A stretch of DNA of 64,000 nucleotides from the NCBI RefSeq assembly GCF_000378085.1, contig NZ_KB899220.1:1-64000 (forward strand). The letters run 5' to 3'. Numbering within the stretch: position 1 is the stretch's first letter; the number at the start of each line of letters is the position of its first letter. Of this stretch, positions 1-64,000 are shown in pieces. A program made the translations under genes and the position numbers. The DNA comes from Hoylesella loescheii DSM 19665 = JCM 12249 = ATCC 15930. GTDB taxonomy: Bacteria; Bacteroidota; Bacteroidia; Bacteroidales; Bacteroidaceae. The notes below the pieces were generated by a model that searched no databases, was not told the DNA's origin, and saw only the letters and a list, made by a program, of their open reading frames with translations.

Positions 1-256
<256 letters not shown>

Positions 257-557
257 AAATGTCTGCGCATGAAGGAATCCCTAACGAAAGAGAAACCAAA
301 ACGCTAAAAGTTCTATGCCTTGCGGCATTATCCCATCAGGACGAGCACCCAAATCTATCGTAGTTCCACTCACCTGTATCGATTAACCCACATCCTCTAT
401 AAGAAGACAAAGGAGAACCGACGGTTCTTTAATGTTCTACCCAAACGCGCCATCTAAAAAAACGAGCGCGTCTGCTCTTGTACTACTACTGTCTATGTAA
501 ATCTTTCAATGAACTCTTTCATGTCGCTCACGGGAATTTTGTTCCCGAAAGCGGATG

Positions 558-588
558 CAAAGGTAGGACATTTTTCAACAACACGCAA
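558..588 (-). promoter_or_regulatory. rRNA operon promoter (Bacteroidetes type)
   Basis: On the minus strand a perfect -7 box TACCTTTG (558-565) is preceded, after 20 bases, by TTG (586-588), matching the Bacteroidetes TTTG-N19/20-TAnnTTTG pattern. It points at the 16S gene and would give a leader of roughly 300 bases (about 257-551). That leader holds no credible reading frame. Confidence 0.8.
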
Positions 589-589
589 G

Positions 590-1090
590 CCTTTTTAAGG
601 AAAATGTTCAAAAGGAATGCAAGATTTCGTATTTCTTTACATAAAACCAACGCAACAGGAGAATACACCTTATAGATATAGGGACGATTTTAGGGCACCT
701 GCCACATCCACTCATAAACTATGAGACTCACGCGACAAATGCAAAACCACCAAAGCCATACCCTATAGAAGCTGCAAGACCCCAAAAGCGACCCCAACCT
801 CACCCTCTCCCACCAGCCACCGACGACAACACGCACACCAAGGACACGTTTTCCGCACCCCAACAACTAAACCCTAGGCCACCAGTCCTAGTCTTTCACC
901 ACGTTACAGATGAAATGTAAGTTCGTTACACACGACAGGTATATTGCCACATGCGACATGCAACGCAACCACATACGAAAGGAAACTAAAGCACCACACG
1001 TACGCAACCCTGCCAGAGAACAGGAAATGAAGTTTACCATGCAATTTATGAATGCGTATTTTGGCATTAGAAACGAACAGAATACAATGC
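590..1090. other. Gene-free spacer between rRNA promoter and tRNA terminator
   Basis: About 500 bases with no credible coding sequence. Short overlapping frames on both strands cover the tRNA or one another and lack recognisable features. No strong hairpin or repeat is visible. Confidence 0.6.
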
Positions 1091-1091
1091 A

Positions 1092-1126
1092 AAAGAGGTG
1101 TAAGAAACAAAACCTTACACCTCTTT
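1092..1126 (-). terminator. Terminator of the tRNA-Met gene
   Basis: A perfect 13-bp inverted repeat (arms AAAGAGGTGTAAG at 1092-1104 and its complement at 1114-1126) with a 9-base loop lies just downstream of the tRNA on the minus strand. The 3' arm ends in TTTT. This is a factor-independent terminator shape. Confidence 0.85.
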
Positions 1127-1133
1127 AATATAG

Positions 1134-1206
1134 TTGCGGAGACACGACTCGAACATGCGACCTCCAGGTTATGAGCCTGGCGAGCTACCAACTGCTCCAC
1201 TCCGCG
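1134..1206 (-). tRNA. tRNA-Met (CAT), probably the initiator
   Basis: The reverse complement folds as a full cloverleaf with loop CTCATAA, anticodon CAT. Taking the 5' base as 1206 gives an acceptor stem with six pairs and an unpaired C1-A72, a bacterial initiator hallmark, plus the initiator-like D stem with A11-U24. Starting one base later would leave a U7-U66 mismatch, so the C1 start is preferred. The anticodon stem has A29-U41 where most initiators have a third G-C pair. No CCA is encoded (3' flank reads CTA after A73). It has its own promoter and terminator. Confidence 0.92.
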
Positions 1207-1251
1207 ATATTTATTTTTTACTTTTTGCATCTCGTTCCCGATTTGCGAGTG

Positions 1252-1283
1252 CAAAGGTACACATTTATTTGGAACTACACAAA
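1252..1283 (-). promoter_or_regulatory. Promoter of tRNA-Met
   Basis: Minus-strand TTTG (1280-1283), 20-base spacer, TACCTTTG (1252-1259). It is a perfect match to the Bacteroidetes consensus and predicts a start near 1245, about 40 bases before the mature tRNA. Confidence 0.85.
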
Positions 1284-1445
1284 CTTTCTGCTGACTTTTT
1301 ATATAAAAACCATAAAATTGTTAATAGTGCGACTTTGCAGAGCGTTAGGCAAAGAACGCAAGCACACTCAATAACAACACAGGGGAAATTTGGCTAATCC
1401 CTGCACGTCATCACCACGTTGAGCGCGCAACATTTCACCAGTTCA

Positions 1446-2273
1446 TCAATGCTCCCCATCACGTGCGCGACGTTCTTCATCCAGCGTTTGGAAATCTTTT
1501 TTGCGCAACACGAAGCTGTTACTGAGATATTTCTCGCGCACAATTTTATTCTCTGCCAGCTCTTCGGGCGCACCCTGAAAGAGTATTCGTCCCTCGAACA
1601 ACAAGTAAGCCCTATCTGTGATGGTGAGAGTCTCTTGCACATTGTGGTCGGTTATAAGGATACCGATGTTGCGATATTTCAACTGCCAAACGATGTGTTG
1701 AATATCTTCAACCGCAATAGGGTCTACGCCGGCAAAAGGTTCATCGAGCATAATGAACTTCGGGTCAATGGCCAAACAGCGTGCAATCTCGGTTCGGCGA
1801 CGTTCACCACCCGACAACTGGTCGCCCTTGTTTTTTCTAACCTTACCCAAACGGAACTCACGGATAAGGCTTTCAAGCTTTTCAAGCTGATATTCTCGTG
1901 GCTTCCCGGTCAGTTCTAACACAGCCATGATATTGTCTTCCACACTCAACTTCCTAAAAACACTGGCCTCTTGAGGCAGATAGCCTATACCCGCACGAGC
2001 CCGCTTGTATACGGGGAAGTCGGTAATCTCAGTATTGTCAATAAAGATATGTCCGTCGTTGGGCAACACCAAGCCCGTAGTCATATAGAACGAGGTGGTT
2101 TTTCCCGCTCCGTTAGGGCCAAGCAGTCCCACAATCTCTCCCTGGCGCACGTTGATTGAGACATCGTTCACCACCGTTCGCTTGCCATATCGCTTCACAA
2201 GTCCTTCGGCACGCAGCTCCATGTGAGTATCTTCGTGGTTCTGTTCGTTGAGTTGAAAATCATTCGTAGACAT
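1446..2273 (-). CDS. lptB: LPS export ABC transporter ATP-binding protein LptB
   Basis: 275 residues, a cytoplasmic ABC ATPase that powers extraction of lipopolysaccharide from the inner membrane by the LptFGC complex. Visible are Walker A GPNGAGKT (about 50-57), signature LSGGERRR, Walker [14 protein letters not shown] and the switch histidine in ITDHN. The [10 protein letters not shown] context and FAGVDP after Walker B are typical of LptB rather than other ABC ATPases. The first 17 residues are unlike the family; an internal Met at 2222 gives a more usual length and is an alternative start. It stands alone behind its own -7 box. The lptF/G/C partners are not in the window, as is common in Bacteroidetes. 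Confidence 0.93.
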
Positions 2274-2309
2274 ATCTTCTCCTTATATTCTGATAATTAA
2301 ACCTTGGTG

Positions 2310-2317
2310 CAAAGGTA
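2310..2317 (-). promoter_or_regulatory. -7 box upstream of lptB
   Basis: Perfect minus-strand TACCTTTG 37 bases before the lptB start. The -33 region is weak: no TTTG lies at 19-21 bases. Transcription would begin near 2303, upstream of both candidate starts. Confidence 0.6.
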
Positions 2318-2386
2318 GGCATAAAAGTGGTAACAAGAAATAAAAAGCACGCGCAAGATGGCTGTTTCTATCATAATTTGCGTACT

Positions 2387-2546
2387 TTTGCATAAGTTTG
2401 GCTGCGCTCGGCAATAAGAAAACAAGTTTTCATTGCACTCACTGGCACCAACTTTGCATAAGTTTGGCTGCGATCGGCAATAAGAAAACAAGTTTTCATT
2501 GCGCTCACTGGCACCAACTTTGCATAAGTTTGGCTACGCTCGGCGA
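2387..2546. repeat. 66-bp tandem repeat, about 2.4 copies
   Basis: Two complete 66-base units (2387-2452, 2453-2518) differ at only two or three bases; a third, partial unit runs to about 2546. Each unit holds a hairpin (GCAAT..GAAAAC-AA-GTTTTC..ATTGC) and the sequence TAAGTTTG, a match to the TAnnTTTG -7 box on the plus strand. Reading frames across this stretch are repeat translations, not genes. It sits in the spacer between divergent lptB and mlaE. Confidence 0.9.
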
Positions 2547-2665
2547 TGCAAGAAGACGGATTTCGCACCAAATGACGTGCCAAACGACAAAAGGACTAAA
2601 ACGTTGCCTACCGATAAACGGAGAGTAATCGAAAGGCTTACACATTATTATATATAGGATAAAAA

Positions 2666-3412
2666 ATGTTGATACTCAACTATCTCAACACACTTGGGCA
2701 ATACCTCATATTGATGGGGCGCTCCTTTTCGCGCCCCGAACGCATGCGGATGTTCTTCAAACGATACGTCAAGGAGATGTCACAGCTTGGCGTCGACTCG
2801 GTGGGCATTGTCTTGCTCATCTCTTTCTTCATTGGAGCAGTTATCTGCATACAGATGAAACTGAACATCCAAAGTCCGTGGATGCCCCGTTGGGTGTCGG
2901 GCTATACCACACGCGAGATTATGTTGCTCGAATTTTCATCAAGTATCATGTGTCTTATTTTGGCCGGAAAGGTGGGTTCTAACATCGCATCCGAACTTGG
3001 TACGATGCGCGTTACCCAACAGATAGATGCGCTCGACATCATGGGCGTTAACTCGGCTTCTTACCTGATATTGCCCAAGATATTGGGACTGGTGACCATC
3101 ATGCCGTTTCTTGTGATATTCAGTTCGGCAATGGGCATCCTCGGAGCCTACGCCACTGCCTACATCGGACACATCCTTACCCCCGACGACCTCACCCTTG
3201 GCATACAACACTCGTTCAATCCTTGGTTTATGTGGATGAGTATCGTCAAGAGTTTGTTCTTCGCCTACATCATCGCCAGTGTGTCGTCGTACTTCGGTTA
3301 CACGGTTGAAGGCGGTTCGGTAGAGGTTGGAAAGGCCAGTACCGATGCAGTTGTAAGCAGTTCGGTGCTCATTCTGTTCTCAGACGTGTTCCTTACACAG
3401 ATGCTCAGCTAA
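2666..3412 (+). CDS. mlaE: MlaE-family ABC transporter permease
   Basis: 248 residues, inner-membrane permease of the MCE/Mla phospholipid transport system that maintains outer-membrane lipid asymmetry. Several hydrophobic spans are visible (about 45-70, 90-110, 145-180, 195-225). The family's central stretch is recognisable, with the conserved GSNIASELGTMRVTQQIDAL segment near 110-135. Length is typical for MlaE. The ATPase partner follows 153 bases downstream. It starts the plus-strand pair; no clear TAnnTTTG box lies directly upstream apart from those in the 66-bp repeat. Confidence 0.92.
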   Translation: MLILNYLNTLGQYLILMGRSFSRPERMRMFFKRYVKEMSQLGVDSVGIVLLISFFIGAVICIQMKLNIQSPWMPRWVSGYTTREIMLLEFSSSIMCLILAGKVGSNIASELGTMRVTQQIDALDIMGVNSASYLILPKILGLVTIMPFLVIFSSAMGILGAYATAYIGHILTPDDLTLGIQHSFNPWFMWMSIVKSLFFAYIIASVSSYFGYTVEGGSVEVGKASTDAVVSSSVLILFSDVFLTQMLS

Positions 3413-3565
3413 ACTTAGCGAGGCACCACCCACCAACAACCAACGGCAAGAGAAAAAGCGTTTTTAGGTATCGTAAACGAAAGGGGAAGCCTGATTTTTC
3501 GGGCTATAGGTGGTCACAACACAGCGAAAGACTAGCCCAAAGACAAGCCCCCAAAAGTAAAAACA

Positions 3566-4354
3566 ATGATTGAAGTAAAGAAACTGACCAAATCTTTCGA
3601 GGACAAGACCGTTCTCAAAGGTATAGATTGTGTGTTCGAAACAGGCAAAACCAACCTCATCATCGGACAAAGTGGTTCGGGTAAGACGGTGTTAATGAAG
3701 AATATCGTGGGCTTGCTCGAACCTAGTTCGGGCGAGATACTATACGATGGGCGCAACTTCGTTACCATGTCTAAACGCGAAAAGGTGCACATGCGCCGCG
3801 AGATGGGCATGATTTTCCAAAGTGCAGCCTTGTTCGACTCGCTTTCGGTACTCGAAAACGTGATGTTTCCGCTCGACATGTTCTCCACGATGAACCTGCG
3901 TGAGCGAACAAAACGTGCACAAGAGTGCCTCGACCGCGTAAACCTTACCGACGCGCAAGATAAGTTTCCAGGCGAAATTTCGGGCGGAATGCAAAAGCGC
4001 GTGGCCATTGCAAGGGCCATTGTGCTAAACCCCAAGTACCTATTTTGCGACGAACCGAACTCAGGACTCGACCCCAAGACCTCACTCGTGATAGATGAAC
4101 TGCTATCGAGCATTACCAAGGAGTTTGGCATGACCACCATTATCAATACCCACGACATGAACTCGGTAATGGGTATTGGTGAAAACATCTGCTTTATCTA
4201 CAAAGGTAAGAAGGAATGGCAGGGAACAAAAGACGACGTGATGGGTAGTAAAAACCAGAAGCTGAACGATCTCGTGTTTGCCTCCGACTTGTTCAGGAAA
4301 GTGAAAGAGGTGGAAGAGCGCGAAGAAGCCAACTTGGCAGCCAGCAAAGGATAG
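3566..4354 (+). CDS. mlaF: MlaF-family ABC transporter ATP-binding protein
   Basis: 262 residues, the ATPase of the Mla/MCE lipid transporter paired with the preceding permease. Walker A GQSGSGKT lies near residues 33-40, the signature is SGGMQKR, Walker B is LFCDEPNSGLDP and the switch region is NTHDMNSV. The SGGMQKRVAIARAI and EPNSGLDPKTS sequences are characteristic of MlaF. The MCE-domain substrate-binding protein (MlaD), often the next gene, is not present; the next gene is on the opposite strand. Confidence 0.92.
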   Translation: MIEVKKLTKSFEDKTVLKGIDCVFETGKTNLIIGQSGSGKTVLMKNIVGLLEPSSGEILYDGRNFVTMSKREKVHMRREMGMIFQSAALFDSLSVLENVMFPLDMFSTMNLRERTKRAQECLDRVNLTDAQDKFPGEISGGMQKRVAIARAIVLNPKYLFCDEPNSGLDPKTSLVIDELLSSITKEFGMTTIINTHDMNSVMGIGENICFIYKGKKEWQGTKDDVMGSKNQKLNDLVFASDLFRKVKEVEEREEANLAASKG

Positions 4355-4482
4355 TCTGGTTCTGTGCTGCAACAGAGTTACTTGCGCAATGCACGTTACA
4401 CGCAACTTAAAGGTAAATTGCCCGTAATCAAAATTTGACCAGCCCTCGACAACAACCTAAAAGACCCTACGTAGAGATGAAG

Positions 4483-4869
4483 TTAGCGCATATACCACAC
4501 ACCCCGATGCTGCACCATAGGCACAACAACCTCTTCGCTGGTGCTGTCGCCATAAGCAAAGATTAGGAAAACATTGGCTGAACGCTTAACTGTATCGGCC
4601 ACAGCGTTCACCACACGCACATCAAGGATGCCACGGCGTTCGTCTTTCTGCTGCCCCACAAACATCTTGGCGTTGTCTATAAGTTGTCGGCGATAGCTCG
4701 CAGGAATGCTGTCAGGCCGATAAAAGCCATCTACATAATGTTCGTATTTTCCTGCCAACAGTTGGGTATAATACTCCTTGGCTGCCTGTGCAGCAACTTC
4801 CCCAGGGTCGGGCCCCGACGAACAAGCCACAGCCAGTAATGCCACGAAAAAGTAAAATAGTTTCTTCAT
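4483..4869 (-). CDS. Small lipoprotein, DUF4878/NTF2-like
   Basis: 128 residues with a lipoprotein signal peptide (hydrophobic 4-15, lipobox VACSS, Cys16). The mature part begins with an alpha-helical stretch (AAQAAKEYYTQLLAGKYEHY) and ends in beta-rich sequence closing in GVWYMR. This pattern resembles the small NTF2-like lipoproteins of Bacteroidetes (DUF4878 type). No catalytic residues can be pointed to. Function unknown; location is probably the outer membrane. It converges on mlaF and has its own -7 box. Confidence 0.82.
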   Translation of the reverse strand: MKKLFYFFVALLAVACSSGPDPGEVAAQAAKEYYTQLLAGKYEHYVDGFYRPDSIPASYRRQLIDNAKMFVGQQKDERRGILDVRVVNAVADTVKRSANVFLIFAYGDSTSEEVVVPMVQHRGVWYMR

Positions 4870-4897
4870 CCGTTCGTTATCCTGTTAATTCGTAACG

Positions 4898-4905
4898 CAA
4901 AGATA
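4898..4905 (-). promoter_or_regulatory. -7 box of the small lipoprotein gene
   Basis: Minus-strand TATCTTTG 29 bases before the start codon at 4869. The -33 element is not recognisable. Confidence 0.55.
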
Positions 4906-5260
4906 CGAATTATCTACATAGTACTATGTCATTGCAACGCTAATTTCCATTCTGTTACAATGTTTTAAGGGAAAAAGGGTTGTTACAAATCGCTGTGCCT
5001 AGATTGTCATAAGGGTGAAAAACTTTATGAAAAAGCAACTTGTACAAGAAACACGTTCATTCGTCCAGTGGCAGCAACAAGCGAAATACTGCCAATTTAT
5101 TACATCTCGGTTTATGAAAGATGTCTCATAGAGCACTTTGCCCCACTTGAGATTCTATCATTCATAAAACAATTGAGCGTCATGTTCTCACAACGTCCTG
5201 TCAGTTAACATTCTCCTCAACTTCCAATTGCTTGAGGTATCATTACTCTTCATACATCAA

Positions 5261-5310
5261 AGCATTATGATCCTAAACATTTTAACAAACATGTTCAGGA
5301 TCATAATGCT
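5261..5310. terminator. 20-bp inverted repeat, probable terminator
   Basis: Arms at 5261-5280 and 5291-5310 pair over 20 bases with one mismatch around a 10-base loop. It lies 30 bases after the stop of the minus-strand gene ending at 5340. The tail is not very T-rich, so it may act as a 3' stabilising hairpin instead. The rest of the 470-base gap (4870-5339) holds no other structure I can support. Confidence 0.6.
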
Positions 5311-5339
5311 TATTTGTTGATTAGTGCAATAGAGCATCA

Positions 5340-5816
5340 TTACTCCGAGAACTCTGCCCCTTCGTTTGTAGTAGTTGTCTCATTTTGTTTCATATCACTT
5401 ATCTTCTCTTCAGAGGCACACTCTTCCTTCGATATATCAGAATTGTTTTCTTCCACTACCTGTTCAGGCTTTCCACTTGAAGAAACCTCAGAGACAGCAT
5501 GCCCTTGATCTTTGTTCTGCTTCTTTACTTGATAATCTGATATTTTCCTTTTTTTCTTCTTCTTACTTCTTTTTATTTCAGTTTTTTGCTTTTCACTTTT
5601 TACATGTTTTTCCATCCGCTTTAAAATGAAAGGGCTGAAAAGAAAAATGATCGACATAAAAGCTACGACAATAAGGATTATATAGAGACATCCCCTTGGG
5701 GTTTTGCCCGCTACATTCCTGCTCCTTGCCATACTACGACATCTACCACAGCAAAAACCATCGTCCCACAGCCCGTCACCATCATATTCCTTTCCACAAT
5801 ATCTACACTTACTCAT
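5340..5816 (-). CDS. Membrane protein with N-terminal zinc ribbon and charged tail
   Basis: 158 residues. The N-terminus has a treble-clef-like CxxC..CCxxC cluster (CRYCGKEY.. FCCGRC, residues 4-26). One transmembrane helix follows at about 43-65, then a lysine-rich stretch (about 66-100) and an acidic, Ser/Thr-rich tail. The layout suggests a cytoplasmic zinc ribbon with an anchored extension. The family is not recognised. It is the last gene of a three-gene minus-strand unit (gap 120 bases to the upstream gene). Low-complexity tail and AT-rich codons point to accessory DNA. Confidence 0.7.
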   Translation of the reverse strand: MSKCRYCGKEYDGDGLWDDGFCCGRCRSMARSRNVAGKTPRGCLYIILIVVAFMSIIFLFSPFILKRMEKHVKSEKQKTEIKRSKKKKKRKISDYQVKKQNKDQGHAVSEVSSSGKPEQVVEENNSDISKEECASEEKISDMKQNETTTTNEGAEFSE

Positions 5817-5936
5817 GATTCATACGATTTAAATGTTAACTTATACCATACTCATCTTACCTTTTCAACATGTTGCCTCACTTGTTTATCTGATTGCTTA
5901 CGGTGATTTCAATGCAACAATTAGAGGACTCCATGC

Positions 5937-6470
5937 TTATAGTTCTTCCCCTTCTTTGCAGATATATTTCTCCCACTTACACGCCTTATTCTTTTTGGAA
6001 ACTTTAATGGCAGAAACCAAAAGGTTTGTAGAGATATCACCATCATTTTGGCCTATTGTCATTCCTACGAAATCGTCCAAATCCCGTGGGTAAAAACTAA
6101 ACTTGAGACCTGTTTCATCTTCCGTCAGAAAATATCTTGGTCGGGAGGTATCTTCCATTTCATATACATAGATAAAACTGTATTTTTCTCCTTCTGAAGA
6201 GCCTTCCAATTCCTCCCAATTCAAAGGGGTATCGCTATCCATTTTTTTCGCTGTCCCGTCAGGATAAAGCGTAAAAACATCATCTTCTCCCAATTTGAAT
6301 GTCACAGGTTTATCGAGGCTTGCACCTTCTTCACCAACAATAGCCGTACTGGCATTCTTTTTATACTCACTTTTAATGGCTTCCTTTACCAAATCTGGTC
6401 CCAAACATTTTATGGCTACAGCGCCTATCACGAGCAAAACGGATAGTACGGACATAATTTTCTTTCCCAT
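5937..6470 (-). CDS. Hypothetical exported or membrane-anchored protein
   Basis: 177 residues. An N-terminal hydrophobic segment (about 5-23) acts as signal peptide or anchor; no lipobox follows. The rest is acidic and beta-rich, with a KPVTFKLGEDDVFTLYPDGTAKK segment suggesting a small beta-sandwich, and a Lys-rich C-terminus. The family is not recognised. It starts 8 bases after the stop of the UDG-like gene, so the two are probably co-transcribed. Confidence 0.7.
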   Translation of the reverse strand: MGKKIMSVLSVLLVIGAVAIKCLGPDLVKEAIKSEYKKNASTAIVGEEGASLDKPVTFKLGEDDVFTLYPDGTAKKMDSDTPLNWEELEGSSEGEKYSFIYVYEMEDTSRPRYFLTEDETGLKFSFYPRDLDDFVGMTIGQNDGDISTNLLVSAIKVSKKNKACKWEKYICKEGEEL

Positions 6471-6478
6471 AGTGTATT

Positions 6479-7321
6479 TTACTTTATTAAGTTATTAAAA
6501 TTAGAGTGAATGTCATAGATGATTGCCTCAACATACCTATAATAGTCAGGCTTAGCCTTAGGATAGGCATTGGGATGGCAGGTACGGTAAGCGAGCTTAA
6601 CGCCAGGTATAGTAACCTTTGCTACATCATGTACGGGAAACTCACTAAAAGGAATAAAGTCTTCGTCTGTCAAACCAAAGCTTTCTTTGATGTAGGCATC
6701 ATAACGTCCTGTCAAGAAGAGAATGATGTCGGGATGAAGTATTTCTACTTCTTGAGCAATGACTCTCGAAAGGAATTGTCTTTCAATATTATGAGTATGG
6801 TTATCTACTGGCTTACCATCAATGGTAGATAGTTTGCTGATGTTATTCCACATACAAACTGTACGAAGTTTGGGATTAAAGGAGTGTACAATTTCATCAA
6901 GCTGGGACATAAAATTATTGATACCCTTAGCGTGGAAAGTGTTCTTTCGTCCTTTCTCATCAAAATACCACATGCCGTCATTGAGCGAATAATTGGTTGC
7001 ATAGAAGTTCTCATAAGCTGACATTATGGTTTCTACGGTCTCAGGTTCATCTCCTGTATAGAACTGAGATGCTGAGTTAAAGTCATCGCATCTATCAATG
7101 CCATACCATTTGTTAGGTTCTTGTCCGAATACCATCACCTTTAAGTCACTATTAGTATACCATTTTTCCGTAGGAACACCTCCCTCCCAATGGCAGGTTG
7201 ACAATAGGAAAGGATAACCTATACTAGTGCCCGACCTTTTTATTTCCCTACAGAACTTGTTCCAGTTGTCTTGATATAACTGTCTCAGACGTTCGTTTAA
7301 TAGTAGATTGTTCATGGTCAT
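6479..7321 (-). CDS. Uracil-DNA-glycosylase-like superfamily protein
   Basis: 280 residues, no signal peptide. The segment VMVFGQEPN (about 62-70) resembles motif A of uracil-DNA glycosylases (GQDPY). YRTCHPNA near 249 resembles the C-terminal HPS motif. Between them lies a Rossmann-like strand PDIILFLTGRYD. The usual catalytic Asp of motif A is Glu here, so glycosylase activity is uncertain; such divergent UDG-fold proteins can have other nucleic-acid roles. The assignment rests on motif reading only. A second Met two codons in is an alternative start. It heads a three-gene unit whose likely transcript starts at the -7 box at 7645-7652, through the structured RNA. Confidence 0.65.
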   Translation of the reverse strand: MTMNNLLLNERLRQLYQDNWNKFCREIKRSGTSIGYPFLLSTCHWEGGVPTEKWYTNSDLKVMVFGQEPNKWYGIDRCDDFNSASQFYTGDEPETVETIMSAYENFYATNYSLNDGMWYFDEKGRKNTFHAKGINNFMSQLDEIVHSFNPKLRTVCMWNNISKLSTIDGKPVDNHTHNIERQFLSRVIAQEVEILHPDIILFLTGRYDAYIKESFGLTDEDFIPFSEFPVHDVAKVTIPGVKLAYRTCHPNAYPKAKPDYYRYVEAIIYDIHSNFNNLIK

Positions 7322-7378
7322 TTGTCTTGACTAACAATTTATGCTAACTATTTCCCAGAAGTAAGCGGTTTAGTAAAT

Positions 7379-7640
7379 AGAAAAAGCGTGGGAACTATTG
7401 GATGTTGTCTTATCTGAGGTTCTGCAATACCCACTACCAAACAACAAACAATAGCCCACGCCGTGAGGTATATTATGCCCTTTGGTAAGGGTACAATAAT
7501 CCCAAGCGTGAGCGTACTGCCTATTGCCTTTGGTAGTTGAAATTTTGCAGATTTCAGATAAAAGACAATATATCAAACGCTCTTTTTGAAAGTTGAACTC
7601 TTTAGAACGCACACCTGCACACAGATGAACTAGAAATTCG
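7379..7640 (-). ncRNA. Structured RNA, long rod with terminator (6S-like or leader)
   Basis: On the minus strand a TACCTTTG -7 box precedes about 260 bases that fold into one long interrupted hairpin. Eight nested helices are visible, e.g. 7562-7566/7407-7411, 7555-7559/7412-7416, 7546-7550/7422-7426, 7529-7536/7434-7441 (8 bp), 7521-7526/7449-7454, 7506-7510/7457-7461, 7496-7500/7472-7476 and 7487-7491/7478-7482. An alternative helix (7386-7392/7455-7461 plus 7395-7400/7449-7454) directly precedes a T5 run and looks like a terminator; it competes with the rod. The overall shape recalls 6S RNA or the Bacteroidales-1 motif. It could also be an attenuator for the gene starting at 7321. The 95-codon frame through it is probably spurious. 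Confidence 0.65.
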
Positions 7641-7644
7641 GATA

Positions 7645-7652
7645 CAAAGGTA
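7645..7652 (-). promoter_or_regulatory. -7 box of the structured RNA
   Basis: Perfect minus-strand TACCTTTG; transcription would start near 7639. The -33 region is only T-rich. It is the only good promoter match found upstream of the 7321-5340 gene unit. Confidence 0.65.
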
Positions 7653-7851
7653 GACAAAATTTCTTATTAAATGTCTCTTTTTGTGCATAATTATATAAAT
7701 AAGACAAAAAAAACACATCAAAGAACACCATCCTTTATGAATAAGAGAATAATGACATTCTCAGAGATAAAGCCAACAGCAGACCGTCTAGGATATATTA
7801 GTGTATTGAAAATAAAGAAAGAGACAATTATCTAGGTATGGATTTAACAGC

Positions 7852-7973
7852 GCGAGTTCGGGATAAAACCCAATTGTTATGCCAACTGCCGCATAGCACT
7901 TGTTGGCGAGATTGTCATTGCTTTACTTGGCTTAGTCTTGTTCAAAAGTCATGGTATCTTATCCCGAACTCGC
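7852..7973. repeat. 15-bp inverted repeat enclosing an inner palindrome
   Basis: Perfect arms GCGAGTTCGGGATAA (7852-7866) and complement (7959-7973). The loop contains a second palindrome (GCCAACTGCCGC..TTGTTGGC). Related fragments occur near 25290-25380, 26780-26870 and 54370, so this is a member of a dispersed repeat family. The surrounding 7660-8265 has no gene. Confidence 0.7.
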
Positions 7974-8080
7974 CAATTAACCATTCCATCGGTCACGTTT
8001 TCATCGTTCCGAAAGTGCGCTTGCTAAGCCCTGATTATGCAATATTAGATTAATCGCCACGTTAAATGTATTTTGGACCG

Positions 8081-8167
8081 CTGTTCCAACTTATCTGGAA
8101 TGCTGTTCCAGTTGAATTGGAACACTGTTCCAACTTAGCTGGAACAGGAGTCCAACTTAGCTGTAAC
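8081..8167. repeat. 22-bp-period palindrome array, GTTCCA family (4 units)
   Basis: Four units of the form GTTCCA-N7-TGGAAC spaced exactly 22 bases apart with variable centres. Each unit can form a hairpin. The array lies beyond the der terminator. Related arrays are at 25809 and 44120. Confidence 0.85.
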
Positions 8168-8265
8168 AAGGCGAGAGCTGAAAAAACTCACTACAAGAGC
8201 TTATTGGGTGGCGAATGAAAAATGGCGTTTGGAGGTGGGAAATACACGTTCGCAAGATAAAACAA

Positions 8266-8298
8266 GTTGGGGATACGAGCCTAAGCCGTATCCCCAAC
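8266..8298 (-). terminator. Terminator after der
   Basis: Perfect 12-bp stem (GTTGGGGATACG at 8266-8277 with 8287-8298), 9-base loop, followed on the minus strand by TTGTTTTAT. It begins 4 bases after the der stop codon. Confidence 0.85.
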
Positions 8299-8301
8299 AT
8301 C

Positions 8302-9615
8302 TTATTTTTGCCTGATAAACACGTTAATTGGACAACCATGCATATCCCAGTTATCGCGTATCTTGTTTTCCAAAAAGCGACGATAGTTCTCTTTTACATA
8401 TTGCGGCAAGTTGGCGTAGAACACAAACGAGGGTATCTGCGTGTTGGGCAACTGCGTGCAATACTTAATCTTGATGTACTTGCCCTTGGTTGATGGGGGC
8501 GGATAGGCCTCGATAAGGGGAAGCATCACTTCGTTAAGTTTCGACGTTCCCACATGTGCCTTGCGGTTAAGATATACCTGCTTGGCCGTTTCTAGCACCT
8601 TGAAGATGCGCTGCTTGGTAAGCGCCGAGGCAAAGATGATGGGGAAATCAACAAACGGAGCCATGCGTTCGCGAATAGCATTCTCGAAAGTTTTGATCAC
8701 CTTTTGATCTTTATCGGCCACCAAGTCCCACTTATTAACCACTACAACAAGCGACTTTTGGTTTTTCTGAATAAGCTGGAAGATGTTCATATCCTGCGCT
8801 TCGATACCACGGGTGGCGTCGATCATCAAGATACAAACGTCGCTATGCTCGATAGAACGTATCGAACGCATCACGCTATAAAACTCCAAATCTTCCGTTA
8901 CCTTGTTCTTTCGGCGTATTCCAGCCGTATCTACGAGGTAGAAGTCGAAGCCAAACTTATCGAAACGCGTATAAATACTGTCGCGCGTGGTGCCTGCAAT
9001 CTCGGTAACGATATTGCGATCTTCGCCGATAAAAGCGTTAATGATACTGCTTTTGCCCACGTTAGGCCTACCCACTACAGCAAAGCGGGGTATGCCGTCT
9101 TCAACGTTTTCAGAATCTCCGGGCTTCAGTTTCTCGATCACGGCATCGAGCAAGTCGCCCGTTCCGCTACCCGTTGCTGCGCTAATGGGGAACGGATCGC
9201 CCAAGCCCAGCGAGTAAAACACGGGCGCTTCGTAAATCTGCTCGTTGTTGTCGGCCTTGTTCACCACCAACAACACAGGCACTTTGGTGCGTCGAAGAAT
9301 CTGCGCCACATCCTCATCGAGGTCGGTTACGCCCGTATTCACATCTACTAGGAACAGCACCAAGTCGGCTTCTTCGGTAGCCACGAGCACCTGTCGGCGA
9401 ATGGCATCTTCAAAGATGTCGTCCGAATTGACCACCCATCCGCCCGTGTCTACAACCGAGAACTCGCGCCCCGACCAGTCACACTTACCATATTGACGGT
9501 CGCGCGTGGTGCCAGCGGTATCGCTTACGATGGCGCTACGTGTTTTTGTAAGTCTATTAAATAAGGTGGACTTGCCCACATTAGGGCGTCCCACGATAGC
9601 TACTAAGTTTGCCAT
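8302..9615 (-). CDS. der: Ribosome biogenesis GTPase Der
   Basis: 437 residues, the double-GTPase EngA/Der needed for 50S subunit maturation. Two complete G domains are visible: GRPNVGKST (about 8-16) with [12 protein letters not shown] and NKAD, and a second GRPNVGKSS (about 182-190) with AGTTRD, DTAG and NKWD. A KH-like C-terminal domain follows, ending in INVFIRQK. Length is typical. It follows era by 85 bases on the same strand and ends at a strong terminator, so the two are probably one transcript. Confidence 0.97.
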
Positions 9616-9700
9616 AAATGTAAATTCTTAATCGTCGAAAAGCTCGTTTGCGTGACACGCCCTGCCAAATGTAGTGGATGCGTGGCCCACAAGAAACGTC

Positions 9701-10582
9701 TTATTCGGGGTTATAGCCAAAACTGTCGAGTTCTTTCTTCGAGCTTCGCCAGTCTTTATCAACTTTCACGAAGGTTTCAAGATACACTTCCTTGTCGAAA
9801 AACCTTTCCAACGCCTTACGTGCTTCCGTAGAAACCTTCTTCAACGCCACACCCTGATGCCCGATTACGATGCCTTTTTGGCTTTCGCGCTCAACGTATA
9901 TAACGGCGTTGATATGTATCTTCTTTTCCGTTTCCTTAAATCGCTCGACCTTAACCTCCACCGAATAGGGTATCTCCTTATCGTAATAGAGCAGTATTTT
10001 CTCGCGAATTATCTCGCTAACGAAGAAGCGCGCGGGCTTATCCGTAAGCTGGTCTTTGTCAAAATATGGTGGCGACTCGGGCAGCAACTCTTGAATTCGA
10101 CGCAGAAGGAGGTCTGTACCAAACTTGTTTTTAGCCGAAATGGGTAATATTTCGGCGTTGGGCAGCAGCGCATGCCAACGTTCCACGATGTCGCCGAGGC
10201 TCTTCTGGTCGCTCTCGTCAATCTTATTGATGAGCAGCAGCACGGGAATCTTCATGCCCCGCACCTTTTCCAAGAAGTCGGCGTTCTTTTCGGGGTCTTC
10301 CACCACGTCGGTAACGTACAGCAATACGTCTGCATCGTTAAGGGCCGAAACCGAGAAAGCCAGCATCGACTCTTGCAACTTGTAGTTGGGTTTTAGTACG
10401 CCAGGCGTGTCCGAGAATACGATTTGCACCTCGGGCGTGTTCACAATGCCCATAATTCGATGTCGCGTGGTTTGCGCCTTAAAGGTGGCGATAGAGATAC
10501 GTTCACCCACCAGCTGGTTCATCAGCGTGCTTTTGCCCACGTTCGGGTTACCCACGATGTTTACAAATCCTGCCTTGTGCAT
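9701..10582 (-). CDS. era: GTPase Era
   Basis: 293 residues, the small GTPase that binds 16S rRNA 3' ends and assists 30S assembly. G1 is GNPNVGKST (about 11-19), followed by TTRHRI, DTPG and NKID. The C-terminal KH domain is recognisable from GIVIGHQGVALKKV. Length is normal. The gene begins just after the fabH terminator and precedes der on the same strand. The annotated start places the G1 motif at the usual distance from the N-terminus. Confidence 0.97.
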   Translation of the reverse strand: MHKAGFVNIVGNPNVGKSTLMNQLVGERISIATFKAQTTRHRIMGIVNTPEVQIVFSDTPGVLKPNYKLQESMLAFSVSALNDADVLLYVTDVVEDPEKNADFLEKVRGMKIPVLLLINKIDESDQKSLGDIVERWHALLPNAEILPISAKNKFGTDLLLRRIQELLPESPPYFDKDQLTDKPARFFVSEIIREKILLYYDKEIPYSVEVKVERFKETEKKIHINAVIYVERESQKGIVIGHQGVALKKVSTEARKALERFFDKEVYLETFVKVDKDWRSSKKELDSFGYNPE

Positions 10583-10632
10583 GTATGTCGCTGTGATAAA
10601 GATATTTGTTTAGAGCTTGGATAAAGCTCAAA

Positions 10633-10665
10633 AAGACGCATCTTAAGAAATTAAGGATGCGTCTT
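10633..10665 (-). terminator. Terminator after fabH
   Basis: 10-bp perfect stem (AAGACGCATC at 10633-10642 with 10656-10665), extended by TTAA/TTAA, followed on the minus strand by TTTTT. It separates the DUF177-rpmF-fabH transcript from era-der. Confidence 0.85.
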
Positions 10666-10709
10666 CTTTAATATTAACCTATTGAAGTTGAAGCAAATGT
10701 GCCGTTCGC

Positions 10710-11732
10710 TTACTTTCCTTGGTCGGCTGTTTCCGCTCCGTCGTATGCCCACTTGTAGTAAGAAGCACCATGAACGAAGCCTGCACCGAAGCCAGTAAAG
10801 ATAACATTATCTCCCTTCTTCAATTGCTTTTCAAAATCCCAAAGCACCAAGGGCATACATGCCGCACTGGTGTTTCCGTAGCGTTGGATGTTTACCAGCA
10901 CCTGCTCGGGTTGCACGCCGATGCGCTTTCCTACCGCTTCGATAATGCGAAGGTTGGCCTGATGAGGCACAACGTAGTCAATATCATTGGGTGTTAAGCC
11001 ATTGCGCTCAATCAGTTTGGTGCAGTCGTCACCCATTGCCGACACGGCATAGCGGTAAACGGTGCGCCCTTCCTGATAGGTATAGTGCAAGCGATGGTCT
11101 ACGGTAAACTGCGAAGAGGGACAAACCGAGCCACCAGCCTTTACGTGAAGGAAGGGCAAGCCCATTCCATCGGCCACGTGTAGCGAGTCTACCAATCCCA
11201 CGTTCTCTTCCGTAGTGCCTTCCACCATTACAGCTCCAGCCCCGTCGCCAAAGAGCGGACAGGTTGCGCGATCCTTATAATCGGTGATGGCTGACATCTT
11301 ATCAGCGCCAATAACGATAATGCGTTTGTGGCGTCCGCTTTGTATCATGTTACAAGCCACATCGAAAGCGTACATAAAACCGCAACAGGCAGCCGAGAAA
11401 TCGAATGCGAAAGCATTTCTCAAGCCTAGCTTACCCAGCACGATAGACGCTGTAGAGGGATGGATATAGTCGGGAGTGGTGGTGGCAACGATAACCGCAT
11501 CGATACTGTCGGGATCAACGCCCGTCTTCTTCATCAGAAGTTTGGCGGCCTTACGGGCCAGATAAGAAGTACCGAGCCCTTCTTCCGTGAGGATGCGGCG
11601 CTCCTTGATACCAGTACGCGTAGTAATCCATTCGTCGTTGGTGTCTACGATACGCGACAGTTCATCGTTGTTCAGAACATAGTCGGGTACGTATCCAGCG
11701 ACGCCTGAGATTATCGCATTGATCTTATCCAT
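10710..11732 (-). CDS. fabH: 3-oxoacyl-[acyl-carrier-protein] synthase III
   Basis: 340 residues, condenses acyl-CoA with malonyl-ACP to start fatty-acid chains in the cytoplasm. The catalytic triad is visible: Cys in SAACCGF (about 116), His in PHQAN and Asn in YGNTSAA. The TRTGIKERRI start-domain motif is present. The C-terminus has a short extra tail. Its start codon abuts the rpmF stop (shared base at 11732), so translation is probably coupled. The order DUF177-rpmF-fabH matches the classical yceD-rpmF-plsX-fabH cluster without plsX. Confidence 0.97.
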   Translation of the reverse strand: MDKINAIISGVAGYVPDYVLNNDELSRIVDTNDEWITTRTGIKERRILTEEGLGTSYLARKAAKLLMKKTGVDPDSIDAVIVATTTPDYIHPSTASIVLGKLGLRNAFAFDFSAACCGFMYAFDVACNMIQSGRHKRIIVIGADKMSAITDYKDRATCPLFGDGAGAVMVEGTTEENVGLVDSLHVADGMGLPFLHVKAGGSVCPSSQFTVDHRLHYTYQEGRTVYRYAVSAMGDDCTKLIERNGLTPNDIDYVVPHQANLRIIEAVGKRIGVQPEQVLVNIQRYGNTSAACMPLVLWDFEKQLKKGDNVIFTGFGAGFVHGASYYKWAYDGAETADQGK

Positions 11733-11920
11733 TATTCAGCAACCTCTTCCTTAACGATAGCTACCTTACCTCTGTACTGTCCACAAGTGGGGCAAACCGT
11801 GTGATAAATGTAATAAGCGCCACAGTTTGGGCATAGAGCCAGTGTGGGAGCTACGGCTTTATCGTGAGTTCTTCTTTTGAGTGTACGAGTCTTGGACTGT
11901 CTTCTTTTAGGATGTGCCAT
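11732..11920 (-). CDS. rpmF: 50S ribosomal protein L32
   Basis: 62 residues. The family N-terminus AHPKRRQSKTR is followed by a zinc ribbon with CPNC and CPTC (30-47), the zinc-binding form of L32. It lies 13 bases after DUF177 and overlaps fabH by one base, in the conserved ribosome/fatty-acid cluster. Confidence 0.97.
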   Translation of the reverse strand: MAHPKRRQSKTRTLKRRTHDKAVAPTLALCPNCGAYYIYHTVCPTCGQYRGKVAIVKEEVAE

Positions 11921-11933
11921 TTTGTCTTAATCT

Positions 11934-12461
11934 TTAATATTGGTTTTTTATTTCTTTCAATTTCATCCAGCGCGGGTCAATCGTCTCTTCTTCATCCTCA
12001 TCGCCACTTCGGTTGGCAGCATGTGCATCCAGCATGTCTATCATTGCCGGGTTGCATTTGCCAGGAGCGTGCACATGCTTGATGGGTATGGTAAGTGCGA
12101 TAAACTCGTAAACGAACCACGACAGGTCGAGAACCCCAGGGTCTTCTTCCAACGTAACCAGTTCGTCTTCTTCTGAATATTCTTCTCCGAACCTCACTAA
12201 CAGCCGCTCTTTAGTACTTACAGGCTGCTCCATGTCGTCTAGACACAGGTCGCAAGGTATGCTGACCGAACCTTCAATATCGAAGTTCAGTTCAAAAAGG
12301 TCGCCGTTTCTTATAGCTTGCAGCTCAACGTTCACCTTTCCTTTCTTAATTTCGGGGGCGTCGATAGCCTCAAAGAATCTGTCGTCAAGCACGTATTCCA
12401 GCGAGGTTTTACCTTGCTTTAACGCCTTGATATCCAGCTTAAAGGTTTCTAAGTCACACAT
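11934..12461 (-). CDS. DUF177 (YceD) family protein
   Basis: 175 residues. YceD-family proteins are linked to 23S rRNA processing or accumulation and are almost always encoded next to rpmF, as here. The IPCDLCLDDME segment (about 80) carries the paired cysteines, followed by an acidic region and the family's DLSWFVYEFIALTIP stretch. It is the first gene of the rpmF-fabH transcript. A TAACTTTG box at 12470-12477 lies so close to the start that the mRNA would be nearly leaderless. Confidence 0.92.
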   Translation of the reverse strand: MCDLETFKLDIKALKQGKTSLEYVLDDRFFEAIDAPEIKKGKVNVELQAIRNGDLFELNFDIEGSVSIPCDLCLDDMEQPVSTKERLLVRFGEEYSEEDELVTLEEDPGVLDLSWFVYEFIALTIPIKHVHAPGKCNPAMIDMLDAHAANRSGDEDEEETIDPRWMKLKEIKNQY

Positions 12462-12469
12462 TTGGTGTG

Positions 12470-12477
12470 CAAAGTTA
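12470..12477 (-). promoter_or_regulatory. Possible -7 box of the DUF177-rpmF-fabH transcript
   Basis: Minus-strand TAACTTTG nine bases before the DUF177 ATG. No good -33 match. If used, the 5' leader would be only a few bases. Confidence 0.45.
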
Positions 12478-12647
12478 CAAATATTTTCCGATAAGTTCTA
12501 ATGAAACTCAAAAAAGTTAGCGTTAGTTGGTGAGGTTTTAAGCTATAAGATGGTGAACAGGTAAGTTTTAAGCCGATAAACTTAGGGTAATATAACATTT
12601 TCTATTCATACGTCCCAGCTTTTCCAGCATGCCCCACCCTCGCACAA

Positions 12648-12869
12648 TCATCCAAAAGGATCGTGAGCAAACCGTATAGGATAAGCCTCATACATTTTAC
12701 TATTACCACAAGAAACATGTTCATCACCATTTCTTTCCTCGGTGATAGGTTCAGCCCATACGCCCTGCTGCCAATCAGGTTTGAGCGTATATTGGGCCTT
12801 TTGTGATAAATACTCTATCAAGAGTAACTCTTCGGAAGTTGGTCGTCTGATGTGTTCGTTATTTTCCAT
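12648..12869 (-). pseudogene. Truncated paralogue of the 14107-14499 gene
   Basis: 73 codons. The first 50 residues (IRRPTSEELLLIEYLSQKAQY.. WQQGVWAEPITEER) closely match the 130-residue protein at 14107-14499, also at DNA level. After the EPITEER motif the similarity ends and the frame stops, losing the DCHFYDEDGMG half. It is most simply a 3'-truncated duplicate; a short functional protein cannot be excluded. It is the last frame of the small-gene cluster. Confidence 0.6.
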
Positions 12870-12952
12870 TTGCTATTTGTTTTTAGCTTAACCAGGCACG
12901 TGAGTTTTCAGAAGCTTTGATAAGTCATTCGTTTTTACGCGCAGTCATTTAA

Positions 12953-13366
12953 TTATTGTCCATTTACATCATTAATAGGCACAAACTTCTTTAGTTCCCT
13001 ATCATAGCATGTGGAGTTCCACAAAAAATCAAACGCTTCTTTCGTTATTAATTGATAGTCAAACTTCTTAAAGAAATTCATATCGCAATCAAGATCCGAC
13101 CAATAACCATAGTTTCTCTCATCAGGCAGCTTAACAATGAGATTGTTATTAGTGTCGAAGCCTATTTCGCGAACTGCTTGATGAAAATCTACATCATCGT
13201 ATTCTATAAGCCATTCGGCCACAAAATCAAGAGCTTCTTCAAAGTCTGGATTGGCTTCGAGACGATGAAATAGCTTTGAGAAGAACCTTCCTAGGAATGA
13301 TCTTTTCTCTTGTTTACTAACATTATCTTGACAAAATGGCTTGAAATTAAATTTGAAGTATATCAT
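12953..13366 (-). CDS. Hypothetical protein, immunity-protein-like
   Basis: 137 residues, no signal peptide. The centre REIGFDTNNNLIVKLPDERNYGYWSDLD looks like a compact soluble alpha/beta protein. Small, acidic and AT-rich, it sits among similar small unlinked genes, which is the usual setting of polymorphic-toxin immunity proteins. The family is not recognised and the role is inferred only from context. Confidence 0.65.
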   Translation of the reverse strand: MIYFKFNFKPFCQDNVSKQEKRSFLGRFFSKLFHRLEANPDFEEALDFVAEWLIEYDDVDFHQAVREIGFDTNNNLIVKLPDERNYGYWSDLDCDMNFFKKFDYQLITKEAFDFLWNSTCYDRELKKFVPINDVNGQ

Positions 13367-13465
13367 ATAGACGAAACGTTAAACGTATACTCTAAAAGTC
13401 AAGATGGTTTTAAATCCTAACAATAGCCCCTCCCTATCTTGTTAGTTTTGTTACAAATGTTCCAT

Positions 13466-13840
13466 TTAAAACTGATTGGCCAAATCAAGTATCACGAGAT
13501 CAAACAGCACATCTGAGCCATCCTCATAACATCCCTTAGTCACACGCTCTAGTACGATCTGAATATACTTAACAGCTTCGTCACAACTATTATCAGTATA
13601 CTCTTTTATTAATTCTTCGCACTTCCTCTCGTAATACCACCCGTCATCTGTAGGATAGACTCTTGTAGGGTTGTTTTTCTTTACATACACATCGCCACCC
13701 AAAATTGGAGTAACTTCTTCTCGCAAGATATTAACCATTCTCAATGCCTCATCTGGTAAAAATGCAACAGAGTAAACTCCGTATTCTTGCAAAGAGATAT
13801 ATTTAATCCCATAATAATCAGCTAATTCTTTAGTTGTCAT
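13466..13840 (-). CDS. Immunity-protein-like protein (possible Imm40 type)
   Basis: 124 residues, acidic, cytoplasmic. Segments FLPDEALRMVNILRE, ILGGDVYVKKN and GWYYERK are reminiscent of the Imm40 family found beside polymorphic toxins in Bacteroidetes. This is by eye and unverified. It lies in the small-gene cluster with no toxin gene alongside. Confidence 0.65.
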   Translation of the reverse strand: MTTKELADYYGIKYISLQEYGVYSVAFLPDEALRMVNILREEVTPILGGDVYVKKNNPTRVYPTDDGWYYERKCEELIKEYTDNSCDEAVKYIQIVLERVTKGCYEDGSDVLFDLVILDLANQF

Positions 13841-14106
13841 TGTTTTTATTTTTCTTTTATAGCCTCTCCTAAGGTCACGATTTTAATATATGGGAAGGCT
13901 TGTTCAACACTACCAAATACTTAATGGCGAATTATGCCCGAAAGAAGAATATGGGCCTCGATAGAATTCCTTGCCGAAAGGTAAGAAGTGGGGCACGGCG
14001 TATTCTGTGCCCCACCACTTAAACTGATTCCTTAGCCTTAAAGTTAAGCTCTTACAGATGGTGTTGAGTGAGAGCTAATGCTCTAAGAGCAAAGGCAAGT
14101 GCATGT

Positions 14107-14499
14107 TCACCACCGTTTGAACGATTTACCCATTGGGATGTCCTCGAACTTATCCGTGCTACTTGGTAACGAGAGTATCTCTGTGTCGTCATATTTCCAT
14201 AAATCTAATTCGCAAAGACTCCTCGTCCCATCAACAAGAAGATATGCTGCTACTCCCATACCGTCTTCATCGTAAAAGTGACAGTCTGCGATCCAATAGC
14301 TACGAATATTTTTTTGCGGGACTCCATTATTCATCGCGATCGCAATTGGCCCCATCCTTTCTTCCGTGATAGGTTCTACCCATATACTTTGTTGCCAATC
14401 AGCCTCTAATCTATATTGACCTTTTTGCGCCAGATACTCAATCAGGAGCAACTCTTCGAGAGTTGGTCGCCTGATGGTATTTTTATATTCAATTGCCAT
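14107..14499 (-). CDS. Conserved hypothetical protein (DUF6984-like)
   Basis: 130 residues. It opens with IRRPTLEELLLIEYLAQKG and has a second conserved stretch WIADCHFYDEDGMGVAAYLL. The pattern recalls short DUF6984-type proteins (RPT.EE..LIE.L start), often found in immunity clusters; assignment is tentative. A truncated copy lies at 12648-12869. It follows the SH3-like secreted gene by 20 bases on the same strand. Confidence 0.7.
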   Translation of the reverse strand: MAIEYKNTIRRPTLEELLLIEYLAQKGQYRLEADWQQSIWVEPITEERMGPIAIAMNNGVPQKNIRSYWIADCHFYDEDGMGVAAYLLVDGTRSLCELDLWKYDDTEILSLPSSTDKFEDIPMGKSFKRW

Positions 14500-14519
14500 C
14501 TGTCTTTAACCTTTACTTA

Positions 14520-15161
14520 TCAAGACATAAGGTTCCTCATCTTCTTCTTTATTTGCATTGAGCATTTATCGTACGGAAGGATTCGTGAGCAATGAACATA
14601 TCCTATGCACGGTCCTCCATCCTTAAGATAAATTCTATACCAATCACCGCTTAAGATTGGGGTATAGAAAAAGATTTTATCCTTTTCTATCTTTGCCTTA
14701 ACCTTAAACTTCGTAGATGGTCCTTCTCTAACGAATGTAAACCCATCAGGATCGTTAATCACTGCGGGGAACATCATATAGTCTTCTTTGTCTAGAAGGT
14801 TACGTCCCTCGCTATCATAGACTGCATTAATGTCTGTGTGTTTAAAGCTACGAGGAGGCTCAGTATTCACCATAAAATACAGTGCTTTGTCTCCCAAATC
14901 AAGCATCACCACAGAATCTAGCGGATTGCCGTAACTAAACACTCGGGCTTTTGAGATAGCTCCAACAACAAGCCCATGACCCTTGCCTTGGTAGAGCGAT
15001 TTCACAGAATAAGAACTGTGCCCAATGCTAATACTATCCAGCAGTGAAGCTTCCATCATCTTATAAAGATCTTGTATGCAATCCTTACAAGAACGTTGAG
15101 CATGTGCTGAAAGAAAACAGACGTTTATTATCATGAATAATATGGCGAAGTTCTTTCTCAT
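14520..15161 (-). CDS. Secreted protein with SH3-like C-terminal domain
   Basis: 213 residues. A signal peptide (1-21, cleavage after SAHA) is followed by a CxxC pair (CKDC, about 25-28). The last 60 residues (REGPSTKFKV.. GDWYRIYLKDGG.. GYVHCSRI) have the layout of a bacterial SH3 domain, usually a cell-wall or ligand-binding module. Function unknown. It shares strand and close spacing with the gene at 14107 and may be co-expressed. Confidence 0.72.
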   Translation of the reverse strand: MRKNFAILFMIINVCFLSAHAQRSCKDCIQDLYKMMEASLLDSISIGHSSYSVKSLYQGKGHGLVVGAISKARVFSYGNPLDSVVMLDLGDKALYFMVNTEPPRSFKHTDINAVYDSEGRNLLDKEDYMMFPAVINDPDGFTFVREGPSTKFKVKAKIEKDKIFFYTPILSGDWYRIYLKDGGPCIGYVHCSRILPYDKCSMQIKKKMRNLMS

Positions 15162-15365
15162 ATATTATCTTGTTTATAACGCAATTGGTGATGCCCCATT
15201 TATTACCCATCTTGTTAGACGTAATAGAAGAAACCCAAGAAAGAGAAATTGTGACGATACGCGATGTGTTTTAAAACAAGCCCTATACACCATTTCCCGT
15301 TTGTAAGATATAAGTCCACATGCGGGAGCTTAATTCACTGATACACCCTTTACTAAAGATTGCCG

Positions 15366-15827
15366 TTAGCTTGGATTATAACTTATTTCTTCTTTGAAGA
15401 AGATTTTTAAGTCATTCAAGGAACGTTCTTTATCAAAATCCTTCACTTTTGCGGGGTACTTCATTGTGCTCAGCCGATCTATTATCGCATCTGCAACCAT
15501 TTTCAAGCCTGCCTCTTTATTGCTCTTTATGAACGTAGCAAAATCTAGTTTTACATCTACCCCCAATGTTTTGTGAAAACGCACCTCTCCTAAAGCCTTA
15601 TCAAGTATTACACACTTGTCTTCGGTGTATCGAGGCCTCTTAATGGTAAAGATGGAATCATATTTTGGATGGACACACACTATGCCTATAAAATATTCTA
15701 AAATAGCATCTCCATATTGGCGCATTTTAAGATATTCTTCCATTCTTTCACCCAATTCTATTAACTCAGGACTTTTAGTTACCTTGTCAAATTCACTAGG
15801 AAGGGTGGGTATTAATACTACTTTCAT
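15366..15827 (-). CDS. Hypothetical protein, immunity-like (possible Imm44 type)
   Basis: 153 residues, soluble, no signal. Centre FIGIVCVHPKYDSIFTIKRPRY and C-terminal ADAIIDRLSTMKYPAKVKDFD suggest a small alpha/beta protein with some resemblance to Imm44-like immunity proteins (tentative). It heads the minus-strand cluster 12648-15827 and is the only member with a consensus promoter upstream, giving a leader of about 200 bases. Confidence 0.68.
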   Translation of the reverse strand: MKVVLIPTLPSEFDKVTKSPELIELGERMEEYLKMRQYGDAILEYFIGIVCVHPKYDSIFTIKRPRYTEDKCVILDKALGEVRFHKTLGVDVKLDFATFIKSNKEAGLKMVADAIIDRLSTMKYPAKVKDFDKERSLNDLKIFFKEEISYNPS

Positions 15828-16034
15828 AATCTTAGTTAGTCCTTTGCGAAATGCATTTGAAACACAATGGTTCGTTTATTGCTGCCTCCATCGACATCGT
15901 ATGCGTAAGAAACCTATTGCCCCCTCATAGGAACGGACGACAACGCGAATGCTACAACAACTAAAAGTTTCGTGATACAAAAGAATTTTAGTGCTATTAA
16001 ATTGGGTTGAGTAAGTCGCTTAGGCTTGCTACTG

Positions 16035-16066
16035 CAAATATAGCGATTATTCTTTTTTCGTTCAAA
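16035..16066 (-). promoter_or_regulatory. Promoter of the small accessory gene cluster
   Basis: Minus-strand TTTG (16063-16066), 20-base spacer, TATATTTG (16035-16042): a perfect consensus. It predicts a start near 16028, about 200 bases before the gene at 15827. Confidence 0.8.
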
Positions 16067-16259
16067 TAATTTTAAACAAAAAACTCACGGATACTAACAA
16101 AAAAGGATAAAACCCACAAGAAATAGGAATACACAATGAAATATATAGGCTACTGCTACTAACAAATCATGGTAATGCATTTATAATAATAGCATCTCAC
16201 TCCGAGTAGAAGCCTTGACCAGCCTACAAAAAATAAAAGCCGATGCGCTACTAGCCTTT

Positions 16260-16386
16260 TGTAGTGACTCTACAAACGAACTGTAGTGACCCTACAAACG
16301 AGTTGTAGCGACACTACAAACAAGCGGTAGCGTGACTACAAAGGGCTTGTAGCCACACTACAAAGGCATTTGTACGCACCCTTCAA
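16260..16386. repeat. 22-bp-period palindrome array, TGTAG family (6 units)
   Basis: Units of the form TGTAG-N5-CTACA start at 16260, 16282, 16304, 16326 and 16348 (exact 22-base steps), with a sixth degenerate unit. Centres vary while the palindrome is mostly kept. It lies just past the nitroreductase stop. Related arrays are at 39657 and 54201. Confidence 0.88.
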
Positions 16387-16450
16387 CAAGCAGACGGGTG
16401 ATAAAAGCTTTTAGGCGGGATGGCGTTTTGCGGTTAATTGAGAGGCGGAA

Positions 16451-17176
16451 TTAGCTTGGCTGACTGTACAACTCGTTGAAATCCACCCTAAACCGATCGC
16501 CATGTATGCCCTCGGCATCGCGTATTCCACAGGCAACCACCATCGTAATCTCCGCGCTGCAAGGCAAACCCAGTGCGCGTTTCACCCGCAAACTGTCGAA
16601 GCCTTCTAACGGACAGGTGTCGTAACCCGCCTCGGCCATGGCCAACATAAAGGTTTGCGCCACCAAGCCACAACTCTTATGAAGCACTATGCGCGTATCG
16701 GTTTCGGAGCATTGGCGGAACATCGGGCGAAACACACCTACGCTAACGAGCATCGTTTTGCGCACCGCTCCCCACAGCCCAAAGAACTTACTATATAAGA
16801 AAGGTATCATCTTGCCGTAATAACTCTCTTTCTCCTTGATACGCCTTTCTTGGTCTTCGGGTGCCGAATGTCGCTTGATGTTGTCGCGTTCGAAGTCTAT
16901 CAGTTGCTTTACGCGTTGACGATAGCGGTCGTGACGGGTAACGAACACCACCATTTGCTGCGCCGTCTGTGCGCTAACCTGATCTAAACAGGCCGTTGAT
17001 AGCCGTTGCAACAAAGCCTTGTCGGTAACATGCACCATCTCGTAAAGCTGCATATTGTTGCTTGTTGGGGCCAATGTGGCCAACTCTAAACACTGACGAA
17101 CGCGCTCTGCGCTGATTGGTTCGCCGTTAAACTTACGCGTAGCGCGTCGAAATTGTAAAATGTCTTGTAAACTCAT
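16451..17176 (-). CDS. Nitroreductase family protein
   Basis: 241 residues, an FMN-dependent NAD(P)H oxidoreductase. The N-terminal RRATRKFNGEPIS and LAPTSNNMQ segments are the usual FMN-binding nitroreductase signatures; near the C-terminus AEAGYDTCPLEGFD is also typical. Substrate cannot be deduced. The gene lies 305 bases downstream of the Crp/Fnr regulator on the same strand, with a -7 box at 17445-17452 between them. Confidence 0.9.
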   Translation of the reverse strand: MSLQDILQFRRATRKFNGEPISAERVRQCLELATLAPTSNNMQLYEMVHVTDKALLQRLSTACLDQVSAQTAQQMVVFVTRHDRYRQRVKQLIDFERDNIKRHSAPEDQERRIKEKESYYGKMIPFLYSKFFGLWGAVRKTMLVSVGVFRPMFRQCSETDTRIVLHKSCGLVAQTFMLAMAEAGYDTCPLEGFDSLRVKRALGLPCSAEITMVVACGIRDAEGIHGDRFRVDFNELYSQPS

Positions 17177-17444
17177 GTTGTAATATTTATATGAGAGGTT
17201 CGTAAACTCGCCTTCTTAGGAGTTAAGGAATTTATGGAATTAACGCCCACTTCGTTCACGAGAAGTTAAGCCAATGGCTTTGCGACACAGGGAAAATAAC
17301 GAGTGGGCGGGAAAATGAAATAATGAAAATACGACCAAGCGATAAGGTGGTTAGCTTTTTATCAATAAAACATTGGGCTTAACTCCTTAACTCCATACTC
17401 CCTTTAACTCCTTATAACTTTAACTTCCTCCTCTTTCTCCGATG

Positions 17445-17452
17445 CAAAGTTA
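17445..17452 (-). promoter_or_regulatory. Possible -7 box of the nitroreductase gene
   Basis: Minus-strand TAACTTTG 270 bases before the start codon; no clear -33. The leader in between (17177-17444) holds AGTTAAGG-type low-complexity sequence in both orientations that could fold back on itself. Confidence 0.45.
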
Positions 17453-17480
17453 CAACACGAAAAGCCAACAAGACGTTGAC

Positions 17481-18074
17481 TTAAGTTAAGTTTCTTCGCC
17501 GGTCGCACATTCTTTTTTGCAATCGGCTAAGGCTCTCAGGACTGATGCCCAACAAGCTTGCGATATGTTTTTGCGGAACACGCTGCAACAGTTCAGGCCG
17601 AACTGCCATCAGGTGTTTAAAGCGTTCTTCGGGTTTTAACGAAGCTAACGACATGGTCGTATCTATCGAGCGTTGCAAAACACGCTCGGTTGTGATGCGC
17701 CCGAAGGTTTCAAACTGATGGTAGGCAGCATAAAGTTCCTGCAAACGAGTCCTTTCCACGCTATACACCACGGTGTCTTCCAACGCCTGCAACCACAATC
17801 GGCTAGGCGTTTCATCTGCAAAGCTAACGAAATCTGTGGCCCATTGGTTTTCCAAAGTGATGTCGCACGTGGCTTCTGACCCATCTTCCTTAATATGAAA
17901 ATGGCGCACGCACCCCTTCACCACAAAGAAAAGATGCCGACATACGTGCGAAGCTTCTAGCAAAAAATCACGTCGCTTAAAGCTTCTTTCCACAAAATAA
18001 TGGTCTACGGCAGCCAATTCGGTATCACCAAAGGCCATTGTTTGCTGACAATGTATTTTCAAGGAATCGAACAT
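17481..18074 (-). CDS. Crp/Fnr-family transcriptional regulator
   Basis: 197 residues. An N-terminal cyclic-nucleotide-binding-type beta-barrel (YFVERSFKRRDFLLEASHVCRHLFFV..GCVRHF) is followed by a dimer helix and a short C-terminal winged helix (HIASLLGISPESLSRLQKR). I chose the Met at 18074 because a TATCTTTG box at 18095-18102 would start transcription near 18089; a longer frame beginning at 18149 lies upstream of it. Bacteroidetes members of this type often respond to unknown ligands. It is divergent from the haem-uptake operon (156 bases between starts), so control of that operon is plausible but unproven. Confidence 0.88.
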   Translation of the reverse strand: MFDSLKIHCQQTMAFGDTELAAVDHYFVERSFKRRDFLLEASHVCRHLFFVVKGCVRHFHIKEDGSEATCDITLENQWATDFVSFADETPSRLWLQALEDTVVYSVERTRLQELYAAYHQFETFGRITTERVLQRSIDTTMSLASLKPEERFKHLMAVRPELLQRVPQKHIASLLGISPESLSRLQKRMCDRRRNLT

Positions 18075-18094
18075 AATGCTAAAAAATAAACACA

Positions 18095-18102
18095 CAAAGA
18101 TA
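18095..18102 (-). promoter_or_regulatory. -7 box of the Crp/Fnr regulator gene
   Basis: Minus-strand TATCTTTG 21 bases upstream of the chosen ATG, with a T-rich TTTTCG element near the -33 distance. It decides the start codon. Confidence 0.65.
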
Positions 18103-18157
18103 GTCATATTATCGAAAACGAGGCATAGAAAAGGGCGAAAAATCACCACAAGTGAGT

Positions 18158-18189
18158 ATTGCCGTAAAAAGAAGTTATTGTTACTTTTG
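18158..18189 (+). promoter_or_regulatory. Promoter of the haem-uptake operon
   Basis: Plus-strand TTG (18159-18161), 20-base spacer, TACTTTTG (18182-18189), start near 18195. The -7 boxes of the two divergent genes are about 80 bases apart. No clear Fnr-type palindrome is visible between them. Confidence 0.75.
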
Positions 18190-18229
18190 TGGCGTTATAA
18201 CATATTAGTTTTCATAAAATACAACTACA

Positions 18230-18715
18230 ATGAAAATCAGAACAACCATCAGGGCACTTGTTTTCACACTTGTCCTGTCATTTGGTAGTGCGTGGGCCAT
18301 GGCTGCCAGCCACGTAAAAGTGAGTGGCAAGACGGGCGAGAGCACATTCTTCGCACTGAACGACAAGCCTACGGTGACATTTACTGCCAACAAACTGGTT
18401 ATCACAGCAGGCAACAAAACCGTTGAATATCCACTGAACGAGTTCCGCTCGTTCGAGTTCGCCGACCCGTCGTCTACGGGTATTGGCACTGCTCCCTCAC
18501 CAAACGAGAGTGAAGCCGTGTTCAGTTTCGGCCAATCCGTTCACGGCGAAGGCCTACAACCTGGCTCGCGCGTGTCGATATTCAATGTATCTGGACAGCT
18601 CGTTGTATCGGCCACGGTTAACGCTGACGGCTCGGTAGACCTCCCTTTGAACGGCCAGACAGGCGTATTCATCGTTAAATCCACATCAAGAACCTTCAAA
18701 TTCATCCAGAAATGA
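18230..18715 (+). CDS. Secreted protein with T9SS-like C-terminal domain
   Basis: 161 residues. Signal peptide about 1-26 (cleavage after AMA). The C-terminal half (SIFNVSGQLVVSATVNADGS.. GVFIVKSTS..FKFIQK) has the strand pattern of Por-secretion (T9SS type A) sorting domains. The central part (TVTFTANKLVITAGNKTVEYPLNEFRSFEF) resembles the short N-terminal segment of the next gene's product. It is the first gene of the HmuY operon and overlaps the next gene by 4 bases (ATGA). Function unknown. Confidence 0.8.
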   Translation: MKIRTTIRALVFTLVLSFGSAWAMAASHVKVSGKTGESTFFALNDKPTVTFTANKLVITAGNKTVEYPLNEFRSFEFADPSSTGIGTAPSPNESEAVFSFGQSVHGEGLQPGSRVSIFNVSGQLVVSATVNADGSVDLPLNGQTGVFIVKSTSRTFKFIQK

Positions 18716-19632
18716 AATATTTCTTTACACTTGTTTTCGCCCTGCTCGCGGGCGTAACCACAACCACGGCGCAAACGGTAACCATCACCAAGACCGACGG
18801 AACCACCGTTAAATATAAGGCTAGCGAGATTAAGAACATACAATTTGCCAACGAAGAGGAACCGTTAAAGCCCATCCACGCCTTTACCGGCTACATCGTT
18901 GTCAACTCGCCCATGTTCATGGACACCTATTATGGCGAGGAAGCCAAGATGGAAGTTTTTGCACAAGGTAAGAAATTCATCTGCAAATTCACCGACGCCA
19001 AATGGGGAAAAGGCACCTTCGAAGTTACACTCAACAATGGCGAAATAGGAGGTTCGGGCAAGATGAGTGTTGCCGACCCACATAAAGCTGGCCAAACCAA
19101 AGAATACGAAGCGCTCATCTCGGGCCCCATGGCCGCCGTTAACATTTCCATTAAAGGTCTGATGGGTGGAACAACCATTAAATGGAGAAACGGGAAAGCT
19201 CCCCAAACCGTAAAATTGGCTGGCACATATCTAGGTGACAACTCCGTATCGGTGATGAAACTAACGTACATTGCTAAGAATACCGGCTACAGCTTCTGGG
19301 TGAACGACGATGGCACATACACGATCCAGGTTCTTGGCCAAAAGCTTGAAGGTACGGTTATGGGCGACCTAACCTTAGGGGCATACACCATCAACAACCT
19401 CGTCTATGATGAGAAAACCGAAACGTTCAGCAAAGACTATTCGAATGATGGTTTGAAACTCAAGTTTAAGAAGGGAGCGGAAACGGAATATAAAGAATAT
19501 CCACTAACCAAGGCCACCATCAAAGCTACCTTTGGGAAAGACGGCAGTTTGAAGGTAGAAAATAATTTCACGGCTGGCAGCATGCCGTTCCCGCTCCAAG
19601 GCGTGTTCAACGGCAAGCTATCTAAAAGATAA
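18712..19632 (+). CDS. Calycin-like domain-containing protein
   Basis: 306 residues. Signal peptide about 1-20. The opening TITKTDGTTVKYKASEIKNIQF is a short repeat-type module. Two calycin-like beta-barrel stretches follow (about 60-165 and 170-300), each ending in a strand-rich GxF/GxL segment. Calycin-like proteins (PF13944 type) commonly accompany HmuY genes in Bacteroidales; a ligand is not known. Translationally coupled to the preceding gene. Confidence 0.82.
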   Translation: MKYFFTLVFALLAGVTTTTAQTVTITKTDGTTVKYKASEIKNIQFANEEEPLKPIHAFTGYIVVNSPMFMDTYYGEEAKMEVFAQGKKFICKFTDAKWGKGTFEVTLNNGEIGGSGKMSVADPHKAGQTKEYEALISGPMAAVNISIKGLMGGTTIKWRNGKAPQTVKLAGTYLGDNSVSVMKLTYIAKNTGYSFWVNDDGTYTIQVLGQKLEGTVMGDLTLGAYTINNLVYDEKTETFSKDYSNDGLKLKFKKGAETEYKEYPLTKATIKATFGKDGSLKVENNFTAGSMPFPLQGVFNGKLSKR

Positions 19633-19782
19633 GGTAGCAGCCAAAACAAAGCAGTAGGGATAACGGAGGGGGAAGCAACTGCAAGCATGAACTTTCTTGC
19701 ACCAATGCTTTCCCCTCACCCTAGCTTTGAGGCAGACATGTCCGTACAGATAAAATTCACCTGCTACAACCCCACCAAACCC

Positions 19783-20577
19783 ATGCGCATCACTGCAAAA
19801 CCCATCCGCTTGTTGGCAACTGGCATGCTCGCCGCCTTGGTTTCGGCCTGCACGGGACTGTTCGACGGCATCTACGACTCGCCCGACAAAGCCCCAAAGA
19901 TAAATGCCAATCAGCTGTCGATAGACGCCAGCGACTGGCATAACTGGTATTACATAGACTTCGACTCACTGAAAATGCTGGCCGAAGCTGGCGACGCCGA
20001 TGCCTTTCTACATGCTCGCACCCACTTTACGCCCTACCCTATCCCTACGAGTAAGGACGAAACGCAGTTGGGCAATCAAACAGGCATCTACACCTATTGG
20101 TTCGACGTGTTTGGTAAGGGTATATCCAATAACGAGAAAAGAGACTTTACGCCCACCGCACGACAGCCCGAACCGCCCGCATGGAGCATCGCCATACACC
20201 GCGACAATGTGCGAACCAACAGCGGAGCGGTGCTCGAGACCAACTATACATCGATGAGTCAGTTGCCACAAAGTAGCGCACAGTTTATGGGAGCCGACTT
20301 CAAGTCCGACGAATGGACGCAAAACGAGGTTTGGGTAGACCAATCACAGATGCTCAACAGCCTCATCGGCTGCCAAGGTATCAGCATCAATCGCCCGCTA
20401 TCCTCTTGGTTACGCTTGGAAATTCCTCCCATGCCACCCGCCTTTAAGCACAACAATCACGTGTTTATCGTCAAACTTAACAATGGCAAATTTGTGGCCC
20501 TGCAATTGGAAAGCTATATCAACCCTACTAATGGAACGAAATGCCATCTCACCATTAATTATAGGTATCCATATTAA
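19783..20577 (+). CDS. hmuY: HmuY-family haem-binding lipoprotein
   Basis: 264 residues from this start. HmuY proteins are outer-membrane haemophores that take haem from host proteins and pass it to the HmuR receptor. The lipoprotein signal (LLATGMLAALVSACTG, Cys near 23) fits this start; an upstream ATG at 19687 would add 32 residues before it. Family-like segments include WYYIDFDSL, SIAIHRDNVRTNSG and the C-terminal strand LNNGKFVALQLESY. Haem-ligating residues cannot be assigned by eye. The receptor gene is 317 bases downstream. Confidence 0.88.
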   Translation: MRITAKPIRLLATGMLAALVSACTGLFDGIYDSPDKAPKINANQLSIDASDWHNWYYIDFDSLKMLAEAGDADAFLHARTHFTPYPIPTSKDETQLGNQTGIYTYWFDVFGKGISNNEKRDFTPTARQPEPPAWSIAIHRDNVRTNSGAVLETNYTSMSQLPQSSAQFMGADFKSDEWTQNEVWVDQSQMLNSLIGCQGISINRPLSSWLRLEIPPMPPAFKHNNHVFIVKLNNGKFVALQLESYINPTNGTKCHLTINYRYPY

Positions 20578-20893
20578 AGCAAGGAGTTAAAGAGTTAAGT
20601 AGTAAAGAAGTTAAGCCAAATGTTTAGTTGCAAAGGGCAAAATTCTTCATTAACTAGCCAACCCGCCATCAAAAAAAGGAGGAAGGTATAAAGGCCATCT
20701 ATACACATATTGCTTGCTCTTAGCCTATATCTTTTTGTTCTTTTGCCGAAAGCGCACTTGTATTTCTGTCAAAAGGCGAAAGTTAAAAGTCAATCGGCTT
20801 TATAATAGCCAAAGCACTTGAACTAACTCCCTGACTTCTTAACTGCATAACTCCTTAACTTAACTCCATAACTCCTTTACTTCTCAAAACAAG
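20578..20893. other. Spacer with AGTTAAGG-type low-complexity repeats
   Basis: No gene. The left end repeats the word AGTTAAG (AAGGAGTTAAAGAGTTAAG) and the right end its complement (CTTAACTCCATAACTCC), so the spacer could fold into a long imperfect hairpin. The same words flank the nitroreductase leader at 17210-17430. Confidence 0.6.
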
Positions 20894-22849
20894 ATGTCCC
20901 ACCGCATATTCACCATTCTCTCCCTCCTCTTATCCCACGTATCGGTCAAGGCAACACTTCCTACCGATACGCTAAACCGCACCATCGACCTCGCTCAGGT
21001 TGTGGTTACGGGCACACGAACCCCAAAACTGTTGGCAAACACACCCGTTTTAACCAACGTTATCACACGAAGCGACATCGAAAAGGCCGATGCCACCAAC
21101 CTGCGCGACCTTCTTCAAACCACCATGCCAGGCATAGAGTTCTCGTATGCCATGAACCAACAAACCCATATAAACTTTGCAGGCTTCGGCGGACAAAGCT
21201 TGCTGATACTCGTTGATGGCGAACGACTGGCGGGAGAAACGATGGACGATGTTGATTTTACCCGATTGAGCATGGACAACGTTGAACGGATAGAGATTGT
21301 TCGCGGTGCAGCCTCGGCCCTTTATGGCTCTAATGCCGCAGGTGGCGTTATCAACATCATCACCCGCAGTGCCACACAACCATTTAAACTAAACCTCAAT
21401 GCACGCGTGGCACGCCACAACGAATGGCGACAAGGCATGAGTTTGCAATTGAAAGGGGGCAAGTGGGCCAACCTGTTGGCACTGAACCACACCTCCATAG
21501 ACAACTACGACGTAACCAACGGACCATCGCCACTCTCACGCGTTGTGACGACCATCTACGGCGATAAGACGTGGAACGGCAGCAATCAGCTATCTTTCAA
21601 ACCGCTGGAAAGACTAAAACTGACGGGGCGAGCAGGCTACTTCTTCCGCGAAACAACCCGAACGGCAGACACACCCGAACGCTATCGCGACTTCTCTGGT
21701 GGTCTCCGCGCCCTTTGGCAACCATCGCAGAGCCAACAATTGGAGCTATCCTACTCGTTCGACCAATACGATAAGTCGACCTACTTTAAGCTACCGCGCC
21801 TCGACATCCGATCTTACTCGAACGTGCAGAACGCCTTTCGCCTGCTCTATACTCTCAACCTGCGGCAAGGCGACGCTCTTTCTGTTGGTGCCGACTACCT
21901 ACACGACTGGCTGATGAACCCCAATCTCGAAGGCAGAACGCGTAAACAGCGTTCGTGCGACGTATTCGCGCAATACGATCTAAACCTCGGTGAGAAATGG
22001 GAACTGGTTGGCGCGCTACGACTCGACCATTTTTCAGATAACCCCATCACACGCCTAACACCCAAATTAAGCGTTCGACACACGCCCCTGCGCCACCTAA
22101 ACCTGCGCTTTGGCTATGGAATGGGGTTTCGTTCACCAACGCTCAAAGAGAAATTTTACAACTTCGACATGGCGGGCATTTGGCTCGTAACGGGCAATCC
22201 CAATCTCAAAGCCGAAACAAGCCATAACTTTAACCTCTCGGCCGAATACTCCCGATTGCGTTATAACTTCACGCTAAGCGGTCATTACAACTTAGTTAGC
22301 GACAAGATAGCCACTGGCGCGCCCTTCTTGACCAACCCATCAGACCCCATTCCACATCTTCCCTACGTCAATTTGGCAAGATATTCGGTCTTAGGTTTTG
22401 AAGCCACGGCCAAAGCAAAGTGGCAAAACGGCATGTCGGCTCAGCTTTCTTACTGCTTTACGCACGAACGTCTACCCAAAGATAAGGATGGAAAGCAAAT
22501 AAACAACCAATACTTGCCCGCCCGAAAGCATACCTTCACTGCGCATTGGGATTGGAGTCACCGCTTCAACAAAACCTACCAACTGGCCATTAACGTAGAC
22601 GGACGAGCACTTTCGCCCGTAGACAATTTGGAATATGTCGACTATTACGACCTCTCAAAAGGTACCAACACCATTCATTATCCTGCCTACACGCTGTGGA
22701 AGGTGTCTGCCGTGCAACAAATTGGTAGCATGTTCACGCTCACCCTCTCGGTAGATAACGTGTTAAACTATCGTCCCGAATACCATTACCTTAACTCGCC
22801 ACTCACCGATGGGGCTAATTTTATGGTGGGAGCAGCAATCAATCTGTAA
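20894..22849 (+). CDS. hmuR: TonB-dependent haem receptor (HmuR type)
   Basis: 651 residues. Signal peptide about 1-21, then a TonB box-like stretch (DLAQVVVTGT), a plug domain (about 40-150, with RGAASALYGSNAAGGVINIITR) and a 22-strand-type barrel. The NPNL motif in WLVTGNPNLKAET matches the NPDL motif of haem receptors such as HmuR. C-terminal residue Leu follows the usual barrel end. It imports haem using TonB energy and is paired with HmuY upstream. The 317-base gap leaves open whether it has its own promoter. Confidence 0.92.
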   Translation: MSHRIFTILSLLLSHVSVKATLPTDTLNRTIDLAQVVVTGTRTPKLLANTPVLTNVITRSDIEKADATNLRDLLQTTMPGIEFSYAMNQQTHINFAGFGGQSLLILVDGERLAGETMDDVDFTRLSMDNVERIEIVRGAASALYGSNAAGGVINIITRSATQPFKLNLNARVARHNEWRQGMSLQLKGGKWANLLALNHTSIDNYDVTNGPSPLSRVVTTIYGDKTWNGSNQLSFKPLERLKLTGRAGYFFRETTRTADTPERYRDFSGGLRALWQPSQSQQLELSYSFDQYDKSTYFKLPRLDIRSYSNVQNAFRLLYTLNLRQGDALSVGADYLHDWLMNPNLEGRTRKQRSCDVFAQYDLNLGEKWELVGALRLDHFSDNPITRLTPKLSVRHTPLRHLNLRFGYGMGFRSPTLKEKFYNFDMAGIWLVTGNPNLKAETSHNFNLSAEYSRLRYNFTLSGHYNLVSDKIATGAPFLTNPSDPIPHLPYVNLARYSVLGFEATAKAKWQNGMSAQLSYCFTHERLPKDKDGKQINNQYLPARKHTFTAHWDWSHRFNKTYQLAINVDGRALSPVDNLEYVDYYDLSKGTNTIHYPAYTLWKVSAVQQIGSMFTLTLSVDNVLNYRPEYHYLNSPLTDGANFMVGAAINL

Positions 22850-22965
22850 AGGTGAAAAGGTGAAAGGGTGAAAAGGTGAAAAGATAAGAGAGGGAAAATG
22901 GAAAAGATGAAAGGGTGAAAAGGTGAAAAAATAAAAGTGTGGAAAAGTGAAAGGAAGGAAAAGAT
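22850..22965. repeat. GTGAAAAGG low-complexity tract
   Basis: About 115 bases of the recurring word GTGAAAAGG / GTGAAAGGG, starting directly at the hmuR stop codon. The complementary word occurs at 59660-59715. The remaining spacer to 23469 has no gene; it contains short GTTAACTCATTAACTT-like words but no strong hairpin. Confidence 0.75.
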
Positions 22966-23469
22966 GACTGCACCTGCTGATGAACGAGCAGGGATGGTGC
23001 AGTCTGGTATTACTAGAATGACTAATGGAACTAGATAGACTTGCTCCATTAACTTACTAAACACAAGACAAACTTACTTGTTAACTCATTAACTTATAAA
23101 CTTGTCCACCCGTCAACTTGTCCACTCACCAACCTATACAATAAAAACAAGGAAAGCACGTTAAATAATAAAGCAATGCCCCCTCGCTATGCCCAACATG
23201 GCGAAAACAAAGCACCTAAACAAGTAAGAACCCGAACATCGTAGAAACAGGGGGTATGCCGACAGGGCAAACAATGAGTTGCCGTATTCCGCCTTTCCCC
23301 TTCGCTAACACGCCATCACAAGGGCTGTTCACCCCGCCACACTTCAAAGGCGGCTTAGGAAAAACGCCCCACTAACGGATAACTTGCCTACTCACTCAAC
23401 GATTTACCACCTTCTCCCATTGGAAAGGGTATGGAGGAAGGCGCTCCCAACAACTAAATTCACCGCGAC

Positions 23470-25203
23470 ATGAACAAATTCATCTTTACATTAGCAGCAT
23501 TTCTCCTCGCCGTAACAAATATATGCCACGCCCAAGTAACGGCTGACAAGGCTATTAAGAGCGTGAAATCCTATGGGTTCATCGACTTGGAGGGGGCCAA
23601 ACTATCGGCCATCATTGTAGAGTATAATAGGTTCGTTCATAGAAGATGGGTGTCGAAAGCCACTTACGACATAACAAACTATGTTATCGAACAAGAAAAG
23701 CAGCACGGTTTCAACGATGTTATCGAGCAAGATAAGGATGCGGTGAAGGGCAACGAGGGACATATCGTAAGGGTATATGTAAACTCCAAGCCTCAAACTT
23801 CGTTCTCGGGAGGAACGCGCAAAGGTCGTTTCGTGGTTATCGAGGTAAACACGGCCTACATGCTAAAGGGTTCTAACCTCGCCTATACCACCTCGATGAT
23901 GGCGGGTGTTAAGCAAATAAGGCGCGTGGGAACGATAAAGCCAGACAGGAAGATGCACGTGAATTACACCACTTCCGAGAAAACGGACCGCAGAGGACAA
24001 ACACACACGGTCTATAACACCGAGAAAGACAAGATTATTCTACCCCAATTTGCAAGCGATAGGGGCTGGGCCTTTCACGAAATAGGCAAAAACGCCTTCC
24101 GCGCAACCCACTGTTACAGCGAATATACAGGCAAATACTACGACTTCGAACTACCCTACGCCATCTATCTGCCATCAAAGGAAGTGATGGAGGCCAACAA
24201 GGGGCGCATCGCACTGAATATTCACATGGAGCATGCAGGCGGACTAGACACCGACCCCATGTCGGGCGTAACCTCATCACGGGCTGCCGTAAAGCTGGCC
24301 GACAAGAGATTGCAACACCGCAACCCCGCTATCATCGTTGTGCCACAAGTGGAAGAGAGCCGCCGCTCTACCGACGACATGATGGCTTCTAGCGAAGTGA
24401 ACACCGCCGTGTGGCAACTCATCGACTCGCTGCTGCTTCATTACAAAGGCTATATCGACGAAAACCGCATCTATGGTACAGGCCAATCAATGGGTGGAAT
24501 GCTTCTTCTCAACATGGCAGCACAACGCGACAACTTCTTTGCCGCACTAGCCGTGGTTGGCGCACAATGGGGTAACAATTACAATAAGGCCTTTCAGCAT
24601 AACAACGCGTCTGCCCGAACGCCTCAAAACGACCCCATTTCGTTTGGCGGAGCAGACCAAACCACCTGCAAAGAGTTTGAGAACTGGTATTATATGGTGT
24701 CAGACGACAACATACTTGTTCACACCTGCGTTGACGATCCGTTGGCCAAAGGACTGTGGGCGGCCCTGAAAGACTACTACCAAGCTGCTGGCACAGAACT
24801 AGCCTTTGCCCAATGGGACCCCTATTTGCCCAAAGCCGAGCAAGAGGCCAACGACAAATCGCTGGTTGCTCGCACAGCTTCGGCCCCTGGTTGTGGCATT
24901 GCTTGGGGCGCATTTACTCGTGGCAACCACATGTCTACATGGAAATACGCCTACAATCTCGATGCCCCTTTCGAGTGGCTCTTCGCTCAAAACCGCCAAA
25001 CGGCAATAAATCGTGGCAAACTGCAACAGCTTAAAGCACCGTGGTTGGGGCGCGATGGCAATGGAAAAATCAAAAAGGGGTCGGGTACGGCAGGCCTTAA
25101 TTCCGCCCAATTCACGCCCTCGGGAGCAAGCAATGTATTTGTAGAGGACTGGAAAGTTTCGTCGGTCGAGACCACAAAGAGCCCACAAGAAAGTGCGAAA
25201 TGA
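23470..25203 (+). CDS. Secreted alpha/beta-hydrolase (esterase/peptidase-like)
   Basis: 577 residues. Signal peptide about 1-21 (cleavage after CHA). The last two-thirds form an alpha/beta hydrolase of the PHB-depolymerase/LpqC esterase type: PYAIYLPSKEVM (entry strand), NIHMEHAGG (oxyanion region), nucleophile elbow GTGQSMGGM (about 340) and a candidate catalytic His in TRGNHMSTW (about 483). The N-terminal 220 residues are a separate beta-rich region. Substrate unknown; it probably acts in the periplasm or at the surface. It stands alone after a 620-base spacer. Confidence 0.82.
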   Translation: MNKFIFTLAAFLLAVTNICHAQVTADKAIKSVKSYGFIDLEGAKLSAIIVEYNRFVHRRWVSKATYDITNYVIEQEKQHGFNDVIEQDKDAVKGNEGHIVRVYVNSKPQTSFSGGTRKGRFVVIEVNTAYMLKGSNLAYTTSMMAGVKQIRRVGTIKPDRKMHVNYTTSEKTDRRGQTHTVYNTEKDKIILPQFASDRGWAFHEIGKNAFRATHCYSEYTGKYYDFELPYAIYLPSKEVMEANKGRIALNIHMEHAGGLDTDPMSGVTSSRAAVKLADKRLQHRNPAIIVVPQVEESRRSTDDMMASSEVNTAVWQLIDSLLLHYKGYIDENRIYGTGQSMGGMLLLNMAAQRDNFFAALAVVGAQWGNNYNKAFQHNNASARTPQNDPISFGGADQTTCKEFENWYYMVSDDNILVHTCVDDPLAKGLWAALKDYYQAAGTELAFAQWDPYLPKAEQEANDKSLVARTASAPGCGIAWGAFTRGNHMSTWKYAYNLDAPFEWLFAQNRQTAINRGKLQQLKAPWLGRDGNGKIKKGSGTAGLNSAQFTPSGASNVFVEDWKVSSVETTKSPQESAK

Positions 25204-26337
25204 CGCTTATCCATTCGCAGTTTCTAAGGCGATAAAGGCCGAATGAATCGAAAAGCAGGCCTCGCCAATTGCTTCGCTTATCGTAAACACACGAGTTTGG
25301 GATGCGGCATCATACGTTTCGAGATTAGCCGAGATGCAAAAAGCATCTATTATACCAACTACCGCGTAGCGTTTGGTTTGTAGGAAGGTTACCCACTACA
25401 CGGTAGTTCACAATGGTGGTATTAGGCATGGGGCTTCACACCTGCCAAGTCAAGTAAATTATATTTACAAAACACACGTTTTGTTTCCATCCCTTCTAGA
25501 AACGTTAGGCTGCGTTTTCTATGTTTTAACGATGAAAAAAGATAAGTTTGTGGCTTAGAAAGTGTATCGGGTTACAAGCTTTTTTGTATTGTAACCATTA
25601 ATAAGCCACCCCATTTTATGCAACTCGCCCCTCACTTGCTCCTCAAAATTTCCCTACTTTTCATCCTTTTCTTGTTAACGTTACCTTGTTAATTTGTCAC
25701 TTTTTCCTTTCTTTCTCCCTCCTATTTACTTGTTGTTTAGCCTACATTTCATCTTCTTTTGCACATAGCTTTCACACTAAACAAGTTGTTATCGCTAAGT
25801 TGTAACGGCATTCCACATAAGCTGGAACAATGTTCCAGATGACATGGAATAATGTTCCAACATAGATGGAACACCTGTCCCACATACTGGCAACAGCCCG
25901 TAAAACACTAAAACAAAGTACTTTAGCACATTTACGAACGGACGTTTAGCCACTATCAGGTGGCAGATTGATAAATTGGTGCGTAGAGAAGGCTACCTAC
26001 CTTTTCGGAATAAAACGAAGATGGCGTTGTAACGTCTCTGTGTAAGACAGCCCATTTTCCTCCCCGTTTAGCCTCCTCGAGAATCGATTATTTGGCCGGC
26101 GATGACCAAAGGTTGGACCAGACAGGCACTCCTTATGTTAAAGAATAGTCATAAAACGTTACAAAATCAGGTAATCTACTTACGCCGAAACAGCTAAAAG
26201 CCATTGAATGCACTAGTGTGAGACAAGTTGCCATTGGTTTTGAACATGTCGAAGGTATAATAACGCCTCATTCTGCAAAATCGGGATTAAGTAGCATACA
26301 CATTAAACTAGACTGATACAACAGACTACAATCATAC
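25204..26337. other. Gene-free region rich in dispersed repeats
   Basis: No credible gene between 25204 and 27054. It holds a 6-bp hairpin (25332-25348) that may end the esterase transcript, one ACTACCGCGTAGCG element near 25361, the palindrome array at 25809, and further right the two inverted-repeat elements listed separately. Confidence 0.6.
25809..25895. repeat. 22-bp-period palindrome array, GTTCCA family (4 units)
   Basis: Units start at 25810, 25832, 25854 and 25876, exact 22-base steps (ATTCCA..TGGAAC, GTTCCA..TGGAAT, GTTCCA..TGGAAC, then a degenerate unit). Same family as 8081 and 44120. Confidence 0.85.
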
Positions 26338-26712
26338 CAACTACCGCGTAGCGGTTGGTCCGTTGGTAGGGCGGGGTTGGGAGCCAAAGCGACCTACCCT
26401 GCCTAGGCCATGCATATTATCCTTCAACGCCGTAGGTGTTGGTCATTTTCTGTTGGTTAGTTCGCATGAGAATGTTGGTTGTCTGCTGGTGCGATTGGAT
26501 ATGCTGGAAGAGAAAATGATTATAAAAAGCAGGCAGAATGATAGGGCGACGAGGAGAGTATTGTACCCATTCCTCATCTAAAAATGCGCTCAAACGGAAA
26601 CAGACCAAGACCTACGGCCTTGCTTTCTCTCAACGTAGCTTAGGCAGGGTAGGTCGCTTTGGCTCCCAACCCTGCCCTTCCAACGGGCCAACCGCTACGC
26701 GGTAGTTGGCGA
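26338..26712. repeat. Long inverted-repeat element, about 375 bp
   Basis: The left half (26338-26460) reappears as its complement in the right half (about 26588-26712): ACCAACTACCGCGTAGCGG against CCGCTACGCGGTAGTTGG at the tips, then GGGAGCCAAAGCGACCTACC against its complement, then CGCCGTAGGTGTTGGTC against GACCAAGACCTACGGCC. About 125 bases of unique DNA lie between. No transposase is present. The layout resembles a non-autonomous mobile or MITE-like element. Confidence 0.75.
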
Positions 26713-26938
26713 AACATCCCTCAGATGTACATTAACTATGATGAGTTGTTCTTATCTTGAACTAGCGTATAATATCAAAGCTACGAACTCGCGATAAACT
26801 ACTATGCTTTTTTGAGCAAGACTAGACAGGTGAAGAAATGGCTATCTCGCCAACTACCGCTACGCGATTGTCGACATAACGTTTGTTTCTTATCCTGTAC
26901 TCAGCCGCTCAATAAGGAATAGACCAACATCAATAAGT

Positions 26939-27006
26939 TGCTCCCCAATGCCTTATACACCGTTTTTCTCATAACAAGAACGGGGAATGTAAGACATCGG
27001 GGAGCA
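26939..27006. repeat. Nested stem-loop after the metalloprotease operon
   Basis: Outer arms TGCTCCCCAATG (26939-26950) and CATCGGGGAGCA (26995-27006) pair with one mismatch. An inner CCGTT/AACGG helix lies inside. It is 48 bases past the end of the minus-strand operon and may mark its 3' end, though the T-run expected of an intrinsic terminator is missing. Confidence 0.6.
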
Positions 27007-27054
27007 TCAAAGCGCCGAACCTATTACTTTATGGCTGGCTATACGCAGAGGTTT

Positions 27055-29691
27055 TTACTTCAAATACGACTTCAAACGTTTTTCAAGAAGCATGTAATGC
27101 GCTTTCAAGTCGGGAGAAGCAACCTTTGGAATGCACGACAATAGCAAGCTGTGCAGTTTTTGGGCATAATATAATTGAAACTCGGAAGTGCGGTTAACCG
27201 TTGTTCCCCACAAGGGTTCGGGTTCGCCATAAGCATTACCGAAGTTAAGGAAAGCGGTTGCGGCATTATCCGTCTGCCCGTCGGTTGTGGGAAAACAGGC
27301 ATGCAAGGCACACGACTGATGTGCACAAACAGAGCGAAGCGGGTGCATAGAAAGGTTTGGTTGCACGCTGTCGGCATGCAAATTGTGCACATTGGGCGCC
27401 TGTTTCATGTCGGCTACACCCGATTGCAACAAGTCTACATAAAGCCGCTGCATAGACAAGTCTACCGTAGAGAGATGCTCGTTGCCTGCGATGGTTTTCT
27501 CAAACACGTCTGCATAGACGTCTTCCATATACTCAAGCGGTGAGTAAGAGGTGGAATCCAAGTAATAGGATATGGCCAACTTGGCATTAGCCATCATGGC
27601 AAACGACTGCACATCGCGTGCCAATATCTTAAACGGCTTGTTTGCACCGTATGGCAACTTACGTTCTAAGGTGTCGTTACCTAATGTGGCGAAGGTTCGC
27701 GCTTGACGTAAGAGCCACTGTGCGGATGCCTTCTGCTGGTCTTTCGGCACAACCTTATATCGTGGCAAGCCCGACTTCTCGCTCGTTTGGTAGAGATAGA
27801 TGCCAGGCACGTTTGCAAAAACATTGCGCACATAGCGCATGGCTTGCTGCAAAATCTCGTTATATAGTTCACCTTTACGCTTTCCGCCGTCCTCATCACC
27901 AATCCATCTGTCGAGGTTAGACAGTATGAATCGGAGGTTGGCCATACCATAATCGCCGGCCTTTACGGGGTCGTTGCTCAGGTCTTCTTCAATGGCCGAG
28001 GGGTCGTAACGGGTGTTTGTCTGCTGCAAACCATAGCGATAGAAGGGATCGCCCTCGTGCTTGTCGGCCAAGTTACGCAGCTGTTTTGCATCGTCTTCAT
28101 AACCTTTCGAGTCGCGGAAGAGCCTATACGCCCATTCAACAGCATAGAAATCGTAGACACCTAGTCGCGGGGGCGTAAGCCGCACACCGCGATCGGAGGG
28201 TTGCGCCACGTAGTTGAAGCGCGCATAGTCCATAATCGAGGCCGTGGTGCCATGCTTTCGAGTGAACGTTGGCGAGCGCAACGAGTCTGTTGGGATGGCT
28301 GCCGATGCGGCCATGTTGTGCATAAAGCCCAAGGTATGCCCCACTTCGTGCGCAATGATGTATTCCAACGTCTGTTCCACGATGCTGTCGGGCATTTGCG
28401 CAGCACGTGCGGCGGGGTCTAACTGTGCCGTTTGCACCAGTCGCCAGTTGTCTATGGTGTTCACCACATCGTTATAAACCAACACCGTAGCATTGATTAT
28501 CTCGCCCGTTCGTGGGTCGGTCCACGATGGTCCCATGGCGTTTTCAACGTCAGTGGGCAAATACCTGATGCATGAATAGGCGAAATTATCGGGATCGAAG
28601 TCGGGATTATCGGTGGGAAAATCGGCTACTTGCATCACATTTTTAAACCCGATGCGTTCGAAAGCCTTGTTCCACCACAATATACCGGCCTTAATGGCGC
28701 GCTTCCAAAGCGGTGGAAAGGTGTTCTCCACATAAAAAACGATGGGCTTAACGGGTTCGGTTGGCGTCCCTGAGAAATAAGCCGCCGTGTCTTTGGGTTC
28801 TATACGCCAACGCTTAACAAACGTAGCCTTGTCCACCGAACCATCATTGGCCAGCACATCCTTGTTAATGAGGAACATACCCACACGCGTATCGCTCAAA
28901 CGAGGCGTCATTTGCTCGCTGGGTAACAAAGCAAGCGTGAAGTTAACGCCAATGGTTACGGGGTAATTAGAGATGGGCGTGCCACTCTTTCCCGACAAAC
29001 TAACCAGGTAATGGCGGTCCATCTTGATGCAAGCGTTGCGTTCGAACACCTTGAGCGCGGTTATTCTCGACAGGTTTTCCTTTAAGGATGAACTCACCGA
29101 GTAAGATCCCACATTCTTGGCAATGATGGGAAAGAAGCGGTCTTCTTTGAGGAAGAACGACGAGGCATCAAACAATACCGATGCATTGCCTGCACTCCGC
29201 GCCTTGATGGGGAAAGAAAAGAAGTCGAGATTGTCGTAGTTAAGTCGTGCGGCAATGCTTGCCGAAGGGCTATTTTTCGGGATAAACAAGTCGGTGTTTA
29301 CTACTTGCATCACCACCGAACTATCTTTCTCGATAAAGCGCACATGCACGAGGTTGGAGTTTTTAAAGCCCAAGTCGCCCATTTTGGGGTTCGATACCGA
29401 CGAGATAGTGGCTCCAATAAGCATGTCGCGCCCCAAAGAAGCTTGCGGCAGCTCAACCAATATCTTTCCATCCGTTTTGTGCAACGACACGAAAGTACCC
29501 CTACACGACTCGGTGGCGTGTTCGGTTAGTGCGCGTTCGTAGGCCGACTTCTTCTCGGTTTGGGTGGTTTGCGCCTTTTTCTTACGTTTGAAAAGGGGGA
29601 AAGCCGTTGCCGAAGAGCCAAGCACGACAAGCATCAACGAAAGTGAAAAAATGCGTCGCGACATTGCGCTATATAATAAGGAGTGTGTCAT
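27055..29691 (-). CDS. Zinc-dependent metalloprotease (DUF5117/DUF5118 type)
   Basis: 878 residues with an N-terminal signal (about 11-30, cleavage after ATA). N-terminal DUF5118- and DUF5117-like beta domains precede the catalytic domain, where HEVGHTLGFMHN (448-459) supplies the three zinc His ligands and catalytic Glu of a metzincin-like HExxHxxGxxH site. A Met-turn candidate is ASIMDYARFNYVAQ. It is the last gene of the SusCD operon and overlaps its upstream paralogue by 4 bases. Likely role: periplasmic or surface cleavage of peptides imported by the SusCD pair (inferred from context). Confidence 0.9.
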   Translation of the reverse strand: MTHSLLYSAMSRRIFSLSLMLVVLGSSATAFPLFKRKKKAQTTQTEKKSAYERALTEHATESCRGTFVSLHKTDGKILVELPQASLGRDMLIGATISSVSNPKMGDLGFKNSNLVHVRFIEKDSSVVMQVVNTDLFIPKNSPSASIAARLNYDNLDFFSFPIKARSAGNASVLFDASSFFLKEDRFFPIIAKNVGSYSVSSSLKENLSRITALKVFERNACIKMDRHYLVSLSGKSGTPISNYPVTIGVNFTLALLPSEQMTPRLSDTRVGMFLINKDVLANDGSVDKATFVKRWRIEPKDTAAYFSGTPTEPVKPIVFYVENTFPPLWKRAIKAGILWWNKAFERIGFKNVMQVADFPTDNPDFDPDNFAYSCIRYLPTDVENAMGPSWTDPRTGEIINATVLVYNDVVNTIDNWRLVQTAQLDPAARAAQMPDSIVEQTLEYIIAHEVGHTLGFMHNMAASAAIPTDSLRSPTFTRKHGTTASIMDYARFNYVAQPSDRGVRLTPPRLGVYDFYAVEWAYRLFRDSKGYEDDAKQLRNLADKHEGDPFYRYGLQQTNTRYDPSAIEEDLSNDPVKAGDYGMANLRFILSNLDRWIGDEDGGKRKGELYNEILQQAMRYVRNVFANVPGIYLYQTSEKSGLPRYKVVPKDQQKASAQWLLRQARTFATLGNDTLERKLPYGANKPFKILARDVQSFAMMANAKLAISYYLDSTSYSPLEYMEDVYADVFEKTIAGNEHLSTVDLSMQRLYVDLLQSGVADMKQAPNVHNLHADSVQPNLSMHPLRSVCAHQSCALHACFPTTDGQTDNAATAFLNFGNAYGEPEPLWGTTVNRTSEFQLYYAQKLHSLLLSCIPKVASPDLKAHYMLLEKRLKSYLK

Positions 29692-32219
29692 TTGCCGTCC
29701 TCCAATGCCTTGTTCACCTTAAAGAGCAACATCTCGTAGTGCGAGCGCGCATCGGGCGAAAGATTAGACTTAATGCACTTTTCAAGCATGGGCTTAAGCT
29801 TTAGCAACGAACTGTAAAAGTAGAGCGCCGAACCATCGAGCAATGCGGCATCAACGGTTGGTGCAAGCGATGCTGTGGGATTGCCGTAAGCCACTGTAAC
29901 AGGAAGCGCACCTTGAAGTGCAGCCGGGCCATTGCCACCTTGCTTATTGGCTTTATCAACCACGGCTCGCGAGTAAGTGAGGTAAGCGCGCTGCAAAACC
30001 CTTTCTTCCTGCGAGGGGGCTTTTTGCTGCACCACGCTTTGGAAAACAGCCGAGAAGAGGTCGTCGAAATATTCTTTCTGGCTGTAACTTTGCGGAGAGA
30101 GGTGCGACGACACAGCTAAACGCGTGCGTACACCAAAAAGATCGTAGCCGATAAACTCCAATAGTTGGTCGTAATAGCTAACCGAGATGAAGCCTTTACG
30201 TTCGAATGCGGGGTCGGCATAACGCTTAAAGCGCTTAGCTTGTGCCAAACACCACAGCATGGCTTGACGTTGGCGTGCTTTAGACACCACTTCATAGCGC
30301 GCCACACCCGAAGAAAGCTTCATGTCGTTGAGGTATATTCCACCCACGTTGCTCAGCACACGCTTGAAAAAAGCATAGCGCTGCTGTGCAATAGCTAGGT
30401 AAAGCTTTTCCTTTATACGGCTATCCTCATCCTTCTTTACCCAATTATAGAGGTTGCGCTCTACAATCTGGAGGTTGCGCAATCCGTATTCGCTCGCCTT
30501 AATGGCGTCGTTGCCCAACGCTCCCTCTTGTACACGTGGGTCCCAAGCCAACGAAGAGGTGCGGGAAAAACGGTAACGAGGGTTCGTAACACGCTTATCG
30601 ACCATCTTTTCGAGTATTGCCGCCTCTTCTTTAACGCTTGTTTTAGCAGGGTCGAAGTAGCGATAGGCCCACTCAATGGCGTGTTTGTCGTACATACCCG
30701 TTGCAGAAGGCATGAGCACAACACCCTTATCGGCAGGTTGAGCCACGTAGTTAAAGGGCGTATTGGCCATAATCGAGGCCGCCAAACCATTGGCGTGGGT
30801 GAAAGATGCATTGCGAAGCGAGTCTACGGGGAAAGCAGATGACGCCCCAATGTTATCTAGCAGACCCAAGGCATGCCCAACTTCGCGTGCTACAAGATAA
30901 CGCAAGCCCTCGTTGAACTTGCTTTGCGGCAAACGCGAAGTACGCACTGCGGGGTCGGCAGCAGCTGTCCCGATGAAGAACCAACGATAAAGTTGGTCGC
31001 CAACGTTGGCAGGAACAAACACCGAAGCATTGATTATCTCGCCGGTTTGTGGGTTGGCCACGAATGCCGAAGAAACTTTCTCTGAGGCACTAGGCACATA
31101 TCGTATGCAAGAAAAAGAGATATTGTCGGGGTCGAAGGCTTTATCCGATGCGGGAAAGTCCACCGCTTCAATGGCATTCAGGTATCCGGCCTGCTCAAAA
31201 GCCTTGTTCCAAAGCTCCACTCCCTGCTTTATCGCCGCCTTCCACTCGTGGGGAAAAGCGTCATCGATGTAAAAACGTATGGGATTTACAGGTTCGCTGC
31301 CCTTGCCTAGTGCGTAAGCCTTCGCGTTTTTGGGCGTAAGGCTCCACCGTTGGGCAACAAACGTGGGCTTACTTTTGGTTATGGCGTTGCTGAAAGTTAG
31401 CTTCGACACGGCCGCAATGCCCACTCGCGAGTCGGATATACGTTGGCGCATCTTGCTTTCGGATAGCAAGGAGATGCTGAACGTTGCACCTACGGTGGTG
31501 GGGATTTCGCTAGCCACGGGCAACGACATCAGCGTGGCCGTGAGCAGATAATTAAAATCGACTTTCACCGTGATGTTGCGCTCGAAGCTTTTGATAGATC
31601 TCACAAACGACATATCGCTCTTGGGCGAGGCGTTCACAGCCAAATCGCCCGACTTCTTGGGAATGAGGGGCAGCATGGTGTTGGGTCGTGCCAAGAAGTT
31701 AGTGGCATCTATCACAACGGCCGAACTGTCGTTGTTGTATGCTTCCACTTTAAAGCCCATCAAAACAGGGTCGCGATAGCTTACGCTCAATGCTTGCTGC
31801 ATCTCTCCGCTAGCGCTGCCATCGGAATAAACCACACCATTTGGCGTTTTCATGACCAAGCTGCTGTCTTGCAATTCGAAGAAGAAATGCAAGGGCGAGA
31901 AGTTCTTTGTCCCCACGGTTATGTAGGTTGGGTCGGTGGTAGACGATACGGCGCCGCTCAACAACATCTCCTTATGCATGAGCTTTACAGGCACTTCCAA
32001 GTAAAGTTTACCGTCTAGCTTATGCACGGTAAGGAAACCGCTACGTGCCGTTTCTTTCTTTTTGTCTTTAAATAGTCGGTCGTACTTCGTCTCTTTCTTT
32101 GCTTTCTTACTGTCGTCGGCTTTTTTGTTGTCGTCGGCAAAGGCTTGAAAGCCAAAGCACAATAAGAACAAGCCTATCCCTATTGTGCGCACCGTTGCCT
32201 TGATTTCGTTTGTTATCAT
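29688..32219 (-). CDS. Metalloprotease paralogue with degenerate zinc site
   Basis: 843 residues, same domain order as the next gene's product, with a signal peptide about 1-28. In the active-site position it reads REVGHALGLLDN (445-456): the first zinc His is Arg and the third is Asp, leaving only Glu446 and His449. The flanking ASIMANTPFNYVAQ Met-turn region is retained. It is thus probably catalytically dead, serving as a binding or regulatory partner of the active paralogue, with which it is translationally coupled (ATGA overlap). The rest of the fold appears intact, with no frameshift, which argues against simple decay. Confidence 0.88.
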   Translation of the reverse strand: MITNEIKATVRTIGIGLFLLCFGFQAFADDNKKADDSKKAKKETKYDRLFKDKKKETARSGFLTVHKLDGKLYLEVPVKLMHKEMLLSGAVSSTTDPTYITVGTKNFSPLHFFFELQDSSLVMKTPNGVVYSDGSASGEMQQALSVSYRDPVLMGFKVEAYNNDSSAVVIDATNFLARPNTMLPLIPKKSGDLAVNASPKSDMSFVRSIKSFERNITVKVDFNYLLTATLMSLPVASEIPTTVGATFSISLLSESKMRQRISDSRVGIAAVSKLTFSNAITKSKPTFVAQRWSLTPKNAKAYALGKGSEPVNPIRFYIDDAFPHEWKAAIKQGVELWNKAFEQAGYLNAIEAVDFPASDKAFDPDNISFSCIRYVPSASEKVSSAFVANPQTGEIINASVFVPANVGDQLYRWFFIGTAAADPAVRTSRLPQSKFNEGLRYLVAREVGHALGLLDNIGASSAFPVDSLRNASFTHANGLAASIMANTPFNYVAQPADKGVVLMPSATGMYDKHAIEWAYRYFDPAKTSVKEEAAILEKMVDKRVTNPRYRFSRTSSLAWDPRVQEGALGNDAIKASEYGLRNLQIVERNLYNWVKKDEDSRIKEKLYLAIAQQRYAFFKRVLSNVGGIYLNDMKLSSGVARYEVVSKARQRQAMLWCLAQAKRFKRYADPAFERKGFISVSYYDQLLEFIGYDLFGVRTRLAVSSHLSPQSYSQKEYFDDLFSAVFQSVVQQKAPSQEERVLQRAYLTYSRAVVDKANKQGGNGPAALQGALPVTVAYGNPTASLAPTVDAALLDGSALYFYSSLLKLKPMLEKCIKSNLSPDARSHYEMLLFKVNKALEDGK

Positions 32220-32273
32220 CCTATAAATATGGTGTTGGCGAAGGGTGATTTATCCACCCCACGCCAACATTCT

Positions 32274-33716
32274 TTATTGCCTGTAAGTGATGTTCTTTAT
32301 GGTTCCCGTTATGTTCTTCTTCTCCCAAAGCAGTTTGTTCTCGTTCAGGTCGAAGCAATAAATGCTTCCTACGAGGCTTCCACTAGCTGCATTGGTAGCC
32401 ACGAAGAGCTTATCGCTGCCCTCGGTTATCAACATATCAACGATGGTTTCGCCCGAATCGCCGAACGTTGACAACGCACTGGTGGGGAAGTGTCCGTTAG
32501 AGAGCACGTTGTAAGCATAGAGTTTGTTGCCCGTTGCATAATAAACGAGGTTCTTTTCGGGTGAAACCCTTACCACCGAGTTCTTCGTAAGTCCTGCACT
32601 GGCTGGCACATCGGCGGCGTGTTTCAATGTAGCCACCTCCACCTTAGTCTTGTTCGAGGGGTAATAACCTGGCGACACATAGTAGCACCTGAACTTAGAT
32701 GCAGCCTTATTCCAGGTCATCAGCACGATGTTACGCTCACTATCTACGGATCCCATACCGATGAGCGAGTCGCCCGAGAAGGTTCCTTTAAGCAGTTGAG
32801 CAGGCACATTGCCCGTTGCCTGCACCTTTTGGGGCACGAGTCTACCCTCTGCATTATCGAATAACACATATCCTTGTATGTAGCGTAAGTCTTGTTGCTT
32901 CCATGCCGTAGCAGCATCTGCCAGCGATATTTTTTCAGTCTTCAAGCTATCCTTAATATATTTTCCGAGGTCGAAGAGCGAAGTTTCGGAAAGCGTGAGC
33001 CGATAGGGAACATGGTCTACCATGGTCAACATCGACTTAGGATAGGTCTGGGCGCTACGCTTCAGGTAAGAGATGTTGCCCGTTGCAGTAGTTTTGAAGC
33101 GGGTTGTCATGAGGTTACCGTCCAACTCGTAGATGGTGCTTGGGTTGCCAACGGCCACATAAACAAGTGGCGTTTTGTTGTCGCGTGCCAATGCATAGTC
33201 AATGCCCTTGGGCACAGAAGTGAAGTCGGCGTTGGGGTTATTCTTCTGAAGAACATCCAAATCGAACGATTTGCTGCTCTGTGGTTCGGGTAAATACGAC
33301 ACAATCGTTCGTCCTCCGTGGCTGGCCAGTATGTAAAGGCCCTCCACGTATGAATATTGCACGTTCAATTCGAACTCGTATAACTGTATGTTATCGCCGT
33401 TACTCACCTTCAATCGACAAGGGAACACGCCAAACTCTTCACATACATAGTTGAGCTGAGCATCGGTAGACACCACTCTCTTGTTTATTTCCCACGCGTA
33501 GGAGACGTTCTTCTGCGCATTGGTTTGCACCACTTTGGGGGCTATTTTTAGCGTATCCCACCTGTCGAGCGTGTATTTCTGTTGCAGGTCTTGACTCAAC
33601 GACAGCTTGGAAGAGTTGCCTGAAGGCGATGTCGAGTCGTCGGTGATGCACGATTGCAAGGACAACACAGCCACCGAAAGAACCAAGACATGTAGCAAAT
33701 ATTTCTTTATCATCAT
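32274..33716 (-). CDS. PKD-like family lipoprotein
   Basis: 480 residues. Lipoprotein signal with Cys in LQSCITD (about 23). A PKD-like beta domain (KVVQTNAQKNVSYAWEINKRVV, about 55-115) is followed by a beta-propeller-like region with repeated short strands. Such lipoproteins occupy the SusE/F position in peptide-type SusCD loci and probably bind substrate at the cell surface. An alternative start one codon later is equally possible. Fourth gene of the operon. Confidence 0.82.
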   Translation of the reverse strand: MMIKKYLLHVLVLSVAVLSLQSCITDDSTSPSGNSSKLSLSQDLQQKYTLDRWDTLKIAPKVVQTNAQKNVSYAWEINKRVVSTDAQLNYVCEEFGVFPCRLKVSNGDNIQLYEFELNVQYSYVEGLYILASHGGRTIVSYLPEPQSSKSFDLDVLQKNNPNADFTSVPKGIDYALARDNKTPLVYVAVGNPSTIYELDGNLMTTRFKTTATGNISYLKRSAQTYPKSMLTMVDHVPYRLTLSETSLFDLGKYIKDSLKTEKISLADAATAWKQQDLRYIQGYVLFDNAEGRLVPQKVQATGNVPAQLLKGTFSGDSLIGMGSVDSERNIVLMTWNKAASKFRCYYVSPGYYPSNKTKVEVATLKHAADVPASAGLTKNSVVRVSPEKNLVYYATGNKLYAYNVLSNGHFPTSALSTFGDSGETIVDMLITEGSDKLFVATNAASGSLVGSIYCFDLNENKLLWEKKNITGTIKNITYRQ

Positions 33717-33802
33717 TGTTTATTTTTCTGTTAGCCATAGATAGGCAAAGGCATTGGACTGCACAAGACGCTTTCTCCATGCAGATGCCTTTACCTTGAT
33801 AA

Positions 33803-34519
33803 TCACAATTCGTCAGGATGCTCCGCAAAGTATTTCACAACTTCTTGCACCCTTAGATACAGATAGCCCTGCGCCGTGGCGTCGGTTCCAGTAAGAATTT
33901 TCCTTATCGCGTCTTCGTTACCATCGTAATACGAAAGCAACTTACGATATTTGTTCTTGGTAAAAGCACCTAAACCCCAGTAGGTTTCAAGCAACGTCCA
34001 GAAGTCGGGCTTAGACAATACGTTGTTAAAGGTAATCTTCACCGTGTTGTTAGCCTTAAATCTCACGCCAAGTGCAGAAGTAGGAACCAAGTTCAACACA
34101 AGTTTAATCGAGTCGTTCTTGTCTTCCGAGAGGTTCTCCCTTATCAATTTCACAGGCACATAAGCCCGATAAGCATTGGGCAAGAAAGCAAGTGTGTCGG
34201 CATTAAACGTGTAATGCTTGCCACTAACGGCCGTACTGCCCGCGCCAATTTCTACACGAAAGGCCTGTTTGTCGGCCGATAGGCGACCTGCCAAGTTAAC
34301 AGGAACGTACACCACATGTGTTAACGTGTCGAGCGGTTTCACTCCAAAGGAATAATTTAACACTGTGTCGGCAGGTTCTGCAAAGTAGAAGTACACCTGA
34401 TTTCCCGATTGGTAAGTGCCGTCTTCGCTGTACTCGCCCGTATAATCTACGTTGCTGCAAGCCACCAGAGCGGTCAAGGCCGCGCAGGCCAGTAGTATAT
34501 GTTTGAATGTTTTTTTCAT
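33803..34519 (-). CDS. DUF4843 domain-containing lipoprotein
   Basis: 238 residues from the Met at 34519, which places the lipoprotein signal (MKKTFKHILL.. LVACSN) at the N-terminus; an upstream ATG at 34549 overlaps the SusD gene and adds 10 non-signal residues. The QVYFYFAEPADTVLNYSFG opening of the mature part and the following beta-sandwich match DUF4843 proteins, which typically sit between SusD and PKD-like lipoproteins. Probably a surface-exposed accessory binding protein. Confidence 0.85.
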   Translation of the reverse strand: MKKTFKHILLACAALTALVACSNVDYTGEYSEDGTYQSGNQVYFYFAEPADTVLNYSFGVKPLDTLTHVVYVPVNLAGRLSADKQAFRVEIGAGSTAVSGKHYTFNADTLAFLPNAYRAYVPVKLIRENLSEDKNDSIKLVLNLVPTSALGVRFKANNTVKITFNNVLSKPDFWTLLETYWGLGAFTKNKYRKLLSYYDGNEDAIRKILTGTDATAQGYLYLRVQEVVKYFAEHPDEL

Positions 34520-34535
34520 CTGAGCGTTGTTTTTT

Positions 34536-35990
34536 CTATTGTCCACCATATTCCTTTTCTCTCTCTGGCCAAGGCAACACGAAGATTGTGCTTGACGGTT
34601 GGTAAGTGCTGATGCCGCGATAGTCGCTGAAAGCCTTGTTATAATGCTTCAAAGCAAAGAAGGTTTGCCCTTCGCCGGGCATCTCCCGCATGCGTTCGCG
34701 CAGCATTTCCTTATCGAAAGCGGTGCGGTCGGCCACTTTGGCGTCGGCCACAGCTTCAAGACCACGACTGGTTCTCACCACATTTAGCAGGCGCACAGCC
34801 TCTTCCTTGTTATTGTCGTAGGTACACTCGCTAAGTATGTAATACATCTCTGGCAGACGTATGAGGGTGAAACCTTGCAACGGACTAGTGTTCACCTGAG
34901 CGTCGCTCTCTAAAAGACGAACGAACGAATAGGTCTTTATCCCATCAGAAGTGGTGTTCTGACGGTAATATCCCGTATAGCGGAGGTCGGCACTAGTGGC
35001 CGAGAAAGCTGACGTTTCATATAATTCTTCCAAATCGCGACGACCTTCGGTGAACGTTCCACGCGCCGTTTGTGAGAGAAATATTGAAGATATTTCGGCC
35101 GAAAGCGTGTTGTTGTATAGTCCGAAAATCAGTTCGCCGGTTGCGGGGAATCGCTTCACGTTCACCATCGAGGTAAGTTTCTTAAGCGAGAAGTTGCTTG
35201 TGGCGGCAATAACCTGCCGTGCATACTTGGCTGCATTGGCCGTATCGCCCATGGCATAGTACACCCTTGCCTTGGTGGCAGCCACTGCATATTTGTTGAA
35301 AAACGCGGCACGACCTTTAAGATAGTCGCTCGTTGGAGTTTGTTCTATATTCACCTCGTTGTCGTCTGCCAGCAAACGTTCTGCCTCATCGAGGTCTTTC
35401 AATATTGCATTGAACGTTTCGTGAAGCGTCAGTAGCTGCTTGTTGTTCAGGTCGAACGTGGTGGCGTAGGGTATGCCACGTGTTGAAGCGTTGCTCCTCT
35501 GATAGTCTTCGGCAAACAAGCGCACAAGGTCGAAGTGCAAAAAGGCACGCAAGCCATGGCACTCGCCACGCATAAAGGCCAACTCCTTGTGGTTGAATTG
35601 GGGGCTCTCGGCATTGCGCAGCACATTATTCACATACGAGATGGTTTGATATTGACCTTCCCATATCCCGTCTACGATGGTGCGCACGTCGCTACGCAAG
35701 TAGTCGTATTGCGACACGAAGTAACTTGTTTCCGAAGAATTGTCGTAACCGAACAGCTGCCCCAACTGGTCTACGAAACCGTAACTCAGGTTCTTACCAT
35801 AAAGGTTGCTTGCAGCCATGCTTCCGTAAACGCCATACATGGCATTTCGATAGCCGCGAATGGAGCCGAACTGTTCGCTCTCGTCCACCTCGCCTGCGGG
35901 GTGAACGTCTAGGAAGTTGTTGCACGATGTGGCGAAAACCACTGCCACCAATCCTGCCAACAGGTTTATCCAATATGTTGTTCTCTTCAT
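34536..35990 (-). CDS. RagB/SusD family nutrient-uptake lipoprotein
   Basis: 484 residues. Lipoprotein signal (LLAGLVAVVFATSCNN, Cys about 23), mature start NFLDVHPAGEV typical of SusD, then a TPR-rich alpha domain and the C-terminal EMPGEGQTFFALKHY / TIFVLPWPEREKEYG stretch usual in the family. It forms the lid of the SusC transporter and binds substrate at the surface. It lies 83 bases after SusC. Confidence 0.93.
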   Translation of the reverse strand: MKRTTYWINLLAGLVAVVFATSCNNFLDVHPAGEVDESEQFGSIRGYRNAMYGVYGSMAASNLYGKNLSYGFVDQLGQLFGYDNSSETSYFVSQYDYLRSDVRTIVDGIWEGQYQTISYVNNVLRNAESPQFNHKELAFMRGECHGLRAFLHFDLVRLFAEDYQRSNASTRGIPYATTFDLNNKQLLTLHETFNAILKDLDEAERLLADDNEVNIEQTPTSDYLKGRAAFFNKYAVAATKARVYYAMGDTANAAKYARQVIAATSNFSLKKLTSMVNVKRFPATGELIFGLYNNTLSAEISSIFLSQTARGTFTEGRRDLEELYETSAFSATSADLRYTGYYRQNTTSDGIKTYSFVRLLESDAQVNTSPLQGFTLIRLPEMYYILSECTYDNNKEEAVRLLNVVRTSRGLEAVADAKVADRTAFDKEMLRERMREMPGEGQTFFALKHYNKAFSDYRGISTYQPSSTIFVLPWPEREKEYGGQ

Positions 35991-36073
35991 TGTTTTCTTG
36001 TCTTATCTTTGTTTCTTATTGTGAATGTGGCGCGTGGCGTTCGTTAGATAGTGAACGCACGAACCGCCATTGG

Positions 36074-39000
36074 CTAGAAGCCCAACCTCACTGATAGTTC
36101 TACACTGCGCTCGTAAGGGTAGCTAAGTCCGCGTTCGCGCTTTACCGACGAGAGGTAGAACAAGTCGTTGGCCAACATTTCCAAGTGCAATCGCCTCAAA
36201 CCGTATTTTTGGATGAAAGCCAAAGGCACCTCGTAAGCGAACGACAAGCTACTTAAGCTCAGGTAATTGTTGGTTTGCACGAAGCGCGATGTTTGCATGG
36301 GCACACTCGAATCGCTGATGCGCTTGTATGCCGTTTGTTCGCCCACTTGCTTCCATCTGTCGTTAAACACCCTTTCGTCGGCATTATAACGCGGGTCGGC
36401 TCCTTCCACTTTAGAGGCCAATGTCTGGTTGTAGACCGCACCACCAAACGAATAACGCAGTGATGCACCCATTGAAAACTCGCGATAAGTGAGGTAAGAG
36501 CTGAGCGAACCGTTGCCAAAGGGCGTGGTATCTCCAAACACAACCTTGTCGTTGGGATCGTAAACGAAGGTGTAACTACCATCGCGCTTGATGAACACTT
36601 CATTACCCGTGATGGGGTCGATACCTGCCGAAGGAACAACTTTCAATGCTGTAAGCGACTGCCCTTCTTCATAAATGGGCAACGGAGCTAGTCCGTCCTT
36701 GGCCTGATTTTTCTCGTTTTGCTCGCGCAAAGCGTTGCTTATCTTCTTTATCTTATTTTTGTTATAGGCATAATTGAGGCTTAGCGACCATTGCCAGTCT
36801 TTATTCTGGATGGGTATCACGCGTGTTTGGAACTCCAAACCACGGTTTTCAACCTCGCCAACGTTCTCGCGCGACGTTCTCACACCCACCGATGGGGCCT
36901 TGGTTATGTCAAGCAAAAGGTTGTCGGTATTCTTTAAATAGAAGTCGGCAGAGAAGTCCCACCTTCCCTTAAACATCGTTAGGTCTAGTCCCACGTTTCC
37001 ACTAAGGGTGCGTTCCCACTTCAAATTGGTGTTACCTATACCCATAGGAACGGCTCCAATACCTTTTATATAATTATATCCGTTGAGATAAGTGTACATC
37101 GTCAGTGCCTGATAGGGTTCGAACGAGATGTTACCCAAGTAGCCCACACTAGCACGGAGCTTAAGTAATTGGAAAGGCGAGCCTTTGAGGAACGACTCGT
37201 TGTGAACGTTCCAACCAGTACCCAAACTCCAGAAGGGAGCAAAACGGGTGTTCTTACCAAACTTCGACGAGCCCTCGTAACGGTAAATCACGTCGAGGAA
37301 ATAACGATTGTCCCAAATGGCATTGGCATTAACGAAGAAGCCCACACCGTTATACTTGGTGTCGGTGCCCGAAGGACGTCCCGTGGGATAGCTTCCCGCC
37401 AACGATGCATGGGCAATATTGTCGGTGTAATAACCCACAGAAGCATACGTACTGCCGTCTACCGAGTTAGATTCGATGCTTGCACCCGCCATGGCCGTAA
37501 GGAAAAGCTTCTTCAACAGATAGTCGTTATACGATGCCATCAGCTTTCCTTGATAGGTGGTGGTTTTGGTAAAGGTCTCTTTCAGACCTCCTCTGCGCGA
37601 CACGTCGGCCACGTTTTTAAGTTGGTCGGCCGAGAAAGGCGACACGAAGGTACGACCGTCGTACTTGCTTTTCTGTATCGAGAAGTCGCCGTCTATTCGG
37701 AATTTCTCACCCAGCCACAATTGTAGCGAGGTGGTATTGAGGAAGTCGAAGTTGTCGCCCTTGCTGAAACTGCCCAGCGAGGCTTCGTAAAGGGGGTTCG
37801 ACAAGTCGTAGTTAAGTTTGGGCTTAAGCGCTCCCGTCTCGTCGTAAGGATATTCGTAGGGATTTTGTTTCACCCAGTCAGAAAAGTCGCCATAAGGCGA
37901 TTGGGTCGATCTTACCGAAGAAATCGTAGCCGTATTGGTGACAAAGAATTTGCCGGGGAGGTTGTACGAGAGTTTGAAATTTGTAGAAAGGCGTTCGCGA
38001 TTAGAACCTTTCATCACACCCGCATCGTTTCCGTAGCGCACGCCCAAGTTGTAACGAGCATGCTCGTCGCCACCATCAATGCTCAAGCTTTGTTGGGTAG
38101 AGATGGCGTTGCGCAAAGGCTTCGAAATCCAGTCGGTGCTTACACCGTCTTGTATCTGATTGTAATATTGGGCATATTTCTTATCCAGCGCGTATTGCTC
38201 GGTAAGGTCGGTCGAGGTATAAAGTCCTGCCAAGCGTTCGTACTCAAGCTTCTGCGAGGCCGAAAGCAGGTTGTAGTCGCTAAGGTCGGGTGTCGACAAG
38301 CGCAGCGTACCACTATAATTAAGTTTCAGTTTTCCACCCTTCAAGGCCTTGGTGGTGATAACGATAACACCAGCAGAAGCCTTCGCGCCATACAATGCCG
38401 ATGCCGACGCATCTTTAAGCACCGTCACGGTTTCGATGTCGTTCATGTCCATGTCGTTCACATAGTCCACTTTCACCTGCGAACCATCCACTACAAACAC
38501 GGGCATGTTGGCCTGTCCCGTAAACGTTGCACGTCCACGTATGTTGATATCGGCCATCTTGTTGGGGTCAGAACCTCCTGCATTGTCTTCCAAGATGTTC
38601 ATGCCTGGCACAAAAGTAGCAAGACTTGTCAATACGTTCTTAGTGCCCACGGCCAACAGTTCGTCTTTCTTGATAGACACTTGCGCACCAGTAAAGCTGT
38701 TCTTGTTCTTTGTGGCGAAACCTGTTACCACCACTTCGCCCAGCACATCGGCATCGTCGTGCATCACGAAGTTGCCCGCTGTGCCGTTCTTCACTGTTTT
38801 TTCCAGCGGCTTGTAGCCAATGTAGTTAAAGGTAAGTTTCACCTCTGGCTGGTCAGTTTCTATCTCGTAATGCCCATCTAGGTCGGTGATGTAGCCACCA
38901 CTAAAGCCTTGCATCCTGATGGTTACACCTGGTAGGGGTTGCCCTTCGGCATCGGTTATCTGCCCGTAAACACCCTTTCTACGTTCAACTACGTTTTTAC

Positions 39001-39340
39001 GGTTCAGCTTGACCGTGTTACCCGTGATATTGTAGCTAAAAGCAGCCTGATTAAGCACTTGTCCTAAGACGGCCCGAACGGGCTGTTCGCGGGCATCAAT
39101 GCTTACGCGGTCGGCCTTTTCAAGCTGCGATGCGTCTACATCGAACTGTAAACCTGTCTGTTTTGAAACCTCGTCAAGGAAAGTCTTTAACGTAACTTGC
39201 TTCATTGCCAGCGTCACTCGCATATTGTCTACGCTTTGCGATTGCGCCGATATCGTCGGCGTACCACCAAAGAGTAGTACAAGAGCCAACACCGCCAAAA
39301 CACGTAACACGAAATTAGTCTTCTGCATTTGTTTTCTCAT
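36074..39340 (-). CDS. SusC/RagA family TonB-linked outer-membrane protein
   Basis: 1088 residues. Signal peptide about 1-33, then an STN domain (VTLKTFLDEVSKQTGLQF, about 40-110), a carboxypeptidase-regulatory-like domain (GVYGQITDAEGQPLPGVTI), a plug (GEVVVTGFATKNKNSFTG.. LKDASASALYGAKASAGVIVITTK) and a large barrel ending in VELSVRLGF. It imports substrate, probably peptides given the metalloproteases downstream, with SusD. STN domains usually signal to a FecR/ECF sigma pair, but none is encoded in the window. First gene of the operon. Confidence 0.95.
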   Translation of the reverse strand: MRKQMQKTNFVLRVLAVLALVLLFGGTPTISAQSQSVDNMRVTLAMKQVTLKTFLDEVSKQTGLQFDVDASQLEKADRVSIDAREQPVRAVLGQVLNQAAFSYNITGNTVKLNRKNVVERRKGVYGQITDAEGQPLPGVTIRMQGFSGGYITDLDGHYEIETDQPEVKLTFNYIGYKPLEKTVKNGTAGNFVMHDDADVLGEVVVTGFATKNKNSFTGAQVSIKKDELLAVGTKNVLTSLATFVPGMNILEDNAGGSDPNKMADINIRGRATFTGQANMPVFVVDGSQVKVDYVNDMDMNDIETVTVLKDASASALYGAKASAGVIVITTKALKGGKLKLNYSGTLRLSTPDLSDYNLLSASQKLEYERLAGLYTSTDLTEQYALDKKYAQYYNQIQDGVSTDWISKPLRNAISTQQSLSIDGGDEHARYNLGVRYGNDAGVMKGSNRERLSTNFKLSYNLPGKFFVTNTATISSVRSTQSPYGDFSDWVKQNPYEYPYDETGALKPKLNYDLSNPLYEASLGSFSKGDNFDFLNTTSLQLWLGEKFRIDGDFSIQKSKYDGRTFVSPFSADQLKNVADVSRRGGLKETFTKTTTYQGKLMASYNDYLLKKLFLTAMAGASIESNSVDGSTYASVGYYTDNIAHASLAGSYPTGRPSGTDTKYNGVGFFVNANAIWDNRYFLDVIYRYEGSSKFGKNTRFAPFWSLGTGWNVHNESFLKGSPFQLLKLRASVGYLGNISFEPYQALTMYTYLNGYNYIKGIGAVPMGIGNTNLKWERTLSGNVGLDLTMFKGRWDFSADFYLKNTDNLLLDITKAPSVGVRTSRENVGEVENRGLEFQTRVIPIQNKDWQWSLSLNYAYNKNKIKKISNALREQNEKNQAKDGLAPLPIYEEGQSLTALKVVPSAGIDPITGNEVFIKRDGSYTFVYDPNDKVVFGDTTPFGNGSLSSYLTYREFSMGASLRYSFGGAVYNQTLASKVEGADPRYNADERVFNDRWKQVGEQTAYKRISDSSVPMQTSRFVQTNNYLSLSSLSFAYEVPLAFIQKYGLRRLHLEMLANDLFYLSSVKRERGLSYPYERSVELSVRLGF

Positions 39341-39450
39341 CTATTGTTATCCTTTCTCTGTTTACTTTCACACGCTCCTTCACCAAGTAGCATTCCATCC
39401 CAATCAAGATGGTTTTCTGCAACACGTTCTTCCCAGAAACAGCGATTTTG

Positions 39451-39482
39451 CAAAAGTACGTAAAAATTAATCAATATGCAAA
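39451..39482 (-). promoter_or_regulatory. Promoter of the SusC-SusD-metalloprotease operon
   Basis: Minus-strand TTTG (39479-39482), 20-base spacer, TACTTTTG (39451-39458): perfect consensus, start near 39445, giving a leader of about 105 bases before susC. Confidence 0.85.
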
Positions 39483-39656
39483 TTAAATATCACTTTTTAC
39501 GTTAAATCGGCACAAAAACAACCTTAGTCATACCATTTCGAACAAAAACGAAAGAGCGTTATGCCAAAGCCTGCACACATATATCATAAAAAAGAATTGT
39601 CTTTAGGATATTGTCTGCGCACCATTTTCCCAGCAATGCATCAGTACAAGACCGTT

Positions 39657-39762
39657 TGTAGTGGGGCTACAAGCCTTTTGTAGTCACACTACAAGCGCTT
39701 TGTAGGGTCACTACAACTGCTTTGTAGTGCCCCTACAAACCACTTGTAGCGAAACAGAGGCC
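39657..39762. repeat. 22-bp-period palindrome array, TGTAG family (5 units)
   Basis: Units start at 39657, 39679, 39701, 39723 and 39745, exact 22-base steps. It lies between the susC promoter and the MATE gene stop, which is on the same strand. Confidence 0.87.
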
Positions 39763-39972
39763 TGCTAGCCGCTGTTCGCAGGTTAAAAACAATTAGTTAA
39801 AAGCCTAATCTCTTTTTACCCTAAAAAACATGTTTACACGCGCATTCGTCAAGGAATATTGTGCAAGGGCACTGATGCGCCTACGTTTCTAACTACATAT
39901 CAAAGTGTCTTAAAGGTTTAGCAACACACTTGCACCACTTCGTTGGCATGCACAAAACACAATGTGGACCAA

Positions 39973-41394
39973 CTATAACAGCGCCTGCCGCCCACCATCT
40001 GCATTGTTTTTCTCTACACCACCTTCAGCCTTTAGCCACGCACCCCACTTCAAACGAATAAGGAACAGCGTGCCACGGAAGGTAAGTTCTATGGCCATGG
40101 CGGTCCAAACGCCTTGCAAACCATACCAATGTGCAAGCACGGCAGCGAGCGTTAGGCGAACTCCCCACATGCTAGCAAGGTTCATCAGCGAAGGCTTAAG
40201 CGTGTCGCCCGCCCCCACACATACGCAATTGCCCACGATGGCGGCAGCAAACATCGGTTCGGCAAAGGCCTCAATGCGAAGCACCTGCGTGCCTAGGTCG
40301 CGTATCTCTTCAACGGGCGTCATCAGGCCTATCATCTCGGGGGCGAAAACATACATCACCACGCCCATCAAGGCCATAACAGCCATACCCATTCCCACCG
40401 TCAACTTGGCGAAACTTCGACACAAACCATATTGTCCTGCACCCATACTCTGCCCTACAAGCGTAGTGGCGGCATCGCCTATACCATATCCCGGCATGTA
40501 ACAAAGGCTTTCTGCAGTGATGGCAAAGGTGTTGGCAGCAATAGCAAAGTTGCCCAACGGTGCAACGATATAGGTACTAACAATCTGCGCTCCGCTCATC
40601 AACACGTACTGCGCTGCTATGGGAGCGCTTATCTTAACGGCATTTCGCACGTACGACCACATCCAAACGAAACGCTCCTTGTCGAGTCGAAGCGCCAAGA
40701 TGGACGAGCGAAACAGCGCAAACCAAGCCTCAACCGAGGCGACAATGGCGATAGATAAGACCGTGCCCAAGGCTGCGCCAGGCACGCCAAGGCCTGCCAC
40801 GTAGATAAAAAGATAGTTGAAACATACATCCAACACACACATCAGCACACTCATTATACTGGGTATCTGCATGTTGCCAGCACTCTTCAGCATGTTAGAC
40901 GAAAGGATGCCTAACTGCAAAAACGGCACCGAGAGGGCATAAATAAGAAAATACAACGAGGCATCGTGGGCTATATCGTCACCGCCACGCAACCAACCGG
41001 GCAACCTAAACGCAATGAGCGAGGCGCACAAGGTAACCAATAAGCTGAAAGCTAACGTTGCCACCAGCGCATGGCGCATCACTTGGCGCGCCTTAACAAA
41101 GTCGTTTGCACCGATAAAATGGGCTACTTGCACCGAAAAGCCTAACGAAACAGCCGAACAAAGACCGCCAAAGAGCCACGTGGCCGACTCAACCAAGCCT
41201 ATGGAAGCAGATGCCGTAGCACCCAATTTGCCAACCATGGCCGCGTCGATATAAAACATCAAGACGTTGGTTACTTGCGCCAATATCGAGGGAATGCTAA
41301 GTCCCACTATAAGACTTAGCATTTCGTTGTGCGTAAGCGTTTTCCCTTGCCTTATGCCAGCTAGAAGTGCGTCGTTGCTTTTCTTGTTAAACAT
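39973..41394 (-). CDS. MATE family efflux transporter
   Basis: 473 residues, about 12 transmembrane helices. The N-terminal half (SIPSILAQVTNVLMFYIDAAMVGKLG) and the repeated second half (SAPIAAQYVLMSGAQIVSTYIVAPLG) show the internal duplication of MATE Na+/H+-coupled drug antiporters. The substrate cannot be told. The inner-membrane location follows from the helices. Single gene with its own consensus promoter. Confidence 0.93.
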   Translation of the reverse strand: MFNKKSNDALLAGIRQGKTLTHNEMLSLIVGLSIPSILAQVTNVLMFYIDAAMVGKLGATASASIGLVESATWLFGGLCSAVSLGFSVQVAHFIGANDFVKARQVMRHALVATLAFSLLVTLCASLIAFRLPGWLRGGDDIAHDASLYFLIYALSVPFLQLGILSSNMLKSAGNMQIPSIMSVLMCVLDVCFNYLFIYVAGLGVPGAALGTVLSIAIVASVEAWFALFRSSILALRLDKERFVWMWSYVRNAVKISAPIAAQYVLMSGAQIVSTYIVAPLGNFAIAANTFAITAESLCYMPGYGIGDAATTLVGQSMGAGQYGLCRSFAKLTVGMGMAVMALMGVVMYVFAPEMIGLMTPVEEIRDLGTQVLRIEAFAEPMFAAAIVGNCVCVGAGDTLKPSLMNLASMWGVRLTLAAVLAHWYGLQGVWTAMAIELTFRGTLFLIRLKWGAWLKAEGGVEKNNADGGRQALL

Positions 41395-41432
41395 GTTCCC
41401 TCTTACTTACTTTATCGCTCACAGGCGTCTTG

Positions 41433-41464
41433 CAAAGATACGTATTAAGTCGTCAACAAACAAA
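41433..41464 (-). promoter_or_regulatory. Promoter of the MATE gene
   Basis: Minus-strand TTTG (41461-41464), 20-base spacer, TATCTTTG (41433-41440), start near 41427; leader about 33 bases. Confidence 0.85.
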
Positions 41465-41599
41465 AAAGCGATACCCTTTTGTAACGAGGATACCACCCTA
41501 ATTGCTAACATTAATGCCACGTTTTGTATCGTCCCACTGCGAAACCACTCCACAGGTGGAAGTTATCCAAAACCAGCCTTAAATAAAATTTTTCTCTGA

Positions 41600-42356
41600 T
41601 TCACTATTGAGTGGCGGGGGGTTCGTCGGTTATCCTATCCCCGCCGCATAGCCCATTGCAGCAAAAAGCTGCAAAAAGGGCGTTCATCTAACATCATCCT
41701 CTTTCTACCTTATCAAACTAACCTATTGAAGCATCAATCTAAACTGACTATCCTAAAACACAACCTTTCTTTACTTGCCTTTGGTCTAATACCCAATAAT
41801 CCTGAAAAATCTATCTTACCTATTAATACCTAACCTAAATATGTATTGTTACCTGAAATATCAATCTTTGTCTTTGCCTTAGCCTAATACATTCCTATGT
41901 TTCCGTAATTTCAATCTTATCTTGCCTATGTCTTTGTAAATACCTATGGCTATCCTTATCGTCAATCTTTTAATCTTACCTTTACTCTCGCTAAACCTTA
42001 TATGTTGTATATTTTGTCTTTTCTTCTTTTCCTATCCCCTTTGCCAGTGGCGAAAGGGCTGTTTTCCCAATACAATCTAAATGCCTCTTAAAAGTAATAC
42101 CTTCTACCTAAACAAATTGGATCACTCCAACAACTAAACAATCTTCAATCTTATACTTAACTAAACACCTACTTTATTCTTTTCTCTCAAACTTCTCACA
42201 ATTTTTCGAATTTATCGTGATTGTGATTTGTTTTCTTTTTTACGATGCAAAGTTACAGCTGTTTGCGCAAACAGCCAAGAAAAAAAACATGTTTTTCATC
42301 ATAAAACCACTTCTCTTGACCCTAATCAAGTGTGTTTGTGTTCGCACACAAAGGTA
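41600..42356. other. Pyrimidine-rich gene-free region with orphan minus-strand promoters
   Basis: No gene between 41465 and 42718. On the plus strand 41700-42200 is strongly pyrimidine-rich with the recurring words CAATCTT and TATCTTACC, plus a hairpin at 42037-42058. Two minus-strand -7 boxes lie at its right end: TAACTTTG (42248-42255, with CTTG 20 bases upstream) and TACCTTTG (42349-42356, no good -33). They could drive a long RNA through the region. Confidence 0.4.
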
Positions 42357-42718
42357 AAATAGAGTATAAAATACGTATAAAACCAACAAAATGAGCCACT
42401 TACGCACCCTTATTAATGCATGTGTGAAATAATCTAAAAATCTTTTTACGATAAGAAAAATTAGTTGTTGCACAACATAAAAACGAAAACGAAACGCAAG
42501 TAAAAGAAAAAGAGAACACTTTGGAACTATGTAGCTGTTCCTAAACGTTAAAAAAGCATTCCGCCATAAAGACTCATTCGCTTCTGGGAGGAATGTTTTC
42601 CCAAAACCCTGCGGGTAAAATGCGCTACTTAAACATCAAACGAAGCCTGCACCAGAACTCACCAATGGCAGGCAGGAATACCGATAGCGACCACCGCTAC
42701 ACAATATATATATAATAA

Positions 42719-43906
42719 GTGCGTTATCAACGTATGCAATGGACAGACAGAATTAGGCAAATGAAAATCATCCTGGTGACGGTCGCAACAATAATTGTTA
42801 CGGCATCGCTAGTGGTGTCGCACTTGCTTACACGCGACCTAGAAGCCGAAGAACGCCATAAGATGGAGATCTGGGCGGAAGCCATGCGCACGCTAAACCA
42901 AGCTGACGAGAACACCGACCTTAATCTGGTGTTGCGCGTTATCAATGATAACAACACCATTCCTGTGGTTGTGCTCGACGCCAAAGGCAAAGCACAAACC
43001 GCCCGCAACATCAACCTGAAAGGTAAAGTGGGAGAAGACAGCGTGCTGTTGGTAAACAATCTGGGGCGCCGACTGCTCTCCGAGGGGCGGTTCATTCGCA
43101 TATCGCTCAACGATTCTATACAAAGCGAATACATCGACGTGTGTTATGCCGACTCGCTGATGCTTCAACGCTTGGCAACCTATCCCTACGTGCAACTTGG
43201 CATCGTACTGGTTTTTGTCATGGTGGCCATCATTGCCTTGCGTACATCTAAGCGAGCAGAACAAAATAAGGTGTGGGTAGGCCTGTCGAAAGAAACGGCT
43301 CACCAGCTGGGAACACCCATATCGAGCCTTATGGCATGGACGGAGGTGCTGAAAGAGACACATCCCGACGACGAGTTGATACCCGAAATGGAGAAGGATA
43401 TTAGTAGGTTGCAACTCATTGCCGATAGGTTTTCGAAGATAGGTTCTATGCCCGAGCCCGTCCCCGCAAGCCTTAACGAGGTTATGGCACACGTTATCGA
43501 CTACATAGACAAGCGCACCCCCAAGCGCATTGCTCTTAAAACGCAGTTTCCTGAAGAAGATATCATACTTAACCTCAATGCCTCGCTCTTCGAATGGGTT
43601 ATCGAAAACCTATGCAAGAACGCAGTAGATGCCATTGGCGAAAGTGAAGGTACCATCACGTTAAGCGTACAAAAGACACCTCAAAAAGTGCTTATTGAGG
43701 TAAGCGACACGGGAAAAGGTATCCGCAAGAAAGACATCGGCAACGTTTTCCGGCCAGGGTTCACCACCAAGAAACGTGGTTGGGGACTGGGATTATCACT
43801 GGCCAAGCGTATTGTGGAAGAATATCATAAGGGTAAGATTAGCGTGAAAAGTTCGGAAGTCGGCATCGGCACAACGTTCCTTATCGAACTGAAAGCGGAG
43901 CGATAA
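42719..43906 (+). CDS. Sensor histidine kinase (orphan)
   Basis: 395 residues. TM helices at about 16-38 and 157-177 flank a sensor domain of about 120 residues. The H box is in KETAHQLGTPISSLMAW (His about 195), followed by an N box (ENLCKNAVDAIG), G1 (DTGKGI) and G2 (GWGLGLSLAKRIVEEY). This is a HisKA/HATPase_c kinase that autophosphorylates and passes phosphate to a response regulator. No regulator gene is adjacent; the signal is unknown. It stands alone, with no clear promoter match upstream. Confidence 0.9.
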   Translation: MRYQRMQWTDRIRQMKIILVTVATIIVTASLVVSHLLTRDLEAEERHKMEIWAEAMRTLNQADENTDLNLVLRVINDNNTIPVVVLDAKGKAQTARNINLKGKVGEDSVLLVNNLGRRLLSEGRFIRISLNDSIQSEYIDVCYADSLMLQRLATYPYVQLGIVLVFVMVAIIALRTSKRAEQNKVWVGLSKETAHQLGTPISSLMAWTEVLKETHPDDELIPEMEKDISRLQLIADRFSKIGSMPEPVPASLNEVMAHVIDYIDKRTPKRIALKTQFPEEDIILNLNASLFEWVIENLCKNAVDAIGESEGTITLSVQKTPQKVLIEVSDTGKGIRKKDIGNVFRPGFTTKKRGWGLGLSLAKRIVEEYHKGKISVKSSEVGIGTTFLIELKAER

Positions 43907-44119
43907 GCCTCGCCACCTCTACCAAAAGTTTACATTCTCCACGTTATTGCAATAGGAAAACCTATGCATCATCACGACCCGCCAATGCCACTTTGCGACA
44001 CAATAATCCGTGCTTAAAATCTAATCACGAAACAAAACACCTACTCTACCCTTGCGTCTCTTAACCTTTCAAACAGCCAGAATTAAACTTTAAAACACAG
44101 CTTTCACTTCTATCGCCGA

Positions 44120-44226
44120 GTTACATATTAGGTGGAACGCGGTTACATGTGACATGGAACAAGGTTACAGATGAGCTGGAACAAGGTTACATCTTAGGTG
44201 GAACACAAGTACAAATCAACTGGAAT
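44120..44226. repeat. 22-bp-period palindrome array, GTTACA/GTTCCA family (5 units)
   Basis: Units start at 44120, 44142, 44164, 44186 and 44208, exact 22-base steps (GTTACA-N7-TGGAAC). Here the left arm is GTTACA rather than GTTCCA, so pairing is one base weaker. It lies 210 bases after the histidine kinase stop. Confidence 0.85.
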
Positions 44227-44434
44227 AACGCGAACGACGTATCATCGCAGTTTTAGAGCATTGAAAACGGAATGCAACTGATGGCAAATGGTAGATTATT
44301 GGTTACGTACATGATGATTCAGGGTAAAAAAACGACATCATACGCACTATTGTATTAAAAGTGATTGCGATGAAACTATCCGCGCTCTAAGAATGCAACA
44401 AAAACCTGTATGCACTGTTGCAACAAAGCGTTTT

Positions 44435-44473
44435 ACTCCCCTCTCCCCTTGGAGAGCGGCTGGAGGCGGAGCC
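44435..44473. repeat. REP-like palindrome (CTCCCCTCTCC family), degenerate copy
   Basis: Begins ACTCCCCTCTCCCCTTGGAG like the copy at 57499 but diverges on the right (AGCGGCTGGAGGCGGAG). Same orientation as the 57499 copy. Confidence 0.7.
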
Positions 44474-44504
44474 CATTTTTGAGATTGAGGCATAAAAACA
44501 AGAA

Positions 44505-44539
44505 AAATCCCGACCGCTCGAAGTGAGCAGTCGGGATTT
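44505..44539 (-). terminator. Terminator of tRNA-Leu
   Basis: Stem AAATCCCGAC-GCTC (44505-44519) with its complement, allowing one bulge, ending at 44539; the minus-strand tail is TTTTTCTTG. Directly follows the tRNA. Confidence 0.85.
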
Positions 44540-44543
44540 GTTG

Positions 44544-44625
44544 TGCGCCTGATAGGACTCGAACCTACACGTCGCGAAACACTAGATCCTAAGTCTAGCG
44601 CGTCTACCAATTTCGCCACAGGCGC
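44544..44625 (-). tRNA. tRNA-Leu (TAG)
   Basis: The reverse complement folds as a class II tRNA: acceptor GCGCCTG/CAGGCGC, anticodon stem CTAGA/TCTAG with loop CTTAGGA (anticodon TAG), a long variable arm and T loop GTTCGAGTC. No CCA encoded. It has its own promoter and terminator. Confidence 0.96.
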
Positions 44626-44637
44626 TAATTTGCGGTG

Positions 44638-44669
44638 CAAAGGTAGTTATTTTTTAGGGGCAGGCCAAA
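44638..44669 (-). promoter_or_regulatory. Promoter of tRNA-Leu
   Basis: Minus-strand TTTG (44666-44669), 20-base spacer, TACCTTTG (44638-44645): perfect consensus, identical -7 box and spacing to the tRNA-Met promoter. Confidence 0.85.
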
Positions 44670-44893
44670 TTTTTCGACGTCTTTTTATCTGTCTTTTACG
44701 CGCGCGCGTATATATAAAGAGGTGTATGTGGGGTAAAAAGAGCATTTTCTACATCATGCCTAAGGCAAAACACCCGCTCGACAAGCCTGTTCTTATGTCG
44801 GAAATTAAGTGGCGTGCACCCCACGGTCTTTAAACATTGATCTGCTCAACCCTACGATTTCCTAGCGCAAGTTGATGTCAGGCCGCGGGCATT

Positions 44894-45913
44894 TTACTGC
44901 GCCAACAGCTTTCGGGCATATTCAATGAGCGTATCCCTTCCCTTCAAAAGGTCAGCAGTTCTCATGTCAACTCGGTGCGTTGAGGGGATGCCGAACTCGG
45001 TGTCGTTACCTTCGCGGTCGTACATAGGACAAGCCGAGAAGCGCACCATCCACCCATTGGGCAACTCGCTAGAAAAAGGTAGCCCGGCTCCACCACCCGT
45101 TCGGTCGCCAACCACTGTGACTTGGGGCAAGCACAGCATGTATTTCACAAACTCGTTGGCCGCACTGTACACGCCGCGATTGGTTAGAACCACCACCCGC
45201 TTTTGCCATCTTAGCCCCTTAGAGGGTTTAAGTATCTGCTGACGACGTGGTGAAAAGTCGTTATGTCCTCGTCCTGTCTTGTGCTGTATATATCCCACCA
45301 GCACTTCTTTGTTGGTAAAACGAGCCGCAAGCGCTTCGGCACTGGTCACCAATCCACCCCCATTCTCGCGCAAATCGATAATTAGGCCGTTGCATGGGGC
45401 GAAATAAAGCAAGATGCGATCAAGGTTACCAGCGCCAAAATCATTGGTGAAGGTGGCGCAACGCAGGTATCCCACATTATCATTAAGTATCCGATACTTC
45501 ATGCCAGCCGCAATCTTGTAATCCGTTCCTAGGTAAAGCTTCAACACGCTCTCACTAAAATTGGATGGATAATCTTCTTTCCACGACCAGTCGCGCCCAA
45601 CATCGAAGGGTGCATAGAGGTTAACGTGCCCGTCTTTAAGCTCACCTAGCATGTTGGTCAGCACCTCAAAGGTTTGCTCTTCGGTCATTCCGTCGTGGAA
45701 TTGGGGTGCATATTTGGCGTAAACGGCATTCCAATCCAATCCGTATGCTTGCTTCTTATAGTCGAAAAAGCAATAATGCTCATCGATTATTCGCCATAAA
45801 GCCTCGAAATTTCCACGTGGATTATTATCGTATTGCTCTACGTCTACACAGGCGCCGAACAGTCCCCACACCGCCATTAGTGGGAGGAAGAAGTGTAAAA
45901 GTAATCTTTTCAT
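44894..45913 (-). CDS. S41 family peptidase lipoprotein
   Basis: 339 residues. Lipoprotein signal (LMAVWGLFGACVD, Cys about 22). A tail-specific-protease N-terminal helical region (FEALWRIIDEHYCFFDYKK) precedes the catalytic domain: GLIIDLRENGGG strand, nucleophile Ser in NRGVYSAANEF and a following DRTGGGAGLP segment. No PDZ insertion is seen. It cleaves peptides in the periplasm; substrate unknown. Its start overlaps the DUF3316 gene by 4 bases, so it is the last gene of the parC transcript. Confidence 0.88.
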   Translation of the reverse strand: MKRLLLHFFLPLMAVWGLFGACVDVEQYDNNPRGNFEALWRIIDEHYCFFDYKKQAYGLDWNAVYAKYAPQFHDGMTEEQTFEVLTNMLGELKDGHVNLYAPFDVGRDWSWKEDYPSNFSESVLKLYLGTDYKIAAGMKYRILNDNVGYLRCATFTNDFGAGNLDRILLYFAPCNGLIIDLRENGGGLVTSAEALAARFTNKEVLVGYIQHKTGRGHNDFSPRRQQILKPSKGLRWQKRVVVLTNRGVYSAANEFVKYMLCLPQVTVVGDRTGGGAGLPFSSELPNGWMVRFSACPMYDREGNDTEFGIPSTHRVDMRTADLLKGRDTLIEYARKLLAQ

Positions 45914-46827
45914 GGCGCAAGTTTAATAAGAGAGAAACGTTTTACAAGACCTATCACCACGCCATGTGTGTAGACATGGGTTTTCAATCCATTGACATGC
46001 GATTGCTGAATATCGCCCATGTAGCCGAAACGAACGGTTGAACGCAAGACCGGAAAGTCGACGGTGAGCATCTGCCGCAATGAGGGTGCAGACACAATGG
46101 TGGTGGGAACGATGTTGTGATCGTAGTTGCCTTTGGAGAATATCTCGTAATATGATTGACCGTAGTTGGGCGAAAACATCACGCCAAGCATGGGCACGGC
46201 CAATTCGTAACGAAGAAGCAGGGGCACATTACCCACTTGCGCCTTATAACTGGCCACTGCCGAGGGGGCGAGATGTAAGAACACGCGTGCCTGAGCTGGG
46301 TTGTTAGAGTTGTGGGTGTTGTAGATAAAGCCCACATTGGTCTCTACCCTACCGCCAACTTGTAGCTGCAAGCGGCGGTCGAACCAATGGAAGCCGTAGT
46401 GTAAGGCGTAACTGAAACTGTACATACCTGCTATCTCGTTACCGCTTTCAGCCCTATTCTTCAAGTAAGCCACATTTCCCGTTTGCGTGATAAGATGCGA
46501 CAGCCGTTGGCCTTCTCGTTCGCGCTGCGTCTGCGAGATATAACGGAGGTCGTAACCCGTGTAATGTTCGGGCGAAAGATAGGTGTCTAGCACCTGCGCA
46601 TGACTAATGCCCAGCATGCGTGCAGTGGTTGTTATCTTGCTGTTAGTGGGTAACTGGTCTTGAATAACTTCGCTTTGGGCCTGCGCCACAGAGCTAAGAC
46701 ATAACAAAAGCAGGCAAAGTGCCCACCTTGCCCACGTCCATTGGCGAACGTTGGCACAAGTGAGGACCTTGCCTGCATGCATAGCGAACACCTTCGTGGG
46801 TCGCGATTGGGGTGCATTAAGTTTCAT
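45910..46827 (-). CDS. DUF3316 domain-containing protein
   Basis: 305 residues. After a basic lead a signal sequence (WALCLLLLCLSSVAQA, about 35-50) is followed by a beta-rich domain, probably an outer-membrane or periplasmic barrel (QREREGQRLSHLITQTGN, many alternating aromatic strands, RFGYMGDIQQSHVNGLKTHVYTHG as length of strands). The start overlaps parC by 11 bases; Met16 is an alternative. Function unknown. Confidence 0.8.
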   Translation of the reverse strand: MKLNAPQSRPTKVFAMHAGKVLTCANVRQWTWARWALCLLLLCLSSVAQAQSEVIQDQLPTNSKITTTARMLGISHAQVLDTYLSPEHYTGYDLRYISQTQREREGQRLSHLITQTGNVAYLKNRAESGNEIAGMYSFSYALHYGFHWFDRRLQLQVGGRVETNVGFIYNTHNSNNPAQARVFLHLAPSAVASYKAQVGNVPLLLRYELAVPMLGVMFSPNYGQSYYEIFSKGNYDHNIVPTTIVSAPSLRQMLTVDFPVLRSTVRFGYMGDIQQSHVNGLKTHVYTHGVVIGLVKRFSLIKLAP

Positions 46828-49558
46828 CTTGAAAAAGACTTGGTTGTTCGGGACTGGCCATTGGCTTGATACGGGGCGACGCTGAGGTGGTTGGTTGCGG
46901 GCTCATTTCGCCTTCATCGCCTTGTTCTGCATCGTCATCTGGCTCTGGTTCAGGCTCAGGCAGTCGCGTTGGTTCCAACTCTTCAATGTGATCTACATGC
47001 CAAGTGGTGATGCGTTTACCTTTAGCCTTGAAGCCTTTTACGCCTACAAACTCTTCAATCTCAATCTCCATGGGTGCACGATCTTTGTCGCTGCCGCCGA
47101 ACACTACGCTAATGCGCGGGTAAGGCTGATCGGTGAGGAAGAGAAGCTCACTATTGGGGTTGTCGCCAAGGAAACATTGCTTACGTTTTGTTCCCTCCAT
47201 AGTGAAGCGTTTGATGTAAGCGTAGTTGTCGTTATCGGCATCGCGCACCACGGCACTCCACACTTTGCTTTCGTCCCACTTCTCAATGAGTTTCAAATTG
47301 TCTTCGTAATGGTTGTTGGCATCGAAGTCCGAGAGGTAGAACTCGCTGTTATCAAGCACCACTAGTATAGAGTCGCTCTCGTTAAACTCGCCCAACAGCC
47401 GGCCATGATCATCGTAATTGATGCGCTTTACATCGGGGTCGAACCACACCTTGCGGCCTCCCAGCGTGCTATGTCCTGCTTCGAGCAGACCTATTTTCTT
47501 GACAGGTCGCTTACAGATGATGTTTCCACGCGAGGTTCTCGACTTGATAATCACCTTCGAGAAGTCGTAATCCACGAGGCCTTTCCTACGACTTGTGGGT
47601 GCTTCGGGCTCTAAAAGCACGCGTATTGTTTCGGCTTCGCCGTTGGGGTTGGCCGTGAAATAAACCACTTTCGAGCCGGCTGTGCCTTGCGTAAGATCGT
47701 ATTCGCGGTCGCGGGTTACGCTTGTGATGTTGAAGCGCTTGATAAAATAATAGCCCTCCTTTCCATCGCGATACACCACGTTGTAAGTGGTGCGCCTGTC
47801 GTTGCGCTTATATACCTGCACGTGCATCACGTTCTTGCCCACGAAAATCTTATCGGCCACGCGCATCACCTTGTATTTGCCATCGCGATGGAACACCAAG
47901 ATATCGTCGATATCCGAGCAGTTGCACACGAACTCGTCTTTTTTCAACCCCATTCCGATAAATCCCTCACGACGGTTAATGTATAGTTTCTCGTTGGCTT
48001 CTACCACTTTGGTGGCCTCGATGGTTTCGAAGCTCTTTATTTCGGTTAGTCGCGGATGGTCTTTTCCATACTTCTCGATAAGGAATTTGAACCACTTGAT
48101 GGTGACATCGGTCATGTGCGCCAAGTCGTGGTCTATGCCCGCAATCTCTTCTTTGATACGTGCCAGCAGTTCGTCGGCCTTATCTTTGCTGAATTTAAGT
48201 ATGCGCTGCATCTTTATTTCCATCAGTCGCATGATGTCGTCGCGGCGCAATTCGCGTATGAAGTTGGGTTTGAATGGCTCCAACCGGTTATCGATGTGCT
48301 CCACGGCAGCATCCATATTCTCGGCGTTCTCAAACTTCTTATCCTTGTATATTCGTTCCTCGATGAATATTTTCTCAAGCGAAGAGAAGAAAAGTTGTTC
48401 TAACAGCTCGTCTTTCCTTATCTGCAATTCAAGCCTTAGCAGACCCATTGTGCTGTCTACGTTATGACGAAGCACCTCGCTAACAGTGAGGAAGCGTGGC
48501 TTATTATCTTCGATGACGCAGCAATTGGGCGAAATATTAATCTCGCAATCGCTAAATGCGTAGAGTGCATCTATGGTTTTGTCCGATGAAACACCTGGAG
48601 CAAGATGCACTTGTATCTCTACTTCGGCCGCCGTGTTATCGTCTACACGTTTGGCTTTTATCTTCCCCTTATCCACGGCTTTGAGAATAGAGTCGATAAG
48701 CGTGGTGGTGTTCTTGCTGAAAGGTATCTCACGGATGACGAGCGTCTTGCTGTCTAGCTTCTCAATCTTGGCGCGCACCTTGATAGAGCCACCCCTCTGA
48801 CCGTCGTTATATCTACTGGCATCGATCGATCCGCCCGTGGGGAAGTCGGGGTAGAGCCTGAACGGTTCACCCTTAAGATAGTGTATGGCCGCCTCGCACA
48901 GCTCGCGCATGTTATGAGGAAGGATTTTTGAACTTAAGCCGACGGCAATTCCTTCCGCCCCTTGTGCCAAAAGCAAGGGGAATTTCACAGGTAGCGAGAT
49001 GGGTTCTTTATTTCTACCGTCGTAACTAGCTTGCCATTGCGTGGTTTTGGGATTGAAAACGGTGTCGAGGGCGAACTTAGAAAGCCTCGCCTCGATATAA
49101 CGCGGAGCGGCTGCGCGGTCGCCCGTGAGAATGTTTCCCCAGTTTCCTTGCGTGTCGATAAGCAAGTCTTTTTGCCCCATCTGCACAAGGGCGTCGCCGA
49201 TAGAAGCGTCACCATGAGGGTGAAACTGCATGGTATGGCCCACGATATTGGCCACTTTGTTGTACCTTCCATCGTCCATGCGCTTCATCGAGTGCAGTAT
49301 ACGGCGTTGAACAGGCTTCAAACCGTCAGCGATATTAGGCACGGCGCGTTCCAAGATAACGTACGAGGCATAGTCGAGGAACCAGTTTTGGTACATGCCA
49401 CTAAGGTGATGCACCGCCGAAGCGTCGAAGCGGTCGGCGGGTTTATAGTCGGAATGCGTTTCAACGCCCTCTTCCTCGTTTTCGTCTTGTTCCATTTCAT
49501 TGGCCATGTCCAGGCCTTCTTCTTCCATTTCGTTCGGGTCTTTTACTTCGTCGTCCAT
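46817..49558 (-). CDS. parC: DNA topoisomerase IV subunit A (ParC/GyrA family)
   Basis: 913 residues, the DNA-cleaving subunit that decatenates chromosomes with ParE. The breakage-reunion domain begins with YASYVILERAVPNIADGLKPVQRRILHSM; the catalytic Tyr is in AAAPRYIEARLSK (about 154). An acidic N-terminal extension (DDEVKDPNEMEEEG) of about 50 residues and a long acidic C-terminal tail are Bacteroidetes features. The C-terminal region has degenerate blades instead of clear GyrA box repeats, supporting ParC. It lies 17 bases downstream of the TOPRIM-like gene and heads the DUF3316-S41 genes. Confidence 0.93.
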   Translation of the reverse strand: MDDEVKDPNEMEEEGLDMANEMEQDENEEEGVETHSDYKPADRFDASAVHHLSGMYQNWFLDYASYVILERAVPNIADGLKPVQRRILHSMKRMDDGRYNKVANIVGHTMQFHPHGDASIGDALVQMGQKDLLIDTQGNWGNILTGDRAAAPRYIEARLSKFALDTVFNPKTTQWQASYDGRNKEPISLPVKFPLLLAQGAEGIAVGLSSKILPHNMRELCEAAIHYLKGEPFRLYPDFPTGGSIDASRYNDGQRGGSIKVRAKIEKLDSKTLVIREIPFSKNTTTLIDSILKAVDKGKIKAKRVDDNTAAEVEIQVHLAPGVSSDKTIDALYAFSDCEINISPNCCVIEDNKPRFLTVSEVLRHNVDSTMGLLRLELQIRKDELLEQLFFSSLEKIFIEERIYKDKKFENAENMDAAVEHIDNRLEPFKPNFIRELRRDDIMRLMEIKMQRILKFSKDKADELLARIKEEIAGIDHDLAHMTDVTIKWFKFLIEKYGKDHPRLTEIKSFETIEATKVVEANEKLYINRREGFIGMGLKKDEFVCNCSDIDDILVFHRDGKYKVMRVADKIFVGKNVMHVQVYKRNDRRTTYNVVYRDGKEGYYFIKRFNITSVTRDREYDLTQGTAGSKVVYFTANPNGEAETIRVLLEPEAPTSRRKGLVDYDFSKVIIKSRTSRGNIICKRPVKKIGLLEAGHSTLGGRKVWFDPDVKRINYDDHGRLLGEFNESDSILVVLDNSEFYLSDFDANNHYEDNLKLIEKWDESKVWSAVVRDADNDNYAYIKRFTMEGTKRKQCFLGDNPNSELLFLTDQPYPRISVVFGGSDKDRAPMEIEIEEFVGVKGFKAKGKRITTWHVDHIEELEPTRLPEPEPEPDDDAEQGDEGEMSPQPTTSASPRIKPMASPEQPSLFQDET

Positions 49559-49575
49559 AGTGTGAGTTTCCTATA

Positions 49576-50280
49576 TTATATATTTCCGCCAGATATTTCG
49601 TGCGTTATAAAGTTAAGCCACCGTCCAAACGAGGGGAGATGTCTCGTTTCTGCGTGCCGCTTTATTAGCTGGTCGAGGTACGACTTATCGCAGACAGCAG
49701 TTGGTCTTGCTTTTGAATACTTCATGTTCCGCTCCTTAAACATGGCCTCAAGATAGCGACAATGAAACTGTGCTGTGGTTGCGAAGTTGCCATTCTCGAT
49801 GTTCCCCATCAGTTCGGGGTCGTTATCACGTACATTGTAATGGTTTATGTATCTTATAAACTCTTCCTTTTGAGGATTACTTTTAAACACGTTTCTGTTA
49901 CCAAGAAACCATGTTTCTATACAGATATTTTGTTCAAACAGCACTAGTTGGGCATCTTTCAACTCCCGCTTATCCCCTACCAGCTGTTCATTTATCCGCT
50001 TTTCTATCTCGACACGGGTATCTCCTTCAGTGTCAAGACTTACCATTAGATAATCGTAACGCCCCTTTCCACCGCTATTTATATCATTAATGTCGGCCAC
50101 GGCATTAGAGATATGATTATAAATTGAGCCTGTTCCACAGGCGCTAAACAGGTAATAGTTGTCCGTCTGCACCTTATCCGCATAGTCAATCTTTTTCAGC
50201 TGTGGTGCCAACAGGCTCAACCAAGCAGTATATACCATTGGTTCGGTGCGCATTCCCTCTACAATGATATACACATTCAT
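49576..50280 (-). CDS. TOPRIM-like/RloB-like protein, partner of ATPase
   Basis: 234 residues. IIVEGMRTEP (Glu8) matches the conserved glutamate of TOPRIM-like nucleases; MVSLDTEGDT (Asp83, Asp87) fits the DxD element and NICIETWFLGN (Glu122) is typical of DUF4435/DUF4276/RloB-like families. These are effectors that cut nucleic acid in several phage-defence systems. It overlaps the ATPase gene by 4 bases, so the two are co-translated. The stop is only 17 bases before parC. Family placement is by motif and context only. Confidence 0.72.
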   Translation of the reverse strand: MNVYIIVEGMRTEPMVYTAWLSLLAPQLKKIDYADKVQTDNYYLFSACGTGSIYNHISNAVADINDINSGGKGRYDYLMVSLDTEGDTRVEIEKRINEQLVGDKRELKDAQLVLFEQNICIETWFLGNRNVFKSNPQKEEFIRYINHYNVRDNDPELMGNIENGNFATTAQFHCRYLEAMFKERNMKYSKARPTAVCDKSYLDQLIKRHAETRHLPSFGRWLNFITHEISGGNI

Positions 50281-51380
50281 AGCTGCCCCGTTTTATAAGC
50301 GTTGGTTTGCAACAGCTGCATAAAGGCATCGTGGTGCGAATGTGTACCAATATTCAGCTCGCTGGCATCATGAATGCTCACGTCGCTGCCATTTCTTGTC
50401 ACCACTTTCCATTGCGATGTGGGTATGGTGTTAATGATATAGGGGTGATGACTGGTAATTATCATCTGCACATCAGCATCGGGATTGCGCACCAAGTCAG
50501 CTAGAAGGTCGATGCAATTCACACCCAATCCGTTCTCAAACTCGTCTATAAGGATTACGTCGCCATCTTTAGCTAAGGTGAGCGTCACTATTTGAGAAAG
50601 GGCTCTATACATGCCTGAAGAAACAGCACCACTCGAAATCCATGCATCACACCCTTTTTCTTTGATACGAAGAACCGGCATCGCTCGTTTTTCATTCATA
50701 AGAGTTAAAGTAAAATCTATCTTTTCTACCAATGGAAATATACCTTTGAATATTTCACTGATTGCATAGTACTCTGGCAGTTTGTTTTCCTTTAATAAGA
50801 AAAGGCTCACCATAGTGTTTCCTGAACGCTGTTTCTCAATATCGTCCAATGTCATATTACAAAACGACCTATCTTGTGGAACAGTGGAAATGCAAGTTAA
50901 TCGGTCATCTGTGTCCAGTTGGTAAATTTGCCTGAACGCCACAACAGCGTTGGCAACATCCTCTTCCTCTTTCAACAAGCTTAGTGCACTACGATTCGGA
51001 TCTAACTTGACAATCTTCTCACCCTTGTATTTTATTTCGTCTTTATCGCGAGAAATAAGTTCCGTTCCATCTATCAATAAATACTCTTTAACAACAGGGT
51101 ATTGCTTAGTAACATACCAACTCTCACCACTTTGTTTCTCGTCTAGTCCAAATTCCCCCACCCAACGATATTCTTTTCCATTTTGTGAGAACCAAACATC
51201 CCACTCCACAGCATTGAACGATGAACCTTTAGATATATCACGCAGAGCAAGCAACGCCCTCAATATCAGCGTTTTTCCCACTCCCGATGCGCCAACGAAC
51301 AGCGTAGTATTGGCAAATTGAGCATCTTTGATGTTCCAACCTGTCTTATGATTGATAAAAGTTAGCTTCTTAATTTTCAT
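50277..51380 (-). CDS. AAA/ABC-type ATPase of a two-gene defence-like cassette
   Basis: 367 residues, cytoplasmic. Walker A GASGVGKT (30-37), an ABC-like signature region (ISSGAVSSGMYRALSQ, 248-263), Walker B DVILIDEFENG (274-284) and switch ITSHHPYI (308-315) put it in the OLD/RecF-like AAA_21 group. Such ATPases paired with a TOPRIM or RloB-like effector occur in AbiL, RloAB and PARIS-type systems. No coiled-coil hairpin is obvious, so it is short for OLD. Only a weak promoter candidate (TATTTTTG at 51494-51501) is seen upstream. Confidence 0.78.
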   Translation of the reverse strand: MKIKKLTFINHKTGWNIKDAQFANTTLFVGASGVGKTLILRALLALRDISKGSSFNAVEWDVWFSQNGKEYRWVGEFGLDEKQSGESWYVTKQYPVVKEYLLIDGTELISRDKDEIKYKGEKIVKLDPNRSALSLLKEEEDVANAVVAFRQIYQLDTDDRLTCISTVPQDRSFCNMTLDDIEKQRSGNTMVSLFLLKENKLPEYYAISEIFKGIFPLVEKIDFTLTLMNEKRAMPVLRIKEKGCDAWISSGAVSSGMYRALSQIVTLTLAKDGDVILIDEFENGLGVNCIDLLADLVRNPDADVQMIITSHHPYIINTIPTSQWKVVTRNGSDVSIHDASELNIGTHSHHDAFMQLLQTNAYKTGQL

Positions 51381-51750
51381 GACTACAAATGGATAGCGTT
51401 GTTAAAGATGAGCCGCGCGCCTACCTGACGGCAGCCAAATAACGGCACACAGACTTACACTCCACTTTATGATGGTGTGCATTACTCCAAATGCAAAAAT
51501 ACAAATAAAACTTGGATTAGCCGTATTTTATCGTCGCCAATTAGTTATTTTGGACACATTTTGCTTCTTTGGACACCATTTTCGCGCACCTCGCATCGTT
51601 AAAGGGATGGCTTTAAGCACTTTGTTTCCTGCTCCTTACACAGTGTTTTTCTCGTCACACCAATATCCGAGCAAACTTATCATTGCTGTTTAGCCCCACC
51701 TAAAACGCTGATTTTAACGCCCCAGTTCGCCTTCTATCGGAAATAATGTG

Positions 51751-51758
51751 TAACTTTG
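51751..51758 (+). promoter_or_regulatory. -7 box of glyS
   Basis: TAACTTTG on the plus strand, start near 51765, 24 bases before the glyS ATG. The -33 is weak. Confidence 0.6.
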
Positions 51759-51788
51759 TGCCACAAATAAGTAAATAAGAAAAAGATA

Positions 51789-53330
51789 ATGGCACAAGAA
51801 GACGTTTTTAAGAAAATAGTTTCGCACTGCAAAGAATATGGGTTCGTGTTTCCCAGCAGCGATATTTACGATGGTCTGGGAGCCGTTTACGACTACGGAC
51901 AAAACGGCGTTGAACTGAAAAACAACATCAAAGAATATTGGTGGAAGAGCATGGTGCTGCTGCACGAGAACATCGTGGGCATCGACTCGGCCATCTTTAT
52001 GCACCCCACCATCTGGAAAGCCAGTGGACACGTGGATGCTTTCAACGACCCCCTTATCGACAACCGCGACTCTAAAAAACGCTATCGTGCCGACGTGCTG
52101 ATAGAAGACCAAATTGCCAAATACGAAGAAAAGATAGACAAAGAGGTGGCTAAGGCAGCCAAGAAGTTCGGCGACAGCTTCGACGAGGCTATGTTCCGCC
52201 AAACCAATCCACGCGTTCAGGAGCAGCAAGCCAAGCGCGATGCACTGCACGAACGCTATGCGCAGGCCATGCAAGGCCCTAACTTGGAAGAGCTGAAGCA
52301 AATTATCGTGGATGAGGAGATTGTCGACCCCATCAGCGGAACAAAGAATTGGACCGACGTTCGCCAGTTCAACCTGATGTTCTCTACCGAAATGGGCTCG
52401 CTATCCGATGCCGCCAGCAAGATTTATCTGCGTCCCGAAACGGCACAGGGCATCTTCGTTAACTACCTGAACGTGCAAAAAACGGGCCGCATGAAAGTGC
52501 CCTTCGGCATCGCACAGATAGGAAAGGCGTTCAGAAACGAGATTGTGGCACGCCAATTTATTTTCCGTATGCGCGAGTTCGAACAAATGGAGATGCAGTT
52601 CTTCGTTGCCCCCGGCACAGAGCTCGACTGGTTCCACACGTGGAAAGAAACACGTATGAAATGGCACCAAGCACTTGGATTTGGGGCGGAAAACTATCGT
52701 TTTCACGATCACGAGAAGCTGGCTCACTACGCCAACGCCGCATCCGACATCGAGTTCCGCATGCCCTTCGGCTTCAAAGAGGTGGAGGGCATACACTCGC
52801 GTACCGACTTCGACCTCTCGCAACACGAGAAGTTCTCGGGCAAGAGCATCAAATACTTCGACCCGCAAACCAACGAAAGCTACACGCCTTACGTTATCGA
52901 GACCAGTATCGGCGTAGACCGTATGTTCCTTTCGGTGATGTGCCACGCCTTCGAAGAAGAGAAGTTGGAGAACGGCGAAACACGCACCGTACTGAAATTG
53001 CCCGCTGCATTGGCCCCTGTTAAGTTGGCCGTGATGCCGTTGGTGAAGAAAGACGGACTGCCCGAAAAGGCTCGCGAGATTGTGAACGCATTGAAATTTA
53101 AGTTCAACACGCACTACGACGAGAAGGACACTATCGGCAAACGTTATCGCAGACAAGATGCCATTGGTACGCCTTACTGCGTAACGGTTGACCACGACAC
53201 GCTCACCGACAACTGCGTTACGTTGCGTTTCCGCGACACCATGCAGCAAGAACGCGTGAATATAGACCAACTTGAAAATATCATTGAAGATAAAGTGAGC
53301 ATCACGGCATTGCTCAAAAAACTGCAATAA
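51789..53330 (+). CDS. glyS: Glycine--tRNA ligase
   Basis: 513 residues, the single-chain alpha2 glycyl-tRNA synthetase (class II) as in Bacteroidetes and eukaryotes, charging tRNA-Gly in the cytoplasm. It opens with the family's SHCKEYGFVFPSSDIYDGLG; motif 2 is in GKAFRNEI.. FRMREFEQMEMQFF and motif 3 in YVIETSIGVDRMF; the C-terminal anticodon-binding domain (KLAVMPLVKKDG.. DAIGTPYCVTVD) is complete. The FKBP gene follows two bases after the stop codon. Confidence 0.97.
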   Translation: MAQEDVFKKIVSHCKEYGFVFPSSDIYDGLGAVYDYGQNGVELKNNIKEYWWKSMVLLHENIVGIDSAIFMHPTIWKASGHVDAFNDPLIDNRDSKKRYRADVLIEDQIAKYEEKIDKEVAKAAKKFGDSFDEAMFRQTNPRVQEQQAKRDALHERYAQAMQGPNLEELKQIIVDEEIVDPISGTKNWTDVRQFNLMFSTEMGSLSDAASKIYLRPETAQGIFVNYLNVQKTGRMKVPFGIAQIGKAFRNEIVARQFIFRMREFEQMEMQFFVAPGTELDWFHTWKETRMKWHQALGFGAENYRFHDHEKLAHYANAASDIEFRMPFGFKEVEGIHSRTDFDLSQHEKFSGKSIKYFDPQTNESYTPYVIETSIGVDRMFLSVMCHAFEEEKLENGETRTVLKLPAALAPVKLAVMPLVKKDGLPEKAREIVNALKFKFNTHYDEKDTIGKRYRRQDAIGTPYCVTVDHDTLTDNCVTLRFRDTMQQERVNIDQLENIIEDKVSITALLKKLQ

Positions 53331-53332
53331 CA

Positions 53333-53956
53333 ATGAAGAGAAAAAGCTTTTTATTCATGGCTGCGGCCACATTGATGGCCTTTGCCTTCACCGCATGCAG
53401 CGAAACAGACAACTCGACCGACGACTTTCCCAACTGGCAAGCAGCCAACGAGGCCTATTTCGACAGCATATATAATGTAGCGAAAGCCAATACCGCACAA
53501 TGGCGGGTGATACCTAGCATCACGCTAACTCCCGAAGCGGTGAAAAATAAGACCGACAACGTGGCCGTGCAAGTGATTGAAACTGGTGACGGTAGCGAAC
53601 GCGCGTTGCAAAACGACACGGTGCGCGTGATACTGCAAGGTCGCCTTAAAGCTTCGCCTGGCTATCCACAAGGTAAGGTTTTCCAGCAAACCTACGTGGG
53701 AAGCGATGATCATTCCACGGCCAACGCAGCCAAATTGGCGGTGGGTTCGGCTGTTCCTGGACTACAAACGGCCTTGCAAAACATGCCCATAGGAGCTAAG
53801 TGGCGCGTGTATGTACCTTACCAGCTGGGCTTCGGCTCGGCTTTGGGAAGCGGAACGGTTGCAGGTGCTTCATCTACAACGGTGCAGGTGCCAGGCTTTT
53901 CTACGCTGATTTACACCGTAGAACTGGTGAAAATCATTCGCCAAGGGCACAAATAA
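53333..53956 (+). CDS. FKBP-type peptidyl-prolyl isomerase lipoprotein
   Basis: 207 residues. Lipoprotein signal (MAFAFTACSE, Cys about 22). The FKBP domain spans about 80-205 with VRVILQGRL, GLQTALQNMPIGAKWRVYVPYQLGFG and the closing TLIYTVELVKI. It folds periplasmic or outer-membrane proteins by proline isomerisation. It lies 2 bases after glyS and ends at a terminator, so the two genes form one transcript. Confidence 0.9.
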   Translation: MKRKSFLFMAAATLMAFAFTACSETDNSTDDFPNWQAANEAYFDSIYNVAKANTAQWRVIPSITLTPEAVKNKTDNVAVQVIETGDGSERALQNDTVRVILQGRLKASPGYPQGKVFQQTYVGSDDHSTANAAKLAVGSAVPGLQTALQNMPIGAKWRVYVPYQLGFGSALGSGTVAGASSTTVQVPGFSTLIYTVELVKIIRQGHK

Positions 53957-53972
53957 GTCCGCATAATCTTTT

Positions 53973-54039
53973 TAGGTGTGTTCTATAAACTCTTTACAGA
54001 AGTATCTGTGATATAAGGGGAGCTTATAGAACACACCTA
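53973..54039 (+). terminator. Terminator after glyS-FKBP
   Basis: Perfect 16-bp arms (53973-53988 and 54024-54039) around a 35-base loop, followed by TTTAATAT. The symmetric A/T flanks could allow action in both directions. Confidence 0.75.
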
Positions 54040-54200
54040 TTTAATATACGCGCACGCGTAAGGCGTTGCCTTTAAGCATGCTTTTCGCAACACGATGTTT
54101 TGCTTACAGGTTCTCGCCTACCGAGAGGCGACACCCCCTTTTCACCCCTTACACCAAACGTTTAGAACGCCTTCACAGGGCGTTTTCTTTATTTTTGGGC

Positions 54201-54340
54201 AGTACAAATTAGCTTGTAGTGGCAGTACAAAGGCTTTTGTAGGGCGACTACAAACAAGTTGTAGTCACGCTACAACTTATCGGTAGTGTCACTACAACTC
54301 ACTTGTAGTGACACTACAAACGACTTGTAGCGCAACACCT
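54201..54340. repeat. 22-bp-period palindrome array, TGTAG family (6 units)
   Basis: Units start at 54215, 54238, 54260, 54282, 54304 and 54326: one 23-base step, then exact 22-base steps. The unit near 54304 is a perfect palindrome (TGTAGTG-A-CACTACA). Confidence 0.87.
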
Positions 54341-54427
54341 TGCCACAAACGCCAATATCGATTACCATAAAATGCGCGAGTTTGGGATAAGTCATCGTAT
54401 AATCCAAACAAAACCATACAAACCAAT

Positions 54428-54568
54428 CAATGGGAAAAAGACCAAGACCTACGGCCTCGTGGGGGTAGATGCGCTACTTAGGCAGGGTTGGAAGTGAAAG
54501 CGACCTACCCTTCCATAACGAGATATTTAACCCCACAAGGCCGCTGGTCTTGGTCCTTTTTCCCATTG
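54428..54568. repeat. MITE-like inverted-repeat element, about 140 bp
   Basis: Terminal arms CAATGGGAAAAAGACCAAGA (from 54428) and complement (to 54568) are imperfectly inverted over about 38 bases, including GGCCT/AGGCC and GTGGGG/CCCCAC. The interior word CTTAGGCAGGGT and the arm motif GACCAAGACCTACGGCC recur in the element at 26338-26712. No open frame inside. Confidence 0.75.
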
Positions 54569-54682
54569 GTTAACTAGCAAAAGCTGTATACAAGTGAGCC
54601 ACAACAAGGCATTCGCCCCATGGTCTATCGTCCGAAAACGCACAACGATATCCCTCTCTTTCGTTTTTTTCGTTTCATTTCT

Positions 54683-54713
54683 TTTGCCATAAACCAAAAA
54701 AAGCGTACTTTTA
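54683..54713 (+). promoter_or_regulatory. Promoter of etfB
   Basis: TTTG (54683-54686), 19-base spacer, TACTTTTA (54706-54713): one mismatch in the last base of the -7 box. Start near 54720, leader about 30 bases. Confidence 0.6.
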
Positions 54714-54749
54714 CAAGCAGAAATCACATTATATTACTATAAAAAATCT

Positions 54750-55619
54750 ATGAGTTTGAAAATCGTTGTACTTGCCAAACAAGTACCAGACACGAGAAAC
54801 GTGGGCAAAGATGCCATGACGGCAGAAGGCACTGTGAACCGCGCTGCCTTGCCCGCTATCTTTAATCCAGAAGACTTAAACGCATTGGAGCAGGCTCTAC
54901 GCCTTAAAGAACAGCACCCAGGATCTACCGTTGGCGTGCTGACAATGGGCCCGCCACGTGCAGGTGAAATCATTCGACAAGGGCTTTACCGCGGAGCAGA
55001 CACTGGTTGGCTGCTCACCGATAAGCTTTTCGCTGGCGCCGACACGCTAGCCACATCCTACGCCTTGGCTACGGCCATCAAAAAGATTGGCGATGTGGAC
55101 ATCGTTATTGGTGGACGACAGGCCATTGACGGCGATACGGCACAGGTTGGACCACAAGTGGCACAGAAATTGGGCCTTAATCAAGTTACATACGCCGAAG
55201 AAATACTCAAGGTTGAGGATGGCAAGCTAACCATTCGCCGACATATCGACGGGGGTGTAGAAACAGTTGAGGCTCCCATGCCTTGCGTGGTGACAGTTAA
55301 CGGAAGTGCTGCCCCATGCCGTCCTTGCAACGCTAAGCTGGTGATGAAATACAAAAACGCACGCTGCCCCATGGAACGCAACGGCAAAGAGCCACATCCC
55401 GAATTGTTCGAACTGCGTCCTTACCTCACGCTCAACCAATGGAGCGTGGCCGATGTGGATGGAGATGCAGCCCAATGCGGACTTAGCGGGTCGCCCACAA
55501 AGGTGAAGAGCGTGCAAAACATCGTGTTCCAAGCTAAGGAAAGCAAGACGCTTACGGCCGCAGATGCCGACATCGAGGCGATGATGAAAGAATTGTTGGA
55601 CGAAAAGATTATCGGATAA
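54750..55619 (+). CDS. etfB: Electron transfer flavoprotein subunit beta
   Basis: 289 residues. Opens with KIVVLAKQVPDTRNVGKD, has the AMP-binding-region motif DGDTAQVGPQVAQKLG and the beta-subunit Cys-rich PCRPCNAKL region. With EtfA it forms the FAD/AMP heterodimer that takes electrons from acyl-CoA dehydrogenase. First gene of the etfB-etfA-acd cluster. Confidence 0.95.
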   Translation: MSLKIVVLAKQVPDTRNVGKDAMTAEGTVNRAALPAIFNPEDLNALEQALRLKEQHPGSTVGVLTMGPPRAGEIIRQGLYRGADTGWLLTDKLFAGADTLATSYALATAIKKIGDVDIVIGGRQAIDGDTAQVGPQVAQKLGLNQVTYAEEILKVEDGKLTIRRHIDGGVETVEAPMPCVVTVNGSAAPCRPCNAKLVMKYKNARCPMERNGKEPHPELFELRPYLTLNQWSVADVDGDAAQCGLSGSPTKVKSVQNIVFQAKESKTLTAADADIEAMMKELLDEKIIG

Positions 55620-55689
55620 GTGGACGAGTTTATATGTTCAGCGGCAGCAAAACAAAGAAACTCGAACACGTAAGAACTTTAAAAAAGAC

Positions 55690-56706
55690 ATGAACAACGT
55701 ATTTGTATATTGCGAGATAGAAAACACCACGGTGGCCGAAGTGTCTCAAGAGCTGTTGACCAAAGGTCGCAGTCTGGCCAACGAGCTTGGTGTGCAACTC
55801 CATGCCGTGGTTGCCGGCTCGGGCATCAAAGGCCATGTTGAAGCCCAGATTTTGCCTTACGGCGTAGATAAGCTCTTCGTCTTCGATGGCGAAGGGCTCT
55901 TCCCATACACGTCGGCACCACATACCGACATCCTCGTGAACCTCTTCAAACAAGAGAAACCACAAATCTGCCTGATGGGCGCAACCGTTATCGGTCGCGA
56001 TTTGGGACCGCGCGTATCGTCGTCGCTTACTAGCGGACTTACCGCAGACTGTACCCAACTGGAGATTGGCGACTATGATGACAAGAAAGCAGGCAAACAT
56101 TACGAGAAGCTGCTTTACCAAATTCGTCCCGCCTTCGGTGGAAATATCGTGGCAACGATCGTTAACCCCGACCACAGACCACAAATGGCTACGGTGAGAA
56201 GTGGTGTGATGCAAAAGAAGGTGTTGGACAACAACTATAAGGGAGAAACCGTTTATCCCGACGTAGCACAGTATGTACAACCCGAAAGTTATGTGGTAAA
56301 GGTGCTCGCGCGCCACGTTGAAGAGGCCAAACACAACCTCAAGGGTTCGCCCATCGTTGTGGCCGGTGGCTATGGTGTGGGTAGCAAGGAGGGTTTCGAC
56401 CTGCTTTTCAAGCTTGCCAAGGAACTGCATGGTGAGGTGGGAGCAAGTAGGGCCGCCGTAGATGCAGGCTGGGCCGACCACGATAGGCAGATAGGCCAGA
56501 CTGGCGTTACCGTTCATCCCAAGGTCTACATCGCTTGCGGCATCTCTGGTCAGATACAACACATCGCCGGAATGCAAGACAGCGGCATTATCATCTCTAT
56601 CAACACCAATCCCGATGCACCCATCAACAAGATTGCAGACTATGTTATCGTGGGCACGGTAGAAGAGGTGGTGCCGAAGCTGATTAAGTATTATAAGAAT
56701 AAGTAG
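55690..56706 (+). CDS. etfA: Electron transfer flavoprotein subunit alpha
   Basis: 338 residues. The C-terminal FAD-binding domain is clear: SRAAVDAGWADHDRQIGQTG, then YIACGISGQIQHIAGM and INTNPDAPI. Partner of EtfB, 70 bases downstream of it on the same strand. The expected acyl-CoA dehydrogenase gene follows only after an inserted DUF559 gene. Confidence 0.95.
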   Translation: MNNVFVYCEIENTTVAEVSQELLTKGRSLANELGVQLHAVVAGSGIKGHVEAQILPYGVDKLFVFDGEGLFPYTSAPHTDILVNLFKQEKPQICLMGATVIGRDLGPRVSSSLTSGLTADCTQLEIGDYDDKKAGKHYEKLLYQIRPAFGGNIVATIVNPDHRPQMATVRSGVMQKKVLDNNYKGETVYPDVAQYVQPESYVVKVLARHVEEAKHNLKGSPIVVAGGYGVGSKEGFDLLFKLAKELHGEVGASRAAVDAGWADHDRQIGQTGVTVHPKVYIACGISGQIQHIAGMQDSGIIISINTNPDAPINKIADYVIVGTVEEVVPKLIKYYKNK

Positions 56707-56734
56707 TAAAGAAACAGACCCAAACCAGCAATCG

Positions 56735-56773
56735 GCCTCACCCCCAACCCCTCTCCAAAGGGAGAGGGGAGTA
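56735..56773. repeat. REP-like palindrome copy A (left of DUF559 gene)
   Basis: CCTCACCCCCAACCCCTCTC with its palindromic partner GAGAGGGGAGT; it is the near-perfect reverse complement of the copy at 57499-57537. It begins about 28 bases after the etfA stop. Confidence 0.9.
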
Positions 56774-56936
56774 ATATGCTTAGACAATGATTTGCAAGTT
56801 ACTTCGATAAAAAATGGCCGCAGGGCTATCTCCGACTACAACCTCAGGAGTATTAAATTGAGGCCTGCCAGTGAGAAGTCTATTTGGGTATGCGGAATGC
56901 TTACATACAACTAACAGCTTAAACTGCAAGAGCCTG

Positions 56937-57326
56937 ATGGGCAGAGACAAAGACTACGGATACGAAACAGCTGCACCAGACCGCTATTCACTATTGAAGG
57001 CGTTTGCACACAACAACCGCAAGGAGATGACACCCAGTGAAGAACGCTTGTGGAATGCACTCAGACATCTGTCGTGCGGATATAAGTTTAGACGGCAACA
57101 CGCCATTGGCGACTTCATCGCAGACTTCGTTTGCTTGGAGAAACGTCTGGTCGTGGAAGTGGATGGCGAGTATCACAACTCGCCAGAACAACAAGCAGAC
57201 GATGCTATTCGTGGTCAAGTTCTCGAACAAAAGGGGTTTAACGTCATCCGTTTCAGTAACGATGTGGTTGACAAAAGCCTCGATAAGGTTCTGCACAGCA
57301 TCAAAGAATATCTATTTAATCATTAA
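56937..57326 (+). CDS. DUF559 (Vsr-like) endonuclease-domain protein
   Basis: 129 residues from Met at 56937 (an upstream ATG at 56871 gives 22 extra residues unlike the family). The segment MTPSEERLWNALR.. YKFRRQHAIGDFIADFVCLEKRLVVEVDGEYH has the PD-(D/E)xK signature of DUF559/Vsr-like nucleases: Asp in GDFIADF, then E-x-D in VEVDG. Cellular role unknown. It splits the etfA-acd cluster and is bracketed by inverted copies of a palindromic repeat. No promoter of its own is obvious. Confidence 0.85.
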   Translation: MGRDKDYGYETAAPDRYSLLKAFAHNNRKEMTPSEERLWNALRHLSCGYKFRRQHAIGDFIADFVCLEKRLVVEVDGEYHNSPEQQADDAIRGQVLEQKGFNVIRFSNDVVDKSLDKVLHSIKEYLFNH

Positions 57327-57498
57327 GGAATTATCACCCGCCTCATCTCCAAACGGCAAGATAACGAAGAAAATGTTCGCCATTCATTCACTTTATCACG
57401 CTATTCACAGGAGATTCAAGCTTAACTTCACGAGCAAAACGAAGCTGGTTCACAAACGAAGAACAGACATTCGCCTGCATGAAGCTAACAAGCATACC

Positions 57499-57537
57499 AC
57501 TCCCCTCTCCCCTTGGAGAGGGGTTGGGGGTGAGGCC
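57499..57537. repeat. REP-like palindrome copy B (right of DUF559 gene)
   Basis: ACTCCCCTCTCCCCTTGGAG then AGGGGTTGGGGGTGAGG, inverted relative to copy A. It lies between the DUF559 gene and acd, 18 bases before the acd start. Confidence 0.9.
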
Positions 57538-57554
57538 AATTTATTTATTACGAT

Positions 57555-59264
57555 ATGGCAAATTACTTTTTGGACTCCCCCGAGTTGGAGTTCCACCTTC
57601 ATCACCCATTGATGAAAAGAATTGTTGAGCTGAAAGAGCGCAACTTTGAAGATAAAGACAAATACGACGACGCACCCGTTGACCACGAGGACGCTATCGA
57701 AAACTATAAGCAACTGTTGGAAATAACAGGCGACATCACCGCTAACGTTATCGAGCCAAACAGCGAATCGGTTGACGAAGAGGGTCCACACCTCGTTGAC
57801 GGACGTATGGTGTATGCCTCGAAAACGTTCGAAAACCTCGACGCCACTCGCAAAGCAGGCCTATGGGGCATATCCATGCCCCGCCGTTACGGAGGTTTGA
57901 ACCTGCCAATAACGCCTTATTCGATGGCATCAGAGATGATGGCGACGGCCGATGCTGGCTTCCAAAACATCTGGAGCTTGCAAGACTGTATCGAAACGCT
58001 ATACGAATTCGGTAACGAAGAGCAACGCGAGAAATACATCCCACGTGTTTGCCAAGGCGAAACGATGTCGATGGACCTCACCGAACCCGATGCGGGTAGC
58101 GACTTACAAAGCGCAATGCTTAAGGCTACTTATTCGGAGAAAGACGGATGTTGGCTTATCAATGGCGTTAAACGCTTCATCACCAATGGCGATTCAGACA
58201 TCCACCTCGTTTTGGCACGTTCTGAAACGGGCACGAAAGACGGTCGCGGACTGTCGATGTTTATCTACGACAAGCGCCAGGGCGGTGTTACCGTACGACA
58301 CATAGAAAACAAGCTGGGTATTCATGGTTCGCCTACATGCGAGTTGGTGTACAAAGACGCAAAGGCAGAGCTATGTGGCGAAACGCGTTTGGGCCTCATC
58401 AAGTACGTGATGGCGCTGATGAACGGTGCCCGTTTGGGCATCGCCGCACAGAGCGTTGGCGTGTCGCAAGCCGCCTATACCGAAGGATTGAACTACGCTC
58501 GCGAACGTAGACAGTTTGAAACAAACATCATCGACTTCCCCGCTGTGTACGACATGCTCTCGCGTATGAAGGCTAAGTTGGATGCAGGACGTAGCATTCT
58601 CTACCAAACGGCACGCTATGTAGACATCTACAAGGCACTCGACGACATCGCACGCGAACGCAAACTTACGCCCGAAGAACGTGCCGAACAAAAGAAATAC
58701 ATGCGTTTGGCCGATGCCTTTACGCCGCTGGCAAAGGGTATGAACTCTGAATACGCCAACCAAAACGCCTACGACGCCATACAAATTCATGGCGGTTCGG
58801 GCTTCATCATGGAGTATAAGAGCCAACGCCTCTATCGTGATGCACGTATCTTCTCTATATACGAGGGTACAACGCAGCTGCAAGTGGTGGCCGCCATTCG
58901 TTATATCACCAACGGAACTTACCTCGGCATCATGAAAGAGATGCTCGAAGAGGAAGTGGCCGATAACTTGAAGCCGCTCAAAGAGCGTGTGGCTAAGTTG
59001 GTGGAACGTTACGAAGAGAGCGTAAACAACGTGAAAGAGTGTGGCAACCAAGACAGGCAAGACTTCCTTGCACGTCGCCTTTACGAGATGACCGCAGAGC
59101 TTTTCATGTCGTTGCTCATCATTGCCGACGCCTCAAAAGCTCCCGAACTCTTCGAAAAGAGTGCCAACGTGTACGTCCGCATGACAGAAGAAGCCGTTAT
59201 AGGAAGCCATGCCTTCATCGCCAACTTTAAGGTAGAAGACTTGGAGAGCTACAAGGCACGCTAA
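57555..59264 (+). CDS. Acyl-CoA dehydrogenase family protein
   Basis: 569 residues, longer than short-chain dehydrogenases because of extra N- and C-terminal regions, as in many Bacteroidetes. FAD/substrate segments MSMDLTEPDAGSDLQ and GVKRFITNGD, and the C-terminal QIHGGSGFIMEY and IYEGTTQLQVV are clear; the Glu of YEGTTQ is the expected catalytic base. It oxidises acyl-CoA to enoyl-CoA and passes electrons to EtfAB, encoded just upstream; butyryl-CoA-type activity is plausible. A strong terminator follows. Confidence 0.95.
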   Translation: MANYFLDSPELEFHLHHPLMKRIVELKERNFEDKDKYDDAPVDHEDAIENYKQLLEITGDITANVIEPNSESVDEEGPHLVDGRMVYASKTFENLDATRKAGLWGISMPRRYGGLNLPITPYSMASEMMATADAGFQNIWSLQDCIETLYEFGNEEQREKYIPRVCQGETMSMDLTEPDAGSDLQSAMLKATYSEKDGCWLINGVKRFITNGDSDIHLVLARSETGTKDGRGLSMFIYDKRQGGVTVRHIENKLGIHGSPTCELVYKDAKAELCGETRLGLIKYVMALMNGARLGIAAQSVGVSQAAYTEGLNYARERRQFETNIIDFPAVYDMLSRMKAKLDAGRSILYQTARYVDIYKALDDIARERKLTPEERAEQKKYMRLADAFTPLAKGMNSEYANQNAYDAIQIHGGSGFIMEYKSQRLYRDARIFSIYEGTTQLQVVAAIRYITNGTYLGIMKEMLEEEVADNLKPLKERVAKLVERYEESVNNVKECGNQDRQDFLARRLYEMTAELFMSLLIIADASKAPELFEKSANVYVRMTEEAVIGSHAFIANFKVEDLESYKAR

Positions 59265-59270
59265 AAAGAA

Positions 59271-59309
59271 CTCACCCCCTACTCCTCTCCAAAGGGGAGA
59301 AGGGGAATG
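59271..59309. repeat. REP-like palindrome copy C (degenerate)
   Basis: CTCACCCCCTACTCCTCTCC then AAAGGGGAGAAGGGG, same orientation as copy A, six bases after the acd stop. Confidence 0.75.
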
Positions 59310-59363
59310 ATTTGCCCTCTTCATTTAGGGCTTTAACTCTCAGTCCACACAATGCTGAACAAC

Positions 59364-59403
59364 AAAGGGGCGTGTTACCGTTTATTGGTAGCACGCCCCT
59401 TTT
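59364..59403 (+). terminator. Terminator of the etf-acd cluster
   Basis: AAAGGGGCGTG paired with CACGCCCCTTT (59364-59374 with 59393-59403) plus inner TACC/GGTA, then TTTATTTTC. Intrinsic terminator shape. Confidence 0.85.
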
Positions 59404-59501
59404 ATTTTCAATGGTTAATCTAAGCTATCCCTGTAAGATTCTTAAGTCAAAAGCGAGTTGACAAGTTTACGAGTGAACGAGTTGATAAGCTTGCCAATAA
59501 A

Positions 59502-59671
59502 CAGGCTGACAAGTTAGCAGGCAAAACCATTTTTTCACCTAAGTTAGTTGACAACTTTACTCGTGAACAAGTTGACAAGTTAGCAGGCGAAGCCATTTTT
59601 TCACCTAAATTAGTTGACAACTTTACTAGTTAACGAGTTGACAAGTTTGTAGGCGAAGCCATTTTTCACCT
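59502..59671. repeat. 66-bp tandem repeat of GTTGACAAG words (2.5 copies)
   Basis: Units 59502-59567 and 59568-59633 are near-identical; a third partial unit follows. Each carries GTTGACAAG/GTTGACAAC and GAAGCCATTTTTTCACC. A partly degenerate copy precedes 59502. GTGAAAAGG-type (complement) sequence continues to 59715, where ddh ends. Confidence 0.85.
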
Positions 59672-59715
59672 TTTCACTTTTTCACCTTTTCACCTTTAAA
59701 CCGCCCTTTTCACCT

Positions 59716-60615
59716 TTAAACCATCTGTCCAACCAGCTCTTCCCTATCACCTGGCAGCATATCGATAACGGGAATCTCAACCATGGTATAGCAACCAGGC
59801 TGCAAACGCATAGAAGCACGAGCCACATTAACCAGCACTTGAGCCGTTAATGCGGGATTATTGATGCTCATATCGAAAGAGAAATGCTGGTTTTGGGTCT
59901 TTCCGCTAACGCCTTTGCGCACCAAATGAACACCATGTCCCATGTCGCGAACCTCGTCTACCGACTTCACTGCAAACACATGGGTTTCGTCGTTAGAAAA
60001 ATATGGGTCGGCCTTTACCTCTGCTGCCACATCTTCAAGACGTGCGCCATCCTCCAATTCCACATAAACCATCCTGCGATGAATGCCTTCGCCCAGTGGG
60101 ATAGTCATCGAAAGCGCATCCTTAACGCCCTTCTTGCTACGCACGCACACGCTGTGTCCCATGCTCATACCTGGTCCGAAGTTGGTGTACGACAAGCCTT
60201 TGGGTGCCAAACTCTGCATCAACATACGCACGATAGAGTCTGAACCGGGGTCCCATCCTGCCGAAATAACGCTCACTCGGCCATGTTCTTTGCACACAGG
60301 CATCAGCTCCGCACGATAGTTCACTATGCCCGAGTGGATATCGAAGCTATCAACCGTGTTTATTCCCATAGCCAAATACCTCTTTGCGTATGTCGGGCAC
60401 TCACGTGTAGGCAAAGCCAAGATGGCCACATCCACATCATGTAGCTCGGCAATATCACTCACCACGTCATACTGTTCCAGTTCCAACGGCTTTTCCTTAG
60501 CCCCTTGTCGCCTTACAATACCAGCCACTTCAAAATCAGGAGCTGCCTCCAACGCCTGTAATGTATATTGCCCAATGTTGCCATAACCCACTACGGCTGC
60601 TCTAATCTTTTTCAT
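59716..60615 (-). CDS. ddh: Diaminopimelate dehydrogenase
   Basis: 299 residues, NADPH-dependent meso-diaminopimelate D-dehydrogenase, making meso-DAP for peptidoglycan and lysine in one step from tetrahydrodipicolinate. The Rossmann motif AVVGYGNIGQ is at about 7-16. Family segments SFDIHSGI, SAGWDPGSDSIVR, NFGPGMSMGHS and FSFDMSINNPALTAQ are clear. Length is normal. Single gene with its own promoter. Confidence 0.96.
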   Translation of the reverse strand: MKKIRAAVVGYGNIGQYTLQALEAAPDFEVAGIVRRQGAKEKPLELEQYDVVSDIAELHDVDVAILALPTRECPTYAKRYLAMGINTVDSFDIHSGIVNYRAELMPVCKEHGRVSVISAGWDPGSDSIVRMLMQSLAPKGLSYTNFGPGMSMGHSVCVRSKKGVKDALSMTIPLGEGIHRRMVYVELEDGARLEDVAAEVKADPYFSNDETHVFAVKSVDEVRDMGHGVHLVRKGVSGKTQNQHFSFDMSINNPALTAQVLVNVARASMRLQPGCYTMVEIPVIDMLPGDREELVGQMV

Positions 60616-60713
60616 ATCCCTTAATGCTTATGTATTATTATCATTTTGTATAGCGCCTACACACGATGTCAGGGCAAATGTCTGCCTCGCCCCACACCCG
60701 TTGCAGCGACATA

Positions 60714-60747
60714 CAAAAGTAGTGCATTACAATGAAAAAACAGCAAA
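60714..60747 (-). promoter_or_regulatory. Promoter of ddh
   Basis: Minus-strand TTTG (60744-60747), 22-base spacer, TACTTTTG (60714-60721). The spacer is slightly long. Start near 60707. Confidence 0.65.
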
Positions 60748-60940
60748 CAAGCCAATTAAAAAACACACATCACCATTCAATTCACGTTAAAACATGCGTA
60801 ATCTTAACCTATATCAATAAATCAAATACGTGTTCATTTGCCCTCAGCATATCAAAAACAACTCATGCAAATTTTGCTGGCTCACCCTTCTTCCTCACAC
60901 CTTGCACATCTCTTTCAAACCAACAAAACATGTTATTTTG

Positions 60941-60971
60941 TTTGTTTAAAACATAATATTTTGTATATTTG
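60941..60971 (+). promoter_or_regulatory. Promoter of the PKD/T9SS protein gene
   Basis: TTTG (60941-60944), 19-base spacer, TATATTTG (60964-60971); start near 60977, leader about 40 bases. Confidence 0.82.
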
Positions 60972-61016
60972 CAATTTAATAACGGCATTTTAGTTTCAAT
61001 TTAAAACACAATCATC

Positions 61017-62954
61017 ATGAGAAAAACTCTACTTCTCTTGTTCTGTTGCCTGTATTTCGCAGCATACGGACAGTCTTTACAAGCCAATTTCTATGCGTTA
61101 GGAGGTACTACGCCCTATTATAGCATGGGATGGGACTCGATGGAAGAAGCCAATCAATGGAAATACTTCTCCCTAAACAACTCCGCCACATGGCAGTTAT
61201 ACGAAGAACCAAGTTGGAAAGGACTGAAACCCTTTTCTTATTTTAATCCAAACAGCAAGTTTTCGCTAGGAATTGGATATTCCAAGAAGAAGCAAAAAGA
61301 GACCGCCCAATCGCCCCAAATAACCATCAAGCCCAACAGCACGTGCAGCTTTTACGCCTGTTTTAGTCCTGGGCTGTTGGTATTTGCCAGATGGAAACTG
61401 TTGATCACCGATGTAGACACAAAGGAAACGACAGAATTACTCGATGCTTTCAAGTGGTCGCAAGAAAATGCCTTTGATGGTCCTAACTGGAACAAGTTCA
61501 ACGTAAACCTATCGGCCTACGCCCAAAAGAATGTACAATTCTCCTTCGTCTATGAAGGATCAGATGGCGAAGACGTGTTTATCGACGGGTTCGAAGTGTC
61601 GCAAAACGATGCGAACGCCACCTCCATCAATGTCGTTGAGGGCGAAGAAGTGGCGTTTTACAGCTCGTCCGTAGGCAAAGTTACGTCTTATAACTGGAAG
61701 TTTGAGGGCGGAACGCCGAGCGTTTCCACAGACGAGAGCCCTAAAGTTGTATATGCAAAAGCTGGGACTTACCCCGTAACGCTGACCGTTAGCAATGGTA
61801 CGGAAGAGCACACCTTTACCCGCGAGGCCTATATAAACGTGACCAAAAAGGCTCCGCAAGCCCTTATCGGGGTAGAATCGGGTGGCTATCTCTCGCCATT
61901 CGTTGGCCGTTTCATCGCCTTGGGCTCGTCGCTCACATTCAAAGACCTATCTAAGAACAACCCCACCCAATGGCAATGGTCGTTTAAAGGCACAGATGTG
62001 GAGCAGAGCAACGAACAAAACCCCACCGTAACTTACAACAAACAAGGTGTGTTCAGCGTGGGATTGCGCGCGACTAACGACGCAGGGACCAGCAAAGACG
62101 CGCTACTGAACTACATACAAGTGGGTGGACAACAGCACATTTGGAACATCACACCCGAAGAAAGCCCTAATCTCAATGTCATCGCACTGGGATATTATGG
62201 CTTCTACGCTGGTTCAAACTGGCTCGGCATGACAAAGTTTGCCGAACGTTTCGATGCGCCACAGGCAAAGGCCGAAGTGAAAAGCGTAGACGTTTACTTT
62301 GGGTCGACGGCCACAATTAGCCCCAATGCCGACATCAGCGTTGCCCTAACATTGGCCGACGACAAGGGAATGCCAGGCGAGGTTCTCGCTACCTCCACGC
62401 TAAAAGCTTCGGAACTGGTTTACGACAACAACACGATAAAGCCCACCACCTTCACTTTCGACACCCCCATTGCAGTAGATAAAGGATTCTTCGTTGTAAT
62501 CGGAGAGTTCCCTAACAACGAAAATGCGGCCCACGATGTGGACAAAATAGCCATTCTTTGTCTGCGCAGGCAGCCGAAAGAGAAAACCACGGTATTCCAT
62601 CTCTTGGCCGACGAAGACGCAAACAACAAGCCCACCGGTACATACACATGGTATCGCAACGACGAAGAGCCCCTGTCTATGGCCGTTTGCCCACTGCTAT
62701 CCTACTCTCCTTCCACAACAGCCCTACCGCGTAATGAGGTGAAAGGCGGCGAAGCAACCCTTCGTTTCGACGGCACCAACCTACTCGCCACCGCCGATTA
62801 CGATGTGATAGAGGTATATGCCATGCACGGCGCACGTGTGTTATCAGCCACAAGACCACCCCACGTGCTATCACTCCGCCATCTGCCATCGGGTGTTTAC
62901 GTGGTGAAAGCTAAAAGGGGAAAAACGCAAGACACGCTGAAAGTAGTAAAGTAG
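61017..62954 (+). CDS. Secreted PKD-domain protein with T9SS sorting domain
   Basis: 645 residues. Signal peptide 1-18 (cleavage after AYG). An N-terminal jelly-roll-like region (about 40-190, VNLSAYAQKNVQFSFVYEG.. VFIDGFEV) is followed by two PKD domains (about 205-280 and 290-370, each with YNWKFEGGTPS / WQWSFKGTD and GTYPVTLTVSNG / GVFSVGLRATND), a beta-sandwich and a C-terminal domain (VIEVYAMHGARVL.. LPSGVYVVKAK.. DTLKVVK) of the Por-secretion type. It is probably exported by T9SS to the surface; no protease motif is visible. Confidence 0.87.
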   Translation: MRKTLLLLFCCLYFAAYGQSLQANFYALGGTTPYYSMGWDSMEEANQWKYFSLNNSATWQLYEEPSWKGLKPFSYFNPNSKFSLGIGYSKKKQKETAQSPQITIKPNSTCSFYACFSPGLLVFARWKLLITDVDTKETTELLDAFKWSQENAFDGPNWNKFNVNLSAYAQKNVQFSFVYEGSDGEDVFIDGFEVSQNDANATSINVVEGEEVAFYSSSVGKVTSYNWKFEGGTPSVSTDESPKVVYAKAGTYPVTLTVSNGTEEHTFTREAYINVTKKAPQALIGVESGGYLSPFVGRFIALGSSLTFKDLSKNNPTQWQWSFKGTDVEQSNEQNPTVTYNKQGVFSVGLRATNDAGTSKDALLNYIQVGGQQHIWNITPEESPNLNVIALGYYGFYAGSNWLGMTKFAERFDAPQAKAEVKSVDVYFGSTATISPNADISVALTLADDKGMPGEVLATSTLKASELVYDNNTIKPTTFTFDTPIAVDKGFFVVIGEFPNNENAAHDVDKIAILCLRRQPKEKTTVFHLLADEDANNKPTGTYTWYRNDEEPLSMAVCPLLSYSPSTTALPRNEVKGGEATLRFDGTNLLATADYDVIEVYAMHGARVLSATRPPHVLSLRHLPSGVYVVKAKRGKTQDTLKVVK

Positions 62955-63245
62955 TAGGTAGTAAGGAGTAAGGAATTAGTAGTAAGGAGTAAAGTAGTAA
63001 GAAGTAAGTGCACTTACTCCTTACTACTTATCCTTTCACCACTTAATCCCTTACCCCTTACTACCTACTCCTTACTACTTACCACTTACTCCCTTACCCC
63101 TTACTACCTACTCCTTACTACCTACTCCTTACTACTTACCACTTACTCCTTTACCTCTTACTACCTACTCCTTACTACTTACTCCTTACTCCTTTACCTC
63201 TTACTACCTACTCCTTACTACTTACTCCTTACTCCTTACTACCTA
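62955..63245. repeat. AGTAAGGAGT low-complexity tract with central palindrome
   Basis: The left part repeats AGTAAGGAGTAAG; the right part repeats its complement (ACTCCTTACTACTTACC). The switch lies at the palindrome AGTAAGTGCACTTACT (63003-63018). A transcript would form a long imperfect hairpin, and the tract starts right at the stop codon of the preceding gene. Confidence 0.85.
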
Positions 63246-63285
63246 CCCCTTTACTACCATCCATCCCCATTTAGGTAGATTATAT

Positions 63286-63316
63286 TTTGTCGTTACCACC
63301 ATTTACCTTAACTTTG
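63286..63316 (+). promoter_or_regulatory. Promoter of xseA
   Basis: TTTG (63286-63289), 19-base spacer, TAACTTTG (63309-63316), start near 63323, leader about 50 bases. Confidence 0.82.
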
Positions 63317-63374
63317 CATCATGCTAAGGGCCTTCGTCTGCAAGGCTCTTCCACGCCATTTCACCCCTAAACCC

Positions 63375-64000
63375 ATGCGTAAAGAAACCCTAACACTGTA
63401 CGAACTGAACCAAATGGTGCGCGAATCGCTCGCCATAACCATGCCCGACGAATATTGGGTGGAAGCCGAAATCTCTGAGATGAGGGAGGTTCGCGGCCAC
63501 TGTTACATGGAATTGGTGCAGAAAGATGCAATAGGGAACACGCCTGTGGCCAAGGCTTCGGCTAAGTGTTGGAAGAACAAATGGGCTCTTTTGCGCCCCC
63601 ACTTCGAACGTAATGCGGGCCAAACGCTACGTGCAGGACTGAAGGTAAGGCTCTTGGTGTACGCCGATTTTCATGAAGCATACGGCTTTTCGTGGATAGT
63701 GGCCGACATTGACCCCACTTATACGCTGGGCGATATGGCACGCAAAAGGCTGGAAATCGTCAGAATGCTGAAACAACAAGGTGTATTCGACCTGCAAAAG
63801 GAGCTTAGCCTACCGCTATTTACACAGCGTGTGGCTGTCATTTCTAGTGAACAGGCAGCGGGTTACGGTGATTTCTACCGCCATCTGCATGAAAACGACT
63901 GGCATTTGCACTTCTCTGTACAGCTTTTTACCGCTACCATGCAGGGCGAAGGCGTTGAACGGAGCGTCATTGCTGCCCTCGACGCCATCAACGAGCGACT
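63375..64000 (+). CDS. xseA: Exodeoxyribonuclease VII large subunit (partial, 3' end missing)
   Basis: 208 codons with no stop before the window edge. The N-terminal OB-fold (YWVEAEISEMREVRGHCYMEL.. LKVRLLVYADFHEAYGFSWIVADIDPTYTLGD) and the start of the catalytic region (LPLFTQRVAVISSEQAAGYGDF, with the usual RVAVISS..AAGYGDF) are clear. The enzyme degrades single-stranded DNA to oligonucleotides with XseB. Start chosen at the ATG at 63375 just after a consensus promoter; no upstream in-frame ATG is better placed. Confidence 0.92.
   Translation, partial: MRKETLTLYELNQMVRESLAITMPDEYWVEAEISEMREVRGHCYMELVQKDAIGNTPVAKASAKCWKNKWALLRPHFERNAGQTLRAGLKVRLLVYADFHEAYGFSWIVADIDPTYTLGDMARKRLEIVRMLKQQGVFDLQKELSLPLFTQRVAVISSEQAAGYGDFYRHLHENDWHLHFSVQLFTATMQGEGVERSVIAALDAINER

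Follow-up and report, generated by a model that had tools for sequence, protein, structure and literature searches.

Our results demonstrate that a structured RNA encoded on the minus strand of the window, a stretch of 64,000 nt from Hoylesella loescheii, belongs to a large family of leaders in the Bacteroidota, in which promoter, leader and gene follow one another in the same order and the leader lies in cis to the gene behind it. The leaders have two mutually exclusive complete folds, each of which is under selection, with coevolution seen in both. Because evolution has kept both, the leader is probably an on/off switch controlling the gene that follows it; the genes concerned are many and unrelated, and most are surface or accessory genes. 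With moderate confidence, we regard the family as cis-acting conformational switches that attenuate transcription by means of the two folds.

The sequence-only reading of this DNA had described a -7 box followed by a long structured RNA, together with a mutually exclusive terminator-like helix ending at a run of five T residues. Both are present, and the features of the window copy are as follows.

7645 to 7652, minus strand: promoter -7 box TACCTTTG, which is CAAAGGTA on the plus strand.
7606 to 7630, minus strand: 5' hairpin in the GTTCATCTGTGTGCAGGTGTGCGTT region, which folds, is variable in sequence and is present in Prevotella-type relatives.
7574 to 7583, minus strand: strand A, AGAGCGTTTG, which pairs with strand 1 in fold II and, through its 5' edge, closes the fold I rod.
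7381 to 7583, minus strand: long rod of fold I, 5' arm with 3' arm, from fold prediction and covariation.
7539 to 7555, minus strand: local hairpin GAAAT-CTGCAAA-ATTTC, whose loop has a second partner, in the 3' arm, when the rod forms.
7506 to 7519, minus strand: strand 1, CAGTACGCTCACGC, the partner of strand 2 in fold I and of strand A in fold II.
7449 to 7461, minus strand: strand 2, GCGTGGGCTATTG, the partner of strand 1 in fold I and of strand 3 in fold II.
7415 to 7427, minus strand: TTGCAGAACCTCA, a conserved strand of the 3' arm that pairs with the hairpin loop and has an AGARCC bulge, near-invariant in alignment A1.
7386 to 7400, minus strand: strand 3, CAATAGTTCCCACGC, which pairs with strand 2 in the terminator-like helix and, through its TTCCCA, with strand 4 as well.
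7381 to 7385, minus strand: T5 run, with a U/C-rich tract in its place in relatives.
7343 to 7366, minus strand: 3' hairpin GCTTAC..GTTAGC, with strand 4, TGGGAA (7357-7352), as its loop.
6479 to 7321, minus strand: downstream gene for a 280-amino-acid UDG-superfamily-like protein (Pfam UDG, E value of 0.004, below the curated cutoff).
7370 to 7657, minus strand: 95-codon frame with a TTG start upstream of the -7 box, a mis-call.

In the order of the transcript, the complementary strands are A (AGAGCGUUUG), 1 (CAGUACGCUCACGC), 2 (GCGUGGGCUAUUG), 3 (CAAUAGUUCCCACGC) and 4 (UGGGAA), the last of which can form a pseudoknot with the TTCCCA of strand 3, before the T run. Transcription of the window copy is expected to start some 6 to 8 nt downstream of the -7 box, giving a leader of about 320 nt, and the conserved element reaches approximately position 7340, about 50 nt past the end previously given for it. 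The motif TAnnTTTG was found 230 to 279 nt before the 3' end of the rod in 50 of 60 homologues, at a constant distance. The T5 run itself is not conserved; homologues carry tracts with a mean T content of 0.65 in 10 nt, at least three consecutive T residues are present at the tract in 85% of them, and many copies have an imperfect tract, such as CUUCUUUAA. The 95-codon frame, already suspected of being a mis-call rather than a translated gene, is open in only 1 of 59 homologues and has no Pfam match.

The minus strand from 7644 to 7370 was predicted to fold at -96.2 kcal/mol, compared with -60.5 ± 4.2 kcal/mol for dinucleotide shuffles (z = -8.43), none of the 200 shuffles being as stable. The plus strand of the same stretch folds less well (z = -4.42), a value to be expected since the sequence is palindromic. 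When the terminator-like helix (7461-7449 with 7400-7386, followed by the T run at 7385-7381) was forced in the 318-nt leader, the energy was -86.1 kcal/mol, compared with -102.5 kcal/mol without forcing, so that the rod is favored at equilibrium, the difference in the nearest-neighbor model being about 16 kcal/mol. In 70 of 72 copies, the optimal structure predicted contains the rod pairing 1:2. As the rod is preferred in the model, a terminating fold II would need kinetic trapping or a stabilizing factor. Three diverged homologues, found by BLAST in 60 relatives and lying in different gene contexts, also fold beyond chance (z = -7.4, -9.7 and -3.3); two of them give the same rod, and L003 gives the alternative fold.

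The covariation among homologues on which the earlier reading had staked its helices was found for both folds. On alignment A1, 24 of the 35 pairs of the rod (which includes the hairpin-loop pairing, columns 19 to 25 with 179 to 185) have changed on both sides, a number reached by 0 of 500 shuffles and far above that of slid controls. On the longer alignment A4, changes on both sides were observed in 24 of 36 pairs for fold I, in 15 of 33 for fold II (A:1, UUAUCC:GGAUAA, GAAAU:AUUUC and 2:3), and in 4 of 9 for 3:4 plus its hairpin, again with 0 of 500 shuffles in each case; one of these last four pairs lies in 3:4 itself and three in the hairpin stem. Helix 2:3 was paired in 98.3% of the cells in the fold II test. 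In addition, partners were swapped among 57 copies, each less than 75% identical, a test that ignores kinship, for which the same-sequence controls compensate only in part. The z-scores were -11.9 for 2:3 (control, -0.2), -7.2 for 3:4 (control, -1.5), -12.4 for the self-pairing of the 5' arm (control, 0.6) and -7.2 for the local hairpin GAAAU with AUUUC (control, -1.9). A pairing of A with 3 was considered as the main helix closing the rod and was rejected, as its value is weak (z = -1.6). The strands share a GCG core, and some pairings could follow from others by transitivity; A:1, 2:3 and 3:4 each reach beyond this core. The covariation indicates that selection acts on base pairing and not on sequence.

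About 60 homologues were collected by BLAST and many more with a covariance model, R1, built from 43 sequences. Matches are present in 48 of 398 genomes of the genus, that of the window counted, and further copies were found in Bacteroides, Parabacteroides and Phocaeicola records. The search with R1 detected the family in 22 of 40 genomes of the genus. Within the order, 72 of 247 genomes and 55 of 174 genera carry it, a single genome holding as many as 8 copies. Among 198 genomes drawn from the phylum there are 12 carriers, all listed under the same class, and some other orders are represented; the counts from these larger searches are lower bounds, as the filters were strict. Exact-pattern scans of viral contigs yielded three loci, one of which is a mobile element with a tyrosine-integrase-like protein. 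At one locus (L093), two leaders lie on the same strand within 1.5 kb, each before a similar protein start (MIDAKKK.. and MIDTKEK..).

The earlier reading had left the choice between a 6S-class RNA and an attenuator acting in cis on the gene that begins at 7321, and only the second half of this alternative has stood. The relatives, about 150 in number, lie nearly always directly upstream of an open reading frame in the same orientation: the first downstream frame is co-oriented in 119 cases and opposed in 8, with a median gap of about 77 nt from the model core. An attenuator specific to UDG genes would be too narrow, since the downstream genes are unrelated, though UDG-like proteins occur twice among them (L014 and L120). 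Homologues of the UDG-like protein of the window are themselves rare (3 of 299 genus genomes), and the single one among the genome contigs (L001) has no obvious leader in the roughly 275 nt upstream. Many of the downstream proteins begin with a signal peptide or a lipoprotein start. Among 74 of them, eight are LRR_5 (BspA-type) proteins and, the UDG-like pair aside, other types are represented by one or two each, including AbiH, TerB, methyltransferase and HEPN-like proteins. A SusC-like start follows the leader at L169. The near-identical leaders L022, L038, L053 and L063 precede unrelated proteins, and at L034 and L050, which encode one protein family (44% identity), the leader has been kept though the RNA has diverged to 58%. 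No pathway or ligand common to these 74 proteins was found, and gene content thus cannot argue for a metabolite riboswitch. A defense-island explanation was also rejected, as the hits obtained with PADLOC are isolated and scattered.

Of the 16 copies in other orders of the class, 6 precede a gene for a SusC-like receptor (L183 to L185 and L187 to L189). The tracts there are strong, with six or seven U residues, and in some copies the receptor gene starts 250 to 600 nt further on. Outside the Bacteroidales, a small HTH-like gene is often located divergently upstream (L183, L184, L185 and L189). Several observations concern the neighborhoods of individual copies. In the window and in Parabacteroides distasonis (L044, NZ_OY725757.1), leader and gene follow era-der and share its orientation, and insertions may be frequent at the site after der. 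The window also encodes, two genes past the one for the UDG-like protein, a 158-amino-acid membrane-type protein (5340-5816) with a KwaA-like PADLOC match (E value of 0.00065 over 46 residues), which probably reflects only a transmembrane segment. In Bacteroides finegoldii (L045, 5773-5869), the end of a group II intron (RF00029) lies on the opposite strand directly behind a lipocalin-like gene.

Judged from sequence, the leader family probably acts as a transcription attenuator. Its mutually exclusive helices are conserved, one of them being terminator-like by sequence only and followed by an imperfect U-tract, and the element lies between a promoter and the gene that it would regulate. Transcription from the TAnnTTTG promoter would produce the structured leader, about 320 nt long here, before the start codon is reached. 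As the RNA emerges, fold II would form first: the 5' arm would fold on itself (A:1, UUAUCC:GGAUAA and GAAAU:AUUUC), and strand 2 would then pair with strand 3 just before the U/C-rich tract, forming a hairpin like that of an intrinsic terminator. We infer that this 2:3 helix ends transcription at the U-tract (OFF), and that refolding to the rod in the cell frees the gene (ON). In the rod, the 5' arm would pair with the 3' arm (1:2), breaking 2:3 and leaving strand 3 free to pair with loop 4, in the hairpin shortly before the start codon, and transcription would reach the gene. The balance between the folds would be set by some factor, and the signal may be a ligand, a protein, the ribosome or pausing of the polymerase. 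A wider form of this proposal is quite possible, and we put it forward tentatively: a widespread, uncatalogued class of bistable leaders, in which four to five interchangeable strands make up two complete folds that both covary, may serve as a general switch in the Bacteroidota for horizontally acquired and surface genes (lipoproteins, BspA-type proteins, SusC-like receptors and anti-phage genes), responding to one cell-wide signal and not to a pathway metabolite.

The main rival to attenuation is control of translation, in which the 3:4 pseudoknot and the rod would gate the access of ribosomes and 2:3 would be a folding intermediate rather than a terminator. The position of 3:4, 20 to 40 nt before the start codon, and its coevolution are in accord with such gating, as are the imperfect U-tracts and the rod as the predicted equilibrium form. 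However, 2:3 and a U-rich tract are kept in nearly all copies, and the covariation of 2:3 is as strong as that of the rod. We consider gating of translation through 3:4 rather unlikely, and transcription attenuation is preferred.

A self-standing, trans-acting small RNA of about 250 nt that ends at the U-tract, lies before genes by chance and is read through only incidentally is improbable. Such an RNA would have its own promoter and a terminator-like end, as is the case here, and the strong U-tracts and the distant genes in other orders would suit it. Against this stand the 119:8 bias in orientation, the near-constant distance to the start codon and the presence within a genome of several diverged copies that each have a gene of their own. 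Moreover, the conserved pairing 3:4 lies beyond the U-tract, beside the ATG, where it would be pointless for an RNA that ends at the U-tract.

More doubtful still is an element acting at the level of DNA, in the form of a mobile promoter or of a site for recombination or capture, the palindromes of which would serve a neighboring serine recombinase while unrelated genes are swapped in behind one leader. At 24 of 152 loci, the leader is immediately preceded by a co-oriented gene for a Resolvase-family recombinase and/or DUF3871 (L025, L027, L038, L042, L045, L058, L059, L062, L072 and L123 among them), recombinase fragments persist at L029, L030, L035 and L069, and L123 additionally carries a tyrosine-integrase-like protein and RadC. 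Leader-gene pairs are thus carried by mobile elements in some members of the family. Near-identical leaders before unrelated genes also favor a DNA-level element, as do three copies of one genome (G502; L165, L168 and L169), whose identity of 81 to 88% is confined to the region from about -120 to +240 relative to the core, corresponding to promoter plus RNA. However, most loci lack a recombinase, the covariation points to selection on pairing, and the promoter and the distance to the ATG have been kept. Gene capture could in any case be compatible with a regulatory role. A separate, dispersed repeat of about 325 bp adjoins the leader of the window (7850-8175); it contains a long inverted repeat and GGAACA/TGTTCC units, was scored in 40 full-length copies (82 to 87% identical) in this genome, where 228 first-look candidates make it probable that there are more than 40, and was not found in 39 relatives.

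A 6S-class RNA or a Bacteroidales-1 paralogue that sequesters RNA polymerase, suggested by the rod shape and the promoter type, is very improbable and was rejected, since no Rfam model matches, the family is multicopy and lies nearly always before genes, a competing second fold covaries, and Bacteroidales-1 has a locus of its own elsewhere in the same genome. With Rfam 15, including the 6S (RF00013) and Bacteroidales-1 (RF01693) models proposed for this comparison, no match was obtained at gathering or relaxed thresholds in window positions 7200 to 8200, even at an E value of up to 10; no match to the element appeared in 25 loci with relatives, and no credible relaxed match in three more stretches. 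The RF01693 locus lies at G000:C1:209830-210010 (149.8 bits), and the model was found in 30 of 35 other genus genomes searched (31 of 36 with its own).

If the attenuation reading is correct, one unrecognized RNA switch governs many accessory and surface genes in gut and oral Bacteroidota, a phylum in which, to our knowledge, few cis-regulatory RNAs are known. The covariation fixes the exact strands involved. The switch would also account for the spurious small open reading frames that overlap such leaders and would provide a handle for finding the signal. Since near-identical leaders are followed by unrelated genes, one may also ask how leader-gene pairs come to be assembled.

Among known systems, attenuators of the trp type and riboswitch leaders (1:2, 2:3 and 3:4) share the ordered, overlapping and exclusive pairings in a 5' leader, and intrinsic-terminator attenuators share the terminator-like hairpin with a U-rich tract. 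In contrast to trp-type attenuators, the leaders described here use four to five strands and two complete folds of about 200 nt, and no leader peptide was seen; as no ATG was visible by eye between the promoter and the rod of the window copy, attenuation by an upstream open reading frame was rejected for that copy. They also differ from attenuators and riboswitches in that the controlled genes have no common pathway and the family is absent from Rfam. 6S RNA and Bacteroidales-1 are likewise rod-like RNAs with a Bacteroidota-type promoter, whereas this family is multicopy and tied to a downstream gene instead of being a single stand-alone locus. RNAs of type III toxin-antitoxin systems do not fit, with no tandem repeat visible in the leader and unrelated downstream proteins. 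In the hok mRNA of hok/sok, the local hairpins at the 5' end are metastable and can rearrange into a long 5'-3' rod; here, by comparison, the leader precedes many unrelated genes, and neither a toxin nor an antisense partner was seen.

Three published sets of Bacteroidota elements bear some resemblance. Fremin and Bhatt (2021; PMC8040213) describe palindromic candidate RNAs, such as HMP2_4205 and HMP_4078, some with predicted terminators and near TPR or phage genes, and parts of the leader family may, as far as their descriptions go, be among these thousands of candidates. PINSR (PMC4755523) is a 188-bp intergenic repeat of Prevotella intermedia that is, by description and not by consensus, alike in being multicopy and overlapped by mis-annotated small coding sequences; it is set apart, again by description, by its 177 to 184 copies within one species group and by having no terminal inverted repeats reported. 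The Bacteroides-2 motif (PMC2864571), a noncoding RNA candidate in Bacteroides listed without an Rfam accession, differs by its description in being unaffiliated with mRNAs and was reported from one sequenced organism. A search of the literature, supplements aside, found no description of the leader family. The kind of element, a leader switch, is thus known; what is new, with PINSR, Bacteroides-2 and the candidates of PMC8040213 compared by description only, is a leader family with an unusual design of two complete folds.
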